Position numbers and translations under genes: made by a program. From Rhizobium sp. NRK18 (GTDB lineage Bacteria > Pseudomonadota > Alphaproteobacteria > Rhizobiales > Rhizobiaceae): a stretch of DNA of 64,000 nucleotides. How positions within the stretch are numbered: position 1 is the first letter of the stretch; the number at the start of each line of letters is the position of its first letter. This document shows, piece by piece, positions 1 to 64,000 of the stretch. Below the pieces are notes generated by a model. That model was not told the origin of the DNA. It searched no databases and worked only from the letters and a program-made list of their open reading frames with translations. The stretch is taken from contig NZ_JANFMV010000001.1 in NCBI RefSeq assembly GCF_024385575.1, positions 1,889,681-1,953,680 on the forward strand, written 5' to 3'.

Positions 1-593
1 GGGCGCAGCCGCTTGACGGCGAGGATCAGCAGGATCGTTCCGGCTGAGATGGCAAGCGCGGATGGGTTCAGCGTTCCGAGCGATGCGATCAGCTGCTGGT
101 ATTTGGGAATGATGGGGCCGGCCTCCGGCGCGGCGAGCGTCAGCCCCAAGAGATCCTTGATCTGGCTCGAAAAGATGATGACGCCGATACCGGCGGTAAA
201 GCCGACAGTGACGGGATAGGGGATGAACTTGATGTAGTTGCCGAGCTTCAGCCAGCCGGCGGCCATCATCATCAGGCCGGAGAGCGCTGTCGCCAGCAAC
301 AACCCGTCAACGCCGAACTGGTTGACCGTCGCAGCGACCAGAACGATGAAGGCGCCGGCCGGTCCGCCGACCTGGTGACGGCTGCCACCAAGCGCCGAGA
401 CGAAGAAGCCGCCGACAATGGCGGTAAACAGGCCGCGGTCTGGCGTGACGCCGGAGGCAATGGCGATTGCCATGGAAAGCGGCAGGGCGACGATCGCGAC
501 CGTCAGGCCCGACAGCGCATCCTGCTTGAAGCGCGCCGACGAATATCCTTCCTGTAACACAGTGACGAGTTTTGGAACCAGGCGGTCGGTCAT
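1..593 (-). CDS. SulP-family inorganic anion transporter, 3' end outside the window
   Basis: The first 197 codons of an inner-membrane anion transporter of the SulP (sulfate permease) family, read from ATG at 593 and running off the left edge. The visible part is strongly hydrophobic. It carries the family's early pattern: DALSGLTVAIVALPLSMAIA at about residues 18-37, then a SRHQVGGPAGAF segment near residue 65, which is the substrate-site region of SulP proteins. Later segments include KFIPYPVTVGFTAGIG and SSQIKDLLGL. The C-terminal STAS domain, if present, lies outside the window. The substrate (sulfate, bicarbonate or another anion) cannot be told. The next gene in the same direction is the GST, about 150 bases upstream, and no shared operon is obvious. 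Confidence 0.9.
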   Translation of the reverse strand, partial: MTDRLVPKLVTVLQEGYSSARFKQDALSGLTVAIVALPLSMAIAIASGVTPDRGLFTAIVGGFFVSALGGSRHQVGGPAGAFIVLVAATVNQFGVDGLLLATALSGLMMMAAGWLKLGNYIKFIPYPVTVGFTAGIGVIIFSSQIKDLLGLTLAAPEAGPIIPKYQQLIASLGTLNPSALAISAGTILLILAVKRLR

Positions 594-749
594 GGCTAAA
601 CTTCGGTCCTGAAAGATTGGCCGGGACATAGGCCAATGAAAGATGACCGATGATGCACCAGAGTCTCGTGAATAAGAAGAGGGCTCCAACCGTGAAGGCG
701 GTTCAATCAGAACGGTGGAGGGGCCTCAGATCGCCGCGACAATCGAAAG

Positions 750-1376
750 TCAGGCGTTCTTCTGCATCTCTGCGGCCGCTGCGTTGTCGAGCGCCTCGGC
801 GCGTTGATAGGCCGGCCGCGCGGACAGGCGGGCATGATAATCGCGGAAGGCGGGACGGTCGTCGATAGAGCCGAATTTCAGGCCCCAGTCGATGTGCGAT
901 CCGACATAGACGTCGGCGGCGGTGAAGCGGTCGCCGGTGATGAACGGGTGGGCAGAGACGGCCGCTTCCAGCGTATCCATGACCCTTTCGAAGCTGCCGT
1001 AGCCGACCATGCCGCGCCGCTCGGTGGGAACTTCGACACCGAGTGACCGATTGGTGACGGCGGCTTCCAGCGGGCCGGCGGCGAAGAACAGCCAGCGATA
1101 GTAGGCGGCGCGTTCGTGCGGGCGAGGTATAAGGCCGGCCTCGGGATAGGCATCGGCGAGATAGGCGCAGATCGCCGCGCATTCGGTGACGACGGCATCG
1201 CCGTGCAGGATGGAAGGCACCTTGCCCATCGGATTGACGGCCTTGTAGGCGTCCGTCTTCATCGGCGGGCCGAAGGGGATGATCCGGGCTTCGTAGGGAA
1301 CGCCGGTCTCCTCCAGCATCCAGCGCGCGATGCGGCCGCGTGACATCGGGTTCGTATAGAAGATGATCTGCGCCAT
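750..1376 (-). CDS. Glutathione S-transferase family protein
   Basis: A 208-residue cytosolic GST-fold protein. The N-terminal thioredoxin-like domain (about 1-80) has the strand-turn MAQIIFYTNPMSRGRIARWM, the cis-proline site NPMGKVPSIL and the glutathione gamma-glutamyl contact region VVTECAAICAYLAD. The C-terminal helical domain runs to the end. The catalytic Ser/Cys of bacterial GSTs would be in the TNPMSR turn, where Ser12 is a candidate. GGGAGG sits about 5-6 bases before the ATG at 1376, which fixes the start. It likely conjugates or reduces electrophiles with glutathione; the substrate is unknown. It lies downstream of icd on the same strand, but a strong terminator separates them, so it is probably transcribed separately. 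Confidence 0.9.
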   Translation of the reverse strand: MAQIIFYTNPMSRGRIARWMLEETGVPYEARIIPFGPPMKTDAYKAVNPMGKVPSILHGDAVVTECAAICAYLADAYPEAGLIPRPHERAAYYRWLFFAAGPLEAAVTNRSLGVEVPTERRGMVGYGSFERVMDTLEAAVSAHPFITGDRFTAADVYVGSHIDWGLKFGSIDDRPAFRDYHARLSARPAYQRAEALDNAAAAEMQKNA

Positions 1377-1440
1377 GCCGGCCTCCCGTCCGTTTTCGGG
1401 AGACTTTGCCGTCTTTGTGTGTGGAAGAAAAGACGGTCGT

Positions 1441-1472
1441 TAAAAAAGAAAACCCGGCGCGAGGCCGGGTTT
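1441..1472 (-). terminator. Rho-independent terminator of icd
   Basis: A perfect 9-bp stem (AAACCCGGC at 1450-1458 with GCCGGGTTT at 1464-1472) around a 5-base loop. On the minus strand it is followed by a T-rich run (TTCTTTTTTA). It lies 26 bases past the icd stop codon. Confidence 0.85.
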
Positions 1473-1497
1473 CCGTCAAAGTCGATGGTGAGCCCGA

Positions 1498-2712
1498 TCA
1501 GGCTGCCATGGCCTTCTTCAGGTTCTCGTCGATCTTGTCGAGGAAGGCGGTGGTGGAGAGCCAAGGCTGATCGGGGCCGATCAGCAGCGCCAGGTCCTTG
1601 GTCATGAAGCCGGATTCGACGGTTTCGATGCAGACCTTTTCCAGCGTCTCGGAGAACTTGGCGAGTGCTGCGTTGTCGTCGAGCTTGGCGCGGTGCGCGA
1701 GGCCACGCGTCCAGGCGAAGATCGAGGCGATCGAGTTCGTCGAGGTTTCCTGGCCCTTCTGGTGCTGGCGGTAGTGACGGGTCACGGTGCCGTGGGCGGC
1801 TTCGGCTTCGACCGTCTGGCCGTCCGGCGTCATCAGAACCGAGGTCATCAGGCCGAGCGAGCCGAAGCCCTGGGCGACGATGTCGGACTGGACGTCGCCG
1901 TCGTAGTTCTTGCAGGCCCAGACATAGCCGCCGGACCACTTCAGCGCGGACGCGACCATGTCGTCGATCAGGCGGTGCTCGTACCACAGCTTGGCGGCGT
2001 CGAACTTGTCCTTGAACTCGGCGTCGAAGACTTCCTGGAACAGATCCTTGAAGCGGCCGTCATAGGCCTTGAGGATGGTGTTCTTGGTCGACAGGTAGCA
2101 GGGAACGCCGCGCTGCAGGGCATAGTTGAACGATGCGCGGGCGAAATCCTTGATCGAGTCGTCGAGGTTGTACATGGCCATGGCAACGCCGGAGGAGGGC
2201 GCGTCGAAGACGTCGTGCTCGATCGTCTGGCCGTCGTCGCCGACGAACTTGATCGACAGCTTGCCCTTGCCGGGGAACTTGAAGTCGGTGGCGCGGTACT
2301 GGTCGCCGAAGGCGTGACGGCCGACGATGATCGGCTTGGTCCAGCCCGGAACGAGGCGCGGAACGTTCTTCATGATGATCGGTTCGCGGAAGATGACGCC
2401 GCCGAGAATGTTGCGGATGGTGCCGTTCGGCGACTTCCACATCTTCTTCAGGCCGAATTCCTCGACGCGGGCTTCGTCCGGCGTGATCGTGGCGCACTTG
2501 ACGCCGACGCCGTGCTTCTTGATGGCGTTTGCGGCATCGACGGTGACCTGGTCGTCGGTGGCGTCGCGGTTTTCGACCGAGAGGTCGTAATATTCGATCT
2601 CGAGATCAAGGTAGGGGAGGATCAGCTTGTCCTTGATGAACTGCCAGATGATGCGGGTCATCTCGTCGCCGTCGAGATCGACGACAGGGTTTGCTACCTT
2701 GATCTTTTCCAT
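1498..2712 (-). CDS. icd: NADP-dependent isocitrate dehydrogenase
   Basis: Isocitrate dehydrogenase (404 residues) of the eukaryote-like subfamily II. It oxidises isocitrate to 2-oxoglutarate and makes NADPH in the TCA cycle. Diagnostic segments include [14 protein letters not shown] near the N-terminus, the substrate-loop region [12 protein letters not shown], and the metal/NADP region [18 protein letters not shown] followed by [13 protein letters not shown] start it at 2712: AAGAGG lies about 6 bases before that ATG, and the protein then begins [10 protein letters not shown] as in relatives. An in-frame start 24 bases upstream lacks this support. A -35/-10 pair upstream and a strong terminator downstream suggest a single-gene transcript. 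Confidence 0.97.
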
Positions 2713-3020
2713 GAATGCCTCTTCTTGTTCGCTCAATGGGGCGCAACGCCCGGAAGAATGAAATCCGGTCGCCTATAGCATTGTGACGCGGCAAGGCAAA
2801 GATAAGGAGCGGCGAAAGTGCGAGAAAATCGCGGCCGCTGCCGGCAATTTGTCTTCTTGCTGCCCCGGCCGCGTGCACGGCTGCAACGGCCGGTGATTTT
2901 TTGCCGCCCGCGGCCTTCTGGCCGATAGGGAACGTCGCAAAAAGCTGCTAATCGACGGGCGATCGCGCCGCGTTGCCGGATATGTCGTCCGGTGCCGCCT
3001 TTTTCAGGAAGGTCAGACTG
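2713..3020. other. Intergenic region between icd and the secreted-protein gene
   Basis: About 308 bases between two divergent genes. It holds the likely icd promoter (2773-2800) and a good Shine-Dalgarno sequence, AGGAAGG, at 3006-3012 for the plus-strand gene. I see no gene or repeat in the rest. Confidence 0.6.
2773..2800 (-). promoter_or_regulatory. Candidate sigma-70 promoter of icd
   Basis: On the minus strand, TTTGCC (2795-2800) and CTATAG (2773-2778) are separated by 16 bases. This is close to the rhizobial housekeeping pattern CTTGAC-N17-CTATAT. It is about 60 bases upstream of the icd start. Confidence 0.45.
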
Positions 3021-3671
3021 ATGAAAACCGGATCCCTCTGTGCTCTTTTTGTTGTTTCCCTGCTGTCTTCGACCGTGGCCGCGCAGGCCGGCGTCGATCC
3101 GCTCGTGCCGGTCAAGGAAGTCATGCAGGCGGTCGTCACCAATGCCGGGCCGGACGGCGCCTCGGGCGAAGACAGCGACACGGGGACGGACAACCAGTCG
3201 ACGGGCGACCAGTCGGCACAGGGCGCCAGTGGCGACGCGCAGGCGACCGACGGCGGCGACGAGGATTCCGACATTCCCTATATCGACTATCTTTCCGACG
3301 AATGGCTCGACCGCGATTTCAGCGCCGAGATCGCCAAGCTCTACCGCGAGGGCTCGCAGCGGGCTGCGGAAAAGGACGAACCTTTCATCGACTACGAGCC
3401 GGTCATCGGTGCGCAGGATTTCTGCCCGCTGAAGGATGTGGACGTGAAACTCGCCGGTGAAAAGGACGGCGTCTACGATGTGGTCGCCAGCTTCAAGGCC
3501 GAGAGCTGCTTCGGCGACGACAACGATTCCGAAGCGGTGACGCAGACGCATTTCCGGGTGATCGAGGAGAACGGCAAGCCGGTGATCGACGACATCGTCG
3601 TCAAGCGGGGTGATGAAGAGCAGGACTCGTTCAAGAAGATCATGCAGGATTATCTCGCCCAGAAGCAGTAA
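3021..3671 (+). CDS. Secreted acidic protein of unknown function
   Basis: A 216-residue protein with a clear Sec signal peptide (MKTGSLCALFVVSLLSSTVA, cleavage likely after AQA). A low-complexity acidic stretch rich in Asp, Gly, Ser and Gln follows (about 40-80), then a folded domain with two cysteines that could pair in the periplasm. The C-terminal half (FRVIEENGKPVIDDIVVK) faintly recalls DUF3828 proteins, but I cannot confirm that by reading. I chose ATG 3021 because AGGAAGG lies 8 bases upstream and the signal peptide then starts at residue 1. No catalytic motif is visible. It converges with the MBL hydrolase gene, whose stop codon lies only 16 bases away. Confidence 0.75.
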   Translation: MKTGSLCALFVVSLLSSTVAAQAGVDPLVPVKEVMQAVVTNAGPDGASGEDSDTGTDNQSTGDQSAQGASGDAQATDGGDEDSDIPYIDYLSDEWLDRDFSAEIAKLYREGSQRAAEKDEPFIDYEPVIGAQDFCPLKDVDVKLAGEKDGVYDVVASFKAESCFGDDNDSEAVTQTHFRVIEENGKPVIDDIVVKRGDEEQDSFKKIMQDYLAQKQ

Positions 3672-3688
3672 GTCACCGGATGGTGACT
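3671..3688. terminator. Weak hairpin between convergent genes
   Basis: AGTCACC (3671-3677) pairs with GGTGACT (3682-3688) over a 4-base loop. It spans the end of both convergent genes. No T-run follows on either strand, so termination here is uncertain. Confidence 0.3.
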
Positions 3689-4406
3689 AGCGGCTCAGCC
3701 TTTCGAGGGTTTGAATGTGGCGTGCGATTTGCTGGCGCCCGAGCATCGCGCCGTGGCCGATATGAAAATGTTGACCGCCTACATCGAGCAGCGATTGCAG
3801 TTGCATGGCGACAAGGGCTGGATCGTCCTCGAAGGGCGGCCGCTTTGGCGTCTTGAGGCGAATGATGCCGCCAAGCAAGATGCCGGAGGAGATCAGGTCG
3901 CTGACGAGCATGTTACGGTCATCCAGTTCGACCGAGAGCGACCCGCCGGTATGGCCGGGCGTATGGCGCACGCTGCCGGCAATGCCGAAGGGGAGTAGGG
4001 AAAACACTTCCGCACCGGCAAGTTCGATATCGGCCTCGAAACCGTCATACGCGGCACTGGCGAGGCCGGAGGCCTTGAACAGGCGGCCGAACGGTCCGGT
4101 CGGACAATAGTGCACCGGTCTTTCCTGAGCATAGAAGCAACGGTCTTCGCGGTGCGCAAGGATCGGGGCGCCGGTCAGTTCGCGCAGGCGTGCCGCGCCG
4201 CCGGCATGATCGACATGCGCATGGGTGACGACGATCAGCCTGACATCGGTCGGCCGCAGGCCCTCTCGCTTCAGGGCTGTCAGGAAGCGGGGCGCCGAGC
4301 CGGGGAGGCCGGTATCGACGATGATCGCTCCGCCGTCCGAGATGACGAGATAGGCGTTGATCATATAGAAAGGTGCGATGGGAATTCGGACGATCTTGTG
4401 CTGCAC
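3687..4406 (-). CDS. MBL-fold metallo-hydrolase
   Basis: A 239-residue metallo-beta-lactamase-fold hydrolase. The metal-binding signature THAHVDHAGG (HxHxDH) is near residues 60-70. A further histidine occurs in RHTPGHTGGSL, an aspartate in LVSDLI and a last histidine in HIGHGAML, so a complete dinuclear metal site is likely. It looks like the broad glyoxalase II / quorum-quenching-like subgroup; the substrate is unknown. It starts with GTG at 4406, with AGGGA 7 bases upstream. The divergent neighbour, 101 bases away, encodes an HxlR-type regulator, which suggests that regulator controls this gene. Confidence 0.85.
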   Translation of the reverse strand: MQHKIVRIPIAPFYMINAYLVISDGGAIIVDTGLPGSAPRFLTALKREGLRPTDVRLIVVTHAHVDHAGGAARLRELTGAPILAHREDRCFYAQERPVHYCPTGPFGRLFKASGLASAAYDGFEADIELAGAEVFSLLPFGIAGSVRHTPGHTGGSLSVELDDRNMLVSDLISSGILLGGIIRLKTPKRPPFEDDPALVAMQLQSLLDVGGQHFHIGHGAMLGRQQIARHIQTLERLSR

Positions 4407-4471
4407 TAGTGGATCCCTTCTGCCTGGCTGCCGGCAGCACAGATAAATGCTCGTTTAATCATTGAAAAGAA

Positions 4472-4486
4472 TGCACTTTTTTGTGC
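4472..4486. promoter_or_regulatory. Candidate operator between the MBL gene and the HxlR gene
   Basis: GCAC (4473-4476) and GTGC (4483-4486) form an inverted repeat around six T residues, with a further GCGAAACGC immediately after. It lies about 20 bases before the HxlR start codon. Autoregulation is inferred from position only. Confidence 0.3.
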
Positions 4487-4507
4487 GAAACGCACCCGGA
4501 GGTAACG

Positions 4508-4840
4508 ATGGACATCAGCGAGTGGCACAAGCTCGATCCCCTCAACTGTCCTGCGGTCCGCGCGTTGGAGACGATCAGCGGCAAATGGAAGCCGGCAATC
4601 CTCTTCGCGCTCGGCGGCGGGGTCCGGCGTTTCGGTGAGCTGCAGAAGGCGATCCCAACCATCAGCCACAAGACATTGACGCAGCAATTGCGCGAATTGG
4701 AGGATGCCGGCGTCGTTGACCGCCGGGTCTATGCGGTCGTGCCGCCGAAGACCGAATATTCGCTGACGGCATCCGGAGAGGCGCTGGGGCCGATCTTCCT
4801 TAAGCTTTACGCGTGGGGCGAAGAGCACGCGGCGCATTGA
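4508..4840 (+). CDS. HxlR-family winged-helix transcriptional regulator
   Basis: A 110-residue DNA-binding protein. Family hallmarks are CPAVRALETISGKWKPAILF at about residues 15-34, then FGELQKAIPTISHKTLTQQL (recognition helix) and the wing RRVYAVVPPKTEYSLTASG. The Cys at the start of the first helix is the position used for redox or electrophile sensing in several HxlR members, so sensing of such a signal is possible but not shown. GGAGGT lies 4-5 bases before ATG 4508, which I prefer over an in-frame start at 4481 without a ribosome site. It is divergent from the MBL hydrolase gene, its probable target. Confidence 0.88.
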   Translation: MDISEWHKLDPLNCPAVRALETISGKWKPAILFALGGGVRRFGELQKAIPTISHKTLTQQLRELEDAGVVDRRVYAVVPPKTEYSLTASGEALGPIFLKLYAWGEEHAAH

Positions 4841-4942
4841 GGGGTTTCACCCGGAACCTCGGCCCGGCTTCGCGGAACCTTTGATTTCCCCGCCGTTCTG
4901 TGCCAGTGAGACGCCGAATTTTGCAAAGACCGAAGGCATCCG

Positions 4943-5758
4943 ATGGCAGGCACCAACAGCGAACGCGAACTTCTGGCCGAAGGCCCGGCGATCATTCTCG
5001 TCGAGCCGCAGCTTGGCGAAAACATCGGCATGGTGGCGCGTGCCATGGCGAATTTCGGACTGGCGGAGCTGCGTCTGGTCAATCCGCGCGACGGCTGGCC
5101 GTCGGAAAAGGCGCGATCGGCAGCGTCGAAGGCCGATCACGTCATCGACGCCACCAGGGTTTTCGACACGCTGGAGGAGGCGATCGCCGATCTCAATTTC
5201 GTCTATGCGACGACGGCGCGCCAGCGCGACGGGTTCAAGCCGGTGCGGTCGCCGGTGATCGCCGCGACAACGCTGCGGGGCCGCTTTAAGGCCGGCGAGC
5301 GCACCGGCATCCTGTTCGGACGCGAGCGCTGGGGACTGACGAACGAGGAGGTGGCGCTCGCCGACGAAATCGTCACCTTTCCGGTCAATCCCGCCTTCGC
5401 CTCGCTCAATATCGCCCAGGCGGTGCTGCTGATGTCCTATGAATGGATGAAGTCCGGCATGGAGGATCTGGGCGAGACGCCGTTTGCCGCCGTCGAGCAG
5501 CGGCCGGCGACGAAGGAGGAGCTGTTCGGCCTGTTCGGGCAGGTGGAAGAGGCGCTCGATGCCCGCGGCTATTTCCGCCCGGAGGGCAAAAAGCCGCGAA
5601 TGATCGAGAATTTGCGGGCGGTGCTGTCGCGTCGCGCCTTTACCGGGCAGGAGATCAGCGTGCTGCGCGGCGTGTTCGCCACCTTCGACCGCTACAGCCG
5701 CAAAAACCCGCGGGGAAAAGGCGCGCCCGAAGCCGTCGATGACGACAGCGAGGGCTGA
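4943..5758 (+). CDS. trmJ: TrmJ-like RNA 2'-O-methyltransferase (SPOUT/TrmH family)
   Basis: A 271-residue SPOUT-class methyltransferase expected to methylate the 2'-O of the wobble-loop nucleotide 32 in tRNA. The N-terminal domain begins IILVEPQLGENIGMVARAM, which carries the Asn-x-Gly-x-x-x-Arg signature. The knot region has FGRERWGLTNEE at about residues 124-135 and SLNIAQAVLLMSYEW at about residues 155-169. The C-terminal about 90 residues form the basic extension typical of TrmJ. ATG 4943 has an AAGG element upstream. The exact target nucleotide is inferred from the family. Confidence 0.85.
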   Translation: MAGTNSERELLAEGPAIILVEPQLGENIGMVARAMANFGLAELRLVNPRDGWPSEKARSAASKADHVIDATRVFDTLEEAIADLNFVYATTARQRDGFKPVRSPVIAATTLRGRFKAGERTGILFGRERWGLTNEEVALADEIVTFPVNPAFASLNIAQAVLLMSYEWMKSGMEDLGETPFAAVEQRPATKEELFGLFGQVEEALDARGYFRPEGKKPRMIENLRAVLSRRAFTGQEISVLRGVFATFDRYSRKNPRGKGAPEAVDDDSEG

Positions 5759-5819
5759 GCGGCCTTGACGGACCTTTGCCGGGTCTGTTCCATCCCAAGG
5801 TGAAACGGAGTCGCCACCG

Positions 5820-7799
5820 ATGCTCGAACGCCTGCGTTTGAGGAACATGCTTCTTGCCGGAGATCCGACCCTCATGCGGCTTCGCCTCGGCAGTCGCGTG
5901 GTCGTCAGTGTCTGCCTGTCGCTCGGGCTGATCTACCTGTTTTCAAGCCATGTGCACGCCTTGCCGGTGGCCGCCTACGGTCTCGGCATCATTCTGTCCG
6001 TCCAGGGCGTGCTGATGGTCCGTGAAACGACGGGTCCGGCGCAGTTCGTCACCCGCGCGACCGGCGTTGTCGCGGCCGGACTTTCGGTCACGCTTGCGAC
6101 CCTGCTGGAAGAGTACCGGCTGGTATCGGATCTTGCATTTCTCGCCGTCATCTTCGTCGCCTGCGTCGGACGCGCTTTCGGTCCGCGCTGGAATGCCGTC
6201 GGCATGTATGCCTTCATGGCCTACTTCATGGCCGCCTATTTTCATCCGGCCCTTGCAGACGTGCCGTGGGCGACCGTCGGCATCGCGATATCGGCGGCCG
6301 TCGCGCAGACGGTGCGTTTCGTCGTCATTCGTGAAAACCCGATTGCCAGCATGCGCGGGGCGGTGAGGGCGACACTGCATCGCTGCGAGGAAATCCTCGT
6401 CACGCTGGAAGAGGCCTCGGAGCGGGGCGGAGTGCTTGCCAGGGCGGACAGCGACGCGCTTCGTGTGCAGGCGCAGCGGCTGAAGGGCACGGTGTTGTCC
6501 GCCATCGGCGCGCTCGGCCCGGATGAGGGCGGACAGAACGAGGCGGTTGTCGATCTTCGCGTCGGGCTGATCGAACTGCAGCTGGCGGCGGAAAGCGCGA
6601 TCGTTGCCGCGCAGAAGGCGCTGCCGCCCCGCAGCATTCTGCGGGCCGCCCTCAACCGGGATGGTCAGGGCAACAAGGGTGGCGACAGCGAAGCGTCCGG
6701 TACCGAGGCTGATCAGAGCGCTGCGACCATCGCCTGGCTGGCGGATGCGCGATCGAATGTCTTGCAGCAGGCGGCGAAAATCACCGCTCTCGCATCGGCG
6801 TCTCCAGTCTCCGGCAGTTCAGGACCGGTGCGGCTGAGCTTCAAGCATCCGGCGGTCAGGACGGCCATCCAGATCACGCTTGCGGCGGCGATCGCCATGG
6901 CGGCTGGACTGGCGCTTTCGCGCGAACGCTGGTTCTGGGCGGTTCTCAGCGCCTTCCTCGTGTTCATCAACACCCAGTCACGTGGCGACACGGCGATGAA
7001 GGCGGTGCAACGCGCGGTCGGGACGCCGGTCGGCATCGTTGCCGGTCTTGTCCTCGCCGTTGCCTTCGGCGCGCACCCGCTGATCCTCGCCTTCCTGGCG
7101 CTCGCCAGCATCTTCCTCGCCTTCTACAACCTGCCGGTTTCCTACGGCCGGATGACCTTCTTCATCTCGATCGTCATCGCGCTTGCCTATGCGCTGATGG
7201 GCGTTCTGACGCTCGACCTGATGTGGCTTCGCGTCGAGGAAACACTGATCGGCTCGGTCGCGGGCATTCTGGTGTCGGCGACAGTCTTTCCGACGCGCAC
7301 GCGGGCGACCCTCAACAAGGCAGAAGCGGACTGGTATGCGGCATTGAAGTCCTTGCTGGAGGCGACGCGGTCTGAGGAGCGCGGTGCCGAGTTGATCGAC
7401 CTGTCGCACCGGCTGGACAAGGCCTATGGCAAACTTGTGACGGCGGCGCGGCCGCTCGGCGCGCCATGGCAGCTGGTGGTCCGCCCAGGCCATGTCCGTC
7501 AGACACTGGCCCTGCACCGCGCGGCGACCTATTGGGCGAGGTTGTTCGCGCGCAATGTTTCCGTTGGAAATGCCAAGAGGACGGAGCCGCTTCTCGCGCT
7601 GATCGGCGATCTGCTGTCGGAGATCGACGCGCTGGCGGAGCGAAAGGCGGATTGTTTCTATCTTGAGCGGCTGCGCACCAGCGCACGCCTTGATACTGCC
7701 AATTTCGAGAGGCGAAAGATAAGCGACAGTCTCGGCATGCTGGAAGCGACACTGACGCGCTTCTATCCCGATGCCGATGCTCCTTCCATGGCGGGGTGA
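5820..7799 (+). CDS. FUSC-family inner-membrane transporter
   Basis: A 659-residue membrane protein of the FUSC (fusaric-acid-resistance / aromatic acid exporter) superfamily. Two blocks of hydrophobic helices (about residues 25-165 and 350-490) flank a soluble central region with coiled-coil character (about 175-340). A cytosolic C-terminal tail of roughly 150 residues follows. The second block has the family's RERWFWAVLSAFLVFINTQSRG pattern. It probably exports small organic or aromatic compounds; the substrate is unknown. GGAG lies about 9 bases before ATG 5820. The murI start is 3-9 bases past its stop codon, so the two are probably co-transcribed and translationally coupled. Confidence 0.85.
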   Translation: MLERLRLRNMLLAGDPTLMRLRLGSRVVVSVCLSLGLIYLFSSHVHALPVAAYGLGIILSVQGVLMVRETTGPAQFVTRATGVVAAGLSVTLATLLEEYRLVSDLAFLAVIFVACVGRAFGPRWNAVGMYAFMAYFMAAYFHPALADVPWATVGIAISAAVAQTVRFVVIRENPIASMRGAVRATLHRCEEILVTLEEASERGGVLARADSDALRVQAQRLKGTVLSAIGALGPDEGGQNEAVVDLRVGLIELQLAAESAIVAAQKALPPRSILRAALNRDGQGNKGGDSEASGTEADQSAATIAWLADARSNVLQQAAKITALASASPVSGSSGPVRLSFKHPAVRTAIQITLAAAIAMAAGLALSRERWFWAVLSAFLVFINTQSRGDTAMKAVQRAVGTPVGIVAGLVLAVAFGAHPLILAFLALASIFLAFYNLPVSYGRMTFFISIVIALAYALMGVLTLDLMWLRVEETLIGSVAGILVSATVFPTRTRATLNKAEADWYAALKSLLEATRSEERGAELIDLSHRLDKAYGKLVTAARPLGAPWQLVVRPGHVRQTLALHRAATYWARLFARNVSVGNAKRTEPLLALIGDLLSEIDALAERKADCFYLERLRTSARLDTANFERRKISDSLGMLEATLTRFYPDADAPSMAG

Positions 7800-7802
7800 C
7801 GG

Positions 7803-8627
7803 GTGGCAATGGCATTGAATGCGCAGGGTGATGGCGGCGACCGACCGGTTCTGGTGTTCGATTCGGGAATTGGCGGGCTGACGGTCCTGCGCGAGGCGCG
7901 AGTTCTGATCCCGGAGCGCCGGTTCGTCTATGTCGCCGACGACGCCGGTTTTCCCTACGGAAACTGGGAAGAGGCGGCGCTGACGGAGCGCATTCTCACC
8001 CTGTTTGCCGAGCTGATCGCCACCTATGATCCGGTGGCTTGCGTGATTGCCTGCAACACCGCCTTCACGCTGGCGGGCGCGGCGCTCCGGGCGGCATTTC
8101 CTGACATGACATTCGTGGGGACCGTGCCGGCCATCAAGCCGGCGGCTGAGCGGACCCGTTCGGGCCTCGTCTCCGTGTTGGCGACGCCGGGCACCGTGAA
8201 GCGCGCCTATACCCGCGACCTCATCCAGTCCTTTGCCAGCCAGTGCCATGTCCGCCTCGTCGGCTCGGTCAATCTGGCAGCGATGGCAGAGGCCTATATT
8301 CGCCGCGAACCCGTCGACACTGACGCCGTGCTCTCCGAGATCAGCCAGTGCTTTCTCGAAAAGGATGGCCGCAAGACCGATATCGTCGTGCTTGCCTGTA
8401 CTCACTACCCGTTCATGGCGAATGTCTTTCGCAAACTGGCGCCCTGGCCGGTGGACTGGCTCGACCCGGCCGAGGCGATTGCGCGGCAGGTGCGCCGTGT
8501 GGTGCCAGAAACGGCTGGCGGCGGAGCAGGGGAAGCGCAGGACACCGCGTTCTTCACGTCCGGCAGTCCGGACTTTTCGACGGTTCGGCTGATGCAGGGT
8601 TTTGGTCTCAAGGTAGCGGCACGGTGA
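7803..8627 (+). CDS. murI: Glutamate racemase
   Basis: A 274-residue racemase making D-glutamate for peptidoglycan. It has all three family signatures: [17 protein letters not shown] near the N-terminus with the catalytic-site Asp and Ser, ACNTAF with the first catalytic Cys (about residue 84), and LACTHYPF with the second catalytic Cys (about residue 199). The start is either GTG 7803 or ATG 7809, since both lie just after the FUSC stop and read M(A)MALNAQ. Close linkage to an exporter gene is not required for its function, and the pairing may only be positional. Confidence 0.95.
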
Positions 8628-8733
8628 GGGCCGGGTCGCCTGCCGGCGCATGATGCTCGCCAGTCACCCGCAATAAGGTCTGTGGCAGAAAAACCACAGG
8701 TTGCGCCTATGCGCGTGATGCGGGAAATGGCGG

Positions 8734-8762
8734 CTTGTGCAAAGCCGGTCCTCATGTATCTT
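8734..8762 (+). promoter_or_regulatory. Candidate sigma-70 promoter
   Basis: CTTGTG (8734-8739) and TATCTT (8757-8762) are separated by exactly 17 bases. This is close to the alphaproteobacterial CTTGAC-N17-CTATAT pattern. The predicted start of transcription is near 8769, about 30 bases before the small frame at 8800. Confidence 0.45.
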
Positions 8763-8799
8763 GCCATCATCCAACACCAACCTCAGAAGGGGGCGTAAG

Positions 8800-8907
8800 A
8801 TGTTTAATGCTTTTTCTACGACACGCCTCGGTGTTGGCGCCTCTCGACGTGGCTGCTTCCCTGCCGGAATCGTCGTGGGCATTGCGGGTTATCTCACCCG
8901 CATGTGA
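8800..8907 (+). CDS. Possible 35-residue small protein
   Basis: A short frame starting MFNAFSTTRLGV and ending GIAGYLTRM, basic with a modestly hydrophobic centre. Support comes from a strong AGAAGGGGGCG ribosome site ending about 6 bases before the ATG and from a promoter-like pair at the right distance upstream. I recognise no family. It could instead be a regulatory leader peptide for the DUF1127 gene 150 bases downstream, or chance coding inside a small RNA. Confidence 0.35.
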   Translation: MFNAFSTTRLGVGASRRGCFPAGIVVGIAGYLTRM

Positions 8908-8954
8908 TCGCCTCACGGGGCACCTTCCTAAAACCTGAATGACGTTTCGCCACA

Positions 8955-8972
8955 GGGGACAATTGTGTCCTC
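8955..8972 (+). terminator. Short hairpin after the small frame
   Basis: GGGGACA and TGTCCTC pair (one G-T pair) around a 4-base loop, followed by ATTTCC. The T-run is poor, so this could be an attenuator or a weak terminator. Confidence 0.25.
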
Positions 8973-9053
8973 ATTTCCGGCGATCCGTCCAAAACTTCAA
9001 CCTCAACAAGGGACCGGTCCGTCCATCGTCGGGCCGGTGCAAAAGGTAACATT

Positions 9054-9305
9054 ATGGAACAGCAAACTGTTCGTGCGGACAGCCTCGCTTTCGCACTGGA
9101 TGACATGATCAACAAGCACGGCGCGTGGCAGATGCTCGCTGCATTCGCCAAGGCGCTGCATCGGCGTCGCCAGACCGTCGTCAAGCTGAGGGAGGCGCAT
9201 CTGGATGATCGTCTCCGGCGCGACATCGGCCTGCCCGCCGAGCCGCGGGGTCCCACTCAACTCAACGGAATGCGTCCGCTGAGCGTCTGGGACGTCAGAT
9301 GGTGA
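9054..9305 (+). CDS. DUF1127-like small protein
   Basis: An 83-residue protein whose central segment (about residues 36-65: KALHRRRQTVVKLREAHLDD then RLRRDIGLPAE) matches the arginine-rich DUF1127 helix pair with its LxDxxLxDIGL core. In alphaproteobacteria, small DUF1127 proteins have been linked to RNA turnover and to phosphate or stress physiology; that is family knowledge, not seen here. AAAGG lies upstream of ATG 9054, and a strong terminator follows directly, so it ends its own transcript. The leader is unusually long. Confidence 0.75.
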   Translation: MEQQTVRADSLAFALDDMINKHGAWQMLAAFAKALHRRRQTVVKLREAHLDDRLRRDIGLPAEPRGPTQLNGMRPLSVWDVRW

Positions 9306-9313
9306 TTGTTCAT

Positions 9314-9348
9314 GCCCCGGGCTGCGAAGGCGGCCCGGGGCTTCTTTT
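9314..9348 (+). terminator. Rho-independent terminator of the DUF1127 gene
   Basis: GCCCCGGGC (9314-9322) pairs perfectly with GCCCGGGGC (9333-9341), followed by TTCTTTT. Confidence 0.88.
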
Positions 9349-9392
9349 CATGTCGGGGAATGCGGTTTTAGGAAAGGTGCCCCGGGCATCGG

Positions 9393-9860
9393 TCAGTCGT
9401 ACTGGTCTTCCATGTCCTGAAGACGGTGGAAGGTCTCTTCCATGACCTCTGCCAATTGCAGGCATTGCTCGATCGGTGTCGGCGACAAGGTCTTGTCGAT
9501 GACCTCCGTCTGAATTTTCAGTGCCTTTTCAGCTATGTCGCGACCGTGCTCCGTCAGGCTCAGCCGCAGCACGCGCTTGTCGCGCGGATCGCCCTTGCGC
9601 TCGATCAGGCCGCGCTTTTCCATCTGCGGCAGCAGCATGCTCATGTTGGAGCGGCCAACCAGCAGTTTGCGCGCAAGTTCCTGCTGGGTCAGTCCATCGT
9701 GCCTGTAGAGATTGGCGAGGATATCGAGATGCGGCGGCTTGATGTCGAGGTCTGCCAGGGCGCGGGTCAGAACCTGTTGCATCAGCTGGCAAGCCCGTCC
9801 GACGGCGATCCAGCTGCGGAAACGTGGATGATCCCAGGGCAGGGATTGATTTTTGTTCAT
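9393..9860 (-). CDS. MarR-family transcriptional regulator
   Basis: A 155-residue MarR-type dimeric regulator. The winged helix-turn-helix lies at about residues 45-105: LDILANLYRHDGLTQQELAR, then VGRSNMSMLLPQMEKRGLI (recognition helix) and the wing ERKGDPRDKRVLRLSLTEHG with the family's DxR wing signature. Helices at both ends would form the dimer interface. It is divergent from an alpha/beta hydrolase gene 47 bases away. A perfect inverted repeat lies in that gap, so it likely represses itself and the hydrolase. The ligand is unknown. Confidence 0.9.
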   Translation of the reverse strand: MNKNQSLPWDHPRFRSWIAVGRACQLMQQVLTRALADLDIKPPHLDILANLYRHDGLTQQELARKLLVGRSNMSMLLPQMEKRGLIERKGDPRDKRVLRLSLTEHGRDIAEKALKIQTEVIDKTLSPTPIEQCLQLAEVMEETFHRLQDMEDQYD

Positions 9861-9873
9861 CGTTGTACTTTAT

Positions 9874-9889
9874 TGTTCATCATTGAACA
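9874..9889. promoter_or_regulatory. Candidate MarR operator
   Basis: TGTTCA (9874-9879) and TGAACA (9884-9889) form a perfect inverted repeat with a 4-base spacer, 14 bases before the marR start and 18 before the hydrolase start. A further TTGTTCATCGTTG half-site overlaps the start of the regulator gene. Confidence 0.55.
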
Positions 9890-9907
9890 TTAATCGGATT
9901 TCTCACT

Positions 9908-10810
9908 ATGGCATCGTTTTCGTTGAAGGTCACCCGGCTGGCGTTGCATGCAACCGAAAAGGTGTCGCCGAGGCTTGCCGGACGGCTGGCGTTCGAATTG
10001 TTCAGCCTGACACCGGCGCGACAGCCGAAGGGTGATCGGGCGAGACGTGTCTTTCAGGCCGGCGAGGCCCTGTTTTCTGCAGCGGAGAGAATCAGCTTTA
10101 CGACCGGTCAGGACAGGGTTGCCGGGTACCGGTTTGGCGCAAGGAACCAGACTGCGCCGACGGTCGTGGTAGTCCATGGCTGGGGTTCGCGGGCGGAATA
10201 TATGGCGCCGCTGTCGGCGGCCATTGCCAAGCTGGGCTTCGAGGTGATCGTCATCGACTTTCCGGGCCATGGCCGCTCCTCGGGCAACCGATTCAACATG
10301 CTGAAGGCGGTGCAGGCGATTGCTGCAGCCGCGGACTTGTACGGCCCCTTCGACAGTGCCGTCGGACACTCCTTTGGCGGCGCGGCGCTGATGGTCGCTG
10401 CCGGCGGAATCATCCCCTCCATCCCGCCGGTAATGCCGGGAAAAATCGTCACGATCGCCTCGCCGAGCGAGATGGCGGGTGTCTTTCGGCGGTTTGCCGG
10501 CATGGCCGGACTTTCCCGGAAGGGGCTGGGCCACATGATGGAGCGGGTCCGGCATGTCGCCGGTGTCGGCATCGAGGCCTTCGACATTGCCGCCGGCATG
10601 GACCGGCTGTCGATCCCGGTGCTGACGGTTCATGCCGAGGACGACAAGGAGGTCGCGGCCTCGCACGCCCTGCGCTACGCCAACAGCGGTGGCGATGTGC
10701 GCCTCTACTGGGCAAACGGCCTCGGCCATCGGCGGATCATCAGCGATGCGGCCGTCATTGCCGAGGTCACCGCGTTTTTGAGGCAGGTTGAAGGTAGCGC
10801 GGTGGCCTGA
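9908..10810 (+). CDS. Alpha/beta hydrolase
   Basis: A 300-residue serine hydrolase of the alpha/beta fold. Visible landmarks are the oxyanion region VVVHGWGSRAEYM (about 78-90), the nucleophile elbow GHSFGGAAL (Ser near residue 151), a candidate acid in HAEDDKEVA, and the catalytic His in GLGHRR (about residue 275). The natural substrate is unknown. It has no strong ribosome site. It is paired divergently with a MarR regulator and a shared palindrome, which suggests induction by a small molecule. The PNPOx-like gene follows 65 bases downstream on the same strand. Confidence 0.85.
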   Translation: MASFSLKVTRLALHATEKVSPRLAGRLAFELFSLTPARQPKGDRARRVFQAGEALFSAAERISFTTGQDRVAGYRFGARNQTAPTVVVVHGWGSRAEYMAPLSAAIAKLGFEVIVIDFPGHGRSSGNRFNMLKAVQAIAAAADLYGPFDSAVGHSFGGAALMVAAGGIIPSIPPVMPGKIVTIASPSEMAGVFRRFAGMAGLSRKGLGHMMERVRHVAGVGIEAFDIAAGMDRLSIPVLTVHAEDDKEVAASHALRYANSGGDVRLYWANGLGHRRIISDAAVIAEVTAFLRQVEGSAVA

Positions 10811-10875
10811 CGGATTTCCGTTCTCGGGCGAGTGTGATAGCAACAGCCATCGTTCTGCAATCCGAGGATGTTTCC

Positions 10876-11493
10876 ATGTCCACCATCACGTCGATCGAAG
10901 CGCTTGAGGCCATCTATGGCGGCTTGTCCGGGCTTGCCGATGCATCGGTGGCGAAGGTGACGTCGCATCTGACGGCGGAATACCGGCAGATGATCGAAGC
11001 CTCGCCCTTCGTGGCGCTCGCCACTGTCGGCCCGGAAGGTCTCGACTGTTCGCCGCGCGGCGAACCGGATGGCGTCGTGACGATCGAGGACGACAGGACG
11101 GTTCTGCTGCCGGACTGGCGCGGCAACAACCGGATCGATTCGCTGCGCAACATCGTGCGCGATCCGCGGGTGTCGCTTATGTTCCTGATCCCCGGTTCGG
11201 CCACCGTGATGCGGGTGAACGGCCAGGCGGTGATCACCACCGACCCGTCGGTCGTCGACCGCTTCGAGATCGATGGCAAAAAGCCACGCACCGTGATCGT
11301 CACAACGATAGACGAGGTCTATTTCCAGTGCGCCCGTGCCGTCATGCGGGCCGATCTCTGGAACCCGGAACGGTTTCACGATGCCTCTGCATTGCCGAGC
11401 GCCGGTGCGATGATCAAGGCAGCCAAGGCGGGCTTCGACAAGGATACTTACGATCGCGAATGGCCGGAGCGTGCCCGCAAGACCATGTGGTGA
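10876..11493 (+). CDS. Pyridoxamine 5'-phosphate oxidase-like flavin protein
   Basis: A 205-residue protein of the PNPOx-like split-barrel flavin-binding fold. It most resembles the MSMEG_1061 group: SPFVALATVGPEGLDCSPRG at about residues 42-61, then VLLPDWRGNNRIDSLRNIV, which contacts FMN in relatives, and a C-terminal Trp-rich end (EWPERARKTMW). It probably binds FMN and reduces or oxidises a small molecule; a vitamin B6 role is not implied. GAGGA lies 7 bases before ATG 10876, preferred over an upstream in-frame start. It follows the hydrolase gene and may share its regulation. Confidence 0.8.
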   Translation: MSTITSIEALEAIYGGLSGLADASVAKVTSHLTAEYRQMIEASPFVALATVGPEGLDCSPRGEPDGVVTIEDDRTVLLPDWRGNNRIDSLRNIVRDPRVSLMFLIPGSATVMRVNGQAVITTDPSVVDRFEIDGKKPRTVIVTTIDEVYFQCARAVMRADLWNPERFHDASALPSAGAMIKAAKAGFDKDTYDREWPERARKTMW

Positions 11494-11540
11494 CGCGTGC
11501 CGGGTCTACAGGGTTGTGAACGCCGCGACCCAAAACGCAA

Positions 11541-11563
11541 GAAGCGCCCACGATGGGCGCTTC
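11541..11563. terminator. Hairpin between convergent transcripts
   Basis: GAAGCGCCCA (11541-11550) pairs perfectly with TGGGCGCTTC (11554-11563) over a 3-base loop. The minus-strand side continues TTGCGTTTT, so it best serves the GGDEF gene. Confidence 0.6.
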
Positions 11564-11588
11564 CAAGCTTGTGCACTGGCGCGTGTTT

Positions 11589-12656
11589 CTACCGCTTGTA
11601 GATCAGCCAGCCCTTCTGGAATTCCTTCTTCATGCCGTCTTCGAAATGGGCCGACTTGTTGCGGCCGGCATTCTTGGCGCAATAGAGCGCGATGTCGCAC
11701 TTGTTGTAGAGATCGCCCGGATCATCGGCCTGGCCGGCAAGGCATGAGCCGAGCGACATGGTGATGGGTCCGTAGTTCACGCCGGTCTTGGAATTCTTGA
11801 ACGGCGTGCGCTCGAGCGACATGCGGATGCGTTCGCAGATGTTGACGAGTTCTTCCTCGCTGGTGCCGTCGACGATAAGCGCGAATTCCTCGCCGCCGGT
11901 GCGGGCGACGAAGACGTCGCGGCGGAGGTTGGCCTTGATGACGTTGGCGACTGTGGCGAGAATCTTGTCGCCGACCGGATGGCCGTAGGTGTCATTGACG
12001 CGCTTGAAGTGGTCGATGTCCGCGATCACCAGACCGACATTGTTGCGGCCGAGAGGGCTGTCGTAGATCGAGGCCAGCTTCTCGTCGAAGGCGCGGCGGT
12101 TGCTGAGGCGCGTCAGCGAATCGGTGTTGGCGATACGCTTGTATTCGTCGAGCTCCTGCCGGACCTGATCCATCTCCTGCGACCTGACGACCACGCTCTC
12201 CACCGTCTTGGCGCCGTGAGCCATCGTATTGCCGGTGGCGTCGCTCAAGAGCTGGATGGCGTTGCGCAGAAGGTCGGCGCTCGAGGTGTTCTTGGTCGAG
12301 ATGCGGCTGTAGGTCTCGCCGAGCAGCTTGCTGTAGCTTTCCAGCGAGGACTGTTCCTGCTTGAGCAGGCGCATCAACGAATCCAGTTCTCCGAGGATGC
12401 GTGTGTGAGCATTGTCCACGACGCGCGGCTGATGGGCGGCGAAGTATCGTTCCCCGATCGAATCGAGTTCCGCCTGGGTTGCCTTGCCGCCGAGGCTCGC
12501 AAGTTCCTTCGTCAGTGTCGGATTGGAGCCGATATAGGCTTCGTAGAATAGTTCATAGTTCCTGGGAATGGGTGCGACGCCCATTGTCCGCATGGCGTAG
12601 GTGACTTGCCCCGCGATGTCAGGCACATGCGCCTTGGAGGCTGGTAGGCCACTCAT
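11589..12656 (-). CDS. GGDEF-domain diguanylate cyclase
   Basis: A 355-residue cytosolic protein with an N-terminal helical region (about 1-165) and a C-terminal GGDEF domain (about 175-345). The active-site motif is intact as ARTGGEEFALIV, and the metal/substrate region DIDHFKRVNDTYGHPVGD is present, so cyclic-di-GMP synthesis is expected. No RxxD inhibitory site precedes GGEEF, so feedback inhibition through the I-site is unlikely. No transmembrane segment is visible. The N-terminal part (PASKAHVPDIAGQVTYAMRT...) is a family-specific helical module of unknown input. Confidence 0.92.
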   Translation of the reverse strand: MSGLPASKAHVPDIAGQVTYAMRTMGVAPIPRNYELFYEAYIGSNPTLTKELASLGGKATQAELDSIGERYFAAHQPRVVDNAHTRILGELDSLMRLLKQEQSSLESYSKLLGETYSRISTKNTSSADLLRNAIQLLSDATGNTMAHGAKTVESVVVRSQEMDQVRQELDEYKRIANTDSLTRLSNRRAFDEKLASIYDSPLGRNNVGLVIADIDHFKRVNDTYGHPVGDKILATVANVIKANLRRDVFVARTGGEEFALIVDGTSEEELVNICERIRMSLERTPFKNSKTGVNYGPITMSLGSCLAGQADDPGDLYNKCDIALYCAKNAGRNKSAHFEDGMKKEFQKGWLIYKR

Positions 12657-12842
12657 GACAGGCTCCGAAGAAAGAATTCAGCTTATGCAATTATTTTCGA
12701 GCATAGGCAGAAATTCTTTGGAAAGGATTAAATCAGCGAAATCTGAAGCATCGCTTGCCGACGTTTCGTAACGTCAACCGGTTATATGCTGTGAAATAAA
12801 TAATTGATATGAAACGGCTTTATTTGTCTTTTTCTGAATGAG

Positions 12843-12879
12843 CGCGGCGACCGTAATCTTGGTCGCCGCGATCATTTTT
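12843..12879 (+). terminator. Strong hairpin with plus-strand T-run, no plus-strand gene
   Basis: CGCGGCGACC (12843-12852) and GGTCGCCGCG (12861-12870) form a perfect 10-bp stem. On the plus strand ATCATTTTT follows. On the minus strand, where it lies 20 bases past the class I fumarase stop, the run is poor (CTCATTCAG). It may end the fumarase transcript, or mark an unannotated plus-strand RNA. Confidence 0.6.
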
Positions 12880-12889
12880 GGGTAATATA

Positions 12890-14497
12890 CTAACCGAGGT
12901 TCAGTTCCTGAAAGAAGTCATTGCCTTTATCATCAATGACGATAAAGGCTGGGAAGTCTTCGACTTCGATTTTCCAGACGGCTTCCATGCCGAGTTCCGG
13001 ATATTCCAAAACGTCAACCTTGCGGATGCAGTCCTGTGCCAGGCGCGCAGCCGGGCCGCCGATGGAGCCGAGATAGAAGCCGCGATGCGTCTTGCAGGCC
13101 TCGCGCACCTGGCGCGAGCGGTTGCCCTTGGCCAGCATGACCATGGAGCCGCCAAATGACTGGAACTGGTCGACGTAAGAGTCCATGCGGCCCGCGGTCG
13201 TCGGCCCGAACGATCCGGATGGCATGCCTTCCGGCGTCTTGGCCGGACCGGCGTAGTAGACCGGGTGGTTCTTCATGTAGTCCGGCATGCCTTCGCCGTT
13301 TTCCAGCCGTTCGCGGATCTTCGAGTGGGCCAGGTCGCGGGCGACGATGATCGTGCCGGACAGCGACAGACGCGTCTTGACCGGATGCTTCGACAGTTCG
13401 GCGAGAATGGCGCTCATCGGCTGGTTGAGGTCGATCTTGACCACGGAGGAGGAGAGGGCGGCCTCATCGACCTCCGGCATGTATTTCGACGGATCGGTTT
13501 CGAGCGCTTCGAGGAAGATCCCGTCCCTGGTGATCTTGCCCTTGGCCTGGCGGTCGGCGGAACAGGAAACGCCAAGCCCGATCGGCAGCGACGCGCCGTG
13601 GCGCGGCAGGCGGATGACGCGGACGTCGTGACAGAAATATTTGCCGCCGAACTGGGCGCCGACGCCCATCTGCTGGGTCAGCTTGTGGATTTCCTTCTCC
13701 ATTTCGACGTCGCGGAAGGCGTGTCCGGATTCCGAGCCGCTGGTCGGAAGAGCGTCGAGATATTTGGTGGAGGCGAGCTTTACCGTCTTCAGGTTCATCT
13801 CGGCCGATGTGCCGCCGATGACGATCGCCAGATGGTAGGGGGGGCAGGCTGCCGTTCCAAGCGTCAGGATCTTCTCCTTGAGGAAGTCGATCATCCGGTC
13901 GTGGGTCAGCAGCGATGGCGTTCCCTGATACAGGAAGGTCTTGTTGGCCGAGCCGCCGCCCTTGGCGACGAACAGGAAGTCGTAGCTGTCGGTGCCTTCC
14001 TCATATATGTCGATCTGGGCCGGCAGGTTGTTCTTGGTGTTCTTTTCCTCGAACATCTTGATCGGCGCGAGCTGGGAATAGCGCAGATGCTTGTGTTCGT
14101 AGGCGTCGAGAACGCCCTTGGCGAGCGCCGAATAGTCGCCGCCTTCCGTCCAGACGCGGCGGCCCTTCTTGCCCATGATGATGGCCGTGCCAGTATCCTG
14201 GCACATCGGAAGCACGCCGCCGGCGGCGATGTTGGCGTTCTTCAGGAGATCGTAGGCGACGAAGCGATCATTGTCGGTCGCTTCCGGATCCTCGAGGATC
14301 GAGGCGAGCTGCTTGAGGTGCGCGGGACGCAGGAGGTGGTTGATGTCTGCAAACGCAGCCTCGGCGAGCAGCCGCATTCCCTCCGGCTCGACCGTCAGGA
14401 TTTCCTGCCCCTTGAAGGTGTCGACCGAAACATGGTCGGAGGAGAGCTTGCGGTAAGGGGTTTCGTCCTTGCCAAGCGGAAAAAGGTCGTCAGCCAT
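12890..14497 (-). CDS. fumA: Class I fumarate hydratase, 4Fe-4S
   Basis: A 535-residue iron-sulfur fumarase converting fumarate and malate. The N-terminal alpha-type region contains the cluster cysteine in PMCQDTGTA (about residue 108). Further candidate cluster cysteines are in [13 protein letters not shown] and GVSCSAD. The C-terminal beta-type region has [20 protein letters not shown] followed by [11 protein letters not shown], typical of the class. I start at ATG 14497, with AAAGG about 8 bases upstream. Class I fumarases are oxygen-sensitive, whereas the class II enzyme encoded 0.75 kb away on the same strand is not. The symbol is by family; the strain's own naming may differ. Confidence 0.93.
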
Positions 14498-14623
14498 ATG
14501 CAATGCCTTTCATGCCGAGAAAGCGGGAAATATCCCGCATTCTCTATGCGTTGCGGTGCACAAATGCAATTGCTTCAACGGCAGGATTGTCTGGTGGCGG
14601 TTGGCGGGCAGGAAAGAGCGATG

Positions 14624-14650
14624 CTAACAAATATTGTTAGTTCTTGTTAG
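14624..14650 (+). promoter_or_regulatory. Candidate ParD operator
   Basis: CTAACAA (14624-14630) and TTGTTAG (14634-14640) form a perfect 7-bp palindrome with a 3-base centre. A third TTGTTAG half-site follows at 14644-14650. The array sits 34 bases before the antitoxin start, as expected for an autoregulated toxin-antitoxin operon. Confidence 0.6.
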
Positions 14651-14683
14651 CTGCTGTATTGTCCGCCCATGAAGAACGAACCG

Positions 14684-14941
14684 ATGAAAACCCTTACCAT
14701 CTCCCTTTCGCCCCAGCAGGTGCTGCGCCTGCAAGGGGCAGTGAAATCCGGCGCCTACGCCTCCAACAGCGAAGTCGTGCGCGATGCGCTCAGGCTTTGG
14801 GAGGAGCGGGAGGAGAAAAAGCGACTTGAAGTGAAGCTGCTTAGAAAAGCCTATGAAGATGGGATTGCGAGCGGCGAGCCACGGGAAATCGACCCCACCG
14901 CCTTTCTGGCAGAGTTGAAGGCTGCCTTCGACAAAACATGA
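14684..14941 (+). CDS. parD: ParD-like antitoxin (ribbon-helix-helix)
   Basis: An 85-residue antitoxin. The N-terminal ribbon-helix-helix begins KTLTISLSPQQVLRLQGAV and continues GAYASNSEVVRDALRLWEE, the classic ParD/CopG pattern. The C-terminal half (about 50-85) is charged and likely wraps the toxin. The start is either this ATG or one 15 bases upstream (14669); neither has a strong ribosome site. Its stop overlaps the toxin start by four bases (ATGA), so translation is coupled. The upstream palindrome array is its probable binding site. Confidence 0.88.
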   Translation: MKTLTISLSPQQVLRLQGAVKSGAYASNSEVVRDALRLWEEREEKKRLEVKLLRKAYEDGIASGEPREIDPTAFLAELKAAFDKT

Positions 14942-15228
14942 CCCGCATCAACTACAGTCCGAAGGCGGAGCAGGACCTTCGAGACATCTGGCGCGCCGTT
15001 GCCGAAAACAATCCGGATGCTGCGGACAGGTTGCTCATGCGCATCTTCGACAAGATCGAGCTGGCGGCCGGGCAGCCGCAGATGGGGTCACCACGTAGTG
15101 ATGTGAGTCCAAGGCTCAGGATACTGATCGAAGGGAATTACATAGTGTTGTACGAGCCCACGAACGACGGCATTTTTGTCATTGCCGTCGTTCACGGGGC
15201 GCGCGATCGCGATAACTGGCTCGAATAA
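14938..15228 (+). CDS. parE: ParE-like toxin of the RelE/ParE superfamily
   Basis: A 96-residue toxin: RINYSPKAEQDLRDIWRAVA opens the fold, and the core ends in LRILIEGNYIVLYEP and VIAVVHGARD, which matches the ParE signature (Y-R-hydrophobic-x-Y...V.HGARD). ParE proteins poison DNA gyrase; that target is inferred from the family. It is complete, with no frameshift, so the pair should be functional. It sits between two genes for fumarases, both on the opposite strand, and converges on fumC, with only 11 bases between the stops. Confidence 0.88.
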   Translation: MTRINYSPKAEQDLRDIWRAVAENNPDAADRLLMRIFDKIELAAGQPQMGSPRSDVSPRLRILIEGNYIVLYEPTNDGIFVIAVVHGARDRDNWLE

Positions 15229-15239
15229 GCCAGTTCATA

Positions 15240-16643
15240 TCAATCCTTCGGCCCAATCATCAATTCCGGCCGGACGATCGCATGGTAGTCCTCGGCGCTC
15301 ACCAGTCCGCTCGCCAGCGCCTCTTCCTTCAGCGTCGTGCCGTTCTTGTGTGCCGTCTTGGCGATCTTTGCGGCATTGTCGTAGCCGATCTTGGGCGCGA
15401 GCGCGGTGACGAGCATCAGGGAGCGCTCGAGCCCGGCCTTGATGTTGTCCTCGCGGGCCTCGATGCCGACGACGCAATTGTCGGTGAAGGAGACGGCCGC
15501 ATCGCCAAGCAGCTGGACCGACTGCAGGAAGTTGTAGGCCATCATCGGATTGAAGACGTTCAATTCGAAATGCCCCTGGCTGCCGGCGAAGGTAAGTGCG
15601 GCATTGTTGCCGAAGATGTGGGCGCAGACCTGGGTCATCGCCTCGCACTGGGTCGGGTTGACCTTGCCCGGCATGATCGACGAACCCGGTTCGTTTTCCG
15701 GCAATGCCAGTTCGCCCAGGCCCGAACGCGGACCGGAGCCGAGGAAGCGGATGTCGTTGGCGATCTTGAAGCAGGCCGCGGCGGCGGCATTGATCGCGCC
15801 GTGGGCGAAGACCATGGCATCATGGGCGGCCAGTGCTTCGAACTTGTTCGGGGCGGTCACGAAGGGCAGACCGGTAATCTCGGCGATATGATTTGCGACC
15901 TTTTCCGCGAAGCCGACCGGCGCATTCAACCCGGTGCCGACGGCGGTGCCGCCCTGGGCAAGTTCGTACAGGCCGGGCAGGGTGGCCTCGATGCGCTTGA
16001 TCGCGGAGGCGACCTGCGCCGCATAGCCGGAAAATTCCTGTCCGAGCGTGAGCGGCGTGGCGTCCTGCGTATGGGTACGGCCGATCTTGATGATATCGGC
16101 GAAGGCCTTTGCCTTTGCGTCCAACGCATCATGCAGGTGCTTGAGCGCCGGGATCAGATGACGGACCGTTTCCTCGGCGCAGGCAATGTGCATCGCCGTC
16201 GGATAGGTGTCGTTCGACGACTGGCTCATATTGACGTGATCATTGGGGTGGATCGGCTTCTTGGATCCCATGACCCCGCCGAGCATTTCGATTGCCCGGT
16301 TGGAGATCACCTCGTTGGCGTTCATGTTGGACTGCGTGCCCGAGCCCGTCTGCCAGACGACCAGCGGAAAGTGGTCGTTGAGCTTGCCGTCGATGACTTC
16401 CTGTGCTGCCGCGGCGATCGTCCTGGCCAAGTCCTTGTCGAGCTGGCCCAGCTCCATGTTGGTGAGTGCCGCCGCCTGCTTGACGATGCCGAGGGCCCGG
16501 ACGATGGCCGGCGGCTGCTTTTCCCAGCCGATCTTGAAATTGCCGCGCGAGCGTTCGGCCTGGGCGCCCCAATACCGGCTCGCGTCGACTTCGATCGGGC
16601 CAAAAGTGTCGCTCTCCGTCCGTGTGGTCTTGTCCGTGCTCAT
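15240..16643 (-). CDS. fumC: Class II fumarate hydratase
   Basis: A 467-residue iron-independent fumarase of the aspartase/fumarase superfamily. The signature [15 protein letters not shown] falls near residue 318, with its catalytic Ser in the flexible loop. [20 protein letters not shown] (about 101-120) and the [20 protein letters not shown] region supply the other two active-site segments. GGAG about 8 bases before ATG 16643 supports the start. It works in the TCA cycle and would cover for the oxygen-sensitive class I enzyme when iron is short or oxidants are present. Its promoter region faces arsR, about 100 bases away. Confidence 0.96.
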
Positions 16644-16729
16644 AGCTGACTCTCCGTATCATGTTTTGTGGGAACATATAGGGCAGCCGCGCCCCTGTTG
16701 AAAATGCTCGCCACCACAAAAAGCGCGGT

Positions 16730-16748
16730 TGAATAATTCGACAATTCA
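16730..16748 (+). promoter_or_regulatory. Candidate ArsR operator
   Basis: TGAATAATT-CGAC-AATTCA is an imperfect inverted repeat (TGAATT/AATTCA with one inserted base). It lies just before, and overlaps, the first possible arsR start codon. Confidence 0.4.
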
Positions 16749-16762
16749 TGATTTCTGGAAAT

Positions 16763-17089
16763 ATGGAAAAGAAGGCAGCCCTTTTGGCGCTCTCGGCGCT
16801 CGGTCACGATGTCAGGCTGGACATCTTTCGTCTTCTGGTGACGGAGGAGCCGGACGGGCTCGTCGCCGGCGATATTGCTGCTGCGCTGAATATGAAAGCG
16901 AACACGCTTTCGGCCAACCTGGCAATCCTGTCGCAGGCCGGATTGATCTACGGCGTCCGGGAAGGCCGCCAAATTCGGTATCGAAGCGAACTTTCGACGA
17001 TGGCCGGTCTGCTTTGCTTTCTGACAGAAGACTGCTGCAAAGGCGATCCCGCGGTCTGTGCGCCGCTGGTCGGCGATCGCAAATGCTGA
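16763..17089 (+). CDS. arsR: ArsR-family metal(loid)-responsive repressor
   Basis: A 108-residue winged-helix repressor. The helix-turn-helix spans about residues 30-70 (GDIAAALNMKANTLSANLAI, then LSQAGLIYGVREGRQIRYR). A C-terminal cysteine set, DCCKGDPAVCAPL plus a final KC, could bind arsenite or another thiophilic metal(loid). An alternative ATG at 16748 overlaps the palindrome, so I prefer 16763, though neither has a strong ribosome site. It is followed 13 bases later by the aquaporin gene, an arrangement matching the rhizobial arsR-aqpS start of an arsenic operon. No arsenate reductase or arsH follows here. Confidence 0.85.
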   Translation: MEKKAALLALSALGHDVRLDIFRLLVTEEPDGLVAGDIAAALNMKANTLSANLAILSQAGLIYGVREGRQIRYRSELSTMAGLLCFLTEDCCKGDPAVCAPLVGDRKC

Positions 17090-17102
17090 CCGCGAGGCCG
17101 TC

Positions 17103-17771
17103 ATGACATCATCGCGCAAGCTTGTGGCCGAGCTTCTGGGAACAGCACTGCTGCTGGCGACCGTCGTCGGGTCGGGCATCATGGCGGAGAGGTTGTCGGG
17201 TGGAAATGTCGCCATCGCCCTTCTCTGCAATACGATCCCGACCGGGGCGATCCTTTTTGTGCTTATCACAGTTTTCGGCCCCGTCTCTGGTGCGAATTTC
17301 AACCCTGCCGTTACGATGGTCTTTCATCTTCGCAGGGAGGTTTCCCTGGAGATGGCGTTTGGCTATGTCGTCATGCAGGTGACAGGCGCTATCATCGGCG
17401 TCTGGGCGGCGCATCTGATGTTCGATCTCGATCTCCTGCAGTATTCCGACAAGGTGAGAAGCGGTCCCGGCCAGTGGTTTGCCGAGGGCGTGGCCACCTT
17501 CGGGCTGGTGACCGTGATCCTCGGGGCATTGAACGCCAGGCCGCAAGCGGTGGCGGCCTGCGTTGGGCTTTATATTACAGCCGCCTACTGGTTCACCGCG
17601 TCGACGTCGTTTGCCAACCCGGCGGTCACGATCGCCCGCACCTTATCGCGCACGTTTGCGGGCATTCGTCCGCTCGATGCGCCGGCCTTCGTCGCGGCTG
17701 AGTTCGCTTCGGCTTTGCTGGCATTTCTGTTCTGCCGCTGGTTTCTGGTTCGATCGAAGCCGGCCGGCTGA
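17103..17771 (+). CDS. aqpS: Aquaglyceroporin-like MIP channel (AqpS type)
   Basis: A 222-residue major intrinsic protein with six membrane spans. Both pore motifs are intact: GANFNPAVTMVF (about residues 61-72) and TSFANPAVTIAR (about residues 167-178). In Ensifer meliloti an aquaporin of this type replaces the ArsB pump and lets arsenite leave the cell; that function is inferred from the adjacent arsR. GAGG lies just before ATG 17103. No arsenate reductase follows, so this unit alone could only handle arsenite already in the cell or another uncharged solute. Confidence 0.85.
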   Translation: MTSSRKLVAELLGTALLLATVVGSGIMAERLSGGNVAIALLCNTIPTGAILFVLITVFGPVSGANFNPAVTMVFHLRREVSLEMAFGYVVMQVTGAIIGVWAAHLMFDLDLLQYSDKVRSGPGQWFAEGVATFGLVTVILGALNARPQAVAACVGLYITAAYWFTASTSFANPAVTIARTLSRTFAGIRPLDAPAFVAAEFASALLAFLFCRWFLVRSKPAG

Positions 17772-18206
17772 GCCTCTGACGGCATCTGCCCGCAATTGTT
17801 CGCCTTCTGATCGTGCCATTTTTGACACGCCGTTTCGCTTTGCGGTTTGCCTGCCTGCCGTTGAGTGAAATGGGGCGAGCCGGGGCTTCTTGTGTTCATA
17901 AAAAATTAAGATGTATTTTCATAAAATTAACCAAGAAATCGGGATGGAGTGTAGTCATTTCACGGAATTGTGACAGGTCAAACAACGGTCACGGTTTTGC
18001 CAATTTCTTTTCAATTTAAGTCTTATCGGCTAAACAGGGCGACGGGAGTCCTGGCTGATTTGCGGCCGATGGGCGTTGCGGTCTTGCCTGGGCAGCGGCA
18101 AACCGGAAAATCATCGCAGAATGCCACTGAAACGGTGCCTTGTAACTTTCCGACCGGAAGAGGCGGGCACCAAAACTGGACTGAATTACGGGAACTGGAA
18201 ACACGT
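17772..18206. other. Intergenic region before the L,D-transpeptidase gene
   Basis: A 435-base gap. It contains an AT-rich patch (about 17890-17935) with TTCATAAAA repeated twice, each copy soon followed by ATTAA. A frame open from 17970 is continuous with the transpeptidase, but its extra 79 residues look unlike protein. I see no gene or clear promoter. Confidence 0.5.
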
Positions 18207-20111
18207 ATGACCCTTACTAAACATGCATCCGCATCCATGTTGGCAATTGCGCTCGGTTGCGCGGCGGCGGCGGGTGCGGCGGCGCCGGCCCATGCGCTCA
18301 CGCTGATGGACATCATCCGCGGCCGGACCAGCGAGCGTAATGTTTCCCAGCCCGCTCCCGGCCAGGTCCAGCCGCAGTCCTCACGCAACCTGATCAGTGC
18401 CGACGATTACGATCCCACGCCGACGGTGTCCTCGCCGCGCTACTACACCTACAAGCCGGAAGCGATGCGGCTGGTGAAGATTGCCGTCAAGGCCAACAAG
18501 GGGACCGATGAAATCACCACCGGTTCCGTCAACGAGGACGGATCCAGCGTCGTCAAGGTCTCGACCGATACGGCCGTGGATCAGCGCCAGTCGCTGGCCG
18601 ATGCGCGGGTGCGGGCGACCAATGACATTGCCGGCGCCGTCGAAGCCTATTACGGCAGCGGCCAGCCGCTGATCTGGGTTTCCGGCATGCAGGTGACCGA
18701 CAAGGCCAAGGCCGCCGTCGCCAAGCTCGAGGATGCGGCCTCCGTCGGGCTCGACCCGTCCGACTATGCGGTCAAGGTGCCTTCAGACAGTTTTGACGCT
18801 GCCGATCCCGTTGCCCGCAACCAGGAACTCATGCAGTTCGAACTGGAACTGTCGACCAAGGTGCTTGCCTATGTCCAGGACGACATTCGCGGTCGCGTCG
18901 ATCCCAACAAGATTTCCGGCTATCACGATTTCAAGCTGAAGACGGTCAACCTGAAGGCCATCCTGCCGATCCTTTCGCTGTCGACCGATGTGGCGAGCTA
19001 TCTCGACAAGCGTCAGCCGACCGAGCAGCATTTCCAGGAACTGAAGGCTGAGCTCGCCCGCCTGCAGGCCGAGGCAAAGGATCAGGACCAGATCGTGATC
19101 GCGCCCGGTACCTTCATCAAGCCCGGCATGAGCGATCCGGAACTGGCGAACGTCGTTGCCGCCATCCGCAAGCATGGCACCGAAGACCTGAAGACCAGCT
19201 TCGCGCCGGTGCTGGCAAGCTATCAGGGCACACCGGACTACACGCCGGAGCTGGTCGACCTCGTCAAGGGTTTCCAGAAGGAAGCCGGCCTCGGTGCTGA
19301 CGGCATCATCGGCAAGAACACGATCAACGCGATGGTCGGCGAAACCAACCAGGCGAAGATCAACAAGATCGTCGCCGCCATGGAGCGTTCCCGCTGGCTG
19401 CCGAACAATCTCGGCCCGCGCTACGTCTTCATCAACCAGCCCGCCTACAAGGCCTATTACATCAATGGAGGCCAGGAGCAGCTGTCGATGAAGGTCGTGG
19501 TCGGCCAGCCGAACCACCAGACCTATTTCTTCCAGGACGAGATCCAGACCGTCGAGTTCAATCCGTACTGGGGCGTTCCGCAGTCGATCATCATCAACGA
19601 GATGCTGCCGAAGCTGCGCCGCGACCCGAGCTATCTCGACCGCAACGGCTATGAGGTCAGCTATAACGGCCGCAAGGTTTCGTCGTCGGCCATCGACTGG
19701 AGCCGGGCACCGCGCGTCGACGTGCGTCAGTTGCCGGGTAGCAGCAACGCTCTGGGCGACCTGAAGATCCTGTTCCCGAACGCGCATGCCATTTACATGC
19801 ATGACACGCCGGCCAAGAGCTTCTTCCAGCGCGATGTCCGCGCCTTGAGCCACGGCTGCGTGCGTCTTGCCGAACCGCGCCAGATGGCAGCGGCGGTGCT
19901 TGGCGAGAACGTCGATTACGTCAACCAGGAAATTGCCAGCGGACAGAACCGCGCCGTGCCGCTGCCGCAGAAGTTCCCGGTCTACGTCTCCTATTTCACC
20001 GCATGGCCGAACAAGGACGGTGTCGTTGAGTATTTCGACGACGTCTACAGCCGCGACATGTATCTCGACCGCGCCTTCAAGGCGACGAGCGACGCCCGCG
20101 CCAACAGCTGA
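18207..20111 (+). CDS. L,D-transpeptidase with scaffold and peptidoglycan-binding domains
   Basis: A 634-residue secreted protein of the large LdtD/YcbB-like class that makes 3-3 or protein-linked crosslinks in peptidoglycan. A signal peptide occupies about residues 1-35 (MLAIALGCAAAAGAAAPAHA). A low-complexity region and the scaffold domain follow (about 120-330), then a PG-binding helical motif (VKGFQKEAGLGADGIIGKNT, about 350-370). The catalytic YkuD domain includes HDTPAKSFFQ and LSHGCVRL with nucleophile Cys551. ATG 18207 begins the signal peptide and has GGAA about 6 bases upstream, so the longer frame from 17970 is rejected. Rhizobiales rely heavily on L,D-crosslinks, so an envelope growth or anchoring role is likely. 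Confidence 0.9.
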   Translation: MTLTKHASASMLAIALGCAAAAGAAAPAHALTLMDIIRGRTSERNVSQPAPGQVQPQSSRNLISADDYDPTPTVSSPRYYTYKPEAMRLVKIAVKANKGTDEITTGSVNEDGSSVVKVSTDTAVDQRQSLADARVRATNDIAGAVEAYYGSGQPLIWVSGMQVTDKAKAAVAKLEDAASVGLDPSDYAVKVPSDSFDAADPVARNQELMQFELELSTKVLAYVQDDIRGRVDPNKISGYHDFKLKTVNLKAILPILSLSTDVASYLDKRQPTEQHFQELKAELARLQAEAKDQDQIVIAPGTFIKPGMSDPELANVVAAIRKHGTEDLKTSFAPVLASYQGTPDYTPELVDLVKGFQKEAGLGADGIIGKNTINAMVGETNQAKINKIVAAMERSRWLPNNLGPRYVFINQPAYKAYYINGGQEQLSMKVVVGQPNHQTYFFQDEIQTVEFNPYWGVPQSIIINEMLPKLRRDPSYLDRNGYEVSYNGRKVSSSAIDWSRAPRVDVRQLPGSSNALGDLKILFPNAHAIYMHDTPAKSFFQRDVRALSHGCVRLAEPRQMAAAVLGENVDYVNQEIASGQNRAVPLPQKFPVYVSYFTAWPNKDGVVEYFDDVYSRDMYLDRAFKATSDARANS

Positions 20112-20134
20112 GCGGAAAGCGGAAGCAACGGAAT

Positions 20135-20163
20135 AAAAAAGGCGGCTCTCGGGCCGCCTTTTT
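20135..20163. terminator. Bidirectional terminator between ldt and gph
   Basis: AAAAAAGGCGGC and GCCGCCTTTTT form a perfect GC-rich stem with A- and T-tracts on its two sides, so it can end both convergent transcripts. Confidence 0.9.
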
Positions 20164-20182
20164 CAATCGATGTCCAGGCGTT

Positions 20183-20857
20183 TCAAGCGCTGGTCAGCTC
20201 TTTGACGAGGCCGGGGGTCAGCTCGTCGTAATGCGTGATGATCCGTCCGGGAGATAGTTCCGCCACCGGAACGTCCGAATAGCCGAACGGCACGGCGATC
20301 GAGGGCACGTTGGCGTTGCGGGCGGCCATGATGTCGTTGACGCTGTCGCCGATCATCACGCTGCCGCCGAGCGTTCCGCCGGCGCGCGCGATGGTTTCCG
20401 TCAGGTGGCGGGCATCGGGCTTGCGCACCGGGAAGGTGTCGCCGCCGGTGACCGCGGCGAAATGCCCGGACAGGCCGAGACCGTCCAGCAGCCGGACGGC
20501 GAGCGATTCCATCTTGTTGGTGCAGACGGCCAGCTTGTAGCCGGCGCCCGAAAGCCGCTCCATGGCGGCGATGACGCCGGGGTAGGGCGTGCTTTCTCCC
20601 GGCATGCCGGCACGGTAATGCTCGACGAAGACGCCCATCAACTCGGTCAGCCTGGCCTCGTCGATGCTTTCTCCGCGCATGGAGAAGGCGCGTTCGATCA
20701 TCGTGCGTGCGCCCTGTCCGACAAGAAAGGTCAGATCTTCATAGGTGACCGGCGCGAGGCCCGCCGTGCCGATGGTGTAATTGATGGTCGTCACGAGGTC
20801 GGTGGCAGTATCGATGAGCGTGCCATCGAGATCGAAGACGACGACTGGCGAGGTCAT
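20183..20857 (-). CDS. gph: Phosphoglycolate phosphatase, HAD superfamily
   Basis: A 224-residue HAD phosphatase. Motif I is VVFDLDGTLIDTATDL (nucleophile Asp at about residue 9), motif II falls in LAVCTNKM, the motif III lysine in RKPDARHL, and motif IV in MIGDSVNDIMAA. The helical cap between motifs I and II matches the Gph group. It removes phosphate from 2-phosphoglycolate formed by DNA repair or oxygenation reactions. AAAGG about 6 bases before ATG 20857 supports the start. It is divergent from rpiA, about 155 bases away. Confidence 0.9.
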   Translation of the reverse strand: MTSPVVVFDLDGTLIDTATDLVTTINYTIGTAGLAPVTYEDLTFLVGQGARTMIERAFSMRGESIDEARLTELMGVFVEHYRAGMPGESTPYPGVIAAMERLSGAGYKLAVCTNKMESLAVRLLDGLGLSGHFAAVTGGDTFPVRKPDARHLTETIARAGGTLGGSVMIGDSVNDIMAARNANVPSIAVPFGYSDVPVAELSPGRIITHYDELTPGLVKELTSA

Positions 20858-21011
20858 GGGCGGCCTTTCTTTTTGAGCGGGAGCGATTGAGGTTCGGTAA
20901 GGGATGGCGGGCCGGAATGCAATGTCCGGTTTCGATCGCTCTTGGGGCTTTCGTTTGGCGCTTCAGCCGTGTAAACAGCAGTCCGGTGCAATAAAGGGAG
21001 GAACGCGGCGC

Positions 21012-21710
21012 ATGGACGCCCGTCAAATGAAGATCAAGGCTGCTGCTGCGGCGCTTGCTCACGTCGAGAATGGAATGCGTCTCGGCATCGGTACGGGATC
21101 GACGGCCGAGGAGTTTGTCCGGCTGCTGGCCGAGAAGGTTGCCGACGGCATGGCCGTCGAGGGCGTACCGACATCCGAGCGGACCGCAAGGCTCTGCCTG
21201 GAACTCGGGGTTCCACTCAAATCCCTTGACGAGTTGCCCCATCTCGATCTGACGATCGACGGCGCCGACGAACTCGATAGCCGGCTGCGGCTGATCAAGG
21301 GTGGTGGCGGCGCGCTGTTGCGCGAAAAGATCGTCGCCACGGCCTCCGACCGGATGATCGTCATTGCCGATGAGAGCAAGGTGGTCGAGACGCTGGGCGC
21401 CTTTCCGCTGCCGATCGAAGTCAATCCGTTCGGCAGTGCCTCAACGCTTCTCGCCGTCGAGAAAGCGGCCTCCCGGCTTGGTCTTTCGGGTGCCCTGACA
21501 TGGCGCCACACGCGGGACGACGAGCTGTTTACGACCGACGGCGGACACTACATTCTGGATGCATCATTTGGCCGTATTCGTGATGCAGAGGCCTTGTCGG
21601 CAGAACTTTTTTCAATAGCCGGTGTGGTGGAACACGGGCTGTTTATCAACATCGCTTCGCTTGCAATCATAGCCGGCGCCGACGGCGTGCGGACCCTGCA
21701 GGCAACATAG
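21012..21710 (+). CDS. rpiA: Ribose-5-phosphate isomerase A
   Basis: A 232-residue isomerase interconverting ribose 5-phosphate and ribulose 5-phosphate in the pentose phosphate pathway. The family landmarks are all present: [12 protein letters not shown] (phosphate loop, about 27-38), [10 protein letters not shown] (catalytic Asp region, about 82-91) and [13 protein letters not shown] (about 96-108). GGGAGG lies about 10 bases before ATG 21012. The DUF2059 gene begins about 20 bases after its stop, so they probably share a transcript that ends at the terminator near 22310. Confidence 0.96.
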
Positions 21711-21730
21711 GAAACAGGAGCTTGAAGCGT

Positions 21731-22285
21731 ATGATGAAATTCGCTGGTCTTGGCCGCGCGGCAATCGTGACCCTTATTTTCTCCGGTCTGGCGTTCGGAT
21801 CCGTGGCTAGGGCCGAGGACCCGAGTGAAGCGCAGGTCAAGGAGGCCTACACTGTGCTCGACGCACTTGGCGCCACCGCCCCGTTTGACAACATCCTTCC
21901 GCAGATCGCCTCCAGCCTGAAGACCCAGCTCATCCAGGCATCTCCGAACCTGGAGAAGGAAATCAACGACATTGTTGACGAGCAGGCATTGGTGATCGCC
22001 AAGCGTCGCGGCGACCTCGAGCATGAGGCGGCCGTCGTTTACGCAAAGGAATTCACCCTCGACGAGCTCAAGCAGATCGCCGCCTTCTATTCTTCGGACC
22101 TCGGCAAGAAGTTCCTGAAGTACAATCCGATCGCCGCCCGCGAACTGAACAAGGCCGCCCAGATCTGGGCTTCGGGCGTTTCACGGGATCTGTCTGTCGC
22201 CGTCGCCAAGGAAATGGATTCAAAGATCAAGGCCCAGCAGCCGGCTCCGGCCGCGTCCGACGCGGCTCCGGCCCCCAAGCCCTGA
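21731..22285 (+). CDS. Secreted DUF2059 protein
   Basis: A 184-residue exported protein. The signal peptide covers about residues 1-27 (ending FGSVARAED). The middle has the DUF2059 helical hairpin pattern: LTLDEL-like FTLDELKQIAAFYSSDLGKK, then FLKYNPIAARELNKAAQIWA. The tail is Ala/Pro-rich. The function of DUF2059 is not known; members are periplasmic or outer-membrane associated. An AGGAG lies 10 bases before ATG 21731, and a TTG 9 bases upstream is less likely. It is placed between rpiA and gor. Confidence 0.82.
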   Translation: MMKFAGLGRAAIVTLIFSGLAFGSVARAEDPSEAQVKEAYTVLDALGATAPFDNILPQIASSLKTQLIQASPNLEKEINDIVDEQALVIAKRRGDLEHEAAVVYAKEFTLDELKQIAAFYSSDLGKKFLKYNPIAARELNKAAQIWASGVSRDLSVAVAKEMDSKIKAQQPAPAASDAAPAPKP

Positions 22286-22307
22286 TCGCCTTAACACGCG
22301 CGTTTCG

Positions 22308-22338
22308 AAAAGCCCGGTTCGCCGGGCTTTTCTTTTTT
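22308..22338 (+). terminator. Rho-independent terminator of rpiA-DUF2059
   Basis: AAAGCCCGG (22309-22317) pairs with CCGGGCTTT (22322-22330) around TTCG-type loop bases, followed by TCTTTTTT. Confidence 0.92.
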
Positions 22339-22404
22339 GCATGACAGGCCCATATGGCTTAGGCGTTTCACATTCAAATTTCCTGCTGCACTCCGGAGTC
22401 GCCC

Positions 22405-23793
22405 ATGCCTTCCTTTGATTATGATCTCTTTGTCATCGGTGGCGGTTCCGGCGGCGTGCGCAGTGCCCGGCTGGCGGCTTCCATGGGCAAGAAGGTGGCG
22501 ATCGCCGAGGAATATCGCTTTGGTGGCACCTGCGTCATTCGCGGCTGCGTTCCGAAGAAGCTCTTTGTCTATGCCTCGCAGTTCAGCGAGCACTTCGAGG
22601 ACGCCGCCGGCTTCGGCTGGACGGTCGGGGAAAGCCGGTTCGACTGGAAGGCGCTGATCGCCGCCAAGGACAAGGAGATCGAACGGCTGGAGGGTCTCTA
22701 CCGCAAGGGTGTCACCAATGCCGGCGCGGAGGTCTTCGAGACGCGGGCGCTGATCGAGGGGCCGAATGCGGTGCGGCTGGTCAGCACGGGGCATGTGGTC
22801 ACCGCCGAGCGCATATTGATCGCCGTCGGCGGTGCGCCAAACCCGCACGAGGCGCTGCCGGGCCACGAGCTCTGCATCTCCTCCAACGAGGCATTCCACC
22901 TGGAGGCGCTGCCGAAGTCGATCCTCATCGCCGGTGGCGGGTATATCGCCGTCGAGTTTGCGAATATCTTCCACGGGCTCGGTGTCGAGACGACGCTGGT
23001 CTATCGCGGCAAGGAAATCCTGTCGCGCTTCGACGTCGACCTCAGGCGCCGGCTGCATGAGGCGATGGAAGCCAAGGGCGTCCGGATCATCTGCCACGAT
23101 GTAATCGAGGAGGTGCGCGAGACGTCGAGCGGTGCCCGTACCGCGCGGCTGAAGGGCGGCGAGGTGTTGAACGTCGACCAGGTCATGCTGGCGCTCGGTC
23201 GCGATCCGTACACGAAAACGCTGGGGCTCGAAAATGCCGGCGTCGAGACGAACGCCAAGGGCGCGATCGTCGTCGACGAATATTCGCGGACGAATGTCCA
23301 TTCAATCTTCGCTCTCGGTGATGTCACCGATCGGGTACAGTTGACGCCCGTCGCCATTCACGAGGCGATGTGCTTCATCGAAACCGAATACAAGGGCAAT
23401 CCGACCTCTCCCGATCACGACCTTATCGCCACTGCCGTCTTCTCGCAGCCGGAAATCGGCACGGTGGGTTACGGCGAGGAGGAGGCCAGCAAGGCGTTCG
23501 AGGAAATCGAAGTCTATCGGGCAGAGTTTCGTCCACTGAAGGCGACGCTTTCCGGTCGAACGGAAAAGACGCTGATGAAGCTGATCGTCAATGCGGCGGA
23601 CCGTAAGGTGGTCGGGGCACATATTCTGGGTCACGATGCCGGCGAAATGGCGCAGATTCTCGGCATCACGCTGAAGGCCGGATGCACGAAGGACGATTTC
23701 GACCGGACCATGGCCGTGCATCCGACTGCGTCCGAAGAACTGGTGACGATGTATCAGCCGACCTACCGGATCAGGAACGGCGAGCGGGTCTGA
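22405..23793 (+). CDS. gor: Glutathione-disulfide reductase
   Basis: A 462-residue flavoprotein disulfide reductase that regenerates glutathione with NADPH. The FAD Rossmann motif is VIGGGSGGVRSARLAASMG (about 12-30), the redox pair lies in GGTCVIRGCVPKKL (Cys43 and Cys48), and the NAD(P) motif is ILIAGGGYIAVEFANIFHG (about 173-191). The FAD contact IFALGDVTDRVQLTPVA and the C-terminal HPTASEELVTMY His-Glu pair are also present. It sits after its own upstream terminator, so it probably has a separate promoter near 22340-22390. The order rpiA-gor-aroG fits what I recall of rhizobial chromosomes. Confidence 0.96.
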   Translation: MPSFDYDLFVIGGGSGGVRSARLAASMGKKVAIAEEYRFGGTCVIRGCVPKKLFVYASQFSEHFEDAAGFGWTVGESRFDWKALIAAKDKEIERLEGLYRKGVTNAGAEVFETRALIEGPNAVRLVSTGHVVTAERILIAVGGAPNPHEALPGHELCISSNEAFHLEALPKSILIAGGGYIAVEFANIFHGLGVETTLVYRGKEILSRFDVDLRRRLHEAMEAKGVRIICHDVIEEVRETSSGARTARLKGGEVLNVDQVMLALGRDPYTKTLGLENAGVETNAKGAIVVDEYSRTNVHSIFALGDVTDRVQLTPVAIHEAMCFIETEYKGNPTSPDHDLIATAVFSQPEIGTVGYGEEEASKAFEEIEVYRAEFRPLKATLSGRTEKTLMKLIVNAADRKVVGAHILGHDAGEMAQILGITLKAGCTKDDFDRTMAVHPTASEELVTMYQPTYRIRNGERV

Positions 23794-23805
23794 TCGGCTC
23801 GCTCG

Positions 23806-25095
23806 TCAGCCTGTGAGCTTCGGATAGTTGATCACCTTCTGGAAGAGCGCCTTCATCGCGTCGGAAATGCCTTCCGTGGGGGAAACCTCAAAGAACAGGC
23901 CGTCGCTGGCGCAGGACTTCATCTGGGTCGGGATCTTGCTCTGGAACGGTTTGATCCAGGTATTGTACCAGCCATTTTTCGGCAGAGGCAGATAGGTGGT
24001 GTACAGCACGGCGATCTTGATGCCCGCATCCTTCAAAGGCTTGCAAAAGGAGATATCGATTGGCTCCTGGCAGCGGCCGTTTGTCGTGGGTTGCGTGCAG
24101 GTAGAGGGCTTGTAGCTGTCGCCGACGCCATCCGATACGAAGAACAGGACTTTTTCGGGAGAGCTTGCGCTCGAACCGTCGCCACCCTTGCCCATGTCGA
24201 CGGCAATTTTTGTCATTGCGGTATCGATCGAGGTCTGCTGGTCGCCATTATAGTTCTGATACGGAATGGTCATCAGATCGACGGCGTCGGCGTCTTTGCG
24301 CACCTTCGACATATCGGATGACAGATCTGCAACCTTGGTCAGGCCGGCAGCTTCGGCCTTGCTTCCGAAGGTGTAGACTGCCATCCGGAACTGGTTGGCG
24401 TAACGCTTGGTTTCGTCGGCTGTGGTGGTGAGGTTCTGTGTTGCCTGGCGAACGACATCGATGCGCGTCTGAACGCCGAGTTTCTTGGCGAGATTATAAT
24501 AGCTATTCGAGTTGGACATGTCGTGACAGGCGAAGGCGCAACTATCCGAGGTATTTTTCTCCATCGTGGAAATATCGGCTGTCGTGGCGCCGACGCCCAT
24601 CGATGGCGTATTGTCCAGCAGCATGTAGAAATCCATGTAGGTGGCGCCGTCATACCGGGACGTCGCCGTGCCGGATATCGCGATCTGCTTCCAGCCGAGG
24701 ATGCCCATCAACGTCGTGGGGACATGGGCCTGGTAGGTCAGCGTCGCCGTAAACACACCCTTCTTGCGCTTGACCGTCAGGCTGACCTTGTCGATCAAGG
24801 ATTTGGCTTGTTCGCTCATCTGAGCCTGGAACAGGGCCTTGGCATCCTTCTGGGCAACCTTGACGGTGCCGTTTATATCGTTGTTGATGCCGGTCACCAC
24901 GCCGATCGACTGCTCGGAAAGGGCCGCGACAACTGCTGTGTCGGCAGAGTTCTGGATTTCCTGGTGAATCGAATAGGCATAACCGAAATCGATGGCCGCG
25001 CCCGACATCCCCACAAGTGGGACAAGGCACAACCCGAAAAGCATGCCAAAATTGCCGGATCGATCCGAGCAGAGTTTGCCGATTGCCCGCTTCAT
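23806..25095 (-). CDS. TadE/TadG-like pilus-associated protein with vWA domain
   Basis: A 429-residue envelope protein with an N-terminal membrane segment (about residues 12-36: SGNFGMLFGLCLVPLVGMSG), the typical TadG start, followed by AIDFGYAYSIHQEIQNSADTA. A von Willebrand A domain follows with a variant metal site LLDNTPSMGVG (DxTxS-like) and VLFFVSDGVGDS. TadG proteins belong to Flp/Tad pilus systems, but no other tad gene lies in this window, so this one is an orphan. Its partner and role are unknown. It is convergent with gor, with only 12 bases between the stops. Confidence 0.82.
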   Translation of the reverse strand: MKRAIGKLCSDRSGNFGMLFGLCLVPLVGMSGAAIDFGYAYSIHQEIQNSADTAVVAALSEQSIGVVTGINNDINGTVKVAQKDAKALFQAQMSEQAKSLIDKVSLTVKRKKGVFTATLTYQAHVPTTLMGILGWKQIAISGTATSRYDGATYMDFYMLLDNTPSMGVGATTADISTMEKNTSDSCAFACHDMSNSNSYYNLAKKLGVQTRIDVVRQATQNLTTTADETKRYANQFRMAVYTFGSKAEAAGLTKVADLSSDMSKVRKDADAVDLMTIPYQNYNGDQQTSIDTAMTKIAVDMGKGGDGSSASSPEKVLFFVSDGVGDSYKPSTCTQPTTNGRCQEPIDISFCKPLKDAGIKIAVLYTTYLPLPKNGWYNTWIKPFQSKIPTQMKSCASDGLFFEVSPTEGISDAMKALFQKVINYPKLTG

Positions 25096-25361
25096 CTTGC
25101 CGTCGCTTTGCCCCGATGTCGTTGAGGCTGTTTAAATCCCTTTATATTGACGGAGTTAGCACGACAAAGCTTAAAGCGTTGCTAAGTGTGGCAGAAACGG
25201 GGCAAATGTCGCCATCTTGCTTAACAAAATCTTTCCGAGCCCCGTGTCGGCTGTGCATTCGATTGGCGCTATACATGGCGGCTGTCAGGCGCTATAAGCC
25301 GCCCACTTGAAGAGGACGTATCTCCGGGCTCAATGGTCCGGACCGTGAGTAGGTGATTGAC

Positions 25362-26735
25362 ATGGCACAGACTTGGACACCCGACAGCTGGCGCAACAAG
25401 CCCATTCAGCAGGTGCCGGATTATCCGGATCAGGCAGTTCTGAAGGCAACGGAAGACCGGCTCGCCACTTTTCCGCCGTTGGTATTTGCCGGTGAAGCAC
25501 GCCGTTTGAAGTCCGCGCTGGCAAGCGTTGCCAATGGCGACAGCTTCCTGCTGCAGGGCGGCGACTGCGCCGAAAGCTTTGCTGAACACGGCGCCGATAA
25601 CATCCGTGACTTTTTCCGCGCCTTCCTGCAGATGGCCGTCGTGCTGACGTTCGGCGCACAGCTGCCGGTCGTCAAGGTCGGCCGCATTGCCGGCCAGTTC
25701 GCCAAGCCGCGCTCCTCGAACATCGAGAAGCAGGGCGATGTGGAGCTGCCGAGCTACCGTGGCGACATCATCAACGGCATCGAGTTCACGCCGGAGGCCC
25801 GCATTCCGAGCCCGGAACGCCAGATCATGGCCTACCGTCAGTCGGCCGCGACGCTGAACCTTCTGCGCGCCTTCGCCATGGGCGGCTACGCCAATCTCGA
25901 AAACGTCCACCAGTGGATGCTCGGTTTCGTCAAGGACAGCCCGCAGGCGGAACGCTACCGCAAGCTCGCCGACCGCATTTCCGAGACCATGGAATTCATG
26001 CGGGCGATCGGGATTACGTCGGAGAACAATCACTCGCTGCGCGAGACGGATTTCTTCACCAGCCATGAGGCGTTGCTGCTCGGCTACGAGCAGGCGCTGA
26101 CGCGTGTCGATTCCACCTCCGGCGACTGGTACGCGACCTCCGGTCACATGATCTGGATCGGCGACCGTACCCGCCAGCCCGACCATGCGCATGTCGAATT
26201 CTGCCGCGGCATCAAGAACCCGATCGGTCTGAAGTGCGGTCCGTCGATGACCGCCGATGGCCTGATCGAGCTGATCGACATCCTGAACCCGGCCAACGAA
26301 GCCGGTCGCCTGACGCTGATCTGCCGTTTCGGTCACGACAAGGTGGCCGACAACTTGCCGCGCCTGATCCGCGCCGTCGAAAAGGAAGGCCGCAAGGTCG
26401 TCTGGTCCTGCGATCCGATGCACGGCAACACGATCACGCTCAATGGCTACAAGACCCGTCCGTTCGAACGCGTCCTGTCGGAAGTCGAAAGCTTCTTCCA
26501 GATCCACCGTTCGGAAGGCACGCATCCGGGCGGCGTTCATTTCGAGATGACCGGCAAGAACGTCACCGAATGCACGGGTGGCGCCCGCGCGCTGACCGGC
26601 GACGATCTCGCCGACCGTTACCACACGCATTGCGACCCGCGTCTCAACGCCGACCAGGCGCTCGAACTCGCCTTCCTGCTCGCCGAACGCATGAAGGAAG
26701 CCCATGACGAGAAGCGCATGGTCGTCAACGGCTGA
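25362..26735 (+). CDS. aroG: Class II 3-deoxy-7-phosphoheptulonate (DAHP) synthase
   Basis: A 457-residue class II (plant-like) DAHP synthase, the first step of aromatic amino acid synthesis from PEP and erythrose 4-phosphate. It begins [20 protein letters not shown], typical of the class. Active-site segments include [11 protein letters not shown] (metal Cys), the [14 protein letters not shown] region, [10 protein letters not shown] and [12 protein letters not shown] 25362 is preferred over an in-frame start 9 bases upstream. A hairpin (GGCGGCT paired with AGCCGCC) lies about 60 bases upstream in the leader but no leader peptide is evident. The symbol could equally be aroF or aroH by local convention. 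Confidence 0.94.
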
Positions 26736-26779
26736 TCAGCGGCGCTGATCGATCGTTTCAGTCGATTGAACTTGCATTC

Positions 26780-26814
26780 GAAGGGCCGGCAGCGATGCTG
26801 GCCCTTCATCATTT
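26780..26814 (+). terminator. Terminator of aroG
   Basis: GAAGGGCC (26780-26787) pairs with GGCCCTTC (26800-26807) within a longer stem (GGCAGCGATGC centre), then ATCATTT. Confidence 0.75.
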
Positions 26815-26829
26815 GCGGGGATAAGAACG

Positions 26830-27240
26830 ATGCCGACCAACAGTGAAAACCATTCCGGCGGATGCCTTTGCGGTGCAGTCCGCTTTCGCGCCCATGGCGA
26901 GCTTGGCAGCGTCGTTGCCTGCCACTGCAGCCAGTGCCGAAAGCAATCGGGGCATTTCTGGGCATCGACCGATGTTCGTGACGACGCGCTTGAGGTCGAT
27001 GGCGCAGAAAAGGTCACCTGGTATTCCGCGACGCCAGGTATCGGTCGTGGCTTCTGCAGCGTGTGCGGGTCATTCCTGTTCTGGAAAAGGGACGGCAGCA
27101 GCCATACGTCGGTCGGAGCGGGCGTGTTCGACCCGCCGACTTCGCTTGTTCTGACGCGGCATATCTATTGCGCCGACAAGGGCGACTACTACGCGATCGG
27201 CGACGACCTGCCGCAGTTTCCCGGCTCCAGCGCCGGCTGA
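26830..27240 (+). CDS. GFA / CENP-V-family zinc protein
   Basis: A 136-residue protein of the glutathione-dependent formaldehyde-activating (GFA) family. Two zinc sites are visible: CLCGAV near residue 13 and CHCSQCRK near residue 36, with a later CSVCGSFLFW near residue 78. The catalytic role with glutathione and formaldehyde is proven for only a few members, so the substrate here is unknown. It follows the aroG terminator and may start from a separate promoter. It converges with the DUF1003 gene, with only 6 bases between stops. Confidence 0.87.
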   Translation: MPTNSENHSGGCLCGAVRFRAHGELGSVVACHCSQCRKQSGHFWASTDVRDDALEVDGAEKVTWYSATPGIGRGFCSVCGSFLFWKRDGSSHTSVGAGVFDPPTSLVLTRHIYCADKGDYYAIGDDLPQFPGSSAG

Positions 27241-27246
27241 TATCCG

Positions 27247-27792
27247 CTATTGCAAGGTTGCGTCGTCAACCGGTCGCTCGAGCGCCTGGGCAAGTCGGGC
27301 GACGTCTTCGCGCAGCCTGGCGATCTCGCCCAGCACCTGCATGTCGATCTTCTGGTGCAGGGCGAGCACTTCGAGTTCGGCCTTCAGGTTGACCTCGTAG
27401 TCCTTGGCTGCCTCGAAGCGGTCACGGGCCGCCTGCCGGTTCTGCGACATCATGATGATCGGCGCCTGGAGCGCCGCCAGCATGGAGAGGACCAGATTGA
27501 GGAAAACGAAGGGGTAGGGGTCGAATACATCGCGGGTGAGCAGTACCGTGTTGGCGATCACCCAGAAGGCCATGAAGACCCCGAAGCTCATGATGAAGCT
27601 CCAGGATCCGCCGAAGGTGGCAATGTTGTCTGCGAGCCGCTCGCCGAACGTCTTGTCGGCGTCGAAAGCCTCGTTGGTATCCGTCGACAGCGTCCGACGC
27701 TCGCTGATGTATTTCAGAACACGTCTTTCGGATTCGCCGAGTTGCTCATGCGATTTGCCGAACAGTTTCTGGGCAAGGTCGATCGGTTTCAT
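27247..27792 (-). CDS. DUF1003 inner-membrane protein
   Basis: A 181-residue protein with two membrane helices (about residues 60-80 GSWSFIMSFGVFMAFWVIAN and 90-112 DPYPFVFLNLVLSMLAALQA), flanked by the DUF1003 pattern TFGERLADNIATFGGSW and APIIMMSQNRQAARDR. A C-terminal coiled coil follows. The function is unknown. It begins with ATG 27792 without a strong ribosome site. It lies 35 bases downstream of the LTA-synthase-like gene on the same strand and could be read from the same promoter. Confidence 0.85.
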   Translation of the reverse strand: MKPIDLAQKLFGKSHEQLGESERRVLKYISERRTLSTDTNEAFDADKTFGERLADNIATFGGSWSFIMSFGVFMAFWVIANTVLLTRDVFDPYPFVFLNLVLSMLAALQAPIIMMSQNRQAARDRFEAAKDYEVNLKAELEVLALHQKIDMQVLGEIARLREDVARLAQALERPVDDATLQ

Positions 27793-27827
27793 GGTGTCAA
27801 CCGTCTGTGGCCGATGGGCGCGAGGGA

Positions 27828-29756
27828 TCAGGTGCCGGTATCTATAGCACCGGCCCTTTCCGGGAAGAACCGTTTCAAGCCGTATTCCTTGCCGAACATC
27901 ATGTCGTGCTGCAGGTACCGGTAGTCACGGATCAGCGGTGCGACGCCCTTCTTCTGTTGCCATCCGGAGACATCGTCGCCCGAGACCTGTTCCAGCATGT
28001 AGCGGTCGAGGATATCGTAGTGCTTGGCGACATCACCGAGGAAGCCCGTGTAGTAGGGATGTTCCAGCCCGGCGAGCTTGAGGATGCGGTAGGGCAGCAG
28101 CGCGGGGCTGATCGTGCCGATGTCCTTGACCGGCCCGGTCTTGCTCGACCAGATCAGGAGCGGCGTTTCGTGTTCCCGCTTCATTTGATCGGCAGGGGCA
28201 CGGCGCAGGGCGGTCTGCTGCTCCATGTAACCGCCGCTGACATAGGCGGTTCCAAGCGGCGGCAGATGGTCGCCGAAGAGGACGATGATCGTCTCGCGAT
28301 CGCGGGTCTTCGCCCATTCGGTCAGGCGCTTGAGGCTGTCGTCGGCCTCCTTGACGCCCTGGGCATAGGTGGCGACGCGCTCGCGGTCGTCTTCCGGAAT
28401 ATTGCCGTCGACGGAGATCGTGTTGACCTTGTAGCGGTGCGGCTCATAGGGGCCGTGACCCTGCAGGGTGACGGCGAAGAAGAAGAAGGGTTCCTCGACG
28501 TCGTCCGCCTCGCGCATGATTTCCTTCATCAGCGACTCGTCGGAGGCGAAGATGCCGCGCTTTTCCATGGGCGGCATCTTGTCTTCGGACATGAATTCGT
28601 CGAAGCCGAAGTCCTTGTAGACGTTCGAGCGGTTCCAGAACCATTCCTGGAAGGGATGGATGGCACGTGTGGTGTAGCCTTCGCTCTTGAAGAAGGTGGC
28701 GAGCGACGGCAACGGGCGGCGGACATACTGCTGGTAGGGAATGCTGCCCCACGGCAGGAAGGCATTGGAGAAGCCGGTCAGCGCCTCGAACTCGATGTTC
28801 GGCGTCATGCCGCCGAATTCCGGCGAGAAGACGTGTCCGCCCTGGATCGACCGGATGAAGGGCATCGGGTCGGGCGAAAGCTTGACGTTCGGAAGCCGGG
28901 TCGGATCCCAGAAGGACTCGCTCATCAGCACGATGACGTCCGGCTTCTGGCGGTAGTTCGCCGGTACGGCGAGGCCGACCGGCTCCTTCTGGATCGCACC
29001 GATCGCATCCGGGCCGTAGCCGGCCGGTGCGGCAACATGGGCCATCGGCACGTTGAAGATGAAGGCGAGGATGAAGCCGTTGTGCTTGTAGTTTTCCTTC
29101 TGGTCCCACATCATCGGGATTGCCTGCAGGCGGTCGCGCAGCCAGAAGAACTTCGAATAGTCCATCATGTGGGCAAAGCCGGCGATGAGCGGCAGGGCGA
29201 CGGCGAGCCGCAGGATGCGCTGACGGGCGGACAGGCGCGGGAAGGTGCGCCAGGCGAAGATCCAAGAACCAATGACGGCGGCGACAACAATGACGGTGCC
29301 GACGGCAAGCAGGATCGCGGTCATCGGCCGATCGCTGACGAGCGCCGGCATCAGTTCCATAATCTGTCGGCCGAACAGCATGTCGGACGGATAGAAGGGG
29401 TCGGACAAATAGAGCTGCTTCTGCGCGTTGACGATGGCCATGCCGACCAGCAGCGGCGCGAAAATCAGGATGGCCTTGTGCTCGCGGCCGAGCAGGGCGT
29501 CACCGGCCAGATAGGCGAGGAAGACCACGCCGACGGTCGTCCAGGACGGCTGGCTGAGGGTTGCGAAATAGGAGAGGGTTTCCGGCAGCGATCCGCGCGA
29601 GATCCATTCGACGAGAAATACGGTCACAAACGACAGGAAAAGCGTGGCAATCATCGCCGATGCAAAAACCATCGCCTTGTGACTGCGGCGGATAGCGGTA
29701 TCGCCGTCGTCAAGATAGGCATTCTGGGCAGGCGCGCCGGATATGAAATAGGCCAA
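27828..29756 (-). CDS. LTA-synthase-family phosphoglycerol transferase (sulfatase superfamily)
   Basis: A 642-residue inner-membrane enzyme with about five N-terminal membrane spans (to about residue 190) and a periplasmic alkaline-phosphatase-superfamily domain. Catalytic landmarks are LMSESFWDPTRL (metal Glu), IEFEALTGFSN (candidate nucleophile Thr), and LFGDHLPPLG (metal Asp/His, about residue 490). Gram-negative relatives move phosphoglycerol onto periplasmic glucans, as CgmB and OpgB do, so decoration of cyclic beta-glucan is the best guess. The start is TTG 29756, with GGAG about 6 bases upstream. An 11-bp-period Pho-box-like array begins only 13 bases before the start codon. Confidence 0.82.
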   Translation of the reverse strand: MAYFISGAPAQNAYLDDGDTAIRRSHKAMVFASAMIATLFLSFVTVFLVEWISRGSLPETLSYFATLSQPSWTTVGVVFLAYLAGDALLGREHKAILIFAPLLVGMAIVNAQKQLYLSDPFYPSDMLFGRQIMELMPALVSDRPMTAILLAVGTVIVVAAVIGSWIFAWRTFPRLSARQRILRLAVALPLIAGFAHMMDYSKFFWLRDRLQAIPMMWDQKENYKHNGFILAFIFNVPMAHVAAPAGYGPDAIGAIQKEPVGLAVPANYRQKPDVIVLMSESFWDPTRLPNVKLSPDPMPFIRSIQGGHVFSPEFGGMTPNIEFEALTGFSNAFLPWGSIPYQQYVRRPLPSLATFFKSEGYTTRAIHPFQEWFWNRSNVYKDFGFDEFMSEDKMPPMEKRGIFASDESLMKEIMREADDVEEPFFFFAVTLQGHGPYEPHRYKVNTISVDGNIPEDDRERVATYAQGVKEADDSLKRLTEWAKTRDRETIIVLFGDHLPPLGTAYVSGGYMEQQTALRRAPADQMKREHETPLLIWSSKTGPVKDIGTISPALLPYRILKLAGLEHPYYTGFLGDVAKHYDILDRYMLEQVSGDDVSGWQQKKGVAPLIRDYRYLQHDMMFGKEYGLKRFFPERAGAIDTGT

Positions 29757-29768
29757 GGAAATCTCCGG

Positions 29769-29819
29769 ATTTCACAAAAGTTTCATGCAAGCGTCATACG
29801 ACTGTCATGAAACTTACAG
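29769..29819 (+). promoter_or_regulatory. Pho-box-like tandem array (candidate PhoB site)
   Basis: Five 7-mers occur at an exact 11-base period: ATTTCAC, GTTTCAT, GCGTCAT, CTGTCAT, CTTACAG (starts 29769, 29780, 29791, 29802, 29813). The rhizobial Pho box is a repeat of CTGTCAT with 4-base spacers; the fourth unit matches it exactly and units one to three keep the TCA core. It lies between the divergent LTA-synthase-like gene and nadE. Confidence 0.55.
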
Positions 29820-29966
29820 AAGGGCGCCTGAACCGAGCATGAATGAAATATTTCGTGCGTGGCAATTCTGTTGCGCTGCCGCATGAAAGAGGGTCGAAAC
29901 ACGCAAATGCGAAGGGCGTGTTGATCTCGCGTTGCAGGCCGGCGCAAGTCGCGCTAAACGTCGCTC

Positions 29967-31646
29967 ATGACGACAGAAACGCCCGATCCAAAGCTGCTCC
30001 GAATTGCGATTGCGCAAGGCAACCCCACGCTTGGCGACATTGCCGGAAATCTGCAGAAAGCCCGCAGCGCCCGCGCCGATGCGGCGGCGCAGGGGGCTGA
30101 CCTCCTGCTTCTGACGGAGCTTTTCATCTCCGGCTATCCGCCAGAAGATCTGGTGCTCAAGCCGGCCTTCCTCAGGGCGTGCCTGAAGGCCGTCGAGGAG
30201 TTGGCGGCCGAAACAGCCGATGGCGGTCCGGGCGTTGTCATCGGCTTTCCGCGGCAGGGTGAAAAGGGCCGCCACAATTCGGTAGCGCTCCTCGACGGGG
30301 GCAAGATCGTCGCCCTGCGCGACAAGATCGACCTGCCGAATTACGGCGAGTTCGACGAGAAGCGCGTCTTCACCGAAGGCAGCATCAGCGGCCCCTACAA
30401 TTTCCGTGGTGTGCGGATCGGCATTCCGATCTGCGAGGAAATCTGGAACGATGCCGGCGTCTGCGAGACGCTTGCCGAAGCCGGTGCGGATTTGCTGCTC
30501 GTGCCGAATGGCTCGCCCTACTACCGCGACAAGCTGGACGTCCGTCATCAGGTTGCGCTGCGCCAGGTGATCGAAAGCGGCCTGCCACTCATCTTCGCGA
30601 ACCAGATCGGCGGCCAGGACGAGCTCGTGTTCGACGGCGCGTCCTTTGCCTTCAACGCCGACAAGACGCTTGCCTTCCAGATGAGCCAGTTCGAGGAGAC
30701 GCTTGCCGTCACCACCTGGCGACGTGGCGAGGAGGGCTGGCGCTGCGAGGGCGGTCCGATGTCGAAGATTCCGGATGCGGAGGAGGCGGATTACCGCGCC
30801 TGCATGCTCGGTTTCCGCGATTATGTGAACAAGAACGGCTTCCGTAACGTCGTTCTCGGCCTGTCCGGCGGCATCGATTCCGCCATCTGCGCGGCGATCG
30901 CAGTCGATGCGCTGGGTGAGGAGCGGGTACGCTGCGTGATGATGCCCTACCGCTATACATCGCAGGATTCGCTGAAGGATGCGGCGGCCTGCGCCCAGGC
31001 ACTCGGCTGCCGCTACGACATCGTGGCGATCGAGGAGCCGGTGGCCGGCTTTCTGTCTGCGCTCTCAGAGCTATTCGAGGACACCGAAACCGGGATCACC
31101 GAGGAGAACCTGCAGAGCCGCACCCGCGGTACTATCCTGATGGCGATCTCCAACAAGTTCGGCTCGATGGTGGTGACGACCGGCAACAAGTCCGAAATGT
31201 CGGTCGGCTATTGCACGCTCTACGGCGACATGAACGGCGGCTTCAATCCGATCAAGGACCTGTACAAGATGCAGGTCTATGCGCTGTCACGCTGGCGCAA
31301 CACCCATGTGCCGCCGGGCGCTCTCGGCCCGTCGGGCGAGGTCATTCCGCAAAACATCATCGACAAGGCGCCGTCCGCCGAGCTTCGGCCGGACCAGACG
31401 GACCAGGACTCGCTGCCGCCATATCCGGTGCTCGACGACATTCTCGAGTGCCTCGTCGAGGGCGAGATGTCGGTCGAGGATATCGTCGCACGTGGTCATG
31501 ATGCGGCGACCGTGCATCGGGTGGAGCACCTGCTTTACATTGCAGAGTACAAGCGCCGCCAGTCTGCGCCGGGCGTCAAGATCACCAAGAAGAACTTCGG
31601 GCGCGACCGTCGCTATCCCATCACCAACCGCTTCCGCGACCGCTGA
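29967..31646 (+). CDS. nadE: Glutamine-dependent NAD+ synthase
   Basis: A 559-residue two-domain enzyme. The N-terminal nitrilase-like glutaminase domain (about 1-270) has a Glu in LTELFISGYPPEDL, a Lys in RDKIDLPNYGEFDEKR and the nucleophile Cys in IPICEEIWND (about residue 156). The C-terminal synthetase domain has the ATP-pyrophosphatase loop GLSGGIDSA (about 298) and TGNKSEMSVGY. It forms NAD+ from deamido-NAD+ and glutamine. ATG 29967 has no strong ribosome site. The Pho-like array lies about 150 bases upstream in the same orientation. Confidence 0.96.
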   Translation: MTTETPDPKLLRIAIAQGNPTLGDIAGNLQKARSARADAAAQGADLLLLTELFISGYPPEDLVLKPAFLRACLKAVEELAAETADGGPGVVIGFPRQGEKGRHNSVALLDGGKIVALRDKIDLPNYGEFDEKRVFTEGSISGPYNFRGVRIGIPICEEIWNDAGVCETLAEAGADLLLVPNGSPYYRDKLDVRHQVALRQVIESGLPLIFANQIGGQDELVFDGASFAFNADKTLAFQMSQFEETLAVTTWRRGEEGWRCEGGPMSKIPDAEEADYRACMLGFRDYVNKNGFRNVVLGLSGGIDSAICAAIAVDALGEERVRCVMMPYRYTSQDSLKDAAACAQALGCRYDIVAIEEPVAGFLSALSELFEDTETGITEENLQSRTRGTILMAISNKFGSMVVTTGNKSEMSVGYCTLYGDMNGGFNPIKDLYKMQVYALSRWRNTHVPPGALGPSGEVIPQNIIDKAPSAELRPDQTDQDSLPPYPVLDDILECLVEGEMSVEDIVARGHDAATVHRVEHLLYIAEYKRRQSAPGVKITKKNFGRDRRYPITNRFRDR

Positions 31647-31777
31647 GATTTTTGACGTTTTAGCGTTTGTTTACTGTTCAATTTAAGCCTTCGTTGCTGC
31701 TTGCATGCTAACGTTTGGACCACAATCAGGCGTTGGAGCATGATGCTCTCATCGCCGTGTGTGGCCTTGGGGGCAGT

Positions 31778-33265
31778 ATGCAGTATCGAAGTGCCAGAGC
31801 GATGGATCGCCGGATGGTTCCGGTCATCTATCTTGCCTGCGCCGTCATCGCTGGCGTGTTTGCGGCTGCGGGCTTCATGGTCCTTGATTATTCCGTCAAG
31901 CAGGCGGAGGTCTTCGCGATCGCCAGCGAACGCAAGCTGGTGCAGCAGGAATTCCAGCACCAGATCGATCAGGTTGCCAAGCTGCAGGCGGAACTGTCCT
32001 ATTCGGACCGAACCGTCAGCAATCTGCTGGCTCCTGACGGCATCGATCTTCTCGCCGCGGACCCGACTGTGCGCTCGCTGTGGAACGATCTCGGATTTTC
32101 ATGGGTACTTTTCACGGCCGCCGACAACACGCCGCTGCTTGCTGTCAAGAACGGCCAGCGCGTCGAGGACAGCGACGCCGGCGATCTCATGTTCTGGATC
32201 GACGACCTGATCTACGATGCAAAGCAGAAATTCCGCGACGCGCTGGAGGATGAGGGCGGCCGCCTTTCGATTGCGCGCTCGATGCCGGATCGGGATCTGC
32301 TCGAGTTGCCCCGTCCCGACATCTACGCATCCGACATGCGGATGCTGTTCGGCCATATGAGCATCGTGGTCGTCCAGGCCGTCATTCCCCGCAGCCCGGA
32401 CCGTGCGCTTCTTTTCAACGGTCCGACACTGCTCGTCACCGTCAAGCCGGTCTCCGATGCCATGCTTGCCGGCATGAACGAGCGCCTGCATATCCGCAAC
32501 CTGCATGTCGTCAGTGAATCTGGCAAGGACCCTGCGGATGCATCGACCCCCGTCGGCAACGGCTTTACCGACGGGCCCTATATCGTCGCCTGGTCACCCA
32601 ACACGCCGGACACATATATCTGGTCAAAGGCCGGCCCCAAGGTGGTGGTGGCCGTGCTGGTCGCCGTTCTGGTGCTTGGCTATATCGCCGTCCGTTTCGG
32701 TTCCGTCGTCCAGGCGCTACAACGTAGCGAGGCGAAGAACAGCTTCCTCGCCAATCACGATGCCCTGACCGGGCTTGCCAATCGCAGCGGCTTTGACGAG
32801 ACGCTGGCCAAGGCGGCAGGCGAGCAACGGCCGTTCGCGCTGATTGCCATGGACCTCGATCTGTTCAAGGCGGTCAACGACCGTTACGGGCACGCCGCCG
32901 GCGACGCGGTTCTCAAGGACATTGCCGGACGGCTCAGGGAGCGCGTCGGCAGGCAGGGGCTGGTTGGTCGCCTTGGAGGCGATGAGTTCATGGTCTTCCT
33001 CGACGGGATTACCGATCGCGACGAAGTCATGGCGATCGCCACCGGGCTCGTCCGGGACGCTCAGGTTCCCGTGCTGCATGACGGAGTGATCCTGCAGGTC
33101 GGCGGCAGCGCCGGGGCGGCGATCTTCCCCGCGCAGGCAAAGTCTGTGCGCGAACTCGTCCTGATTGCCGACGAGGCTCTCTACGCGGCCAAGGACGCCG
33201 GGCGCAATTGCGCCATCATGTCCGGCGAGCACCCGGCGGCCGGCGGCGTCAAGCTCTTCGCCTGA
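31778..33265 (+). CDS. Membrane-bound GGDEF protein with periplasmic CHASE4-like sensor
   Basis: A 495-residue inner-membrane protein: transmembrane segment 1 at about residues 14-36, a periplasmic sensor of about 250 residues that resembles CHASE4, transmembrane segment 2 at about 288-310, then a GGDEF domain. The active-site motif is intact (GRLGGDEFMVF), with DLDLFKAVNDRYGHAAGD upstream. No RxxD inhibitory site is visible. A run of G residues sits about 5 bases before ATG 31778, and I prefer it to an upstream TTG at 31715. It would make cyclic-di-GMP in response to a periplasmic signal of unknown nature. Confidence 0.88.
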   Translation: MQYRSARAMDRRMVPVIYLACAVIAGVFAAAGFMVLDYSVKQAEVFAIASERKLVQQEFQHQIDQVAKLQAELSYSDRTVSNLLAPDGIDLLAADPTVRSLWNDLGFSWVLFTAADNTPLLAVKNGQRVEDSDAGDLMFWIDDLIYDAKQKFRDALEDEGGRLSIARSMPDRDLLELPRPDIYASDMRMLFGHMSIVVVQAVIPRSPDRALLFNGPTLLVTVKPVSDAMLAGMNERLHIRNLHVVSESGKDPADASTPVGNGFTDGPYIVAWSPNTPDTYIWSKAGPKVVVAVLVAVLVLGYIAVRFGSVVQALQRSEAKNSFLANHDALTGLANRSGFDETLAKAAGEQRPFALIAMDLDLFKAVNDRYGHAAGDAVLKDIAGRLRERVGRQGLVGRLGGDEFMVFLDGITDRDEVMAIATGLVRDAQVPVLHDGVILQVGGSAGAAIFPAQAKSVRELVLIADEALYAAKDAGRNCAIMSGEHPAAGGVKLFA

Positions 33266-33276
33266 GCCGTCTCCAC

Positions 33277-34368
33277 TCAGTTTTCCTGCTTTTCCAGTGT
33301 CCCGGTCGTCTCGTCCCCGACGATGAAGGACGGACCCACCTGACGGATGTGCCGCTTTTGCGGATCGTAGTCCCGTTCCGTTGGGCTCGGCTGCGGCGGC
33401 GAGGCTGTTGCTGCCGGTGGAGGCGTCTCGGATGGTGGCGGCACGGCGGTGATGGTCGAATAGCCGGACCCCGCTGGCGTCTGCTGTAATTTTTCGCGCC
33501 GCATGATGTCCTTGTAATAGGCCTCCATGTCGCAGCCGCACTTTGGATCCGTACCCGGCTTGCGCTGCTTGAAAAGGTTGGCGGACGGCATCTGCCCGTA
33601 GGTTTCGCCAGTGGCGGCCGAGATCATCTCGTCGGCATTGGTATCGTAGAGTGACGAGTAGAAAAGCTCGGTCTGCGTTCCGGGGCACATGGCCGCACAG
33701 GTCTCCGCATCCCGCTGGAAGGATGCGGGGCTAGCATTGGACGAAATCGGGAAAAAGCCACCGTCGCAGGTCCGGACACAGATCGTCTTCAACGGACTGC
33801 CGACCTCATAACCGAGCGTGGGACGGATCGCCGATGGCCAGAAGTGCTTCTTGTCGTCGAGAGGTGGAATAAATGTCTCGACCGGCCGGCGGACGTCGCT
33901 TTCGCTGTCGGGATCGGTCGAGGCGAGCGTTGGATAGGTGTCGCTGTGGCAGCCGTTGGCGGCGATGGCGTCGAGGATCTTCTGCCGTTGTTCGCGCGTC
34001 GCACCGCTGCGGTTGGAGATCGGCTGGCGGCCGGAGGCCAGTTCGTCCCGCGCCCGGCGCATGCCGTCGATCGCCGCCTGTTGGACGTTGCAGGCATCCT
34101 GGTTGGCGCCGCCGATGACAACCACGCTGCCCGATGAGCACCCCATGTCCCTCAGACGCTGGCGGGCCGCCCGGATCTCCTGATCCTTTTCCGACAATTC
34201 ACGGCGAAGCGCGCGCGTCTGGACGGTGGTGCCGATGACTTCGATGCCGGAGGTCAGCTGATGGTAGAGCGTCGCGCAAACCTCTTCCGACTGCGCCAGC
34301 GCCCGATCCGCCGCCGGCAAAGCGAGGCAGATGGACAGGAACGCAAGTCCGAACCGGTTCAAAGCCAC
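33277..34368 (-). CDS. Secreted DUF2865 protein
   Basis: A 363-residue exported protein restricted, as far as I recall, to Rhizobiales. A signal peptide covers about residues 1-25. A helical region follows, then the DUF2865 core with SLYDTNADEMISAATGETYG (about 255-274) and PKCGCDMEAYYKDIM (about 290-305). Several cysteines (VCATLYH, IKICVRTCDGG, MCPGTQ) could form disulfides. The start is GTG 34368, with GGAGA about 8 bases upstream. Its function is unknown. The C-terminal tail (about 315-363) is Pro/Thr-rich and probably disordered. Confidence 0.83.
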   Translation of the reverse strand: MALNRFGLAFLSICLALPAADRALAQSEEVCATLYHQLTSGIEVIGTTVQTRALRRELSEKDQEIRAARQRLRDMGCSSGSVVVIGGANQDACNVQQAAIDGMRRARDELASGRQPISNRSGATREQRQKILDAIAANGCHSDTYPTLASTDPDSESDVRRPVETFIPPLDDKKHFWPSAIRPTLGYEVGSPLKTICVRTCDGGFFPISSNASPASFQRDAETCAAMCPGTQTELFYSSLYDTNADEMISAATGETYGQMPSANLFKQRKPGTDPKCGCDMEAYYKDIMRREKLQQTPAGSGYSTITAVPPPSETPPPAATASPPQPSPTERDYDPQKRHIRQVGPSFIVGDETTGTLEKQEN

Positions 34369-34544
34369 GTCGGAGGTCTCCGGTTTCTCAAGGATGGCGC
34401 AGTCGCATCGCGCAGATGACCTTTACGCACCGCGAAGCGGGTCAGGTCGTCTTTGGCCATCATAATACAGCCGGGCATTGCGGGAAGCTGACCAATACGG
34501 GACAGCTTGCCCAGTAGCTCAGAGTGGCGGCCCAGAGTTGTGGC

Positions 34545-36857
34545 TCAGAGCGGCTGCGAGGCCTCGACCACGGAAAGGGCCGCCATGTTGACGACGCCTC
34601 GGGAGGTGACGGAAGGCGACAGGATGTGCACGGGCAGGGCGGCGCCGAGCAGGATGGGGCCGACATGCAGGCCGTCCATCATCGTCTTGACCACGCCGAG
34701 CGTGATGTTGGCGGCATCGAGGTTCGGGAACACAAGGAGATTGGCCTCGCCCGCCAGACGGCTTTGCGGCATCACACGCTTGCGCAGGACTTCCGATATC
34801 GCCGAGTCGCCGTGCATTTCGCCGTCGACTTCCAGTTCCGGCGCCTTTTCCTCCACGATCGCCAATGCGCGGCGCATCTTCGCCGAGCTTTCCGAATCGC
34901 GCGAGCCGAAGTTGGAATGCGAGACGAGAGCGGCCTTCGGCGTGATACCGAAGCGGCGGATTTCCTGCGCGGCCATGATCGTCATTTCGGCGACCTCTTC
35001 GGCCGACGGATTGTAGGTGACGTAGGTGTCGGTGAAGAAGGTTGCGCCGCGCTGCGAGATCAGCAGGCTGAGGCCGGAGAAATCGAGGACGCCATCCTTC
35101 TTGCCGATGATCTGGCGAATGTCGCGAAGATGGCGGTCGTAGCGGCCTTCCAGGCCGCAGATCTGGGCATCCGCCTCGCCACGCTTCACGGCAAGCGCGC
35201 CGATGACGGTGGTGTTGGTACGCACGATGGTACGCGCGGCTTCCGGAGTGACGCCGCGGCGTCCGACCAGCGCGAAATAGTCGTCCACATATTCGCGGAA
35301 GCGCGGATCGTCCTCCGGGTTGACCACGTCGAAATCGGTATGGGGCCGGATCTTCAGGCCGTAGCGCTTCAGGCGCATTTCCAGAATCTGCGGACGACCG
35401 ATCAGGATCGGCCGGGCAATGCCTTCCTCAAGCAGGATCTGGGCGGCGCGCAGCACGCGTTCGTCTTCGCCTTCGGAGAAGATCACCCGCTTGCGCTCGG
35501 CGCTCTTGGCGGCGGCAAAGATCGGCTTCATCAGGAAGCCGGAGCGGAAGACGAAACGGTTCAACTGGTCGAGATAGGCGTCGAAATCGGCGATCGGACG
35601 GCTTGCGACGCCGCTCTCCTCGGCGGCCTTGGCGACGGCAGGCGCGATGCGCAGGATCAGGCGCGGGTCGAAGGGCGAGGGGATGAGGTAGGTGGGGCCG
35701 AAGACCGGCGTCTCGCCGGAATAGGCGCGGGCGGCGACGTCCGAGACTTCCTCGCGGGCGAGAGCCGCGATGGCGCGAACCGCGGCGAGCTTCATCTCTT
35801 CGTTGATGGTGGTCGCGCCGCAATCGAGTGCGCCGCGGAAGATGTACGGGAAACAGAGAACGTTGTTGACCTGGTTCGGGAAGTCCGACCGCCCGGTGCA
35901 GATCATCGCGTCGGGCCGCGCCTCACGGGCGAGATCCGGCATGATTTCCGGCGTCGGATTGGCGAGCGCCATGATCAGCGGCTTTTCCGCCATCTGGGCG
36001 AGCAGCTCCGGCTTCAGCACGCCGGCGGCGGACAGGCCGAGGAAGACGTCGGCGTCGGCGATCGACTCGGCCAGAACCCGCTTGTCGCTCTTTTGCGCAT
36101 AGATCGATTTCCAGCGGTCCATCAGGGCCTCGCGACCCTCGTAGACCAGGCCTTCGATGTCGTGGACCCAGATGTTCTCGCGCTTGGCGCCGAGACTCAC
36201 CAGCAGGTTGAGGCAGGCAAGTGCCGCCGCGCCGGCGCCCGAGGCGACGATCTTGACCTTTTCAATGTCCTTGCCCGCAAGCTCCAGACCGTTCAGCACG
36301 GCTGCGGCGACGATGATGGCGGTGCCATGCTGGTCATCGTGGAAGACCGGGATGTTCATGCGTTCGCGCAGCTGCTGCTCGACCTCGAAGCATTCCGGCG
36401 CCTTGATATCCTCGAGGTTGATGCCGCCAAAGGTCGGCTCGAGCGCCGAAATGGTGCTCACCATGCCTTCGACGGTCGGTTCGGCCACTTCGATGTCGAA
36501 CACGTCGATGTCGGCGAATTTCTTGAAGAGGACGGCCTTGCCTTCCATCACGGGCTTGGAGGCGAGTGGGCCGATATTGCCGAGGCCGAGGACGGCTGTG
36601 CCGTTGGAGATCACGCCGACGAGATTGGCGCGTGAGGTGTAGTCGGCAGCCGTTTCCGGATTATCGCGGATGGCGAGGCAGGGGGCTGCGACCCCGGGCG
36701 AATAGGCGAGCGCCAGATCGCGCTGGTTGCCGAGCGGCTTGGTCGCCTGGATCTCGAGTTTTCCGGGGGACGGATATCGGTGGTAGAAGAGGGCCTGTTC
36801 GTCCAGATCGCCGCTGCGCGGGCCAGTGGTGTTGTTCGGCTTGTCTGGAGCGTTCAT
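34545..36857 (-). CDS. maeB: Malic enzyme fused to phosphotransacetylase-like domain
   Basis: A 770-residue fusion: malic enzyme (about 1-440) plus a C-terminal phosphate acetyltransferase-like domain (about 450-770) with no known catalytic role in rhizobial enzymes. The malic part has [32 protein letters not shown] (metal site) and the NAD(P) fold [17 protein letters not shown]. The PTA part includes [19 protein letters not shown]. It oxidatively decarboxylates malate to pyruvate, feeding acetyl-CoA and NAD(P)H. Whether it prefers NAD (Dme) or NADP (Tme) cannot be told by eye. I start at ATG 36857, where the protein reads MNAPDKPNN; an in-frame start 72 bases upstream has no support. Divergent from the LpxH-like gene. 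Confidence 0.93.
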
Positions 36858-37054
36858 CCCATGCTTCTCCGTCTTTTGTGGCGCTTTGGCGATGGCTGTT
36901 ACATCAATCCTGTCGCCGGGGGTATCCAAAATATCGTCTCAGCGGCGATATTGCGCGCATTTTAGCTTCGTATGAAGCCCACCGCCGCCATTGTCATCTT
37001 CCTGAAACAAGACTCTGTTTTTGACAGTCATAATTGGATTGAACCAGTCGATCG

Positions 37055-37873
37055 GTGGATGACAAGATGGAAGCCAGACGTTTCAGGACCCTTTTCATTT
37101 CGGACGTGCACCTGGGCTCGAAGGCCGCGAAGGCGGACTACCTTCTGGATTTCCTGCGCTATCACGAGGCGGAAACGATCGTGCTCGTCGGCGATATCGT
37201 CGACGGCTGGCGTCTGAAGCGCAGCTGGTTCTGGCCGCAGAACTGCAACGACGTGGTTCAGAAGCTTCTGCGCAAGGCGCGCAAGGGCACCCGCATCATC
37301 TATATTCCGGGCAATCACGACGAATTCCTGCGCGATTTCCCCGGCATGCATTTCGGCGGCATTGAGGTGATGGAACGGGCCATCCACGAAGCGGCAGACG
37401 GCCGCAAGTACCTGATCCTGCACGGTGACGAATTCGATGTCGTCGTTCGCAACATCCGTCTGCTCGCCTATCTCGGCGACTGGGCCTATGACGCCGCCAT
37501 TCGGCTCAACATCGTGATTGCCGCCATCCGCCGTCGCATCGGCCTGCCGTACTGGTCGTTCTCCGCATGGGCCAAGCTGCAGGTCAAGCACGCCGTCAAC
37601 TTCATCGGCGAGTTCCAGAAGTGTGTCGTCGACGAAGCCCGCCGTCACAATGTCGACGGTGTCATCTGCGGTCATATTCACCACGCCGTCATGGAAGACA
37701 TGGACGACATCCGCTACATCAACACCGGCGACTGGGTGGAAAGCTGCACGGCCGTTGCCGAGCATGACGACGGCACGTTCGAGCTGATCACCTGGCAGCA
37801 GATCACGGCTGAAGAACCTTTGCCGATACAGCTGGCTCCGCCGCTGAAGCTGCAGTCCGACAAGGCCGCCTGA
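37055..37873 (+). CDS. UDP-2,3-diacylglucosamine diphosphatase-like metallophosphoesterase
   Basis: A 272-residue calcineurin-like phosphoesterase of the LpxH-related group. The full metal ligand set is visible: FISDVHLGS (about residue 14), LVGDIVDGW, GNHDEFLR (about 88) and the histidines of GDEF-like LHGDEFDVV and VICGHIHHAV. LpxH hydrolyses UDP-2,3-diacylglucosamine in lipid A synthesis. Rhizobia usually use LpxI for that step, so this protein may act on a related substrate. Starts are GTG 37055 or ATG 37067; neither has an obvious ribosome site. It has no membrane segment. Confidence 0.8.
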   Translation: MDDKMEARRFRTLFISDVHLGSKAAKADYLLDFLRYHEAETIVLVGDIVDGWRLKRSWFWPQNCNDVVQKLLRKARKGTRIIYIPGNHDEFLRDFPGMHFGGIEVMERAIHEAADGRKYLILHGDEFDVVVRNIRLLAYLGDWAYDAAIRLNIVIAAIRRRIGLPYWSFSAWAKLQVKHAVNFIGEFQKCVVDEARRHNVDGVICGHIHHAVMEDMDDIRYINTGDWVESCTAVAEHDDGTFELITWQQITAEEPLPIQLAPPLKLQSDKAA

Positions 37874-38064
37874 GCGCCGGATTTGCCCGCTGCCGGGAAC
37901 AGCCCCAAGGCTTGTCCCGGCAGGGTGCGACCACAGTGGCACGTTTGCAATGCGAAGGTTATTTTGCCGCGACATTCGGGACTGTGGCTGCCGGCAGCCG
38001 TGACACCGGTGCTGCCGGAGGGTAAACAGGCAAGACTCAGTAATGCAATGAAGATTGGCGTATA

Positions 38065-39216
38065 TTGTCTGCCGAAACGGGTACTCCTGCAGCCTTCGTA
38101 TTCGAGACGCCCGGGGCGTCTGGTGCCAGTCGGCTCGTGCTGACCGGCGACTGGCGCAACACGACGATTTCACCGGTCATCGATCCGCTGCGCGAAATCG
38201 CCGCCAAGGGACTGCCCAGGGCGCTGGTGATCGATGTCTCGGGTCTCGGCGGTATCGATACGGCGGGTGCCTGGCTTATCCGACGGATCGAGATGAAGGC
38301 CCGCGAGGCCGGCACGGACGTGACGGTCACGGGCGAAAGCGCCGGGTTAAAGGAACTGCTGGCCGCCATTCCCGAAAAGGTCTCCGACGGCAAGACGGCA
38401 CCTCGCCAGGTGGCGCTCACGGAGCGCATCTTCGCTCCGGTCGGCCGGCTGACCATCGCCTTCTGGAGCGATTTCGAAGCGTCGATGTACATTCTCGGTT
38501 CCGCCGTGCGCGGGGCGCAGATGAAACTCGGGCGCGGCAGCGGCGTCTCGCCGGCGGCGATTGCCAACCAGGTCGACCGCATGGGCGTTCGGGCTATCCC
38601 GATCATCCTGCTGATGTCGTTCCTGATCGGCGCGATCATCGCCCAGCAGGGCGCCTTCCAGCTTCGCTATTTCGGCGCCGAGGTGTTTGTCGTCGATCTG
38701 GTCGGCATCCTGCAGCTGCGCGAAATCGGCGTCCTCTTGACCGCGATCATGATCGCCGGCCGCTCGGGCAGCGCCATCACCGCCGAAATCGGCTCGATGA
38801 AGATGCGCGAAGAGATCGACGCGCTGAAGGTGATCGGGCTCAATCCGGTGGGCGTGTTGATCTTTCCGCGCCTGGTCGCGCTCACCATCGCTCTGCCGCT
38901 GCTGACGATCGTCGCCAATTTCGCGGCGCTCGGGGGGGCGGCGATCATCGCCTGGGTCTATTCCGGCATCACCTTCGAAGTGTTCCTGACACGGCTGCGC
39001 GATGCCATCGACTATTCGACGATCATTTCCGGCATGGTGAAAGCGCCGTTCATGGCGCTGATTGTCGGCGTGGTCGCGGCGCTCGAGGGCATGAAGGTCG
39101 GCGGCAGCGCGGAATCGCTCGGCCAGCACGTGACCGCTTCTGTGGTGAAATCCATCTTCGTCGTCATTCTCGTGGACGGGCTGTTCGCCATGTTCTACGC
39201 GGCCATCGATTTTTAA
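38065..39216 (+). CDS. mlaE: MlaE-family lipid ABC permease with fused STAS domain
   Basis: A 383-residue permease with an N-terminal cytosolic STAS domain (about 1-110, GLPRALVIDVSGLGGIDTAG), then the MlaE membrane domain (about 150-383) with the signature RYFGAEVFVVDLVGILQLREIG, IMIAGRSGSA and EEIDALKVIGLNPV. In E. coli the STAS subunit MlaB is separate; here it is fused. It is the first gene of a four-gene operon for phospholipid or other lipid transport between the membranes. The start is TTG 38065, since the only in-frame stop is close upstream and no ATG is available; its ribosome site is weak. Confidence 0.9.
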   Translation: MSAETGTPAAFVFETPGASGASRLVLTGDWRNTTISPVIDPLREIAAKGLPRALVIDVSGLGGIDTAGAWLIRRIEMKAREAGTDVTVTGESAGLKELLAAIPEKVSDGKTAPRQVALTERIFAPVGRLTIAFWSDFEASMYILGSAVRGAQMKLGRGSGVSPAAIANQVDRMGVRAIPIILLMSFLIGAIIAQQGAFQLRYFGAEVFVVDLVGILQLREIGVLLTAIMIAGRSGSAITAEIGSMKMREEIDALKVIGLNPVGVLIFPRLVALTIALPLLTIVANFAALGGAAIIAWVYSGITFEVFLTRLRDAIDYSTIISGMVKAPFMALIVGVVAALEGMKVGGSAESLGQHVTASVVKSIFVVILVDGLFAMFYAAIDF

Positions 39217-39227
39217 AGGGCGCGGGG

Positions 39228-40028
39228 ATGGATCAGGCCACTCAGGAAAAGACGAGCGAGGGCGAACGGGAGGTCATCCTCTCGGTGCGCGACCTGACCG
39301 TCGGCTTCGGCGAGAAGCTGGTGCTCGACAAGCTCAATCTCGACGTATATCGCGGCGAGATTCTCGGCTTTGTCGGCGGCTCGGGGACGGGCAAGTCGGT
39401 GCTGATGCGCACGGTTCTGCGCCTGCTGCCGCGGCAATCCGGCAAGATCACCATTCTCGGCAAGAATTACGACGAGCTCAGCGAGAGCGAACATTTCCAG
39501 CTCGACATGCGGCTGGGTGTGCTTTTCCAGCACGGTGCGCTGTTTTCGTCGCTGACGGTCAAGGAAAACATCCAGGTTCCGATGCGCGAGTATCTGGACC
39601 TGCCGAAGGAACTGATGGACGAGCTCGCCTATCTGAAGATCCAGATGGTGGGACTGGCGCCGGACGCGGCCGACAAGTTCCCGTCGGAGCTTTCCGGCGG
39701 CATGATCAAGCGCGCGGCGCTGGCGCGCGCCCTGGCGCTCGATCCCGACCTCGTCTTCCTCGACGAGCCGACCTCCGGCCTAGACCCGATCGGCGCCGCC
39801 GAATTCGACGAACTCATTGCCCGGCTGCGCGATACGCTGGGTTTGACCGTTTACATGGTGACACACGACCTCGATAGTCTGTTTTCCGTCTGCGACCGTA
39901 TTGCAGTGCTTGGACAGAAGCGGGTATTGGTCGAGGGAACATTGGAAGACATGCTCTCGTTCGAGGACGACTGGGTGCAATCCTATTTCCGCGGCAAGCG
40001 GGCCCGCTCGATCGTCGGCCGGACATGA
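39228..40028 (+). CDS. mlaF: Mla-type ABC transporter ATP-binding protein
   Basis: A 266-residue ABC ATPase. It has Walker A GGSGTGKSVLM (about 51-61), the Q-loop FQHGALFSSLTV, the signature LSGGMIKRAALARALA, Walker B LVFLDEPTSGLDPIG and the switch His in VTHDLDS. ATG 39228 follows GGGG immediately upstream and lies 11 bases past the mlaE stop. It energises the MlaE permease. The C-terminus has the extra YFRGKRARS-type tail seen in MlaF. A frame open further upstream is only the overlap with mlaE. Confidence 0.93.
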   Translation: MDQATQEKTSEGEREVILSVRDLTVGFGEKLVLDKLNLDVYRGEILGFVGGSGTGKSVLMRTVLRLLPRQSGKITILGKNYDELSESEHFQLDMRLGVLFQHGALFSSLTVKENIQVPMREYLDLPKELMDELAYLKIQMVGLAPDAADKFPSELSGGMIKRAALARALALDPDLVFLDEPTSGLDPIGAAEFDELIARLRDTLGLTVYMVTHDLDSLFSVCDRIAVLGQKRVLVEGTLEDMLSFEDDWVQSYFRGKRARSIVGRT

Positions 40029-40057
40029 GCGCCATGTCGGTACAGTGGAAGGACTGA

Positions 40058-41425
40058 ATGGAAACGAAAGCCAACTACACCATCGTCGGTATCTTCACGC
40101 TGCTGATCATCGCGGCGGCGTTCGGCTTCGTCTACTGGATGTCCGGTTTCGGTGGCAAGGGGCCGACGGTTGAACTACTCGTTCGCATTCCCGGTTCCGC
40201 CAATGGTCTGAGCGTCGGATCGCCGGTGCGCTTCAATGGCATTGCCATCGGTTCCGTGCGGGATCTGAGGATCGACAACGATCCGCGGTTTACCGTCGCC
40301 TTCACCGAAGTCCGGGCCGATGCCCCGGTCTATTCCAGCACCAAGGCGGTTCTGGAAATCCAGGGCCTCACGGGTGCCGCCTATATCGAGCTTTCGGGCG
40401 GCGACAAGACGAAGAAGAGCATCCTGCAGGAGGCGGCGGAGAGCGGCAAGCGGGCGGTGATCGTCGCCGACCAGTCGTCCGTGACCAACCTTCTTGCGAC
40501 CGCCGACAAGATTCTCGACCGGGCCGACGACGCGATCGGCCAGCTGCAGGGGTTCATCAGCGATGCGCGCGAGCCGCTGACGCAGACGGTCAACAATGCC
40601 AAGACCTTTTCCGATGCGCTTGCCCGCAATGCCGACGGTATCGACAAGTTCCTGCAGAGCGTTTCGGCGCTCTCGGACAGCGTCAGCGGTCTCTCCGGGC
40701 GACTGGACTCGACGCTCGACGCGATCGAGAAGCTGGTGAAGGCTGTGGATGCCGAGCGCATCAACAACATTCTCGCCAATGCCGAAAAGGTCAGCAAGGA
40801 TGTGGCGGACTCGTCGGGTGAGCTGAAGTCGACCGTCCAGAGCTTCAAGACGACGGCGGAATCGATCAGCAAGGCCGGCGACAAGGCGGCCAGTGTGCTG
40901 GACAATGCCGACAAGCTGATCGTCAAGATCGATCCGGCGAAACTCGGCACGGCCGTCGACAATATTTCGGCGGCTGCCGCCGATGCCCGCGTGGCGATCG
41001 CCTCGTTCAAGAATGTCGGCGATATCGTCGACAAGCATCAGCAGGACATCGACGACACCATCAAGAATGTCACCGAAATGGCCAAGAAGCTGAATGCGGC
41101 CTCGAACCGCGTCGACGGCATTCTCGCCAAGGTCGACGGCATGGTGAGCTCGGACGACTCCCAGGGCATGTTCGCCCAGGCGAGCGAGACGCTGAAGTCG
41201 ATCAAGACGCTTGCCGACAATCTGAATGCGCAGGTCGGTCCGATCGCCGCCAATCTCAACAAGTTCTCGTCGAGCGGTCTGCGCGACGTCGAGGGCCTCG
41301 TGGACGATGCGCGCCGTACGGTGAAGTCGCTTGAGGACACGATCAACAATCTCGACGACAATCCGCAGCGGCTTTTGTTCGGCGGTGGCGGCGTGAAGGA
41401 ATATGACGGGCGCACCCGTCGCTGA
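40058..41425 (+). CDS. mlaD: MlaD-like MCE-domain protein
   Basis: A 455-residue inner-membrane protein with one N-terminal membrane helix (about 8-28, YTIVGIFTLLIIAAAFGFVYW) and an MCE domain (about 38-115: VGSPVRFNGIAIGSVRDLRI...YIELSGG). A long helical C-terminal region (about 140-440) rich in Asn, Asp and Lys, with LxxNxDK-type repeats, should make a coiled needle or tunnel that spans the periplasm. This C-terminus is much longer than in E. coli MlaD (about 180 residues) and closer to PqiB/YebT-type lengths. GGAAGG is about 9 bases before the ATG. Confidence 0.9.
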   Translation: METKANYTIVGIFTLLIIAAAFGFVYWMSGFGGKGPTVELLVRIPGSANGLSVGSPVRFNGIAIGSVRDLRIDNDPRFTVAFTEVRADAPVYSSTKAVLEIQGLTGAAYIELSGGDKTKKSILQEAAESGKRAVIVADQSSVTNLLATADKILDRADDAIGQLQGFISDAREPLTQTVNNAKTFSDALARNADGIDKFLQSVSALSDSVSGLSGRLDSTLDAIEKLVKAVDAERINNILANAEKVSKDVADSSGELKSTVQSFKTTAESISKAGDKAASVLDNADKLIVKIDPAKLGTAVDNISAAAADARVAIASFKNVGDIVDKHQQDIDDTIKNVTEMAKKLNAASNRVDGILAKVDGMVSSDDSQGMFAQASETLKSIKTLADNLNAQVGPIAANLNKFSSSGLRDVEGLVDDARRTVKSLEDTINNLDDNPQRLLFGGGGVKEYDGRTRR

Positions 41426-41436
41426 GGAGTGAGTTT

Positions 41437-42054
41437 ATGAGCGGAGTGGCAAGGGTGTCGATCATGCGCAAGGGAATGCCCGCACTGGCTGCCGGGGCGC
41501 TGGCCGCCGTGCTGATGAGCGGCTGTTCTACGACGCCGCTCAGCGATACGTTCGACCTTGCAGCGCCGGCCGTCTCCACCGATCGCTCGGCCCATCGCCG
41601 CCAGATCCTGGTGCCGGTGCCGACCGCCATCAAGGCGATCAACAGCGAGAAGATCGTCGTGCGCGTCTCGCCGTCCGAGGTGCAGTATCTCTCTGGCTCG
41701 CAATGGAGTGACACGCTGCCGCGCATGGTGCAGGCCAAGCTCGTGCAGGCCTTCGAGGCGACCGGCAAGCTCGGCGGCGTCGGCGTGCCGGGGCAGGGGT
41801 TGGCGATCGACGAGCAGGTGGTGACCGAAATCCGCACCTTCGAGGTGCAGGCCTATGGCGGCGTCAAGCAGGCGAATATCGCGATTTCCGTCAAGATCCT
41901 CAACGACCGCAACGGCTCCGTGCGGGCGACGAAGCTGTTTACCGCCACCGCGCCGGTCACCGGCTCCGAGGCGCCGGCCTTCGTCGATGGCCTCGACCGC
42001 GCCTTTGCCGATATCGCCAGCCAGATCGTCACCTGGTCGCTCGGCGTCATCTGA
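41437..42054 (+). CDS. ABC transport auxiliary lipoprotein (PqiC-like)
   Basis: A 205-residue lipoprotein with lipobox LMSGC (Cys30). The body matches the ABC-type transport auxiliary (PqiC/DUF330-like) fold, with a beta-rich core (QILVPVPTAIKAINSEKIVV, then PSEVQYLSGSQWSDTLPRM and VQAKLVQAFEATGKLGGV). In E. coli PqiC sits at the outer membrane and works with an MCE tunnel. It lies 11 bases after mlaD, with GAGGAG before ATG 41437. With no MlaC shuttle gene visible, the system likely bridges the periplasm by its long MlaD and this lipoprotein. Confidence 0.83.
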   Translation: MSGVARVSIMRKGMPALAAGALAAVLMSGCSTTPLSDTFDLAAPAVSTDRSAHRRQILVPVPTAIKAINSEKIVVRVSPSEVQYLSGSQWSDTLPRMVQAKLVQAFEATGKLGGVGVPGQGLAIDEQVVTEIRTFEVQAYGGVKQANIAISVKILNDRNGSVRATKLFTATAPVTGSEAPAFVDGLDRAFADIASQIVTWSLGVI

Positions 42055-42233
42055 TCCCCGGGCCGGGCTTCGGCCGTTCGTTTTCGGGTCTCCTCCCTGT
42101 CACGATACCGGTGTAGCATTGCGCCTTGTGGCGGCGTGCGCATTTCCGTCCTGAATGGTTCGCATTTCGGAACAGAACGCGCCGCCGACCATTATTACAC
42201 TGTACCCCATCAACAACGGATCAGGAGGAAGCG

Positions 42234-42665
42234 ATGGCTATCGTCAAAAAGGGCTCGGCGCACTGGAGCGGCGGACTGAAGGACGGCAAGGGCGAGGTGT
42301 CTACCGAGAGCGGCGTGCTCGACAAGCAGCCTTACGGATTTCGCACCCGGTTCGAGGGCCAGCCCGGCACCAATCCGGAAGAACTGATCGGCGCGGCGCA
42401 TGCCGCCTGCTTTACCATGGCGCTGTCGCTGATGCTGGAAGAGGCGGGCTTCAAGGCCGACAGCCTGGAAACCACCGCCAGCGTCTCCCTCGACAAGAAG
42501 GACGACGGCTTCGCCATCACCGGCATCGAACTCGCCCTTTCCGGCACCGTCTCCGGCATGGACGAGGCCAAGTTCAAGGAGATCGCCGACAAGGCCAAGG
42601 CCGGCTGCCCGGTTTCGAAGGCGCTTTCGGCGGTGCCGATCAGCTTGACGACGACGTTCGGGTGA
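42234..42665 (+). CDS. OsmC-family peroxiredoxin
   Basis: A 143-residue OsmC protein. It begins KKGSAHWSGGLKDGKGEVST, as in E. coli OsmC, and has the two catalytic cysteines in AHAACFTMAL (about residue 60) and KAGCPVSKAL (about residue 125), with the Arg-Glu pair in RFEGQPGTNPEEL. It would reduce organic hydroperoxides. AGGAGGAAGCG gives an ideal ribosome site before ATG 42234. The first palindromic repeat starts only 6 bases after its stop codon, so the repeat may serve as its terminator. Confidence 0.92.
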   Translation: MAIVKKGSAHWSGGLKDGKGEVSTESGVLDKQPYGFRTRFEGQPGTNPEELIGAAHAACFTMALSLMLEEAGFKADSLETTASVSLDKKDDGFAITGIELALSGTVSGMDEAKFKEIADKAKAGCPVSKALSAVPISLTTTFG

Positions 42666-42670
42666 ACTTT

Positions 42671-42950
42671 CCTCTCCCCCTGCGGGAGAGGAAGAAAAAT
42701 CGGTGTCTTAGCGCATAGCGCTAAGCGCCAGATTTTTCAGGTGAGGGGGTATGCCTTCCCACGCTGCGCCACCCCCTCTCTTGGAATTTCTAACACTTAG
42801 CTTCGCTAAGATGTTGAAATTCCATTCTCCCCCGCCAAGGGGGAGATGGGCGCCCGCGGCATCCTCGGCGCTTCGCCTCTCCCCTTGCGGGAGAGAATAC
42901 AAAATTATGATCTTAGCTTCGGCTAAGTGATAGATTTTGTTGGTGAGGGG
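42671..42950. repeat. Palindromic repeat cluster 1 (three elements)
   Basis: Three related elements of about 75-79 bases: direct (42671-42749), inverted (42772-42850), direct (42876-42950). Each has a short hairpin (CCTCTCCC...GGGAGAGG type), a long hairpin with conserved inner arms CTTAGC/GCTAAG and a variable outer stem, then GTGAGGGG. Outer stems: GAAAAATC/GATTTTTC (42694-42701 with 42731-42738), GGAATTTC/GAAATTCC (42783-42790 with 42816-42823), ACAAAAT/ATTTTGT (42899-42905 with 42934-42940). The cluster fills the gap between the OsmC gene and the DUF559 gene and recalls the mosaic palindromic elements (RIME/BIME type) known in rhizobia. Confidence 0.9.
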
Positions 42951-43002
42951 ATCAGGTCACAAAACGGGTTGCATTCTGCAAATGCTTTGCAATCATCCCC
43001 AC

Positions 43003-43359
43003 ATGCGCCAGCCCGTTCCGCCCCATCACCGTAATTTTGCCCGCTCCATGCGTGCCGACAGCAAGGCGGCAGAGTCAATGTTGTGGCAGTCACTGAAGAA
43101 CCGCCAGCTGGCCGGGTTTAAGTTCAAACGCCAGGTGCCGCTCGACGGCTATATCCTCGATTTCGTCTGCTTCGAGGCTCGTCTGATCGTCGAGGCAGAT
43201 GGCGGCCAGCATGCCGAAAGCGTCCGGGATGCCAAGCGTGATCGCCATTTTCGCGACGCCGGCTTTCGGGTATTGCGCTTCTGGAACGACGAGATTGAAC
43301 GCAATCTTGTTGATGTCTGCCGGGTGATATTGCTGGAGCTGAAGAATACTGGGGAATGA
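43003..43359 (+). CDS. DUF559 (PD-(D/E)XK / Vsr-like) nuclease-fold protein
   Basis: A 118-residue protein with the DUF559 pattern: AESMLWQSLKNRQLAGFKF (about 20-38), RQVPLDGYILDFVCFEARL (catalytic Asp, about 40-58), IVEADGGQH (Glu-x-Asp, about 59-67) and FRVLRFWNDEI (about 83-93). The D...ExD arrangement is the restriction-endonuclease fold signature. No partner methylase is near. Start ATG 43003 has no ribosome site; an upstream in-frame ATG at 42982 is possible. It is bracketed by two repeat clusters, the second starting 10 bases after its stop, so it looks like cargo carried or kept with the repeats. Its natural substrate is unknown. Confidence 0.78.
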   Translation: MRQPVPPHHRNFARSMRADSKAAESMLWQSLKNRQLAGFKFKRQVPLDGYILDFVCFEARLIVEADGGQHAESVRDAKRDRHFRDAGFRVLRFWNDEIERNLVDVCRVILLELKNTGE

Positions 43360-43368
43360 TGGATCCTA

Positions 43369-43649
43369 CCTCTCCCCTTGCGGGAGAGGAAGAAAAATCA
43401 GCGTCTTAGTGCGTAGCGCTAAGTGCTAGATTTTTCAGGTGAGGGGATATGTCCGACCACCCCCACCGACCCCCTCTCTTGGAATTTCTAACACTTAGCT
43501 TCGCTAAGATGTTGAAATTCCATTCTCCCCCGCCAAGGGGGAGATGGGCACTTGCGGCGCTCTCGACGCTCCACCTCTCCCCTTGCGGGAGAGGACGTGA
43601 TTTCAACGTCTTAGCCAAAGGCTAAGTGTTAGAAATCACTGGTGAGGGG
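43369..43649. repeat. Palindromic repeat cluster 2 (three elements)
   Basis: A second copy of the same direct-inverted-direct cluster: 43369-43446, 43470-43548, 43574-43649. The first two elements keep the outer stems of cluster 1 (GAAAAATC/GATTTTTC and GGAATTTC/GAAATTCC). The third has a different but fully paired stem, GTGATTTC/GAAATCAC (43597-43604 with 43632-43639), in place of ACAAAAT/ATTTTGT. The cluster fills the gap between the DUF559 gene and the convergent unknown gene, ending 2 bases before that gene's stop codon. Confidence 0.9.
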
Positions 43650-43651
43650 AG

Positions 43652-44329
43652 TTACGTTTCCAGTTGTGGGCCCTTAGGTTGGGGGCCGATTGTCGGAAGC
43701 CCGAATTCATTACGTGAAAGTTTGCACTGCAGATCCAGATATTGCATTATAGCATCAACGATAGTTGAGTAAGCTTTTGGATTTTCTGACCAACGGTGAA
43801 GTTGCATGTTTCGAAGATCAAGTATTGCAAAATCATCAACTAAGTCAGATTCTTTGGGCCAATTGCGCTGAACCAAAGTCAAGGCTGCAATCACGATACT
43901 TTTTTGAAGTTTTGGTTCCTTTGTGTTCCATATATGGATTGCTGTTCGACGCCCGCCCATTTCCATAACACAATTCGCTTCAAAGCGGATACGAAAGAAG
44001 CCTCCGGGGCTTTGGATCACGATTGCATCGCAGAAATTGATTTGGCCCGGATTTGCTTTTCGCCATTTTAGAAAGCGGATAATCCCTAGGCGAGTGGAAC
44101 GCCTTTCTCCCTTGTTCTTGATAAGTGATGTAGCAGCAAAAACTTCTGCTGGAGTTTGGGTGCCCGTTGCCAATTTTTGAATTGCACGACGTAAGCTGCG
44201 GTGGCGATCGTATGGCTTGCTGTCTTTGGAGGGCTTATGCCGCTCGCGTATGGTGCTTTTTTGCCTCTTGTCGCTGAGAGATATCAGCTTTAAGAATGCA
44301 GAGAATCCCATCGTCGGTATTTGTGGCAT
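43652..44329 (-). CDS. Protein of unknown function in an AT-rich accessory segment
   Basis: A 225-residue protein that I do not recognise. Residues 1-60 are basic (KRQKSTIRERHKPSKDSKPY), suggesting nucleic-acid or ribosome contact. The rest looks globular, with a beta-rich middle (INFCDAIVIQSPGGFFRIRF) and an amphipathic C-terminal half ending near LQCKLSRNEFGLPT. No membrane segment or catalytic signature is evident. AGAGGA lies 8 bases before ATG 44329, a strong start. The gene is clearly lower in GC than its neighbours, a sign of recent transfer. It lies downstream of the 56-residue protein gene on the same strand and may share its promoter. Confidence 0.7.
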   Translation of the reverse strand: MPQIPTMGFSAFLKLISLSDKRQKSTIRERHKPSKDSKPYDRHRSLRRAIQKLATGTQTPAEVFAATSLIKNKGERRSTRLGIIRFLKWRKANPGQINFCDAIVIQSPGGFFRIRFEANCVMEMGGRRTAIHIWNTKEPKLQKSIVIAALTLVQRNWPKESDLVDDFAILDLRNMQLHRWSENPKAYSTIVDAIMQYLDLQCKLSRNEFGLPTIGPQPKGPQLET

Positions 44330-44512
44330 GCTCAAATCCTCTTGATTACAAAAGTGGATAAGGTGCCAAAGCCCGCTCGACTTGGAGAGCCAACAGCCTA
44401 TAATTCGTTTGCCAACGGTATAGGGACATTAGTCTCTTTGCCTAGCGAAGGCTTTGGCTATTCGCGGTGTGTCGTGGTCGAGTTGGCGCTCGGTCACGGC
44501 ACATGCGAATGA

Positions 44513-44683
44513 TCACTTCTCTTTTCGCACTCCTTTGAATGGAGTGCCGTCTTTCTTTCCATCCATGAACTTTCCATCTGGAGCGCGTTTGGTCCAGGTT
44601 TCAGTCTTTGGATTGTAGACCTGTGAGCGGTCCCTTACTGCACCTATGCGGTGCCCGTCGCCTTTTGGGGGATTGGTAGCCAT
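44513..44683 (-). CDS. 56-residue conserved small protein (KGDGHRxGAVRxRSQ type)
   Basis: A 56-residue basic protein reading MATNPPKGDGHRIGAV, then RDRSQVYNPKTETWTKR, a Gly-Lys-Phe-Met-Asp segment and finally KDGTPFKGVRKEK. I remember this pattern (KGDGxRxGAV..RSQ..NPxT..WxKR..G.FxD.KxDG.PFKGVRxE) in short uncharacterised proteins of many proteobacteria, often in variable regions; its function is unknown. Support is good: an AGGTGA ribosome site about 7-9 bases upstream and a TTGACT-N18-TAATAT promoter. It is probably the first gene of a short operon with the unknown 225-residue protein downstream. Confidence 0.75.
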   Translation of the reverse strand: MATNPPKGDGHRIGAVRDRSQVYNPKTETWTKRAPDGKFMDGKKDGTPFKGVRKEK

Positions 44684-44730
44684 CGATCATCACCTCGCTT
44701 TCGTGGCTATTCGCATTGCATCTGCGAATC

Positions 44731-44760
44731 ATATTAGTGCGAGGCTGGTGTATAAGTCAA
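44731..44760 (-). promoter_or_regulatory. Promoter of the 56-residue protein gene
   Basis: On the minus strand, TTGACT (44755-44760) and TAATAT (44731-44736) are 18 bases apart, a near-consensus sigma-70 pair. The start of transcription would be about 40 bases before the start codon. Confidence 0.6.
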
Positions 44761-45013
44761 TTAATTAGTAATAAAATTTCAATTATTTCTCACATTAGCT
44801 TGCGATTTTTCTAATGTCAACAGAGTTCTGTGGATAACTCTTATATTGATTTGGTATTTATATTTTTGTTCGCACAAATAAAGTGCTGGGAGTCATTCGC
44901 CGGTGGCCTTTGATTTGACTGAATGTGATCTTTGTTTCTTTAATGTGACTCTTTTCTGCTGCGTAGAGTCAGTATTCGTATCAAAATACTGATGCGAGTT
45001 TTTGTGAGTTAGA

Positions 45014-45035
45014 AGCCCGGAGTTTCCCCCGGGCT
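45014..45035 (-). terminator. Terminator of nrdJ
   Basis: AGCCCGG (45014-45020) pairs with CCGGGCT (45029-45035) over an 8-base loop, 29 bases past the nrdJ stop. The T-run on the minus strand is short (TTCT). Confidence 0.6.
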
Positions 45036-45063
45036 ATCAATTTCTCAGTTTTCAACAACTTGC

Positions 45064-48000
45064 TCAGCTGCACCCGCTCGTCGCACCACAAGTATCGCAC
45101 TTTTCACACGTCCCATTCCGGACCATCGTGAAGTTCTGGCACTCGGAGCACATGTTGCCGGTGTAGCCCTGGGCGATCGAGCGCATGCGGCGTTCGGTCT
45201 CGAGCTTCTTGGCGTCGGCCTTGGCGGTGGCGGCGTCGGCGGCGGCCTTGTCGGAGAACAGGGCGGTTGCCTCCTGGGCGGCCTCGTCGGCGATTTCCTC
45301 TGCCAGTTCTGCAGCGCGTTCCTCGTAGTCACGCTTGAAGGCGACGACTTCCGAGGTGGAGGTGACCGTCTCGGTCACAGCGACGGCATCGATCTTGCGC
45401 GCGGTGGCGCCGATCGCGGTGACGTTGCCGCCGGAGACGCGCGCCGTTGCCGGGGCGCCGGCCGCCGAACCCTTGGGCTCGGAGGAGGGGCCGTGGCCGG
45501 AAGAGACCAGTGTCGGCTTGTGGCCGCGGGTCCAGCCGGTCGAGATCAGGTTGGTCTTGCCTTCCTGGATGCCCTTGCCGAGCGCTGTGTTGCCGAAGTC
45601 GGAGGTGTCGACATGGGCAAGGTCGTGGCGGTTCAGGTAGGAGACGGCCAGTTCGCGGAACACGTAGTCGAGGATCGAGGTGGCGTTCTTGATGGCGTCG
45701 TTGCCCTGAACCATGCCGGCCGGCTCGAACTTGGTGAAGGTGAAGGCCTCCACGTATTCTTCGAGCGGCACGCCGTATTGCAGGCCGAGCGAGACGGCGA
45801 TGGCGAAGTTGTTCATCATCGCACGGAAGGCAGCCCCTTCCTTGTGCATGTCGATGAAGATCTCGCCGAGGCGGCCGTCACCGAATTCGCCGGTGCGCAG
45901 GTACACCTTGTGTCCGCCGACGACGGCCTTCTGGGTGTAGCCCTGGCGGCGGTTCGGCAGCTTTTCGCGGTCGCGGACGATCTTCTCGACGATGCGCTCG
46001 ACGATCTTCTCGGTGACGGTGACGGCCTGGGCGGCAGCCGGGGCTGCAACCAGCGCCTCGACGGCATCATCCTCGTCGTCCTCGTCCTCGATAAGCGAGG
46101 CGTTCAACGGCTGCGACAGCTTGGAGCCGTCACGGTAGAGGGCGTTCGCCTTCAGGCCGAGCTTCCAGGACAGCATGTAGGCCGCGCCGCAATCCTCGAC
46201 GGTTGCCTCGTTCGGCATGTTGATCGTCTTGGAGATGGCGCCCGAGATGAACGGCTGGGCGGCCGCCATCATGCGGATGTGGCTTTCGACCGACAGGTAG
46301 CGCTTGCCGATCTTGCCGCACGGGTTGGCGCAATCGAAGACGGCGAGGTGCTCTTCCTTGAGGAAGGGCGCGCCTTCGAGCGTCATCGCACCGCAGACGT
46401 GGATGTTGGCAGCCTCGATCTCCTTCTTCGAGAAGCCCATGTGGTCGAGCAGGTTGAAGCTCATGTCGGCGAGCTGCTCGTCGGAGACCTTCAGCGTGTC
46501 CTTCAGGAAGTCGGGGCCGAGCGTCCACTGGTTGAAGACGAACTTGATGTCGAAGGCGGCCTTCAGCGCGCCGTTGACGGCTTCGATCTTCTCGTCGGTG
46601 AAGCCCTTGGCCTTCAGCGTCGAGGGGTTGATGCCCGGCGCCTGGTTGAGGTTGCCGTGGCCGACGGCATAGGCCTCGATCTCGGCGATCTGGCTTTCCG
46701 TGTAGCCGAGCGTGCGGAGCGCTTCCGGCACGGCGCCGTTGATGATCTTGAAGTAGCCGCCGCCGGCAAGCTTCTTGAACTTCACCAGCGCGAAGTCGGG
46801 CTCGATGCCGGTCGTGTCGCAATCCATGACCAGGCCGATCGTGCCGGTCGGCGCAATCACGGTCGACTGGGCGTTGCGGTAGCCGTGCTGTTCGCCGAGT
46901 TCCAGCGCCTTGTCCCAGGCAGCCTTGGCATGGGCGATGAGGTCGGCATCCGGGCAATCGCCGTGGATGAGGGCGACCGGATTGACGGCAACGCCTTCAT
47001 AGCCCTGCTTCTCGCCATAGGCGGCGCGGCGATGGTTGCGCATGACGCGCAGCATGTTGGCGGCGTTCGGCGCATATTCCGGGAACGGGCCGAGCTCGGA
47101 GGCGATTTCCGCCGAAGTCGCATAGGCGACGCCGGTCATGATCGCGGTCAGGGCCCCGGCAATGGCGCGGCCTTCGGCGCTGTCATACGGAATGCCGGAC
47201 GACATCAGCAGGCCGCCGATATTGGCGTAGCCGAGGCCGAGCGTGCGGTACTTGTAGGAGAGTTCGGCGATCTGGCGCGACGGGAACTGTGCCATCATGA
47301 CCGAGATTTCGAGAACGACGGTCCACAGGCGGACGGCATGCTCGTAGTCGGCGATGTCGATGTTCTTCGTGGCCTGGTCCTTGAACTGCAGGAGGTTCAG
47401 AGACGCCAGGTTGCAGGCGGTGTCGTCGAGGAACATGTATTCCGAGCACGGGTTGGAGGCGCGGATCGGGCCGGCCGCCGGGCAGGTGTGCCAGTCGTTC
47501 ATCGTCGTGTTGAAGTGCAGGCCCGGATCGGCCGATGCCCAGGCGGCGTAGGAGACCTTGTCCCACAGGTCGCGGGCCTTCAGCGTCTTCATCACGCGGC
47601 CGTCGCGGCGGGCTGTCAGGTTCCAGTCGCCATCGTTTTCAACAGCGCGCAGGAACTCGTCCTTGATCGAGACGGAGTTGTTGGAGTTCTGGCCGGAGAC
47701 CGTGAGGTAGGCTTCCGAATCCCAGTCCGTGTCATAGGTCTTGAACTCGATGTCCTTGTAGCCCTGCTTGGCGAACTGGATGACGCGCTTGATGTAGTTT
47801 TCCGGAACCAGCGCCTTCTTGGCGGCGCGGACTTCACGCTTCAGGGCCGGGTTCTCGTTCGGGTCGAAGCAGGCGTCGTTGTCGGCCTCGCAGTTGACGC
47901 AGGCCTTCATGATCGCCTTCAGGTGCTTGGAGACGACCTTGGAGCCGGTGACGAGGGCTGCGACCTTCTGCTCTTCCTTGACCTTCCAGTTGATGTATTC

Positions 48001-48873
48001 CTCGATATCCGGGTGATCGATATCGACGACGACCATCTTGGCGGCGCGGCGGGTCGTGCCGCCCGACTTGATGGCGCCGGCGGCGCGGTCGCCGATCTTG
48101 AGGAAGCTCATCAGGCCGGAGGACTTGCCGCCGCCCGAAAGCCGTTCGCCTTCGCCACGCAGATAGGAGAAGTTGGAGCCGGTGCCGGAGCCATACTTGA
48201 AGAGACGGGCTTCGCGAACCCACAGGTCCATGATGCCGCCCTCGTTGACGAGGTCGTCGCCGACGGACTGGATGAAGCAGGCATGCGGCTGGGGATGCTC
48301 GTAAGCGGATTCGGACTGCTTGAGTTCACCGGTGAAGGGGTCGACGTAGAAATGGCCCTGACCGGGACCGTCAATGCCATAGGCCCAGTGCAGGCCGGTG
48401 TTGAACCACTGCGGCGAGTTCGGGGCAACGCGCTGGGTGGCAAGCATGTAGGCGAGTTCGTCGCGGAAGGCGAGGGCGTCTTCCTCGGTGGAGAAGTACT
48501 TGCCCTTCCAGCCCCAATAGGTCCAGGTGCCGGCGAGGCGGTCGAAGACCTGTCGGGCATCGGTTTCCGAGCCGAAACGCTCGTCTTCCGGCAGGGCTTC
48601 GAGGGCAAAGGTATCGGGGACGGAACGCCATAGCCACGACGGAACGTCGTTTTCCTCGACCTTCTTCAGGATCTTCGGCACGCCGGCCTTGCGGAAATAT
48701 TTCTGCGCCAGAACGTCGGTCGCGACCTGGGAGAACTGCGCCGGCACGTCGATGTCGGCCAGACGGAAAACGATCGAGCCGTCCGGGTTCTTGATTTCGC
48801 TGACCGCCTTGCGGAATTCGATCTCCGCATAGCGTGACTGGCCGTCTTTGGTGAATCGCCGTTCGATCCGCAT
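45064..48873 (-). CDS. nrdJ: Adenosylcobalamin-dependent (class II) ribonucleotide reductase
   Basis: A 1269-residue class II reductase that makes deoxyribonucleotides using adenosylcobalamin. The catalytic core (about 130-890) has [19 protein letters not shown] radical-region residues ([14 protein letters not shown]), [20 protein letters not shown] (active-site Cys) and the C-terminal FDCANPCGK region. A long C-terminal extension ends in a Cys-rich finger [23 protein letters not shown] start at ATG 48873 because AAGGGG lies 9 bases upstream; an ATG 9 bases further out has no spacing for it. Rhizobia commonly rely on NrdJ alone, which makes cobalamin essential. Two NrdR-like boxes lie about 140-180 bases upstream. 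Confidence 0.96.
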
Positions 48874-49009
48874 CGTATTCATCCCCTTAAAAAGTCTGGC
48901 GTTGCCGGCTTGTGTTTCCGGGCGCAAATGTCCTGTCCGGCTGCCCGGTTTCATCCGCGCAGCCAGTGCTCAATCCGTGTCACATCGGGTTCCACTCGGT
49001 GAGATGAAG

Positions 49010-49025
49010 ACCCTGTATCTTGTGT
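49010..49025 (-). promoter_or_regulatory. Candidate NrdR box 2
   Basis: ACCCTGTATCTTGTGT matches 13 of 16 positions of the NrdR consensus acaCwAtATwTwGtgt. It is placed exactly 31 bases from the other box, three helical turns, which is the usual spacing of paired NrdR sites. Confidence 0.55.
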
Positions 49026-49040
49026 GGATGGTGGCTGCAA

Positions 49041-49056
49041 ACACTAAATATAGTAT
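49041..49056 (-). promoter_or_regulatory. Candidate NrdR box 1, overlapping a -10 element
   Basis: ACACTAAATATAGTAT matches 14 of 16 consensus positions of the NrdR box. On the minus strand it contains CTATAT (49048-49053), the rhizobial -10 sequence, so binding could block the nrdJ promoter. Confidence 0.6.
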
Positions 49057-49285
49057 TAACAGATTATTGCGCCAGTCCCCAAGCCCCATTGTCGCGACGT
49101 TTTTTCAAAGCGCACAAAACCGCACCGGCTGTCTTGCCCGTCATGGGCCAAAAAGCCGCTGAACACCCAGCGATTTGAGGAAGAACCGGCCTCGTTCATG
49201 CCGATCCAGTCGCCGCCGCAACATGACGCCCATTAAGTTTGACTCGGCCCCCTTCGTCAAGGGCTGGTTTGTGTCAGATTTTTAT

Positions 49286-49301
49286 ACACTAGATGTTGTG
49301 G
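49286..49301. promoter_or_regulatory. Third NrdR-like site
   Basis: ACACTAGATGTTGTGG matches 13 of 16 NrdR consensus positions but has no partner at 31 bases. It may be a distal site or chance. Confidence 0.3.
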
Positions 49302-49497
49302 TCGGAGGCTGTGGAAAACGGGGACAGCGCGACAGGCCTTTAGAATCAACCGCTTGCGGGTGGATGCTGGACGGCTGTTAACCCTGAATGTGAACGGCGG
49401 AGGAAAAACAGACGAAAAATTCGCCGATCCCGCTTTCCCGGTATTGGCGTCGGCGGCGGACTGTGAAGGACGCCCGAATCGGTTGGCAGGGTGCGTT

Positions 49498-49533
49498 TGC
49501 ACAAACGAAAACAGGCGGCAAAAATGCCGCCTG
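49498..49533 (-). terminator. Terminator of the MCP operon
   Basis: CAGGCGGC (49512-49519) pairs with GCCGCCTG (49526-49533). On the minus strand TTTTCGTTTGT follows. It lies about 35 bases past the secreted sensor stop codon. Confidence 0.8.
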
Positions 49534-49567
49534 CTCGGGATGTTAGCCGTGGATGCTGAACGAGCGC

Positions 49568-50140
49568 TCAAAGAGCGTCGAGGTTGACGCCGATGGTGAT
49601 GGCGCCGATCGGCGCACCGGATTCATCCACAATCGTCATCGAAGCCTGCGACTGCAGCATCTGGGTCGATTCGTCCTTCTCGGCGTCGTCGACGAAGAGG
49701 GCATCGGCGCCGGCGCCGTAGCTCTTCTGGAATTTCGCTTCGTCGCCCTGCCAGTAGTCAGAGGTCGGATCGCTCTGGCCGACATTGAGCCCGTGATTGT
49801 CCATCACGAAAACTTCGGTGACGACGCCGTTGGAGCCTGCCTTCTTGTCTGCGAGGAATTTCGAAAGCGCATTGGAAAGGACGCCGTCGATCATGGGATG
49901 GTCGCCACCTTCGACTTCGGCCCGCCATTTCTGATCCAGGGCATCGATGTCGGACTGCTGCAGATTGGCATTGGCGGCGTTCTGCGCCTTGATGGCCTCG
50001 ATGACCGTCGGATCGGACAGCCAGGGCTTGATGTCGCTGTTCACATAGTCGGTGACGGCGGCAACGTAGGGTTCTTCGGCATGGGCAAGCATGGGGAGCG
50101 CCAGCAGGGCGGCGGATGCGAGAATGGCATGCAGTTTCAT
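49568..50140 (-). CDS. Secreted periplasmic protein resembling a Cache/PDC sensor domain
   Basis: A 190-residue exported protein. The signal peptide ends near residue 22 (LALPMLAHAEE). The mature part reads like a stand-alone extracytoplasmic sensor: HPMIDGVLSNALSKFLADKK, then VTEVFVMDNHGLNVGQSDPT and ADALFVDDAEKDESTQMLQ, with a final sheet MTIVDESGAPIGAITIGVN. This order matches PDC/Cache domains usually found inside chemoreceptors and kinases. No membrane anchor or enzyme site is seen. It lies 52 bases downstream of an MCP gene on the same strand, so it may bind a ligand and present it to the receptor. GGAG precedes ATG 50140. Confidence 0.75.
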   Translation of the reverse strand: MKLHAILASAALLALPMLAHAEEPYVAAVTDYVNSDIKPWLSDPTVIEAIKAQNAANANLQQSDIDALDQKWRAEVEGGDHPMIDGVLSNALSKFLADKKAGSNGVVTEVFVMDNHGLNVGQSDPTSDYWQGDEAKFQKSYGAGADALFVDDAEKDESTQMLQSQASMTIVDESGAPIGAITIGVNLDAL

Positions 50141-50192
50141 GGTGTGTCTCCTCTCAGAAGCTTCGGATGGTCATGTCGGTCGAAACGGGGTC

Positions 50193-52088
50193 TCAGAATT
50201 CTTCCCAGTCGGATGCGGCTGCGGCGAGCGCATTGGCACCGTGGTAGCTGGTTGCCGGAGCGCGCGGACGCGGGGCCGGGGCGCTTGGCGCAGGACGGGC
50301 CTGCGCTGCCGGCCGGTGGTTCGCGACAGGCGCCGAGTGGCCGCCGGATGCCGGGATCGAGAACCGCCCGACTGCCGATTTCAGGCTGTTGCCGAGTGTC
50401 CGCAGTTCCTGGCAGGCCGCGTTGGTTTCCTCGACCATCGCCGCATTCTGCTGGGTGGTCGCGTCCATGTTCTTGAGCGCGCCATTGATCTCGTCGAGAC
50501 CGGCGGACTGTTCGCGTGCCGAGACGACTATGGCGTCGATGCTGTCGTTGATCTCGGCAATCTGGACCTCGATCTGCCGGAGCGCTTCGCCGGTGCGGTT
50601 GACGAGCTCGACGCCTGAGGCGACTTCGCTGCCGGACGTGGAGATCAGCGTCTTGATCTGCTTGGCCGCTTCGGCGGTCCGCTGGGCGAGTTCGCGGACT
50701 TCCTGGGCGACGACGGCAAAGCCCTTGCCGGCATCCCCGGCGCGGGCGGCTTCGACGCCGGCATTCAGCGCCAGGAGATTGGTCTGGAAGGCGATATCGT
50801 CAATGACGCCGATGATTTCGCCGATCTCATGCGAGGACGTCTGGATCTTGTCCATGGCGCCGATCGCCTGGCCGACGACGTCGGCGGATTTGCGGGCGCT
50901 TTCGCGCGAGGTCGAGACCTGGGAGCCGGCGGCGTTCGCCATGTTCATCGTATTGCGGACGGTGACGGTGATCTCGTCGACGGCGGCAACGGTCTTTTCG
51001 AGCGACGCGGCCTGGGTTTCGGTGCGCTGGGCGAGCTGGTCGGCCGCCTTGGCAAGCTCTGCAGAACCCGATTCGATCAGGGCGGTCGCGCCGGCGATTT
51101 CCTGCAGGGACGCGGAAACGGCCTGGACCATGCGGTGGAAGTCGCGACGAAGCTTCTCGAATTCCTCGCCCTGTTCCGACAGTTCGACGGTGAAGTCGCC
51201 GGTTGCCAGCGCGGCGAGGGCGGCGCCGATATTGTTGACGATGGTCACCTGATGGGCGGCCGTTTCCTGTACCTTCTCGGTGAAGCGGCTGCGTTCCTCG
51301 TCGATGGCGCGGCGTTCGGTCTCCGCCTGCAGCTCCTGCTGGTGCTTGGCGCGGCTCGTTTCGATGGCGTCGCGGATCGCCTTTGCGATGATGCCGATAT
51401 GGTCGGCGCGGTCGGCGTAGCGGACCGGCGTTTCCCAGTCGCCCTCCTGGAAGGCGCGGATGCGGCCGGACAGGGCGGTCATCGGCTTGCTGACATAAAT
51501 GCGCATGGCGATGAGGAAGACGATCAGAACGGCGGCAATGACGGCTGCCTGCTTGGCGGCAAACAGCATGGCCTTGGTGTTGGCCGCCTGAACGATCGGC
51601 TGCGTCGACCACGAGGTGGCAACATAGCCTGCCTGTTCGCCCTTCTTGTTCTTGCCAAGCGGGACGACGACATCGATACGGCCGGACTGGCGCTTAACGA
51701 CGATGTCCTGAGGGTCGCCGGCAATGACGCCAGTGACGTTGGCCTCGAAATCGGCCTCGGCATTGTCGGTCGATGCCCATCTGTCGACCACGTCGCTGGT
51801 GCCGCCGATGGCGATGAAGTCGGTCATGCCGAGCGTCGGATCATTGCGATAGAGAGAATAGGCGTCCTGGACGACCTCGGCCTTTTTCCACTTGATGCCG
51901 CCCTGGGCGACGTCCGCAATCTGCCGAGTGCTCTTGGTCCAGTCGTCGCCTGCGCGTTCTATGGCGGTAGCGACATCCGAAGACCACGAAAAATAGGCGC
52001 TGATCGCCAGGCCAACGACGTTGACGGCGATGATGATACTGGCGATGCGGGCAGTCAGGGACAGGCGGGAGAACGGATTCTGGCGCAT
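50193..52088 (-). CDS. Methyl-accepting chemotaxis protein with CheR/CheB tether
   Basis: A 631-residue chemoreceptor. Transmembrane helices lie at about residues 10-33 and 180-205, flanking a periplasmic sensor of about 145 residues. HAMP-type helices follow (about 205-300), then the signalling domain with the conserved hairpin tip EIIGVIDDIAFQTNLLALNA and VVAQEVRELAQRTAEAAKQI. The protein ends in DWEEF, the xWxxF pentapeptide that tethers CheR/CheB in other bacteria. GAGG lies 5 bases before ATG 52088, so I prefer it to a GTG 6 bases upstream. It is followed by the secreted sensor-like gene. The ligand is unknown. Confidence 0.92.
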   Translation of the reverse strand: MRQNPFSRLSLTARIASIIIAVNVVGLAISAYFSWSSDVATAIERAGDDWTKSTRQIADVAQGGIKWKKAEVVQDAYSLYRNDPTLGMTDFIAIGGTSDVVDRWASTDNAEADFEANVTGVIAGDPQDIVVKRQSGRIDVVVPLGKNKKGEQAGYVATSWSTQPIVQAANTKAMLFAAKQAAVIAAVLIVFLIAMRIYVSKPMTALSGRIRAFQEGDWETPVRYADRADHIGIIAKAIRDAIETSRAKHQQELQAETERRAIDEERSRFTEKVQETAAHQVTIVNNIGAALAALATGDFTVELSEQGEEFEKLRRDFHRMVQAVSASLQEIAGATALIESGSAELAKAADQLAQRTETQAASLEKTVAAVDEITVTVRNTMNMANAAGSQVSTSRESARKSADVVGQAIGAMDKIQTSSHEIGEIIGVIDDIAFQTNLLALNAGVEAARAGDAGKGFAVVAQEVRELAQRTAEAAKQIKTLISTSGSEVASGVELVNRTGEALRQIEVQIAEINDSIDAIVVSAREQSAGLDEINGALKNMDATTQQNAAMVEETNAACQELRTLGNSLKSAVGRFSIPASGGHSAPVANHRPAAQARPAPSAPAPRPRAPATSYHGANALAAAASDWEEF

Positions 52089-52371
52089 AAACACCTCATT
52101 GGCATTGCAAAATTACATGGACCCGCCTGAAGCAGGAGCATGCCGTTTGAACGTCTCATGAGGGTCAGTGCTGGGGCGGACATGCCCGGCGTCATGCCGG
52201 ACAAGGTCTGACTGTGTCTCGAGTGCGACAATGAACCATGAATCTTTAAGCACTCATTAATTCATGCGGCTTTTTTCTGATGGCTGAAAACTGGTCGCAG
52301 GTGTGCCTTGCGACGGATGTCATGGCTGACCGCCGTCGATTCAGGCGCACCGGATTGTCAAAAAATGTCGA

Positions 52372-52869
52372 TCAGCCCTTGTGGCCCTTGGCGATCGGTT
52401 CCTGATAGGTGAAGCCCATGTCCCAGGGGAAGTAGATCCAGGTATCCTGGCTGACCTCGGTCACGAAGGTATCGATCATCGGTACGCCCTTTGGCTTGGC
52501 GTAGACGCAGGCGAAATGGGCGTCGGGCAGCATGGCGCGCACTTCGGCCGCCGTCTTGCCGGTGTCCGTCAGGTCGTCGACGACGAGCACACCCTTGCCG
52601 CCATCGGTCGTCAGGTCCGGGGCGATGCCCTTGAGGAGCACCATATCACCCTGGTTGACGTAGTCATGGTAGGAGGCGATGCACACCGTCTCGATGAGCC
52701 GGATGTTGAGTTCGCGCGAGATGATTGCCGCCGGCACGAGGCCGCCACGGGTGATGCAGACAATGGCCCGGAACTCCGTTCCCGTGCCGGCGAGGCGCCA
52801 GGCGAGCGCGCGGGCGTCGCGGTGAAACTGATCCCAGGAAACCGGAAAGGCCTTGTCGGGAAGGGACAT
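52372..52869 (-). CDS. gpt: Xanthine-guanine phosphoribosyltransferase
   Basis: A 165-residue purine salvage enzyme. The PRPP-binding loop is [14 protein letters not shown] (about 86-99). The hood and base-contact region includes [14 protein letters not shown] (about 36-49), and [13 protein letters not shown] closes the C-terminus. It converts xanthine or guanine and PRPP to nucleotides. GGAG lies about 7 bases before ATG 52869, preferred over an in-frame start 45 bases upstream. It is a single gene: the gene upstream, uspA, ends in its own terminator. Confidence 0.92.
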
Positions 52870-52986
52870 GTCGTTGCTCCGTCGAAAATCGTCCATCATG
52901 GCCCGGTCCGTCAAATCTTGGCCGGGCTGTCGTTGGAAAGAGCTTTAGCGACAATTGCAGGCGAAAGGCAAGATCGTGGATGTTGC

Positions 52987-53020
52987 TAAAAGACCCGGTC
53001 CAGAGTGGCCGGGTCTTTTC
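52987..53020 (-). terminator. Terminator of the universal stress gene
   Basis: AAAGACCCGG and CCGGGTCTTT form a strong stem with A and T tracts on both sides. It lies about 35 bases past the stop of the stress protein gene. Confidence 0.88.
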
Positions 53021-53051
53021 ATCAGGTTTGTGAGGTCAGGCGCGGATGCGT

Positions 53052-53885
53052 TCAGCGCGACATCAGCGTCATGACCGGCATCGAGGTCAGCAATTCCTTG
53101 GTCACGCCGCCAAACAGCACTTCCCAAAGGGGCGAATGCGTGTAGGCGCCCATGACGAGCAGGTCGATATTGCCATCGGCAAGCCGGTTTTCGATCATCA
53201 CGGCGGGCTTGGTGCCGTCGCTCTTCTGGCTCTCCAGCGTCACCTTCACACCGTGGCGCGCGAGAGTGGAGGCGATCTCGGCGCCAATGGTTTCCGCCGA
53301 CTGGCTGGCGCTTTCCTTGGCGTCGACGGTGTAGATCTCGACGTCTTCCGCGGTCTTCAGGAGCGGGATGGCATCGAAGGTCGAGCGGGCCGCTTCCCGC
53401 GAGCCGTTCCAGGCGATCAGCGCCTTCTTCACCAGTTTCGGCGTCTTGAGGATGTAGGGTACGAAGAGCGTCGGACGGCCCGCTTCATGCAGCAGCTGGT
53501 CGTAATCGCTGCGCATGCTGTTCTTGTCGAGCTGCGGCGCGATGATCAGATCGGCGCACCGGGCGCTGTCGATCGCCTGTGCGGCGCTGTAGCCGCCCAT
53601 GGTGACGAATGTCCGCCATTCGTGGGAAATGCCTTCCCGACGCGCCTTTTCCTTGAAGATCTTCTCCACTTCGCTGGTCACGGAGTGTTCCTGCTCCTGC
53701 AGGGCGAGCGTCGCCGCCGGGTCCGGAATTTCCATCGGCGCCGCGACGGGCATCGTCGCGTAGGATTCCACATGCAGACCGATGACATGGGCGTCGAATT
53801 GCCGGGCAAGCGCCACGGCGAAGTCGGTCGTCTGTGCTGCGTCGGCAGCCGAGTCGAGGATTGCCAGGATGGTGCGGTAGGACAT
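53052..53885 (-). CDS. Universal stress protein, tandem UspA domains
   Basis: A 277-residue protein with two UspA-like halves: RTILAILDSAADAAQTTDFA opens the first, and KALIAWNGSREAARSTFDAI opens the second (about 152). The C-terminus has LLVMGAYTHSPLWEVLFGGV followed by TKELL, the nucleotide-binding signature of Usp domains. It is cytosolic and likely responds to stress or energy state. AAGGAGGAAA about 7 bases before ATG 53885 is a near-perfect ribosome site. The upstream gap holds an AT-rich stretch (about 53905-53970) that could carry a stress or anaerobic promoter, but I see no clear box. Confidence 0.9.
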   Translation of the reverse strand: MSYRTILAILDSAADAAQTTDFAVALARQFDAHVIGLHVESYATMPVAAPMEIPDPAATLALQEQEHSVTSEVEKIFKEKARREGISHEWRTFVTMGGYSAAQAIDSARCADLIIAPQLDKNSMRSDYDQLLHEAGRPTLFVPYILKTPKLVKKALIAWNGSREAARSTFDAIPLLKTAEDVEIYTVDAKESASQSAETIGAEIASTLARHGVKVTLESQKSDGTKPAVMIENRLADGNIDLLVMGAYTHSPLWEVLFGGVTKELLTSMPVMTLMSR

Positions 53886-53987
53886 GTCGGTTTCCTCCTT
53901 GGGAAGGCCGTTTCGGTTTGTCTATATGAATATAGTGCAAACCTACGGTGTTTTCTGCCTTGACAAAGATCAACCCTGAAAACGCAT

Positions 53988-54374
53988 TTACTCCGCGGGT
54001 ACGGCCTGCGGCTTGCCGTCGCTGTCGAGGGCGACCATGACGAATGTGGCGTCGGTCACCTTCTCCATGGTGTGGGTGAGATAGCGCTGCGCCCAGGCCT
54101 CGACCCAGAGGGTGATCGAGGTGCGGCCGACGCGCACGACATCGGTATAGATGCAGAGCGTATCGCCGATCTTGACCGGTAGCTCGAAGGCCATTTCCTT
54201 GACGGCGGCGGTGACCACGCGGCCACGGGCGCGTTCTGCGGCGCGGATGCCGCAGGCCAGGTCCATCTGCGCCATGACCCAGCCGCCGAAGATGTCGCCG
54301 GCTGCATTGGCGTCGGCCGGCATGGCAAGTGTGCGCAATGTGAGTTCACCCGCCGGACCAATCTTATCCACCAT
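53988..54374 (-). CDS. Acyl-CoA thioesterase (hotdog fold, YciA-like)
   Basis: A 128-residue hotdog-fold thioesterase. Its pattern LRTLAMPADANAAGDIFGGWV (about 12-32), then MDLACGIRAAERARG and VGRTSITLWVEAWAQRYL, is that of YciA-type acyl-CoA hydrolases; the catalytic Asp is in the first segment. It cleaves acyl-CoA to free acid and CoA, and the chain-length preference is unknown. AGGGGG lies about 7 bases before ATG 54374, which I prefer over an in-frame start 117 bases upstream. Confidence 0.87.
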   Translation of the reverse strand: MVDKIGPAGELTLRTLAMPADANAAGDIFGGWVMAQMDLACGIRAAERARGRVVTAAVKEMAFELPVKIGDTLCIYTDVVRVGRTSITLWVEAWAQRYLTHTMEKVTDATFVMVALDSDGKPQAVPAE

Positions 54375-54582
54375 TCGCAGCCCCCTGAAATCATGTCGGT
54401 AATCGCGTGTCGACGGCGAGGGTAGGCGGCCTGTTTTCAGGATGCAAGCCGGCAGTTTGCGGATGTGTTTGGACGCCGTTGGCGACGGCAACGGTTCATT
54501 TACCGCTTTTTCCTAAAATTCACCGGATTTCTCTAAAAATGCGGGCCGTCGATCCGGTCTGGCGAAGAAGTGGTCAATCTGT

Positions 54583-55830
54583 ATGGCGTATTCCACCCTT
54601 CTTAGACGGCGATCGATCGTCCTTCTTATGTCTTGCGGTCTTTCGGCTTGCTCGGCGGCGTCGCTGGTGCCGCCGGCACCGATCGATGGAGGACAGGTGA
54701 GCGCCATCCGTCCGGTACCGGACGCGCACATGCAGCCCATGGCGATGCGCGACGCCGGCATGGTCAACGAGATCGGTTACGCCTCCGGTTCGGCGCCGGT
54801 CGCCCGGACCAATGGCACGCTCGGTTACCTCGACACTCCCAATCTCGCGACATCGCCGACCATGGAGCCCCAGCCGCAAATGCAGGCGGCCGCACCGCGC
54901 CGCTCCTCCGGCCTGCCGATGATCGACAGCGACGAGGCGCTGGCGCTGAACGGCGGCCACGCACAGACCATGCCGGCGCCGGTGCAGGCCGGCGCGAACG
55001 GTCTCGTCGTGACGTCGGAAGGCATCAATATCGACAATGCCGTCGCTACGCCCGGCAGGGGCGTACCGGCACAGCCTCTCGGAACGCTGCAGATTGCCGA
55101 AGGTGCGACCAGCGAGCCGGTCGTCGATGGCATCGGAACGGACAGCCCGCAGCTTCTGAACAGCCAGGTTTCCATTGCGCCGCAGCCGGCTGGCGGCGAG
55201 CGGCAGGTGGCGATGCTGTCGCGTCCCCAGAACCCGATGATGCTGGGCGCGCCGGCGGAGCCGCAATTCGAGCCGATGCCGGCCTCCGAGCTGCAATGCC
55301 GTCGCGAGCTCGATCGGCTTGGCGTCCAGTATCATGAAGTCGACCCGATCTCGAAGGGCGGAAGCTGCGGCATCGCGCATCCGATCAAGCTCGAGGGGCT
55401 CGGCGGCGGCATTGACGTGACGCCGGACACGACGCTCAACTGTCAGATGGCGCTGACGCTGACGAAATGGGTTCGCAACGAGGTGGTTCCGGCCGCCCGC
55501 ACGCGTTACCTTTCCGGCGTGAAGAAGATCGTCTCCATGGGGGGCTATTCCTGCCGGCGGATGAACAACCGGTCGTCCAATCCCTGGTCGGAACACGCGC
55601 ATGGCAACGCCATCGACATCGGCAGCATCGTGCTCAACAACGGCAAGGAGATCGATGTAAGCAAGAAGGGCTTCTTCGCCTTTCGCGAAAAGGGTCTGCT
55701 GAAGGCCGTGCGGACTGACAGCTGCAAGTATTTCAATACCGTTCTCGGCCCGGGCAGCGATCCCAATCACAAGGATCACTTCCATCTGGACCTTCGTGCC
55801 CGCAAGTCCGGCTATCGGCATTGCGGCTGA
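54583..55830 (+). CDS. Extensin-like lipoprotein
   Basis: A 415-residue lipoprotein with a lipobox at LSAC (Cys about 23). A Pro/Ala/Gln-rich linker (about 30-235) follows, then the extensin-like C-terminal domain (about 235-415) with a set of cysteines: LQCRRELDRLGV, GGSCGIAHPI, LNCQMALTLTKWV, GGYSCRRM and DSCKYF. A His/Asp-rich segment HAHGNAIDIG and DHFHLD near the end resembles the metal site of LAS-type (D,D-peptidase-like) folds, so a role in cell-wall processing is possible. The start lacks a good ribosome site. Confidence 0.87.
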   Translation: MAYSTLLRRRSIVLLMSCGLSACSAASLVPPAPIDGGQVSAIRPVPDAHMQPMAMRDAGMVNEIGYASGSAPVARTNGTLGYLDTPNLATSPTMEPQPQMQAAAPRRSSGLPMIDSDEALALNGGHAQTMPAPVQAGANGLVVTSEGINIDNAVATPGRGVPAQPLGTLQIAEGATSEPVVDGIGTDSPQLLNSQVSIAPQPAGGERQVAMLSRPQNPMMLGAPAEPQFEPMPASELQCRRELDRLGVQYHEVDPISKGGSCGIAHPIKLEGLGGGIDVTPDTTLNCQMALTLTKWVRNEVVPAARTRYLSGVKKIVSMGGYSCRRMNNRSSNPWSEHAHGNAIDIGSIVLNNGKEIDVSKKGFFAFREKGLLKAVRTDSCKYFNTVLGPGSDPNHKDHFHLDLRARKSGYRHCG

Positions 55831-55843
55831 GTGCCTGAGAAAA

Positions 55844-55866
55844 CAACCGGCTGCGAGAGCCGGTTG
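55844..55866 (+). terminator. Hairpin after the extensin-like gene
   Basis: CAACCGGCT (55844-55852) pairs with AGCCGGTTG (55858-55866) over a 5-base loop, 13 bases past the stop. No T-run follows, so termination strength is uncertain. Confidence 0.45.
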
Positions 55867-56052
55867 AATAGGTGCCCGGTCGGGGCGGGGGGCTGCTACG
55901 GCCCGGGCGCGACGTTTCTCATCGGCGGTCGTTTCATGGCCATGCCGTATGACACAGTGCTTCATCAGCCGGATATCGGGGCGGCGTACCGATATCGCCC
56001 GTGGCAGCATTGCCGTCGCCCCACGAACATGGCCTAAGAAGATTGCAGCGCG

Positions 56053-56931
56053 ATGACGATCCTTCGTCTGGCGCTGCCGGGTGTGTTCGAACGGAAGAAG
56101 AGTGGGATGACGGCCTCGTTCACGGAAATTGCGCCCTTCGTGGTGGCGCTGCTCGCCGCGGGTGTCGTCGCGGGGCTGCTTGCGGGCGTTTTCGGCATCG
56201 GCGGCGGCGCGATCCTCGTGCCGGTCTTCTACCAGATCTTCGCGCTTGCCGGGGTCGATGACAGCGTACGGATGCATCTTTGCGTCGGCACTTCGCTCGC
56301 CATCATCGTTCCGACATCGCTGCGTTCCTTCCAGTCGCACTACCGGCGCGGGCTTGCGGACACCGCGCTGTTGAAGAGCTGGGTCATCGCCGTTCCGCTC
56401 GGTGTCGTCGCGGCCTCGGCAATCGCCGCCTACGCATCCAGCGAAGTGCTGCGGGCCACATTCGCGGTCATCGCCCTGCTGCTTTCCTTCCGCATGCTGG
56501 CGAACCGCAGTCACTGGAAGCTCGGCGACGACCTGCCGCCCAATCCCTTCCGGTTTATGGCGGGCAGCATCATCGGCCTCCTGTCCGGATTGATGGGAAT
56601 TGGCGGCGGCGTGCTCAACAACACCTTCATGACGACCTATGGTCGGCCGATCCATCAGGCGATCGCCACATCGGCCGGTGTCGGCGTTCTGATCTCGCTG
56701 CCGGGTCTGGTCGGCTACGTGATTGCCGGGTGGGGTGATCCCGGCCTGCCGCCGTTCTCCACCGGCTTCATCAACTGGGCTGCGGTCGCACTGGTCATTC
56801 CGGTGACGATGATCGCCGCACCCATCGGCGCGAAGATTGCTCACATGCTCAGCCGCCGGCAGCTCGAAATCGGTTTCGGCATCTTCCTCCTGATCGTCGC
56901 GCTGCGCTTCTTCTATTCCGTGATCACCTGA
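56053..56931 (+). CDS. TauE/SafE-family sulfite or organosulfur exporter
   Basis: A 292-residue membrane protein with two TauE/SafE repeats. The paired motifs are LAGVFGIGGGAILVPVFYQI (about 51-70) and LSGLMGIGGGVLNNTFMTTY (about 177-196), with about eight hydrophobic helices overall. The family exports sulfite, sulfoacetate or similar anions; the substrate here is unknown. The start may be ATG 56053 or ATG 56107 (AAGAGTGGG upstream). The shorter form begins right before the first helix and may be the real one. Confidence 0.85.
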   Translation: MTILRLALPGVFERKKSGMTASFTEIAPFVVALLAAGVVAGLLAGVFGIGGGAILVPVFYQIFALAGVDDSVRMHLCVGTSLAIIVPTSLRSFQSHYRRGLADTALLKSWVIAVPLGVVAASAIAAYASSEVLRATFAVIALLLSFRMLANRSHWKLGDDLPPNPFRFMAGSIIGLLSGLMGIGGGVLNNTFMTTYGRPIHQAIATSAGVGVLISLPGLVGYVIAGWGDPGLPPFSTGFINWAAVALVIPVTMIAAPIGAKIAHMLSRRQLEIGFGIFLLIVALRFFYSVIT

Positions 56932-57076
56932 AATCCAGCGTCTGGTTGATTTTCTCGGTAAAGCGGGTGGCAAACCCTGACCGCCGTTCTATATGTGTGT
57001 CCGCGCGCACCTTTCGGGGGAGAGAGCGAGCCCACCCATTCCATGCGTCTGTCGCATGAAACATCAGTGAGACATC

Positions 57077-57999
<923 letters not shown>

Positions 58000-58000
<1 letters not shown>

Positions 58001-58761
58001 TGAATTTCCAGGCCATCAAATCCATCTATTTCTTCGAAATGGCCCGCACGCGCCGCACCATCCTGCAGAGCGTCATTTCGCCGGTCATTACCACCTCGCT
58101 CTATTTCATCGTCTTCGGCACGGCGATCGGGTCGCGCATCCAGCAGATCGACGGGGTGTCCTACGGCTCCTTCATCACGCCGGGGCTGATCATGCTGACG
58201 CTGCTTGGTCAGTGCGTGTCGAACGGCTCGTTCGGCATCTATTTCCCGCGCTTCACCGGGACGGTCTATGAAGTGCTGTCGGCGCCGGTGGCGATGACGG
58301 AGATCGTCATCGGCTATGTCGGCGCCGCGGCGACCAAAGGCATGATGATCGGGGCGATCATCCTCCTGACGGCGACGGTCTTCGTCGACATTTCCATCGC
58401 CCATCCGGCCCTGATGGTGCTGTTCTTCGCGCTGACGGCGGTTTCCTTCAGCCTGCTCGGCTTCATCATCGGCATCTGGGCGACGAATTTCGAGCAGCTG
58501 AACCTCATTCCGATGCTGGTCATCCCGCCGCTGACCTTCCTTGGCGGCAGTTTCTATTCGATCAACATGCTGCCGCCGTTCTGGCAGTGGGTCAGCCACC
58601 TCAATCCGGTGCTGTATCTTGTGAGCGGGTTTCGGTGGAGCTTCTACGAGGTCTCGGACGTCAACCCGCTGATCAGCCTCGGCATGATCTCGCTGTTTCT
58701 CGTCGTCTGCCTGTCGATCGTCTACTGGATGTTCAAGACGGGTTACCGGCTGAAGAACTGA
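58000..58761 (+). CDS. ABC-2-type exporter permease
   Basis: A 253-residue permease with six membrane segments. The ABC-2 pattern includes [16 protein letters not shown] (about 29-44), then [20 protein letters not shown] (coupling region, about 85-104) and [19 protein letters not shown] (about 178-196). It starts at ATG 58000, one base inside the ATPase stop codon, so translation is coupled and the pair forms one exporter. It resembles NodJ/YadH-type permeases, which move lipid-linked or other hydrophobic molecules; the substrate here is unknown. Confidence 0.9.
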
Positions 58762-58776
58762 CGAGGGATTTTGGCG

Positions 58777-59478
58777 TCAGTCCCTGAGCCTTAGTTCGTC
58801 GGGCTGCATCTGCATCGACGAGAGCGTCGACAGGAAGCTCATGCCGAGCAGGCTCTTGTCGAGCTTGCCGGGTTCCGTGACGATCGCCGTCACGTTGGTC
58901 CGGGTGATCGGACCGACCGAGATGCTGTCGAGGCGAACGGGGGCCGCATGGGCCTCGCCGTTGGCCGTCGAGACCAGCATGGTGAAGCTCAGCGTGTCGA
59001 CCGGCAGGCCGACGCGCTTGGCGTCGTCATAGGTGAGCACGACGGAGCTTGCGCCGGTGTCGACCATCATGTCGATGAAGGTCTTGTCGACCGTCGTCTC
59101 GATCTGGAAATGCCCGCTCAACCCCTTGTGGACGATGACCTCGCTGCCGCCATCGACCGCAGTCGCAATCACCGGCCTGCCGGGCATGAGGCCGGCGAGA
59201 ACGCGGTCTGCCACCGGGCGCAGTTCGTCGCGGTAGAGATAGCCGGTGACCAGCGCCAGGACGATCACCACCCAGACCATGAATTGCTGTAGCGTCTGGT
59301 TCAGCGATCGCCGGCTGCGCAGCACGGCAACAGAGATCATGGCGGCAATCGGCAGCAAATAGAGCAGGCTGGCAAAACGGTCGTTGTCCATGCCGAAAGT
59401 CTGGCCGGCGGAGTTGTTGAACATCAGGACGGCGAGGCCGACACCCAGTATCACAAGGACGATGGTGACGACATTCAT
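58777..59478 (-). CDS. Membrane-anchored clan AA (retropepsin-like) aspartic protease
   Basis: A 233-residue protein with three N-terminal hydrophobic segments (about 3-19, 35-53, 62-82). A retropepsin-like domain follows with catalytic motif FIDMMVDTGASSVVLTYDDA (D-T-G-A, about residue 141) and the flap/second loop LLGMSFLSTLSSMQM. It matches the TIGR02281 group; one DTGA site per chain means it acts as a dimer. The natural substrate is unknown. ATG 59478 has AAGGAG about 8 bases upstream and overlaps the stop of the DUF1289 gene by four bases (ATGA), so the two are translationally coupled. Confidence 0.87.
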   Translation of the reverse strand: MNVVTIVLVILGVGLAVLMFNNSAGQTFGMDNDRFASLLYLLPIAAMISVAVLRSRRSLNQTLQQFMVWVVIVLALVTGYLYRDELRPVADRVLAGLMPGRPVIATAVDGGSEVIVHKGLSGHFQIETTVDKTFIDMMVDTGASSVVLTYDDAKRVGLPVDTLSFTMLVSTANGEAHAAPVRLDSISVGPITRTNVTAIVTEPGKLDKSLLGMSFLSTLSSMQMQPDELRLRD

Positions 59479-59705
59479 TCGCCGGTCTCCTTGTCGGCCA
59501 TCTGCCGGCGCCGGGTCATGCGGCGCGGCCGGCGCGGGGTATCGGCAATCTCGGTGAGGCGATCGGGCAGGCGCTCCATCAGGGCGCGGCGCTCCGCGGA
59601 CGTCATCGTTGTCCATGCGCCGATTTCCGTCTGCGTGCGGCCGCAGCCCATGCAATAGCCGGTCAGGTTGTCGATGATGCAGACATTGATGCAGGGCGTT
59701 TCCAA
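59475..59705 (-). CDS. DUF1289 small Cys-rich protein
   Basis: A 76-residue protein that begins METPCINVCIIDNLTGYCMG and continues CGRTQTEIGAW. The C-x3-C-x8-C-x2-C arrangement in residues 5-21 is the DUF1289 signature, and likely binds a metal or an Fe-S cluster. A C-terminal Arg-rich tail follows. Its function is unknown. It is the first gene of the pair with the aspartic protease, and lies just downstream of cobS on the same strand. Confidence 0.87.
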   Translation of the reverse strand: METPCINVCIIDNLTGYCMGCGRTQTEIGAWTTMTSAERRALMERLPDRLTEIADTPRRPRRMTRRRQMADKETGE

Positions 59706-59741
59706 GGGCTTACGTTTCTTTCCGGGCCTTTTTGACCGTTG

Positions 59742-60521
59742 CTAGGCGACGATGGCGAACGTGGCAAGCAGCGCCATTTCGGATATCTGTTGCGAGGCGC
59801 CGATGGTGTCACCCGTGTGGCCGCCGATCTTTCTGTCTGAGAAGATGGTGAACAGGCCGGCCAATACAAGGGCCATCACGATGGCCGTCGTCCAGGAATA
59901 GACCGGCATGACGGGTGAAAAGCAGCAGATCGCGATGACGGCTCCAACGACGAGTGCCGTTAGGAGTGCCGTGCGATCCGGCAGGCCGGATTTCGCCGCC
60001 ACGCCATCGCTGCGGGCAGCCGGCAGGGCGTACCAATGGCACAGCATCGTTGTGCGCGAGACAGTAGCAACGCCGAGGAACACAAGCACCGCACCGATCG
60101 GTGATATCACGGCGAGGAGGCTCGAAAGCGCGGCTGCGCGGATCGCCAGCGTCAGGATGAGGGCGAGCCCGCCATAGGTGCCGATGCGGCTGTCGCGCAT
60201 GATTTCGAGGATGCGGTCCTTGCGCTGGCCGCCGCCAAAGCCGTCTGCGACGTCCGCCAACCCGTCCTCGTGCAGCGCGCCGGTGACGATACTGTTTACG
60301 GCAAGGGCGATGAGAGCGGCCAGCAGCGGCGGGGCGTGAGCGGCAGACAGGATGAGAAGCGTCAGGGCGGCGGGCATGGCGACGATGAAACCGGCGGCCG
60401 GAAAGGCGCGGATCATCACGGACAGGCTGTGGTCCTGACCCTCAAAGAGTCGCGCCGGGACCGGCAACCGGCTCAAAAAGGCGATCGATCGGACAATGTC
60501 CTTGCCATAGTCGCTGAACAT
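59742..60521 (-). CDS. cobS: Adenosylcobinamide-GDP ribazoletransferase
   Basis: A 259-residue inner-membrane enzyme that joins adenosylcobinamide-GDP to alpha-ribazole in the last part of cobalamin synthesis. It has six or so hydrophobic helices and the CobS signatures SIAFLSRLPVPARLF at the start and ALHEDGLADVADGFGGG (about 80-96) with RDSRIGTYGGLALIL next. ATG 60521 is preferred over an in-frame start 54 bases upstream. It is divergent from cobT, about 95 bases away, and shares that short promoter region. Confidence 0.94.
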   Translation of the reverse strand: MFSDYGKDIVRSIAFLSRLPVPARLFEGQDHSLSVMIRAFPAAGFIVAMPAALTLLILSAAHAPPLLAALIALAVNSIVTGALHEDGLADVADGFGGGQRKDRILEIMRDSRIGTYGGLALILTLAIRAAALSSLLAVISPIGAVLVFLGVATVSRTTMLCHWYALPAARSDGVAAKSGLPDRTALLTALVVGAVIAICCFSPVMPVYSWTTAIVMALVLAGLFTIFSDRKIGGHTGDTIGASQQISEMALLATFAIVA

Positions 60522-60615
60522 CTGCGGCTCATTGTTCTCTTGTGGGGCGGTTCGCCTCTCGATAAGACGGGCCACCAGAGCCCATTTGAAATGGAATTAC
60601 AAGGATAGTCGTTCG

Positions 60616-61632
60616 ATGAGTGTTACCGGCCTGCCATTCGATGATTTTCGCGCCCTGATTAAGGAATTGCCAGGTCCGGACACGGCGGCGCTCGCCGCAG
60701 CCAGAGCTCGCGATTCGCAACTGACCAAGCCGCCGGGCGCGCTCGGGCGTATGGAAGAAATCGCCATGTGGCTCGCGGCCTGGACCGGCCGGACGCCATC
60801 GGTCAATCGTCCGCTTGTCGCGATCTTTGCCGGCAATCACGGGGTTACCAAGCACGGCATCACGCCGTTCCCGCCGGAAGTCACCAAGCAGATGGTGGCC
60901 AATTTTTCCGCCGGTGGCGCCGCGATCAACCAGATCTGCGTCACCCACGACCTCGGCCTGAAGGTGTTCGACCTGGCGCTCGACTATCCGACCGGAGACA
61001 TCACCTGCGAGGCAGCCCTTTCGGAGCGTGACTGCGCGGCGACCATGGCCTTCGGCATGGAGGCGATCGCCGGCGGCACGGACCTGCTCTGCATCGGCGA
61101 AATGGGGATCGGCAACACGACGATCGCCGCGGCCATCAACCTCGCACTCTACGGCGGCACGGCCGAGGAATGGGTCGGACCGGGCACAGGCTCGCATGGC
61201 GAACTCCTGCAGAAGAAGATCCATGCGGTGGAGACGGCAGTCGCGTTCCACAAGGACCATCTCGACGATCCGCTGGAAGTGCTGCGGCGTCTCGGCGGGC
61301 GCGAAATCGCCGCCATGGCCGGCGCGATCCTGGCGGCGCGCATGGAAAAGATCCCGGTCCTGATCGACGGCTATGTCGCGACGTCGGCCGCGGCCATCCT
61401 GAAGGCGGCCAACCCGTCCGCGCTCGACCACTGCCTGATCGGCCATGTGTCCGCCGAGCCGGGCCATCTTCGCGCAATCGAGAAGCTCGGCAAGACGCCG
61501 CTTCTCGCACTTGGCATGCGGCTTGGCGAAGGCACCGGTGCGGCACTTGCCGCAGGTATTGTCAAAGCGGCCGCGGCGTGCCATTCGGGCATGGCCACGT
61601 TCGAAAGCGCCGGCGTCAGCAACAAGGACTGA
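60616..61632 (+). CDS. cobT: Nicotinate-nucleotide:dimethylbenzimidazole phosphoribosyltransferase
   Basis: A 338-residue enzyme that activates the lower ligand of cobalamin, making alpha-ribazole phosphate for the CobS step. Signatures include KPPGALGRMEEIA (about 37-49), VAIFAGNHGVTKHGITPFP (about 70-88), LCIGEMGIGNTTIAAAI (about 158-174) and VLIDGYVATSAAAILKAAN (about 251-269). The catalytic Glu is near the C-terminus, in the LGMRLGEGTGA segment (about 303). AAGGA lies about 10 bases before ATG 60616. Its product feeds NrdJ and other B12 enzymes through CobS. Confidence 0.95.
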   Translation: MSVTGLPFDDFRALIKELPGPDTAALAAARARDSQLTKPPGALGRMEEIAMWLAAWTGRTPSVNRPLVAIFAGNHGVTKHGITPFPPEVTKQMVANFSAGGAAINQICVTHDLGLKVFDLALDYPTGDITCEAALSERDCAATMAFGMEAIAGGTDLLCIGEMGIGNTTIAAAINLALYGGTAEEWVGPGTGSHGELLQKKIHAVETAVAFHKDHLDDPLEVLRRLGGREIAAMAGAILAARMEKIPVLIDGYVATSAAAILKAANPSALDHCLIGHVSAEPGHLRAIEKLGKTPLLALGMRLGEGTGAALAAGIVKAAAACHSGMATFESAGVSNKD

Positions 61633-61717
61633 CGCCATCGCGTCGATCGCCATTCTTTTGGCTCAATGCCGGGGCAGGGGCTCCGGCATCGCCACAATCG
61701 ACGTCAGGGACAAGACC

Positions 61718-62098
61718 ATGGACTCCGGTCCGATCAAGAAGCAAACCGGCCTGCGCCACCTCTTTGCCGCCGCGCAATATTCGCAGCAGGGTTTTGTAAG
61801 GCTGCTGAAGGAATCGGCCTTCCGGCACGAGCTGCTCGCCTTCGTCGTTGGTCTCGTCGTGTTTGCGCTTATCCGCGCGACCATCATCGAGTTTCTGATC
61901 TATGTCGTCCTGATGATGGTGCTGTTTGCCACCGAAGCGCTGAACACGGCGATCGAGGAACTTGTCGACCGCGTTTCGCCGGAGATTTCGTCGGTCGGCA
62001 AGCATGCCAAAGACCTCGGCTCGTTTGCCGTCTTCTGCATGCTGATCGCCAACGGCCTGTTCGCCGCCTATGTGGTGATTTCCAGCCTGCTGCCCTGA
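61718..62098 (+). CDS. dgkA: Diacylglycerol kinase
   Basis: A 126-residue integral membrane kinase. It has the DgkA signature EALNTAIEELVDRVSPEISS (about 71-90), which holds the Glu and Asn used in catalysis, and three membrane helices (about 36-54, 57-75, 100-120). It phosphorylates diacylglycerol, which in bacteria that make osmoregulated periplasmic glucans is a by-product of phosphoglycerol transfer. That link would fit the LTA-synthase-like gene at 28-30 kb. AGGGA lies about 8 bases before ATG 61718. Confidence 0.92.
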   Translation: MDSGPIKKQTGLRHLFAAAQYSQQGFVRLLKESAFRHELLAFVVGLVVFALIRATIIEFLIYVVLMMVLFATEALNTAIEELVDRVSPEISSVGKHAKDLGSFAVFCMLIANGLFAAYVVISSLLP

Positions 62099-62142
62099 GC
62101 ATGTGGTCCGGACCGATCAGATCGGTCGGGCACAACGGTCAG

Positions 62143-63678
62143 TCAGGCAAAGCTTTTCTTGCGCGGCGGTACGACGACGGCCTCTTCAGCCGCCGGTAGA
62201 CCCTGCATCACGCGGTTGGCCGGCAGGATGGCAATGACTTCGGTGCCTTCGCGCAGCTTCGACTTCAGCACGAACTTGCCCTCATGCTTGGAGAGGATCG
62301 CCTGAACGATTGGCAGGCCGAGACCGGTTCCCTGTTCGGCGCTCTTGATGGCGATCGAGCCCTGACCGAAGGCGGAGAGGACGACCGGAATTTCCTCTTC
62401 CGGGATACCTGGTCCGTTGTCCTTGATCGAGACGTACTGGCCGCCGGAGGCTGTCCAGCCGGCCTTGACGGTGACGATGCCGTTCTGCGGCGTGAACTTC
62501 ACGGCGTTCGACAGGAGATTGAGGATCACCTGGCGCATCGACTTCTCGTCGGCCCAGACATCCGGCATGCCCGGCTCGAACTGCTCGTTGATGGTGATGT
62601 TCTTCGAGCGTGCCCGGAGCTGCACCATGCCGATGCAGTCTTCGGCGACTTCAGTCAGCGACAGAGACGCCTCATTCAGTTCGTAGCGACCGGCCTCGAT
62701 GCGCGACAGGTCCAGGATTTCGTTGATGAGGTTCAAGAGATGCTGACCGGACCGGTGGATGTCGCCCACATATTCCTTGTAAGTCGGATTGTTGAGCGGC
62801 CCCATCACTTCCGCCGACATGACTTCCGAGAAGCCGAGGATGGCGTTCAGGGGCGTCCTGAGTTCATGCGACATGGACGCGAGGAAACGGGACTTGGCGA
62901 GGTTGGCTTCCTCGGCGCGGCGGCGGGCTTCGTCCGACATGGATTTGGCCACTTCCAGTTCGGCGATGAGATCGTCCTTCTCCGACTGGATGGCGATCAG
63001 GCGCATGTTGGACTTGTAGAGCTTGTCGGTGATGTAGAGGAAGAAGACAACTGCGCTGGCGAAGCCGGAGGTCAGGATGATGGCCGAAAGGTCCTGGCTC
63101 AGCGCTGCGCGCACGGCCAGGATGACGACGACGGGCGCAAAGCAGAACAATGTTGCCTGCCGCAGCATGAAGCTGGACATGGAATTGGCCGATAGCGCGA
63201 TCAGCAGCACCACGCCCTTGAAGAACTGATAGTTCTGACCAAGTTCCGGATGGTCGATGATGACCAGACCGGCCCAGCTGATGCCGATCAGAACCTGGCC
63301 GATCAGCATCAGCCTGCGGGTCTGCGTGGTGTTGCCGGCGGTCAGTTCCATCTGGCTGATGCGGCGCATCATCAGGAGGTTGGCAGAATTGGCTGTCAGG
63401 GCGAAGACTGCCCACGCGATAAAGCTGACATCTCTCGTGAAGTGGAGGCCGAAAATGGTGACCAGAATGATCAGAAGGGGGGCGATCGCGGCGCCCTGCA
63501 GGCAGGATTCCGCATACATTTTCATCGCATCGCGATCGAATACGCCCGCGCCCGAATGGCTGGACTGCAGGCGCTCACGCGTCGCGCGAACGGCCTTGGA
63601 CACCGGCTTGTTGCGGTGGCCGCGCGTTCTGTCGACAATGATCTTGTCGGTACTGGTACTGACTACGCCCTTACTCAT
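62143..63678 (-). CDS. PleC/DivJ/PdhS-type sensor histidine kinase
   Basis: A 511-residue histidine kinase with about six N-terminal hydrophobic helices (about 50-210), a coiled coil (about 225-255), the dimerisation domain with SHELRTPLNAILGFSEVMSA (His near residue 270) and the ATPase domain (NLLSNAVKFTPQNG, DNGPGIPEEEI and GTGLGLPIVQAI). The H-box is that of the PleC/DivJ/PdhS cell-cycle group that acts on DivK. Which family member this is cannot be told by eye. I start at ATG 63678; the longer frame upstream reads like non-coding sequence. No response-regulator gene is next to it. Confidence 0.88.
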   Translation of the reverse strand: MSKGVVSTSTDKIIVDRTRGHRNKPVSKAVRATRERLQSSHSGAGVFDRDAMKMYAESCLQGAAIAPLLIILVTIFGLHFTRDVSFIAWAVFALTANSANLLMMRRISQMELTAGNTTQTRRLMLIGQVLIGISWAGLVIIDHPELGQNYQFFKGVVLLIALSANSMSSFMLRQATLFCFAPVVVILAVRAALSQDLSAIILTSGFASAVVFFLYITDKLYKSNMRLIAIQSEKDDLIAELEVAKSMSDEARRRAEEANLAKSRFLASMSHELRTPLNAILGFSEVMSAEVMGPLNNPTYKEYVGDIHRSGQHLLNLINEILDLSRIEAGRYELNEASLSLTEVAEDCIGMVQLRARSKNITINEQFEPGMPDVWADEKSMRQVILNLLSNAVKFTPQNGIVTVKAGWTASGGQYVSIKDNGPGIPEEEIPVVLSAFGQGSIAIKSAEQGTGLGLPIVQAILSKHEGKFVLKSKLREGTEVIAILPANRVMQGLPAAEEAVVVPPRKKSFA

Positions 63679-63872
63679 CGTTCCAAACAAGCTACAATCC
63701 GGATGATGGGACGCTATCGGAGAAATCTTAAGAAGATGCTGCCAGCTAAGATTTTGTTTGCCATCTTCTTCAAGGTTTCGTTTCGACCTGTGGCATGGAT
63801 AAGGCGAGGGGTGCGGCGAGAGCAGATGGAAACCGGTGCGACATACCGACTTTCGTAAGGGCATTACGTTAC

Positions 63873-64000
63873 GTGAGAAAAACTATTGATATCGAGCGAC
63901 TGTCAGCCGAGATCGCGGCCTGCCGTCTCTGTCGTGACCATCCCGCCAAGGGGCCGGACGACCGATTGCCGCATAAACCCAATCCGGTCGCTGTGCTGTC
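63873..64000 (+). CDS. Uracil-DNA glycosylase family protein, 5' end only
   Basis: The first 42 codons, cut by the right edge. Starting at GTG 63873 it reads VRKTIDIERLSAEIAACRLC, then RDHPAKGPDDRLPHKPNPVA. The Cys-x2-Cys pattern followed by a Pro-rich segment matches the beginning of Fe-S-type uracil-DNA glycosylase-like proteins that excise uracil from DNA. No strong ribosome site is present. The call rests on the N-terminus only; the catalytic motifs lie outside the window. Confidence 0.65.
   Translation, partial: MRKTIDIERLSAEIAACRLCRDHPAKGPDDRLPHKPNPVAVL

Follow-up and report, generated by a model that had tools for sequence, protein, structure and literature searches.

BoxC/PIT/TM repeats were first noticed in E. 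coli in the 1990s, and Holder et al. (2015) counted 23 copies in E. coli MG1655, five inverted pairs among them, described these as class II intrastrand triplexes and reported the motif from more than 260 genomes (PMC4666352). According to the same paper, triplex formation by the E. coli motif was shown in vitro and was unsupported by footprinting in vivo, TM motifs are associated with instability, PIT motifs lacked promoter and terminator activity, and the genes next to the E. coli copies include no mobility gene and share no common function. Its account names neither a partner gene nor a way in which the repeats spread, and the terms "endonuclease" and "DUF" have no occurrence in its main text. 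A literature search, with most subscription papers outside its scope, found no title or abstract tying DUF559 to these repeats. In other bacteria REP elements are flanked and cut by RAYTs (PMC3733652). For DUF559 itself, a 2005 study placed YcjD in the PD-(D/E)XK superfamily and reported that a YcjD profile detects Vsr (PMC1189080). In Caulobacter, DNA damage in cells without a cytosine methylase has been linked to the DUF559 protein VsrA (PMC12907096). In Legionella pneumophila a segment carrying a transposase and DUF559 is present in three copies, described as hot spots of mutation and recombination (PMC12308824).

Results

The window locus

The window is the whole stretch of DNA analyzed, 64,000 nucleotides from Rhizobium sp. 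NRK18 (NZ_JANFMV010000001.1, 1,889,681 to 1,953,680). It contains two clusters of one palindromic element, and the order direct-inverted-direct that the first-pass annotation had read in each cluster was borne out, with six copies at the places given there.

42664..42895, + strand: left arm of a 232-nt direct repeat bracketing the DUF559 gene (repeat family D1)
42671..42750, + strand: element copy 1a, with a hairpin, a long second hairpin and the 3′ tail GGTGAGGGG (R1 92.5 bits)
42771..42846, - strand: element copy 1b, with arm TCTCCCCC and tail AGAGGGGG (R1 94.9 bits)
42876..42952, + strand: element copy 1c (R1 85.8 bits)
43003..43359, + strand: DUF559 (PF04480) Vsr-like PD-(D/E)XK nuclease gene, 118 aa from ATG 43003 (PF04480 E 6.3e-38)
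43362..43593, + strand: right arm of the 232-nt direct repeat, 87% identical to the left (repeat family D1)
43369..43448, + strand: element copy 2a (R1 93.0 bits)
43469..43544, - strand: element copy 2b (R1 94.9 bits)
43574..43651, + strand: element copy 2c (R1 96.0 bits)

All six window copies match R1 by construction, because R1 was built from them. The near-identity that had been claimed for the two clusters is confirmed by the ungapped direct repeat, and the DUF559 gene is the sole gene between them, with 9 bases from its stop codon to cluster 2 where 10 or less had been claimed. The core hairpin matched 8 times in the window, at 4 sites on both strands, where shuffled sequence gave 0.25 matches on average and 2 at most, and cluster 1 folded as single-stranded DNA with z = -10.4. 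An Rfam search gave no match at the gathering score. Directly past cluster 2 is a 227-aa open frame (window 43652-44335, - strand) with no Pfam match at E ≤ 0.001.

An alternative in-frame start of the DUF559 gene, TTG at 42937, lies upstream of the ATG. The protein scored 129.4 bits with PF04480 (gathering score 20.6) and keeps the core D53..E64-x-D66-G-x-Q69-H70, in which D53, E64, D66 and Q69 were invariant and H70 nearly invariant among 40 aligned DUF559 sequences. The Pfam scan at E ≤ 0.001 gave DUF559 and MTES_1575 only, with no match to PF03852 (Vsr), and searches of PADLOC and PHROGs gave weak matches only. A close relative of the protein is PDB 3hrl (E 1.9e-24), besides which the family profile had a single match in PDB, the distant sequence relative 3r3p, a "mobile intron protein" (E 0.0042). 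We take 3r3p to be I-Bth0305I, an EDxHD homing endonuclease. Homing endonucleases drive the mobility of their own reading frames, and I-Bth0305I is described as multi-domain with a long target (PMC3943268), unlike the bare 118-aa domain of the window's protein. Several DUF559 frames (among L063-L122) appear to extend into a flanking hairpin at the N or C terminus, with tails such as PSPQGGGE, so that coding sequence seems to have been recruited from the element.

The source genome (G000) had 50 R1 matches at E ≤ 1 among the 150 scored of 342 first-look candidates. Of these matches, 13 are long forms of full length (E ≤ 4e-15), the window's own six among them, and a 14th has E 7.5e-5. There were 73 strict TCTCCC..GGGAGA hairpins and three DUF559 genes only. 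Each of the three genes has an element within about 300 bp, and the subtype differs from gene to gene: the window's gene has the long 78-nt form, with TCTCCCCC..AGAGGGGG at C1:2706274 and CTTCTCCCC..GGATGAGGGG at C1:1340122.

Elements beside DUF559 genes across genomes

DUF559 was detected in 34 of 61 relatives with 72 matches, from which 60 regions (61 rows) were taken with up to 8 kb of flank on each side; the other 11 rows were weaker or partial matches. The strict hairpin TCTCCC(2-9)GGGAGA was within 600 bp of DUF559 in 42 of these 60 loci. Its density was 3.50 per kb at 0-100 bp, 3.17 at 100-200 and 1.27 at 200-300, against 27 hairpins in about 792 kb at 1-8 kb from DUF559 (0.03 per kb), i.e. 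about 100 times higher beside the gene than in DNA 1-8 kb off. By eye, a related hairpin, CCTCCCC..GGGGAGG, was close to DUF559 in 14 of the 18 loci without a strict hairpin; L110, also among the 18, had a TCTCCC hairpin with a longer loop.

A broader rule asked for a perfect stem of at least 7 with a loop of 2-9 and TCCC in its 5′ arm, no more than 300 bp from DUF559. By this rule, element-type hairpins were beside DUF559 in 57/60 loci of relatives, in 27/29 phylum-wide loci (L123-L151, the best per genome from the 68 of 200 genomes with a match), and in 69/80 named loci. The named loci are the top 80 among 171 relatives of a single Pseudomonas protein and are not independent of one another, L160 and L161 sharing 8.3 kb of identical sequence. 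The controls gave 2/30 for OsmC, one being the window's own OsmC, 1/27 for Vsr, and 2/30 for Y1 transposases, neither canonical; the phylum-wide result had a Fisher p of about 3e-12 against OsmC and against Vsr alike. The gene position was off in 3/27 Vsr and 8/30 Y1 loci because contig ends shorten loci, which affected none of the 29 DUF559 or 30 OsmC loci. The broader rule misses imperfect and T- or C-only arms, and left visible elements unscored at E. coli L289, at L123 and at Pseudanabaena L293. The three control families and the distance profiles led us to reject a general gene-neighbour effect.

Of the DUF559 loci, 161 had 320 bp or more on either side, and in these, elements were found on both sides in 83, upstream only in 33, downstream only in 29, and on neither side in 16. 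The tails of the nearest elements were directed at the gene in 163 of 222 orientable cases (p 1.9e-12), and the window-like plan of near-identical clusters on both sides of DUF559 was also recognized by eye at L114, L115 and L219. The first-pass annotation had suggested that the DUF559 protein may be an enzyme tied to this palindrome family, with enrichment of the gene beside the element as the check. That enrichment is extreme against flanking DNA and three control families, and adjacency reaching far beyond one locus supports the suggestion as genome anatomy; for a computational result, the association itself is firmly established.

Three DUF559 genes outside Pseudomonadota (L293, L291 and L292, from cyanobacteria and Deinococcus) also had hairpins of the same kind at their flanks, the Pseudanabaena hairpins (L293) having pure C/G arms. 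In Cardiobacterium hominis (L223) a hairpin with a perfect 26-bp stem and the arm and tail motifs of the class lies 107 bp after the DUF559 match.

Copy number and element subtype

Genomes with DUF559 (n=34) had a median of 30.5 strict hairpins vs. 1 in genomes without (n=27; p 5.8e-7; Spearman 0.73). Within the window's family the medians were 60 (n=23) with DUF559 and 1 (n=14) without. The contrast persisted after subtraction of four copies per DUF559 gene (p 7.4e-5), and the pattern read backwards occurred 0-2 times per genome. Some genomes had no DUF559 match yet many strict hairpins, i.e. G011 (55), G041 (43), G040 (18), G023 (17) and G025 (12), in which the gene may have been lost or another enzyme may be used; two further genomes without a match, G037 and G036, had 10 and 7.

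On a FastTree tree of 168 DUF559 domains, 155 with a labelled nearest element, arm class changed 26 times, compared with a mean of 67.9 in 1000 shuffles (minimum 59). Shuffling within the 12 multi-class genomes gave 37.6 changes on average, and 26 was reached in a proportion of 0.0005 (2000 shuffles). Nuclease clades predict element subtype, even within genomes. Since such co-segregation could be plain linkage, dispersed copies were counted with the adjacent ones removed, among genomes with DUF559 only and with cognates assigned by the strict pattern. Median numbers of dispersed T1 copies were 22 in 6 genomes with the cognate gene vs. 0 in 28 without (p 0.0017), and for T2 they were 15 (9 genomes) vs. 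0 (25 genomes; p 1.6e-4); the T4 difference, 8.5 (12 genomes) vs. 5.5 (22 genomes), was not significant (p 0.27). Genomes without a strict-pattern cognate could still be rich in copies, with up to 58 of T1 (G033) and 20 of T2 (G046).

The window's 78-nt long form was beside DUF559 in 8/8 members of one clade (R1, E ≤ 1e-6; support 79), a clade that was chosen after the elements were seen; L129 was at first added to the search because the long form was already known there. Its members are L129, L088, L097, L067, L093, L076, L115 and L114, of which L088 is the window's own locus and matches by construction, because R1 was built from the window's copies. The search eventually covered all 169 DUF559 loci (including all of L123-L231), and among the other 161 a full-length, high-scoring long form was beside DUF559 in L100 alone, on the left side. 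L219 had three 52-nt, lower-scoring R1 matches (42.9 bits), two adjoining its DUF559 gene, and L089 had one R1 match about 3.7 kb from its gene. L100 is a mixed locus, with the long form left of DUF559 and a short TTCTCCC form on the right.

The mirror tail

The main subtypes have a tail that complements the 5′ arm base by base without reversal, and T frequently stands in place of a single A. Thus the arm TCTCCCCC is followed by AGAGGGGG and CCTTCTCCC by GGATGAGGG, and in Neisseria CTCTCTCCC is followed by GAGAGAGGG and in Deinococcus CCTCCCCC by GGAGGGGG. Among 300 elements with 9-nt arms, a mirror match of at least 8/9 was found in 253 and a direct-repeat match in 167, with permuted arms averaging 6.9/9; when A to T was allowed, the mirror was complete in 204/300 and the direct repeat in 135/300. 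The alternative that the tail is a direct repeat, or an alternative pairing partner, of the 5′ arm is disfavoured: the mirror was better in 115 of the 300, worse in 12 and equal in 173, and 103 must tie because the arm is its own mirror. Over the 37 distinct arms that are not self-mirrors, the mirror was better than the direct repeat in 24, worse in 3 and equal in 10.

The tail geometry, as read from the sequence, is that of a putative purine-motif triplex (G.G-C, A or T.A-T, third strand antiparallel). The motif order is that of class II, with a 5′ pyrimidine block followed by two purine blocks, the 3′ one being reverse-Hoogsteen and antiparallel to the other. The elements also resemble BoxC/PIT/TM repeats in being intergenic and multicopy, and they appear to fit that intrastrand-triplex class, so that the family name of the first-pass annotation, which had turned to mosaic elements of the RIME and ABC/BIME type, needs correcting. 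They differ in the extra hairpin of the window's copies: Holder et al. searched with loops of 1-6 nt, and here about 45 nt, itself a hairpin, separates the purine arm from the tail, compared with about 2-4 nt in gammaproteobacterial and other-phylum forms. The two also differ in their neighbours, in that no mobility gene is reported for E. coli in PMC4666352 and DUF559 recurs here.

Presence, absence and decay of the unit

In Sinorhizobium sp. C101 (L302, 2898-3620) a palindrome pair, DUF559 and a second pair lie between two genes, and the ends of the unit are inverted repeats with 26/27 nt identical. In Shinella PSBB067 (L301) and Rhizobium leguminosarum TP16 (L333) the same two genes are 10 and 17 bases apart with neither a DUF559 gene nor a palindrome, and absence of the unit from these two relatives favours insertion of the whole unit. 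No target-site duplication was seen by eye at this one clean case. A search with the C101 left flank, a query that includes gene sequence too and matched 228 records at 1087 places in total, returned many Rhizobiaceae plasmid records matching just about 116-129 nt of the palindrome-pair stretch, as would be expected of a MITE-like unit.

It had earlier been proposed that the window's clusters may be the ends of a composite mobile unit, to be checked at an empty site. As genome anatomy this is supported by the Sinorhizobium unit, absent whole in two relatives. The empty site belongs to a different DUF559 unit, with both pairs and the gene missing. Neither of the two refuting outcomes named in the first-pass annotation, a lack of enrichment or an empty site already carrying both clusters, was observed. 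No empty site was found at the window's own locus: seven OsmC homologues, L304-L310, of which the best four have 73-76% DNA identity, lie among other neighbours, and none of five other window proteins matched within their 1.5 kb flanks.

The Sinorhizobium K101 mutY-smc locus was rejected as an empty site, the version in S. meliloti Ak57 being an internal deletion. That deletion spans from the inside of DUF559 to the far hairpin and therefore represents decay; since it reaches the distal hairpin (L297 vs. L294), the hairpin is the deletion end point here. The IS element ISRm16 is close to a palindromic element in the same strain.

Discussion

Patterns detected here are best explained if the locus is a selfish unit resembling a REPtron, which we consider probable: a small Vsr-like PD-(D/E)XK nuclease gene flanked by its cognate BoxC/PIT/TM-type palindromes, in which element and gene would spread through the nuclease and repair. 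Behind this reading are the adjacency, the coupling of copy number, the co-segregation of subtypes, the inward tails and one site of whole-unit absence, all of them observed; we infer the steps of fold recognition, cutting and repair-driven copying. DUF559 would recognize its own folded element, either as a hairpin or triplex on an exposed single strand or as a cruciform, and would nick or cut at or near it. Repair of the break could then insert copies of the element, and at times of the DUF559 gene together with its flanks, at other sites. Element copies that stand alone in the genome would be non-autonomous, MITE-like offspring of the unit. Direct repeats like the two clusters of the window could arise from tandem units or repair and may permit recombination that removes the gene. 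The unit is like REP/RAYT REPtrons (PMC3733652) in that its repeats form a palindromic family, lie on both sides of an enzyme gene and also occur alone elsewhere; the flanking of the enzyme gene by its own repeat subtype is shared as an analogy with a different enzyme. Here the enzyme is a PD-(D/E)XK nuclease, not a Y1 HUH transposase, there is no GTAG tag, and there is a mirror tail. Counted against a mobile unit are the 16/161 DUF559 loci without an element by the rule applied, the T4 result for dispersed copies, the copy-rich genomes that have no DUF559 match or no strict-pattern cognate, the single clean empty site at which no target-site duplication was noticed, and the link of VsrA to DNA damage, which suggests a role in repair (PMC12907096).

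The main rival, which appears unlikely, is that DUF559 is a resident structure-specific or mismatch nuclease guarding the genome from the instability of triplex repeats, with the pairing held by selection and not by mobility. It is consistent with the relationship of DUF559 to Vsr (PMC1189080), with the instability tied to TM motifs (PMC4666352), with the tracking of the gene by element copy number, and with Caulobacter VsrA (CCNA_02930), which shares the DUF559 domain, is tied to the DNA damage response and, in contrast with the unit proposed here, was studied as a mismatch-repair-like endonuclease, with no occurrence of "palindrom" in the main text of PMC12907096. However, a protector acting in trans need not sit within repeats whose tails are aimed at its gene, has no need for gene and repeats to be present or absent as one unit, and does not obviously require a matching element subtype. 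Alternatively, and this we judge to be quite unlikely, the repeats could be hot spots of insertion or recombination moved by something else, with DUF559 genes as passengers. Unstable TM sites (PMC4666352), genomes that have repeats without DUF559, and ISRm16 near an element in S. meliloti Ak57 would all agree with this, but Vsr, OsmC and Y1_Tnp genes are not similarly placed, the median copy number drops to 1 without DUF559, and T1 and T2 are more dispersed with the cognate gene (p 0.0017 and 1.6e-4), though not solely there.

It is very improbable that the palindromes are ordinary regulatory parts of the DUF559 gene, e.g. terminators or attenuators. Hairpins near both gene ends and frames that seem to enter them could be read in that way; the dozens of copies elsewhere in the same genomes are hard to reconcile with it, as are elements on both sides in 83/161 loci and the account of PIT motifs as lacking promoter or terminator activity (PMC4666352). 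Movement of the repeats by RAYT-type Y1 transposases with DUF559 incidental would follow the precedent of REP elements flanked and cut by RAYTs elsewhere (PMC3733652), and is hardly credible here: neither the window's genome nor any of the six other listed genomes of its family had a Y1_Tnp match, TM-type hairpins were beside just 2/30 Y1 genes, neither canonical, and GTAG was within 25 nt of the hairpin foot in just 26/360 elements. For the window's genome, which has no PF01797 match, we reject RAYTs as movers, barring a missed divergent Y1 gene.

Returning to the reading of the locus as a REPtron-like unit, DUF559 is a strong candidate for the spreader of this old and ownerless repeat family. 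Because one small nuclease family recurs beside BoxC/PIT/TM-type repeats, the question of their partner and spread becomes testable, and the finding is worth an experiment. If true, it would give a function to DUF559, a widespread "domain of unknown function", and a second enzyme class for REP-like systems, and would draw attention to a protein by which triplex or hairpin DNA may be recognized. A wider claim is advanced tentatively and with some doubt, namely a new class of mobile system in which a lone PD-(D/E)XK nuclease would read an intrastrand triplex or hairpin and propagate both itself and a population of solo triplex repeats in several phyla, each nuclease lineage being bound to an element subtype, the E. 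coli BoxC/PIT/TM repeats being remnants and YcjD their enzyme.

In E. coli, ycjD is a DUF559 gene between sapF and fabI, with a TM-like motif about 170 bp downstream (L289:2997-3033) and, by eye, an apparently decayed second motif at its stop codon. The ycjD segment was covered to at least 80% in 3333/5426 E. coli genomes. Among the 40 listed of 5385 matching records, 14 match only from query base 746, at fabI and past the motif, and therefore in these 14 ycjD and the motif are absent together. An efflux operon is described as occupying that site in strains without ycjD (PMC12817139).
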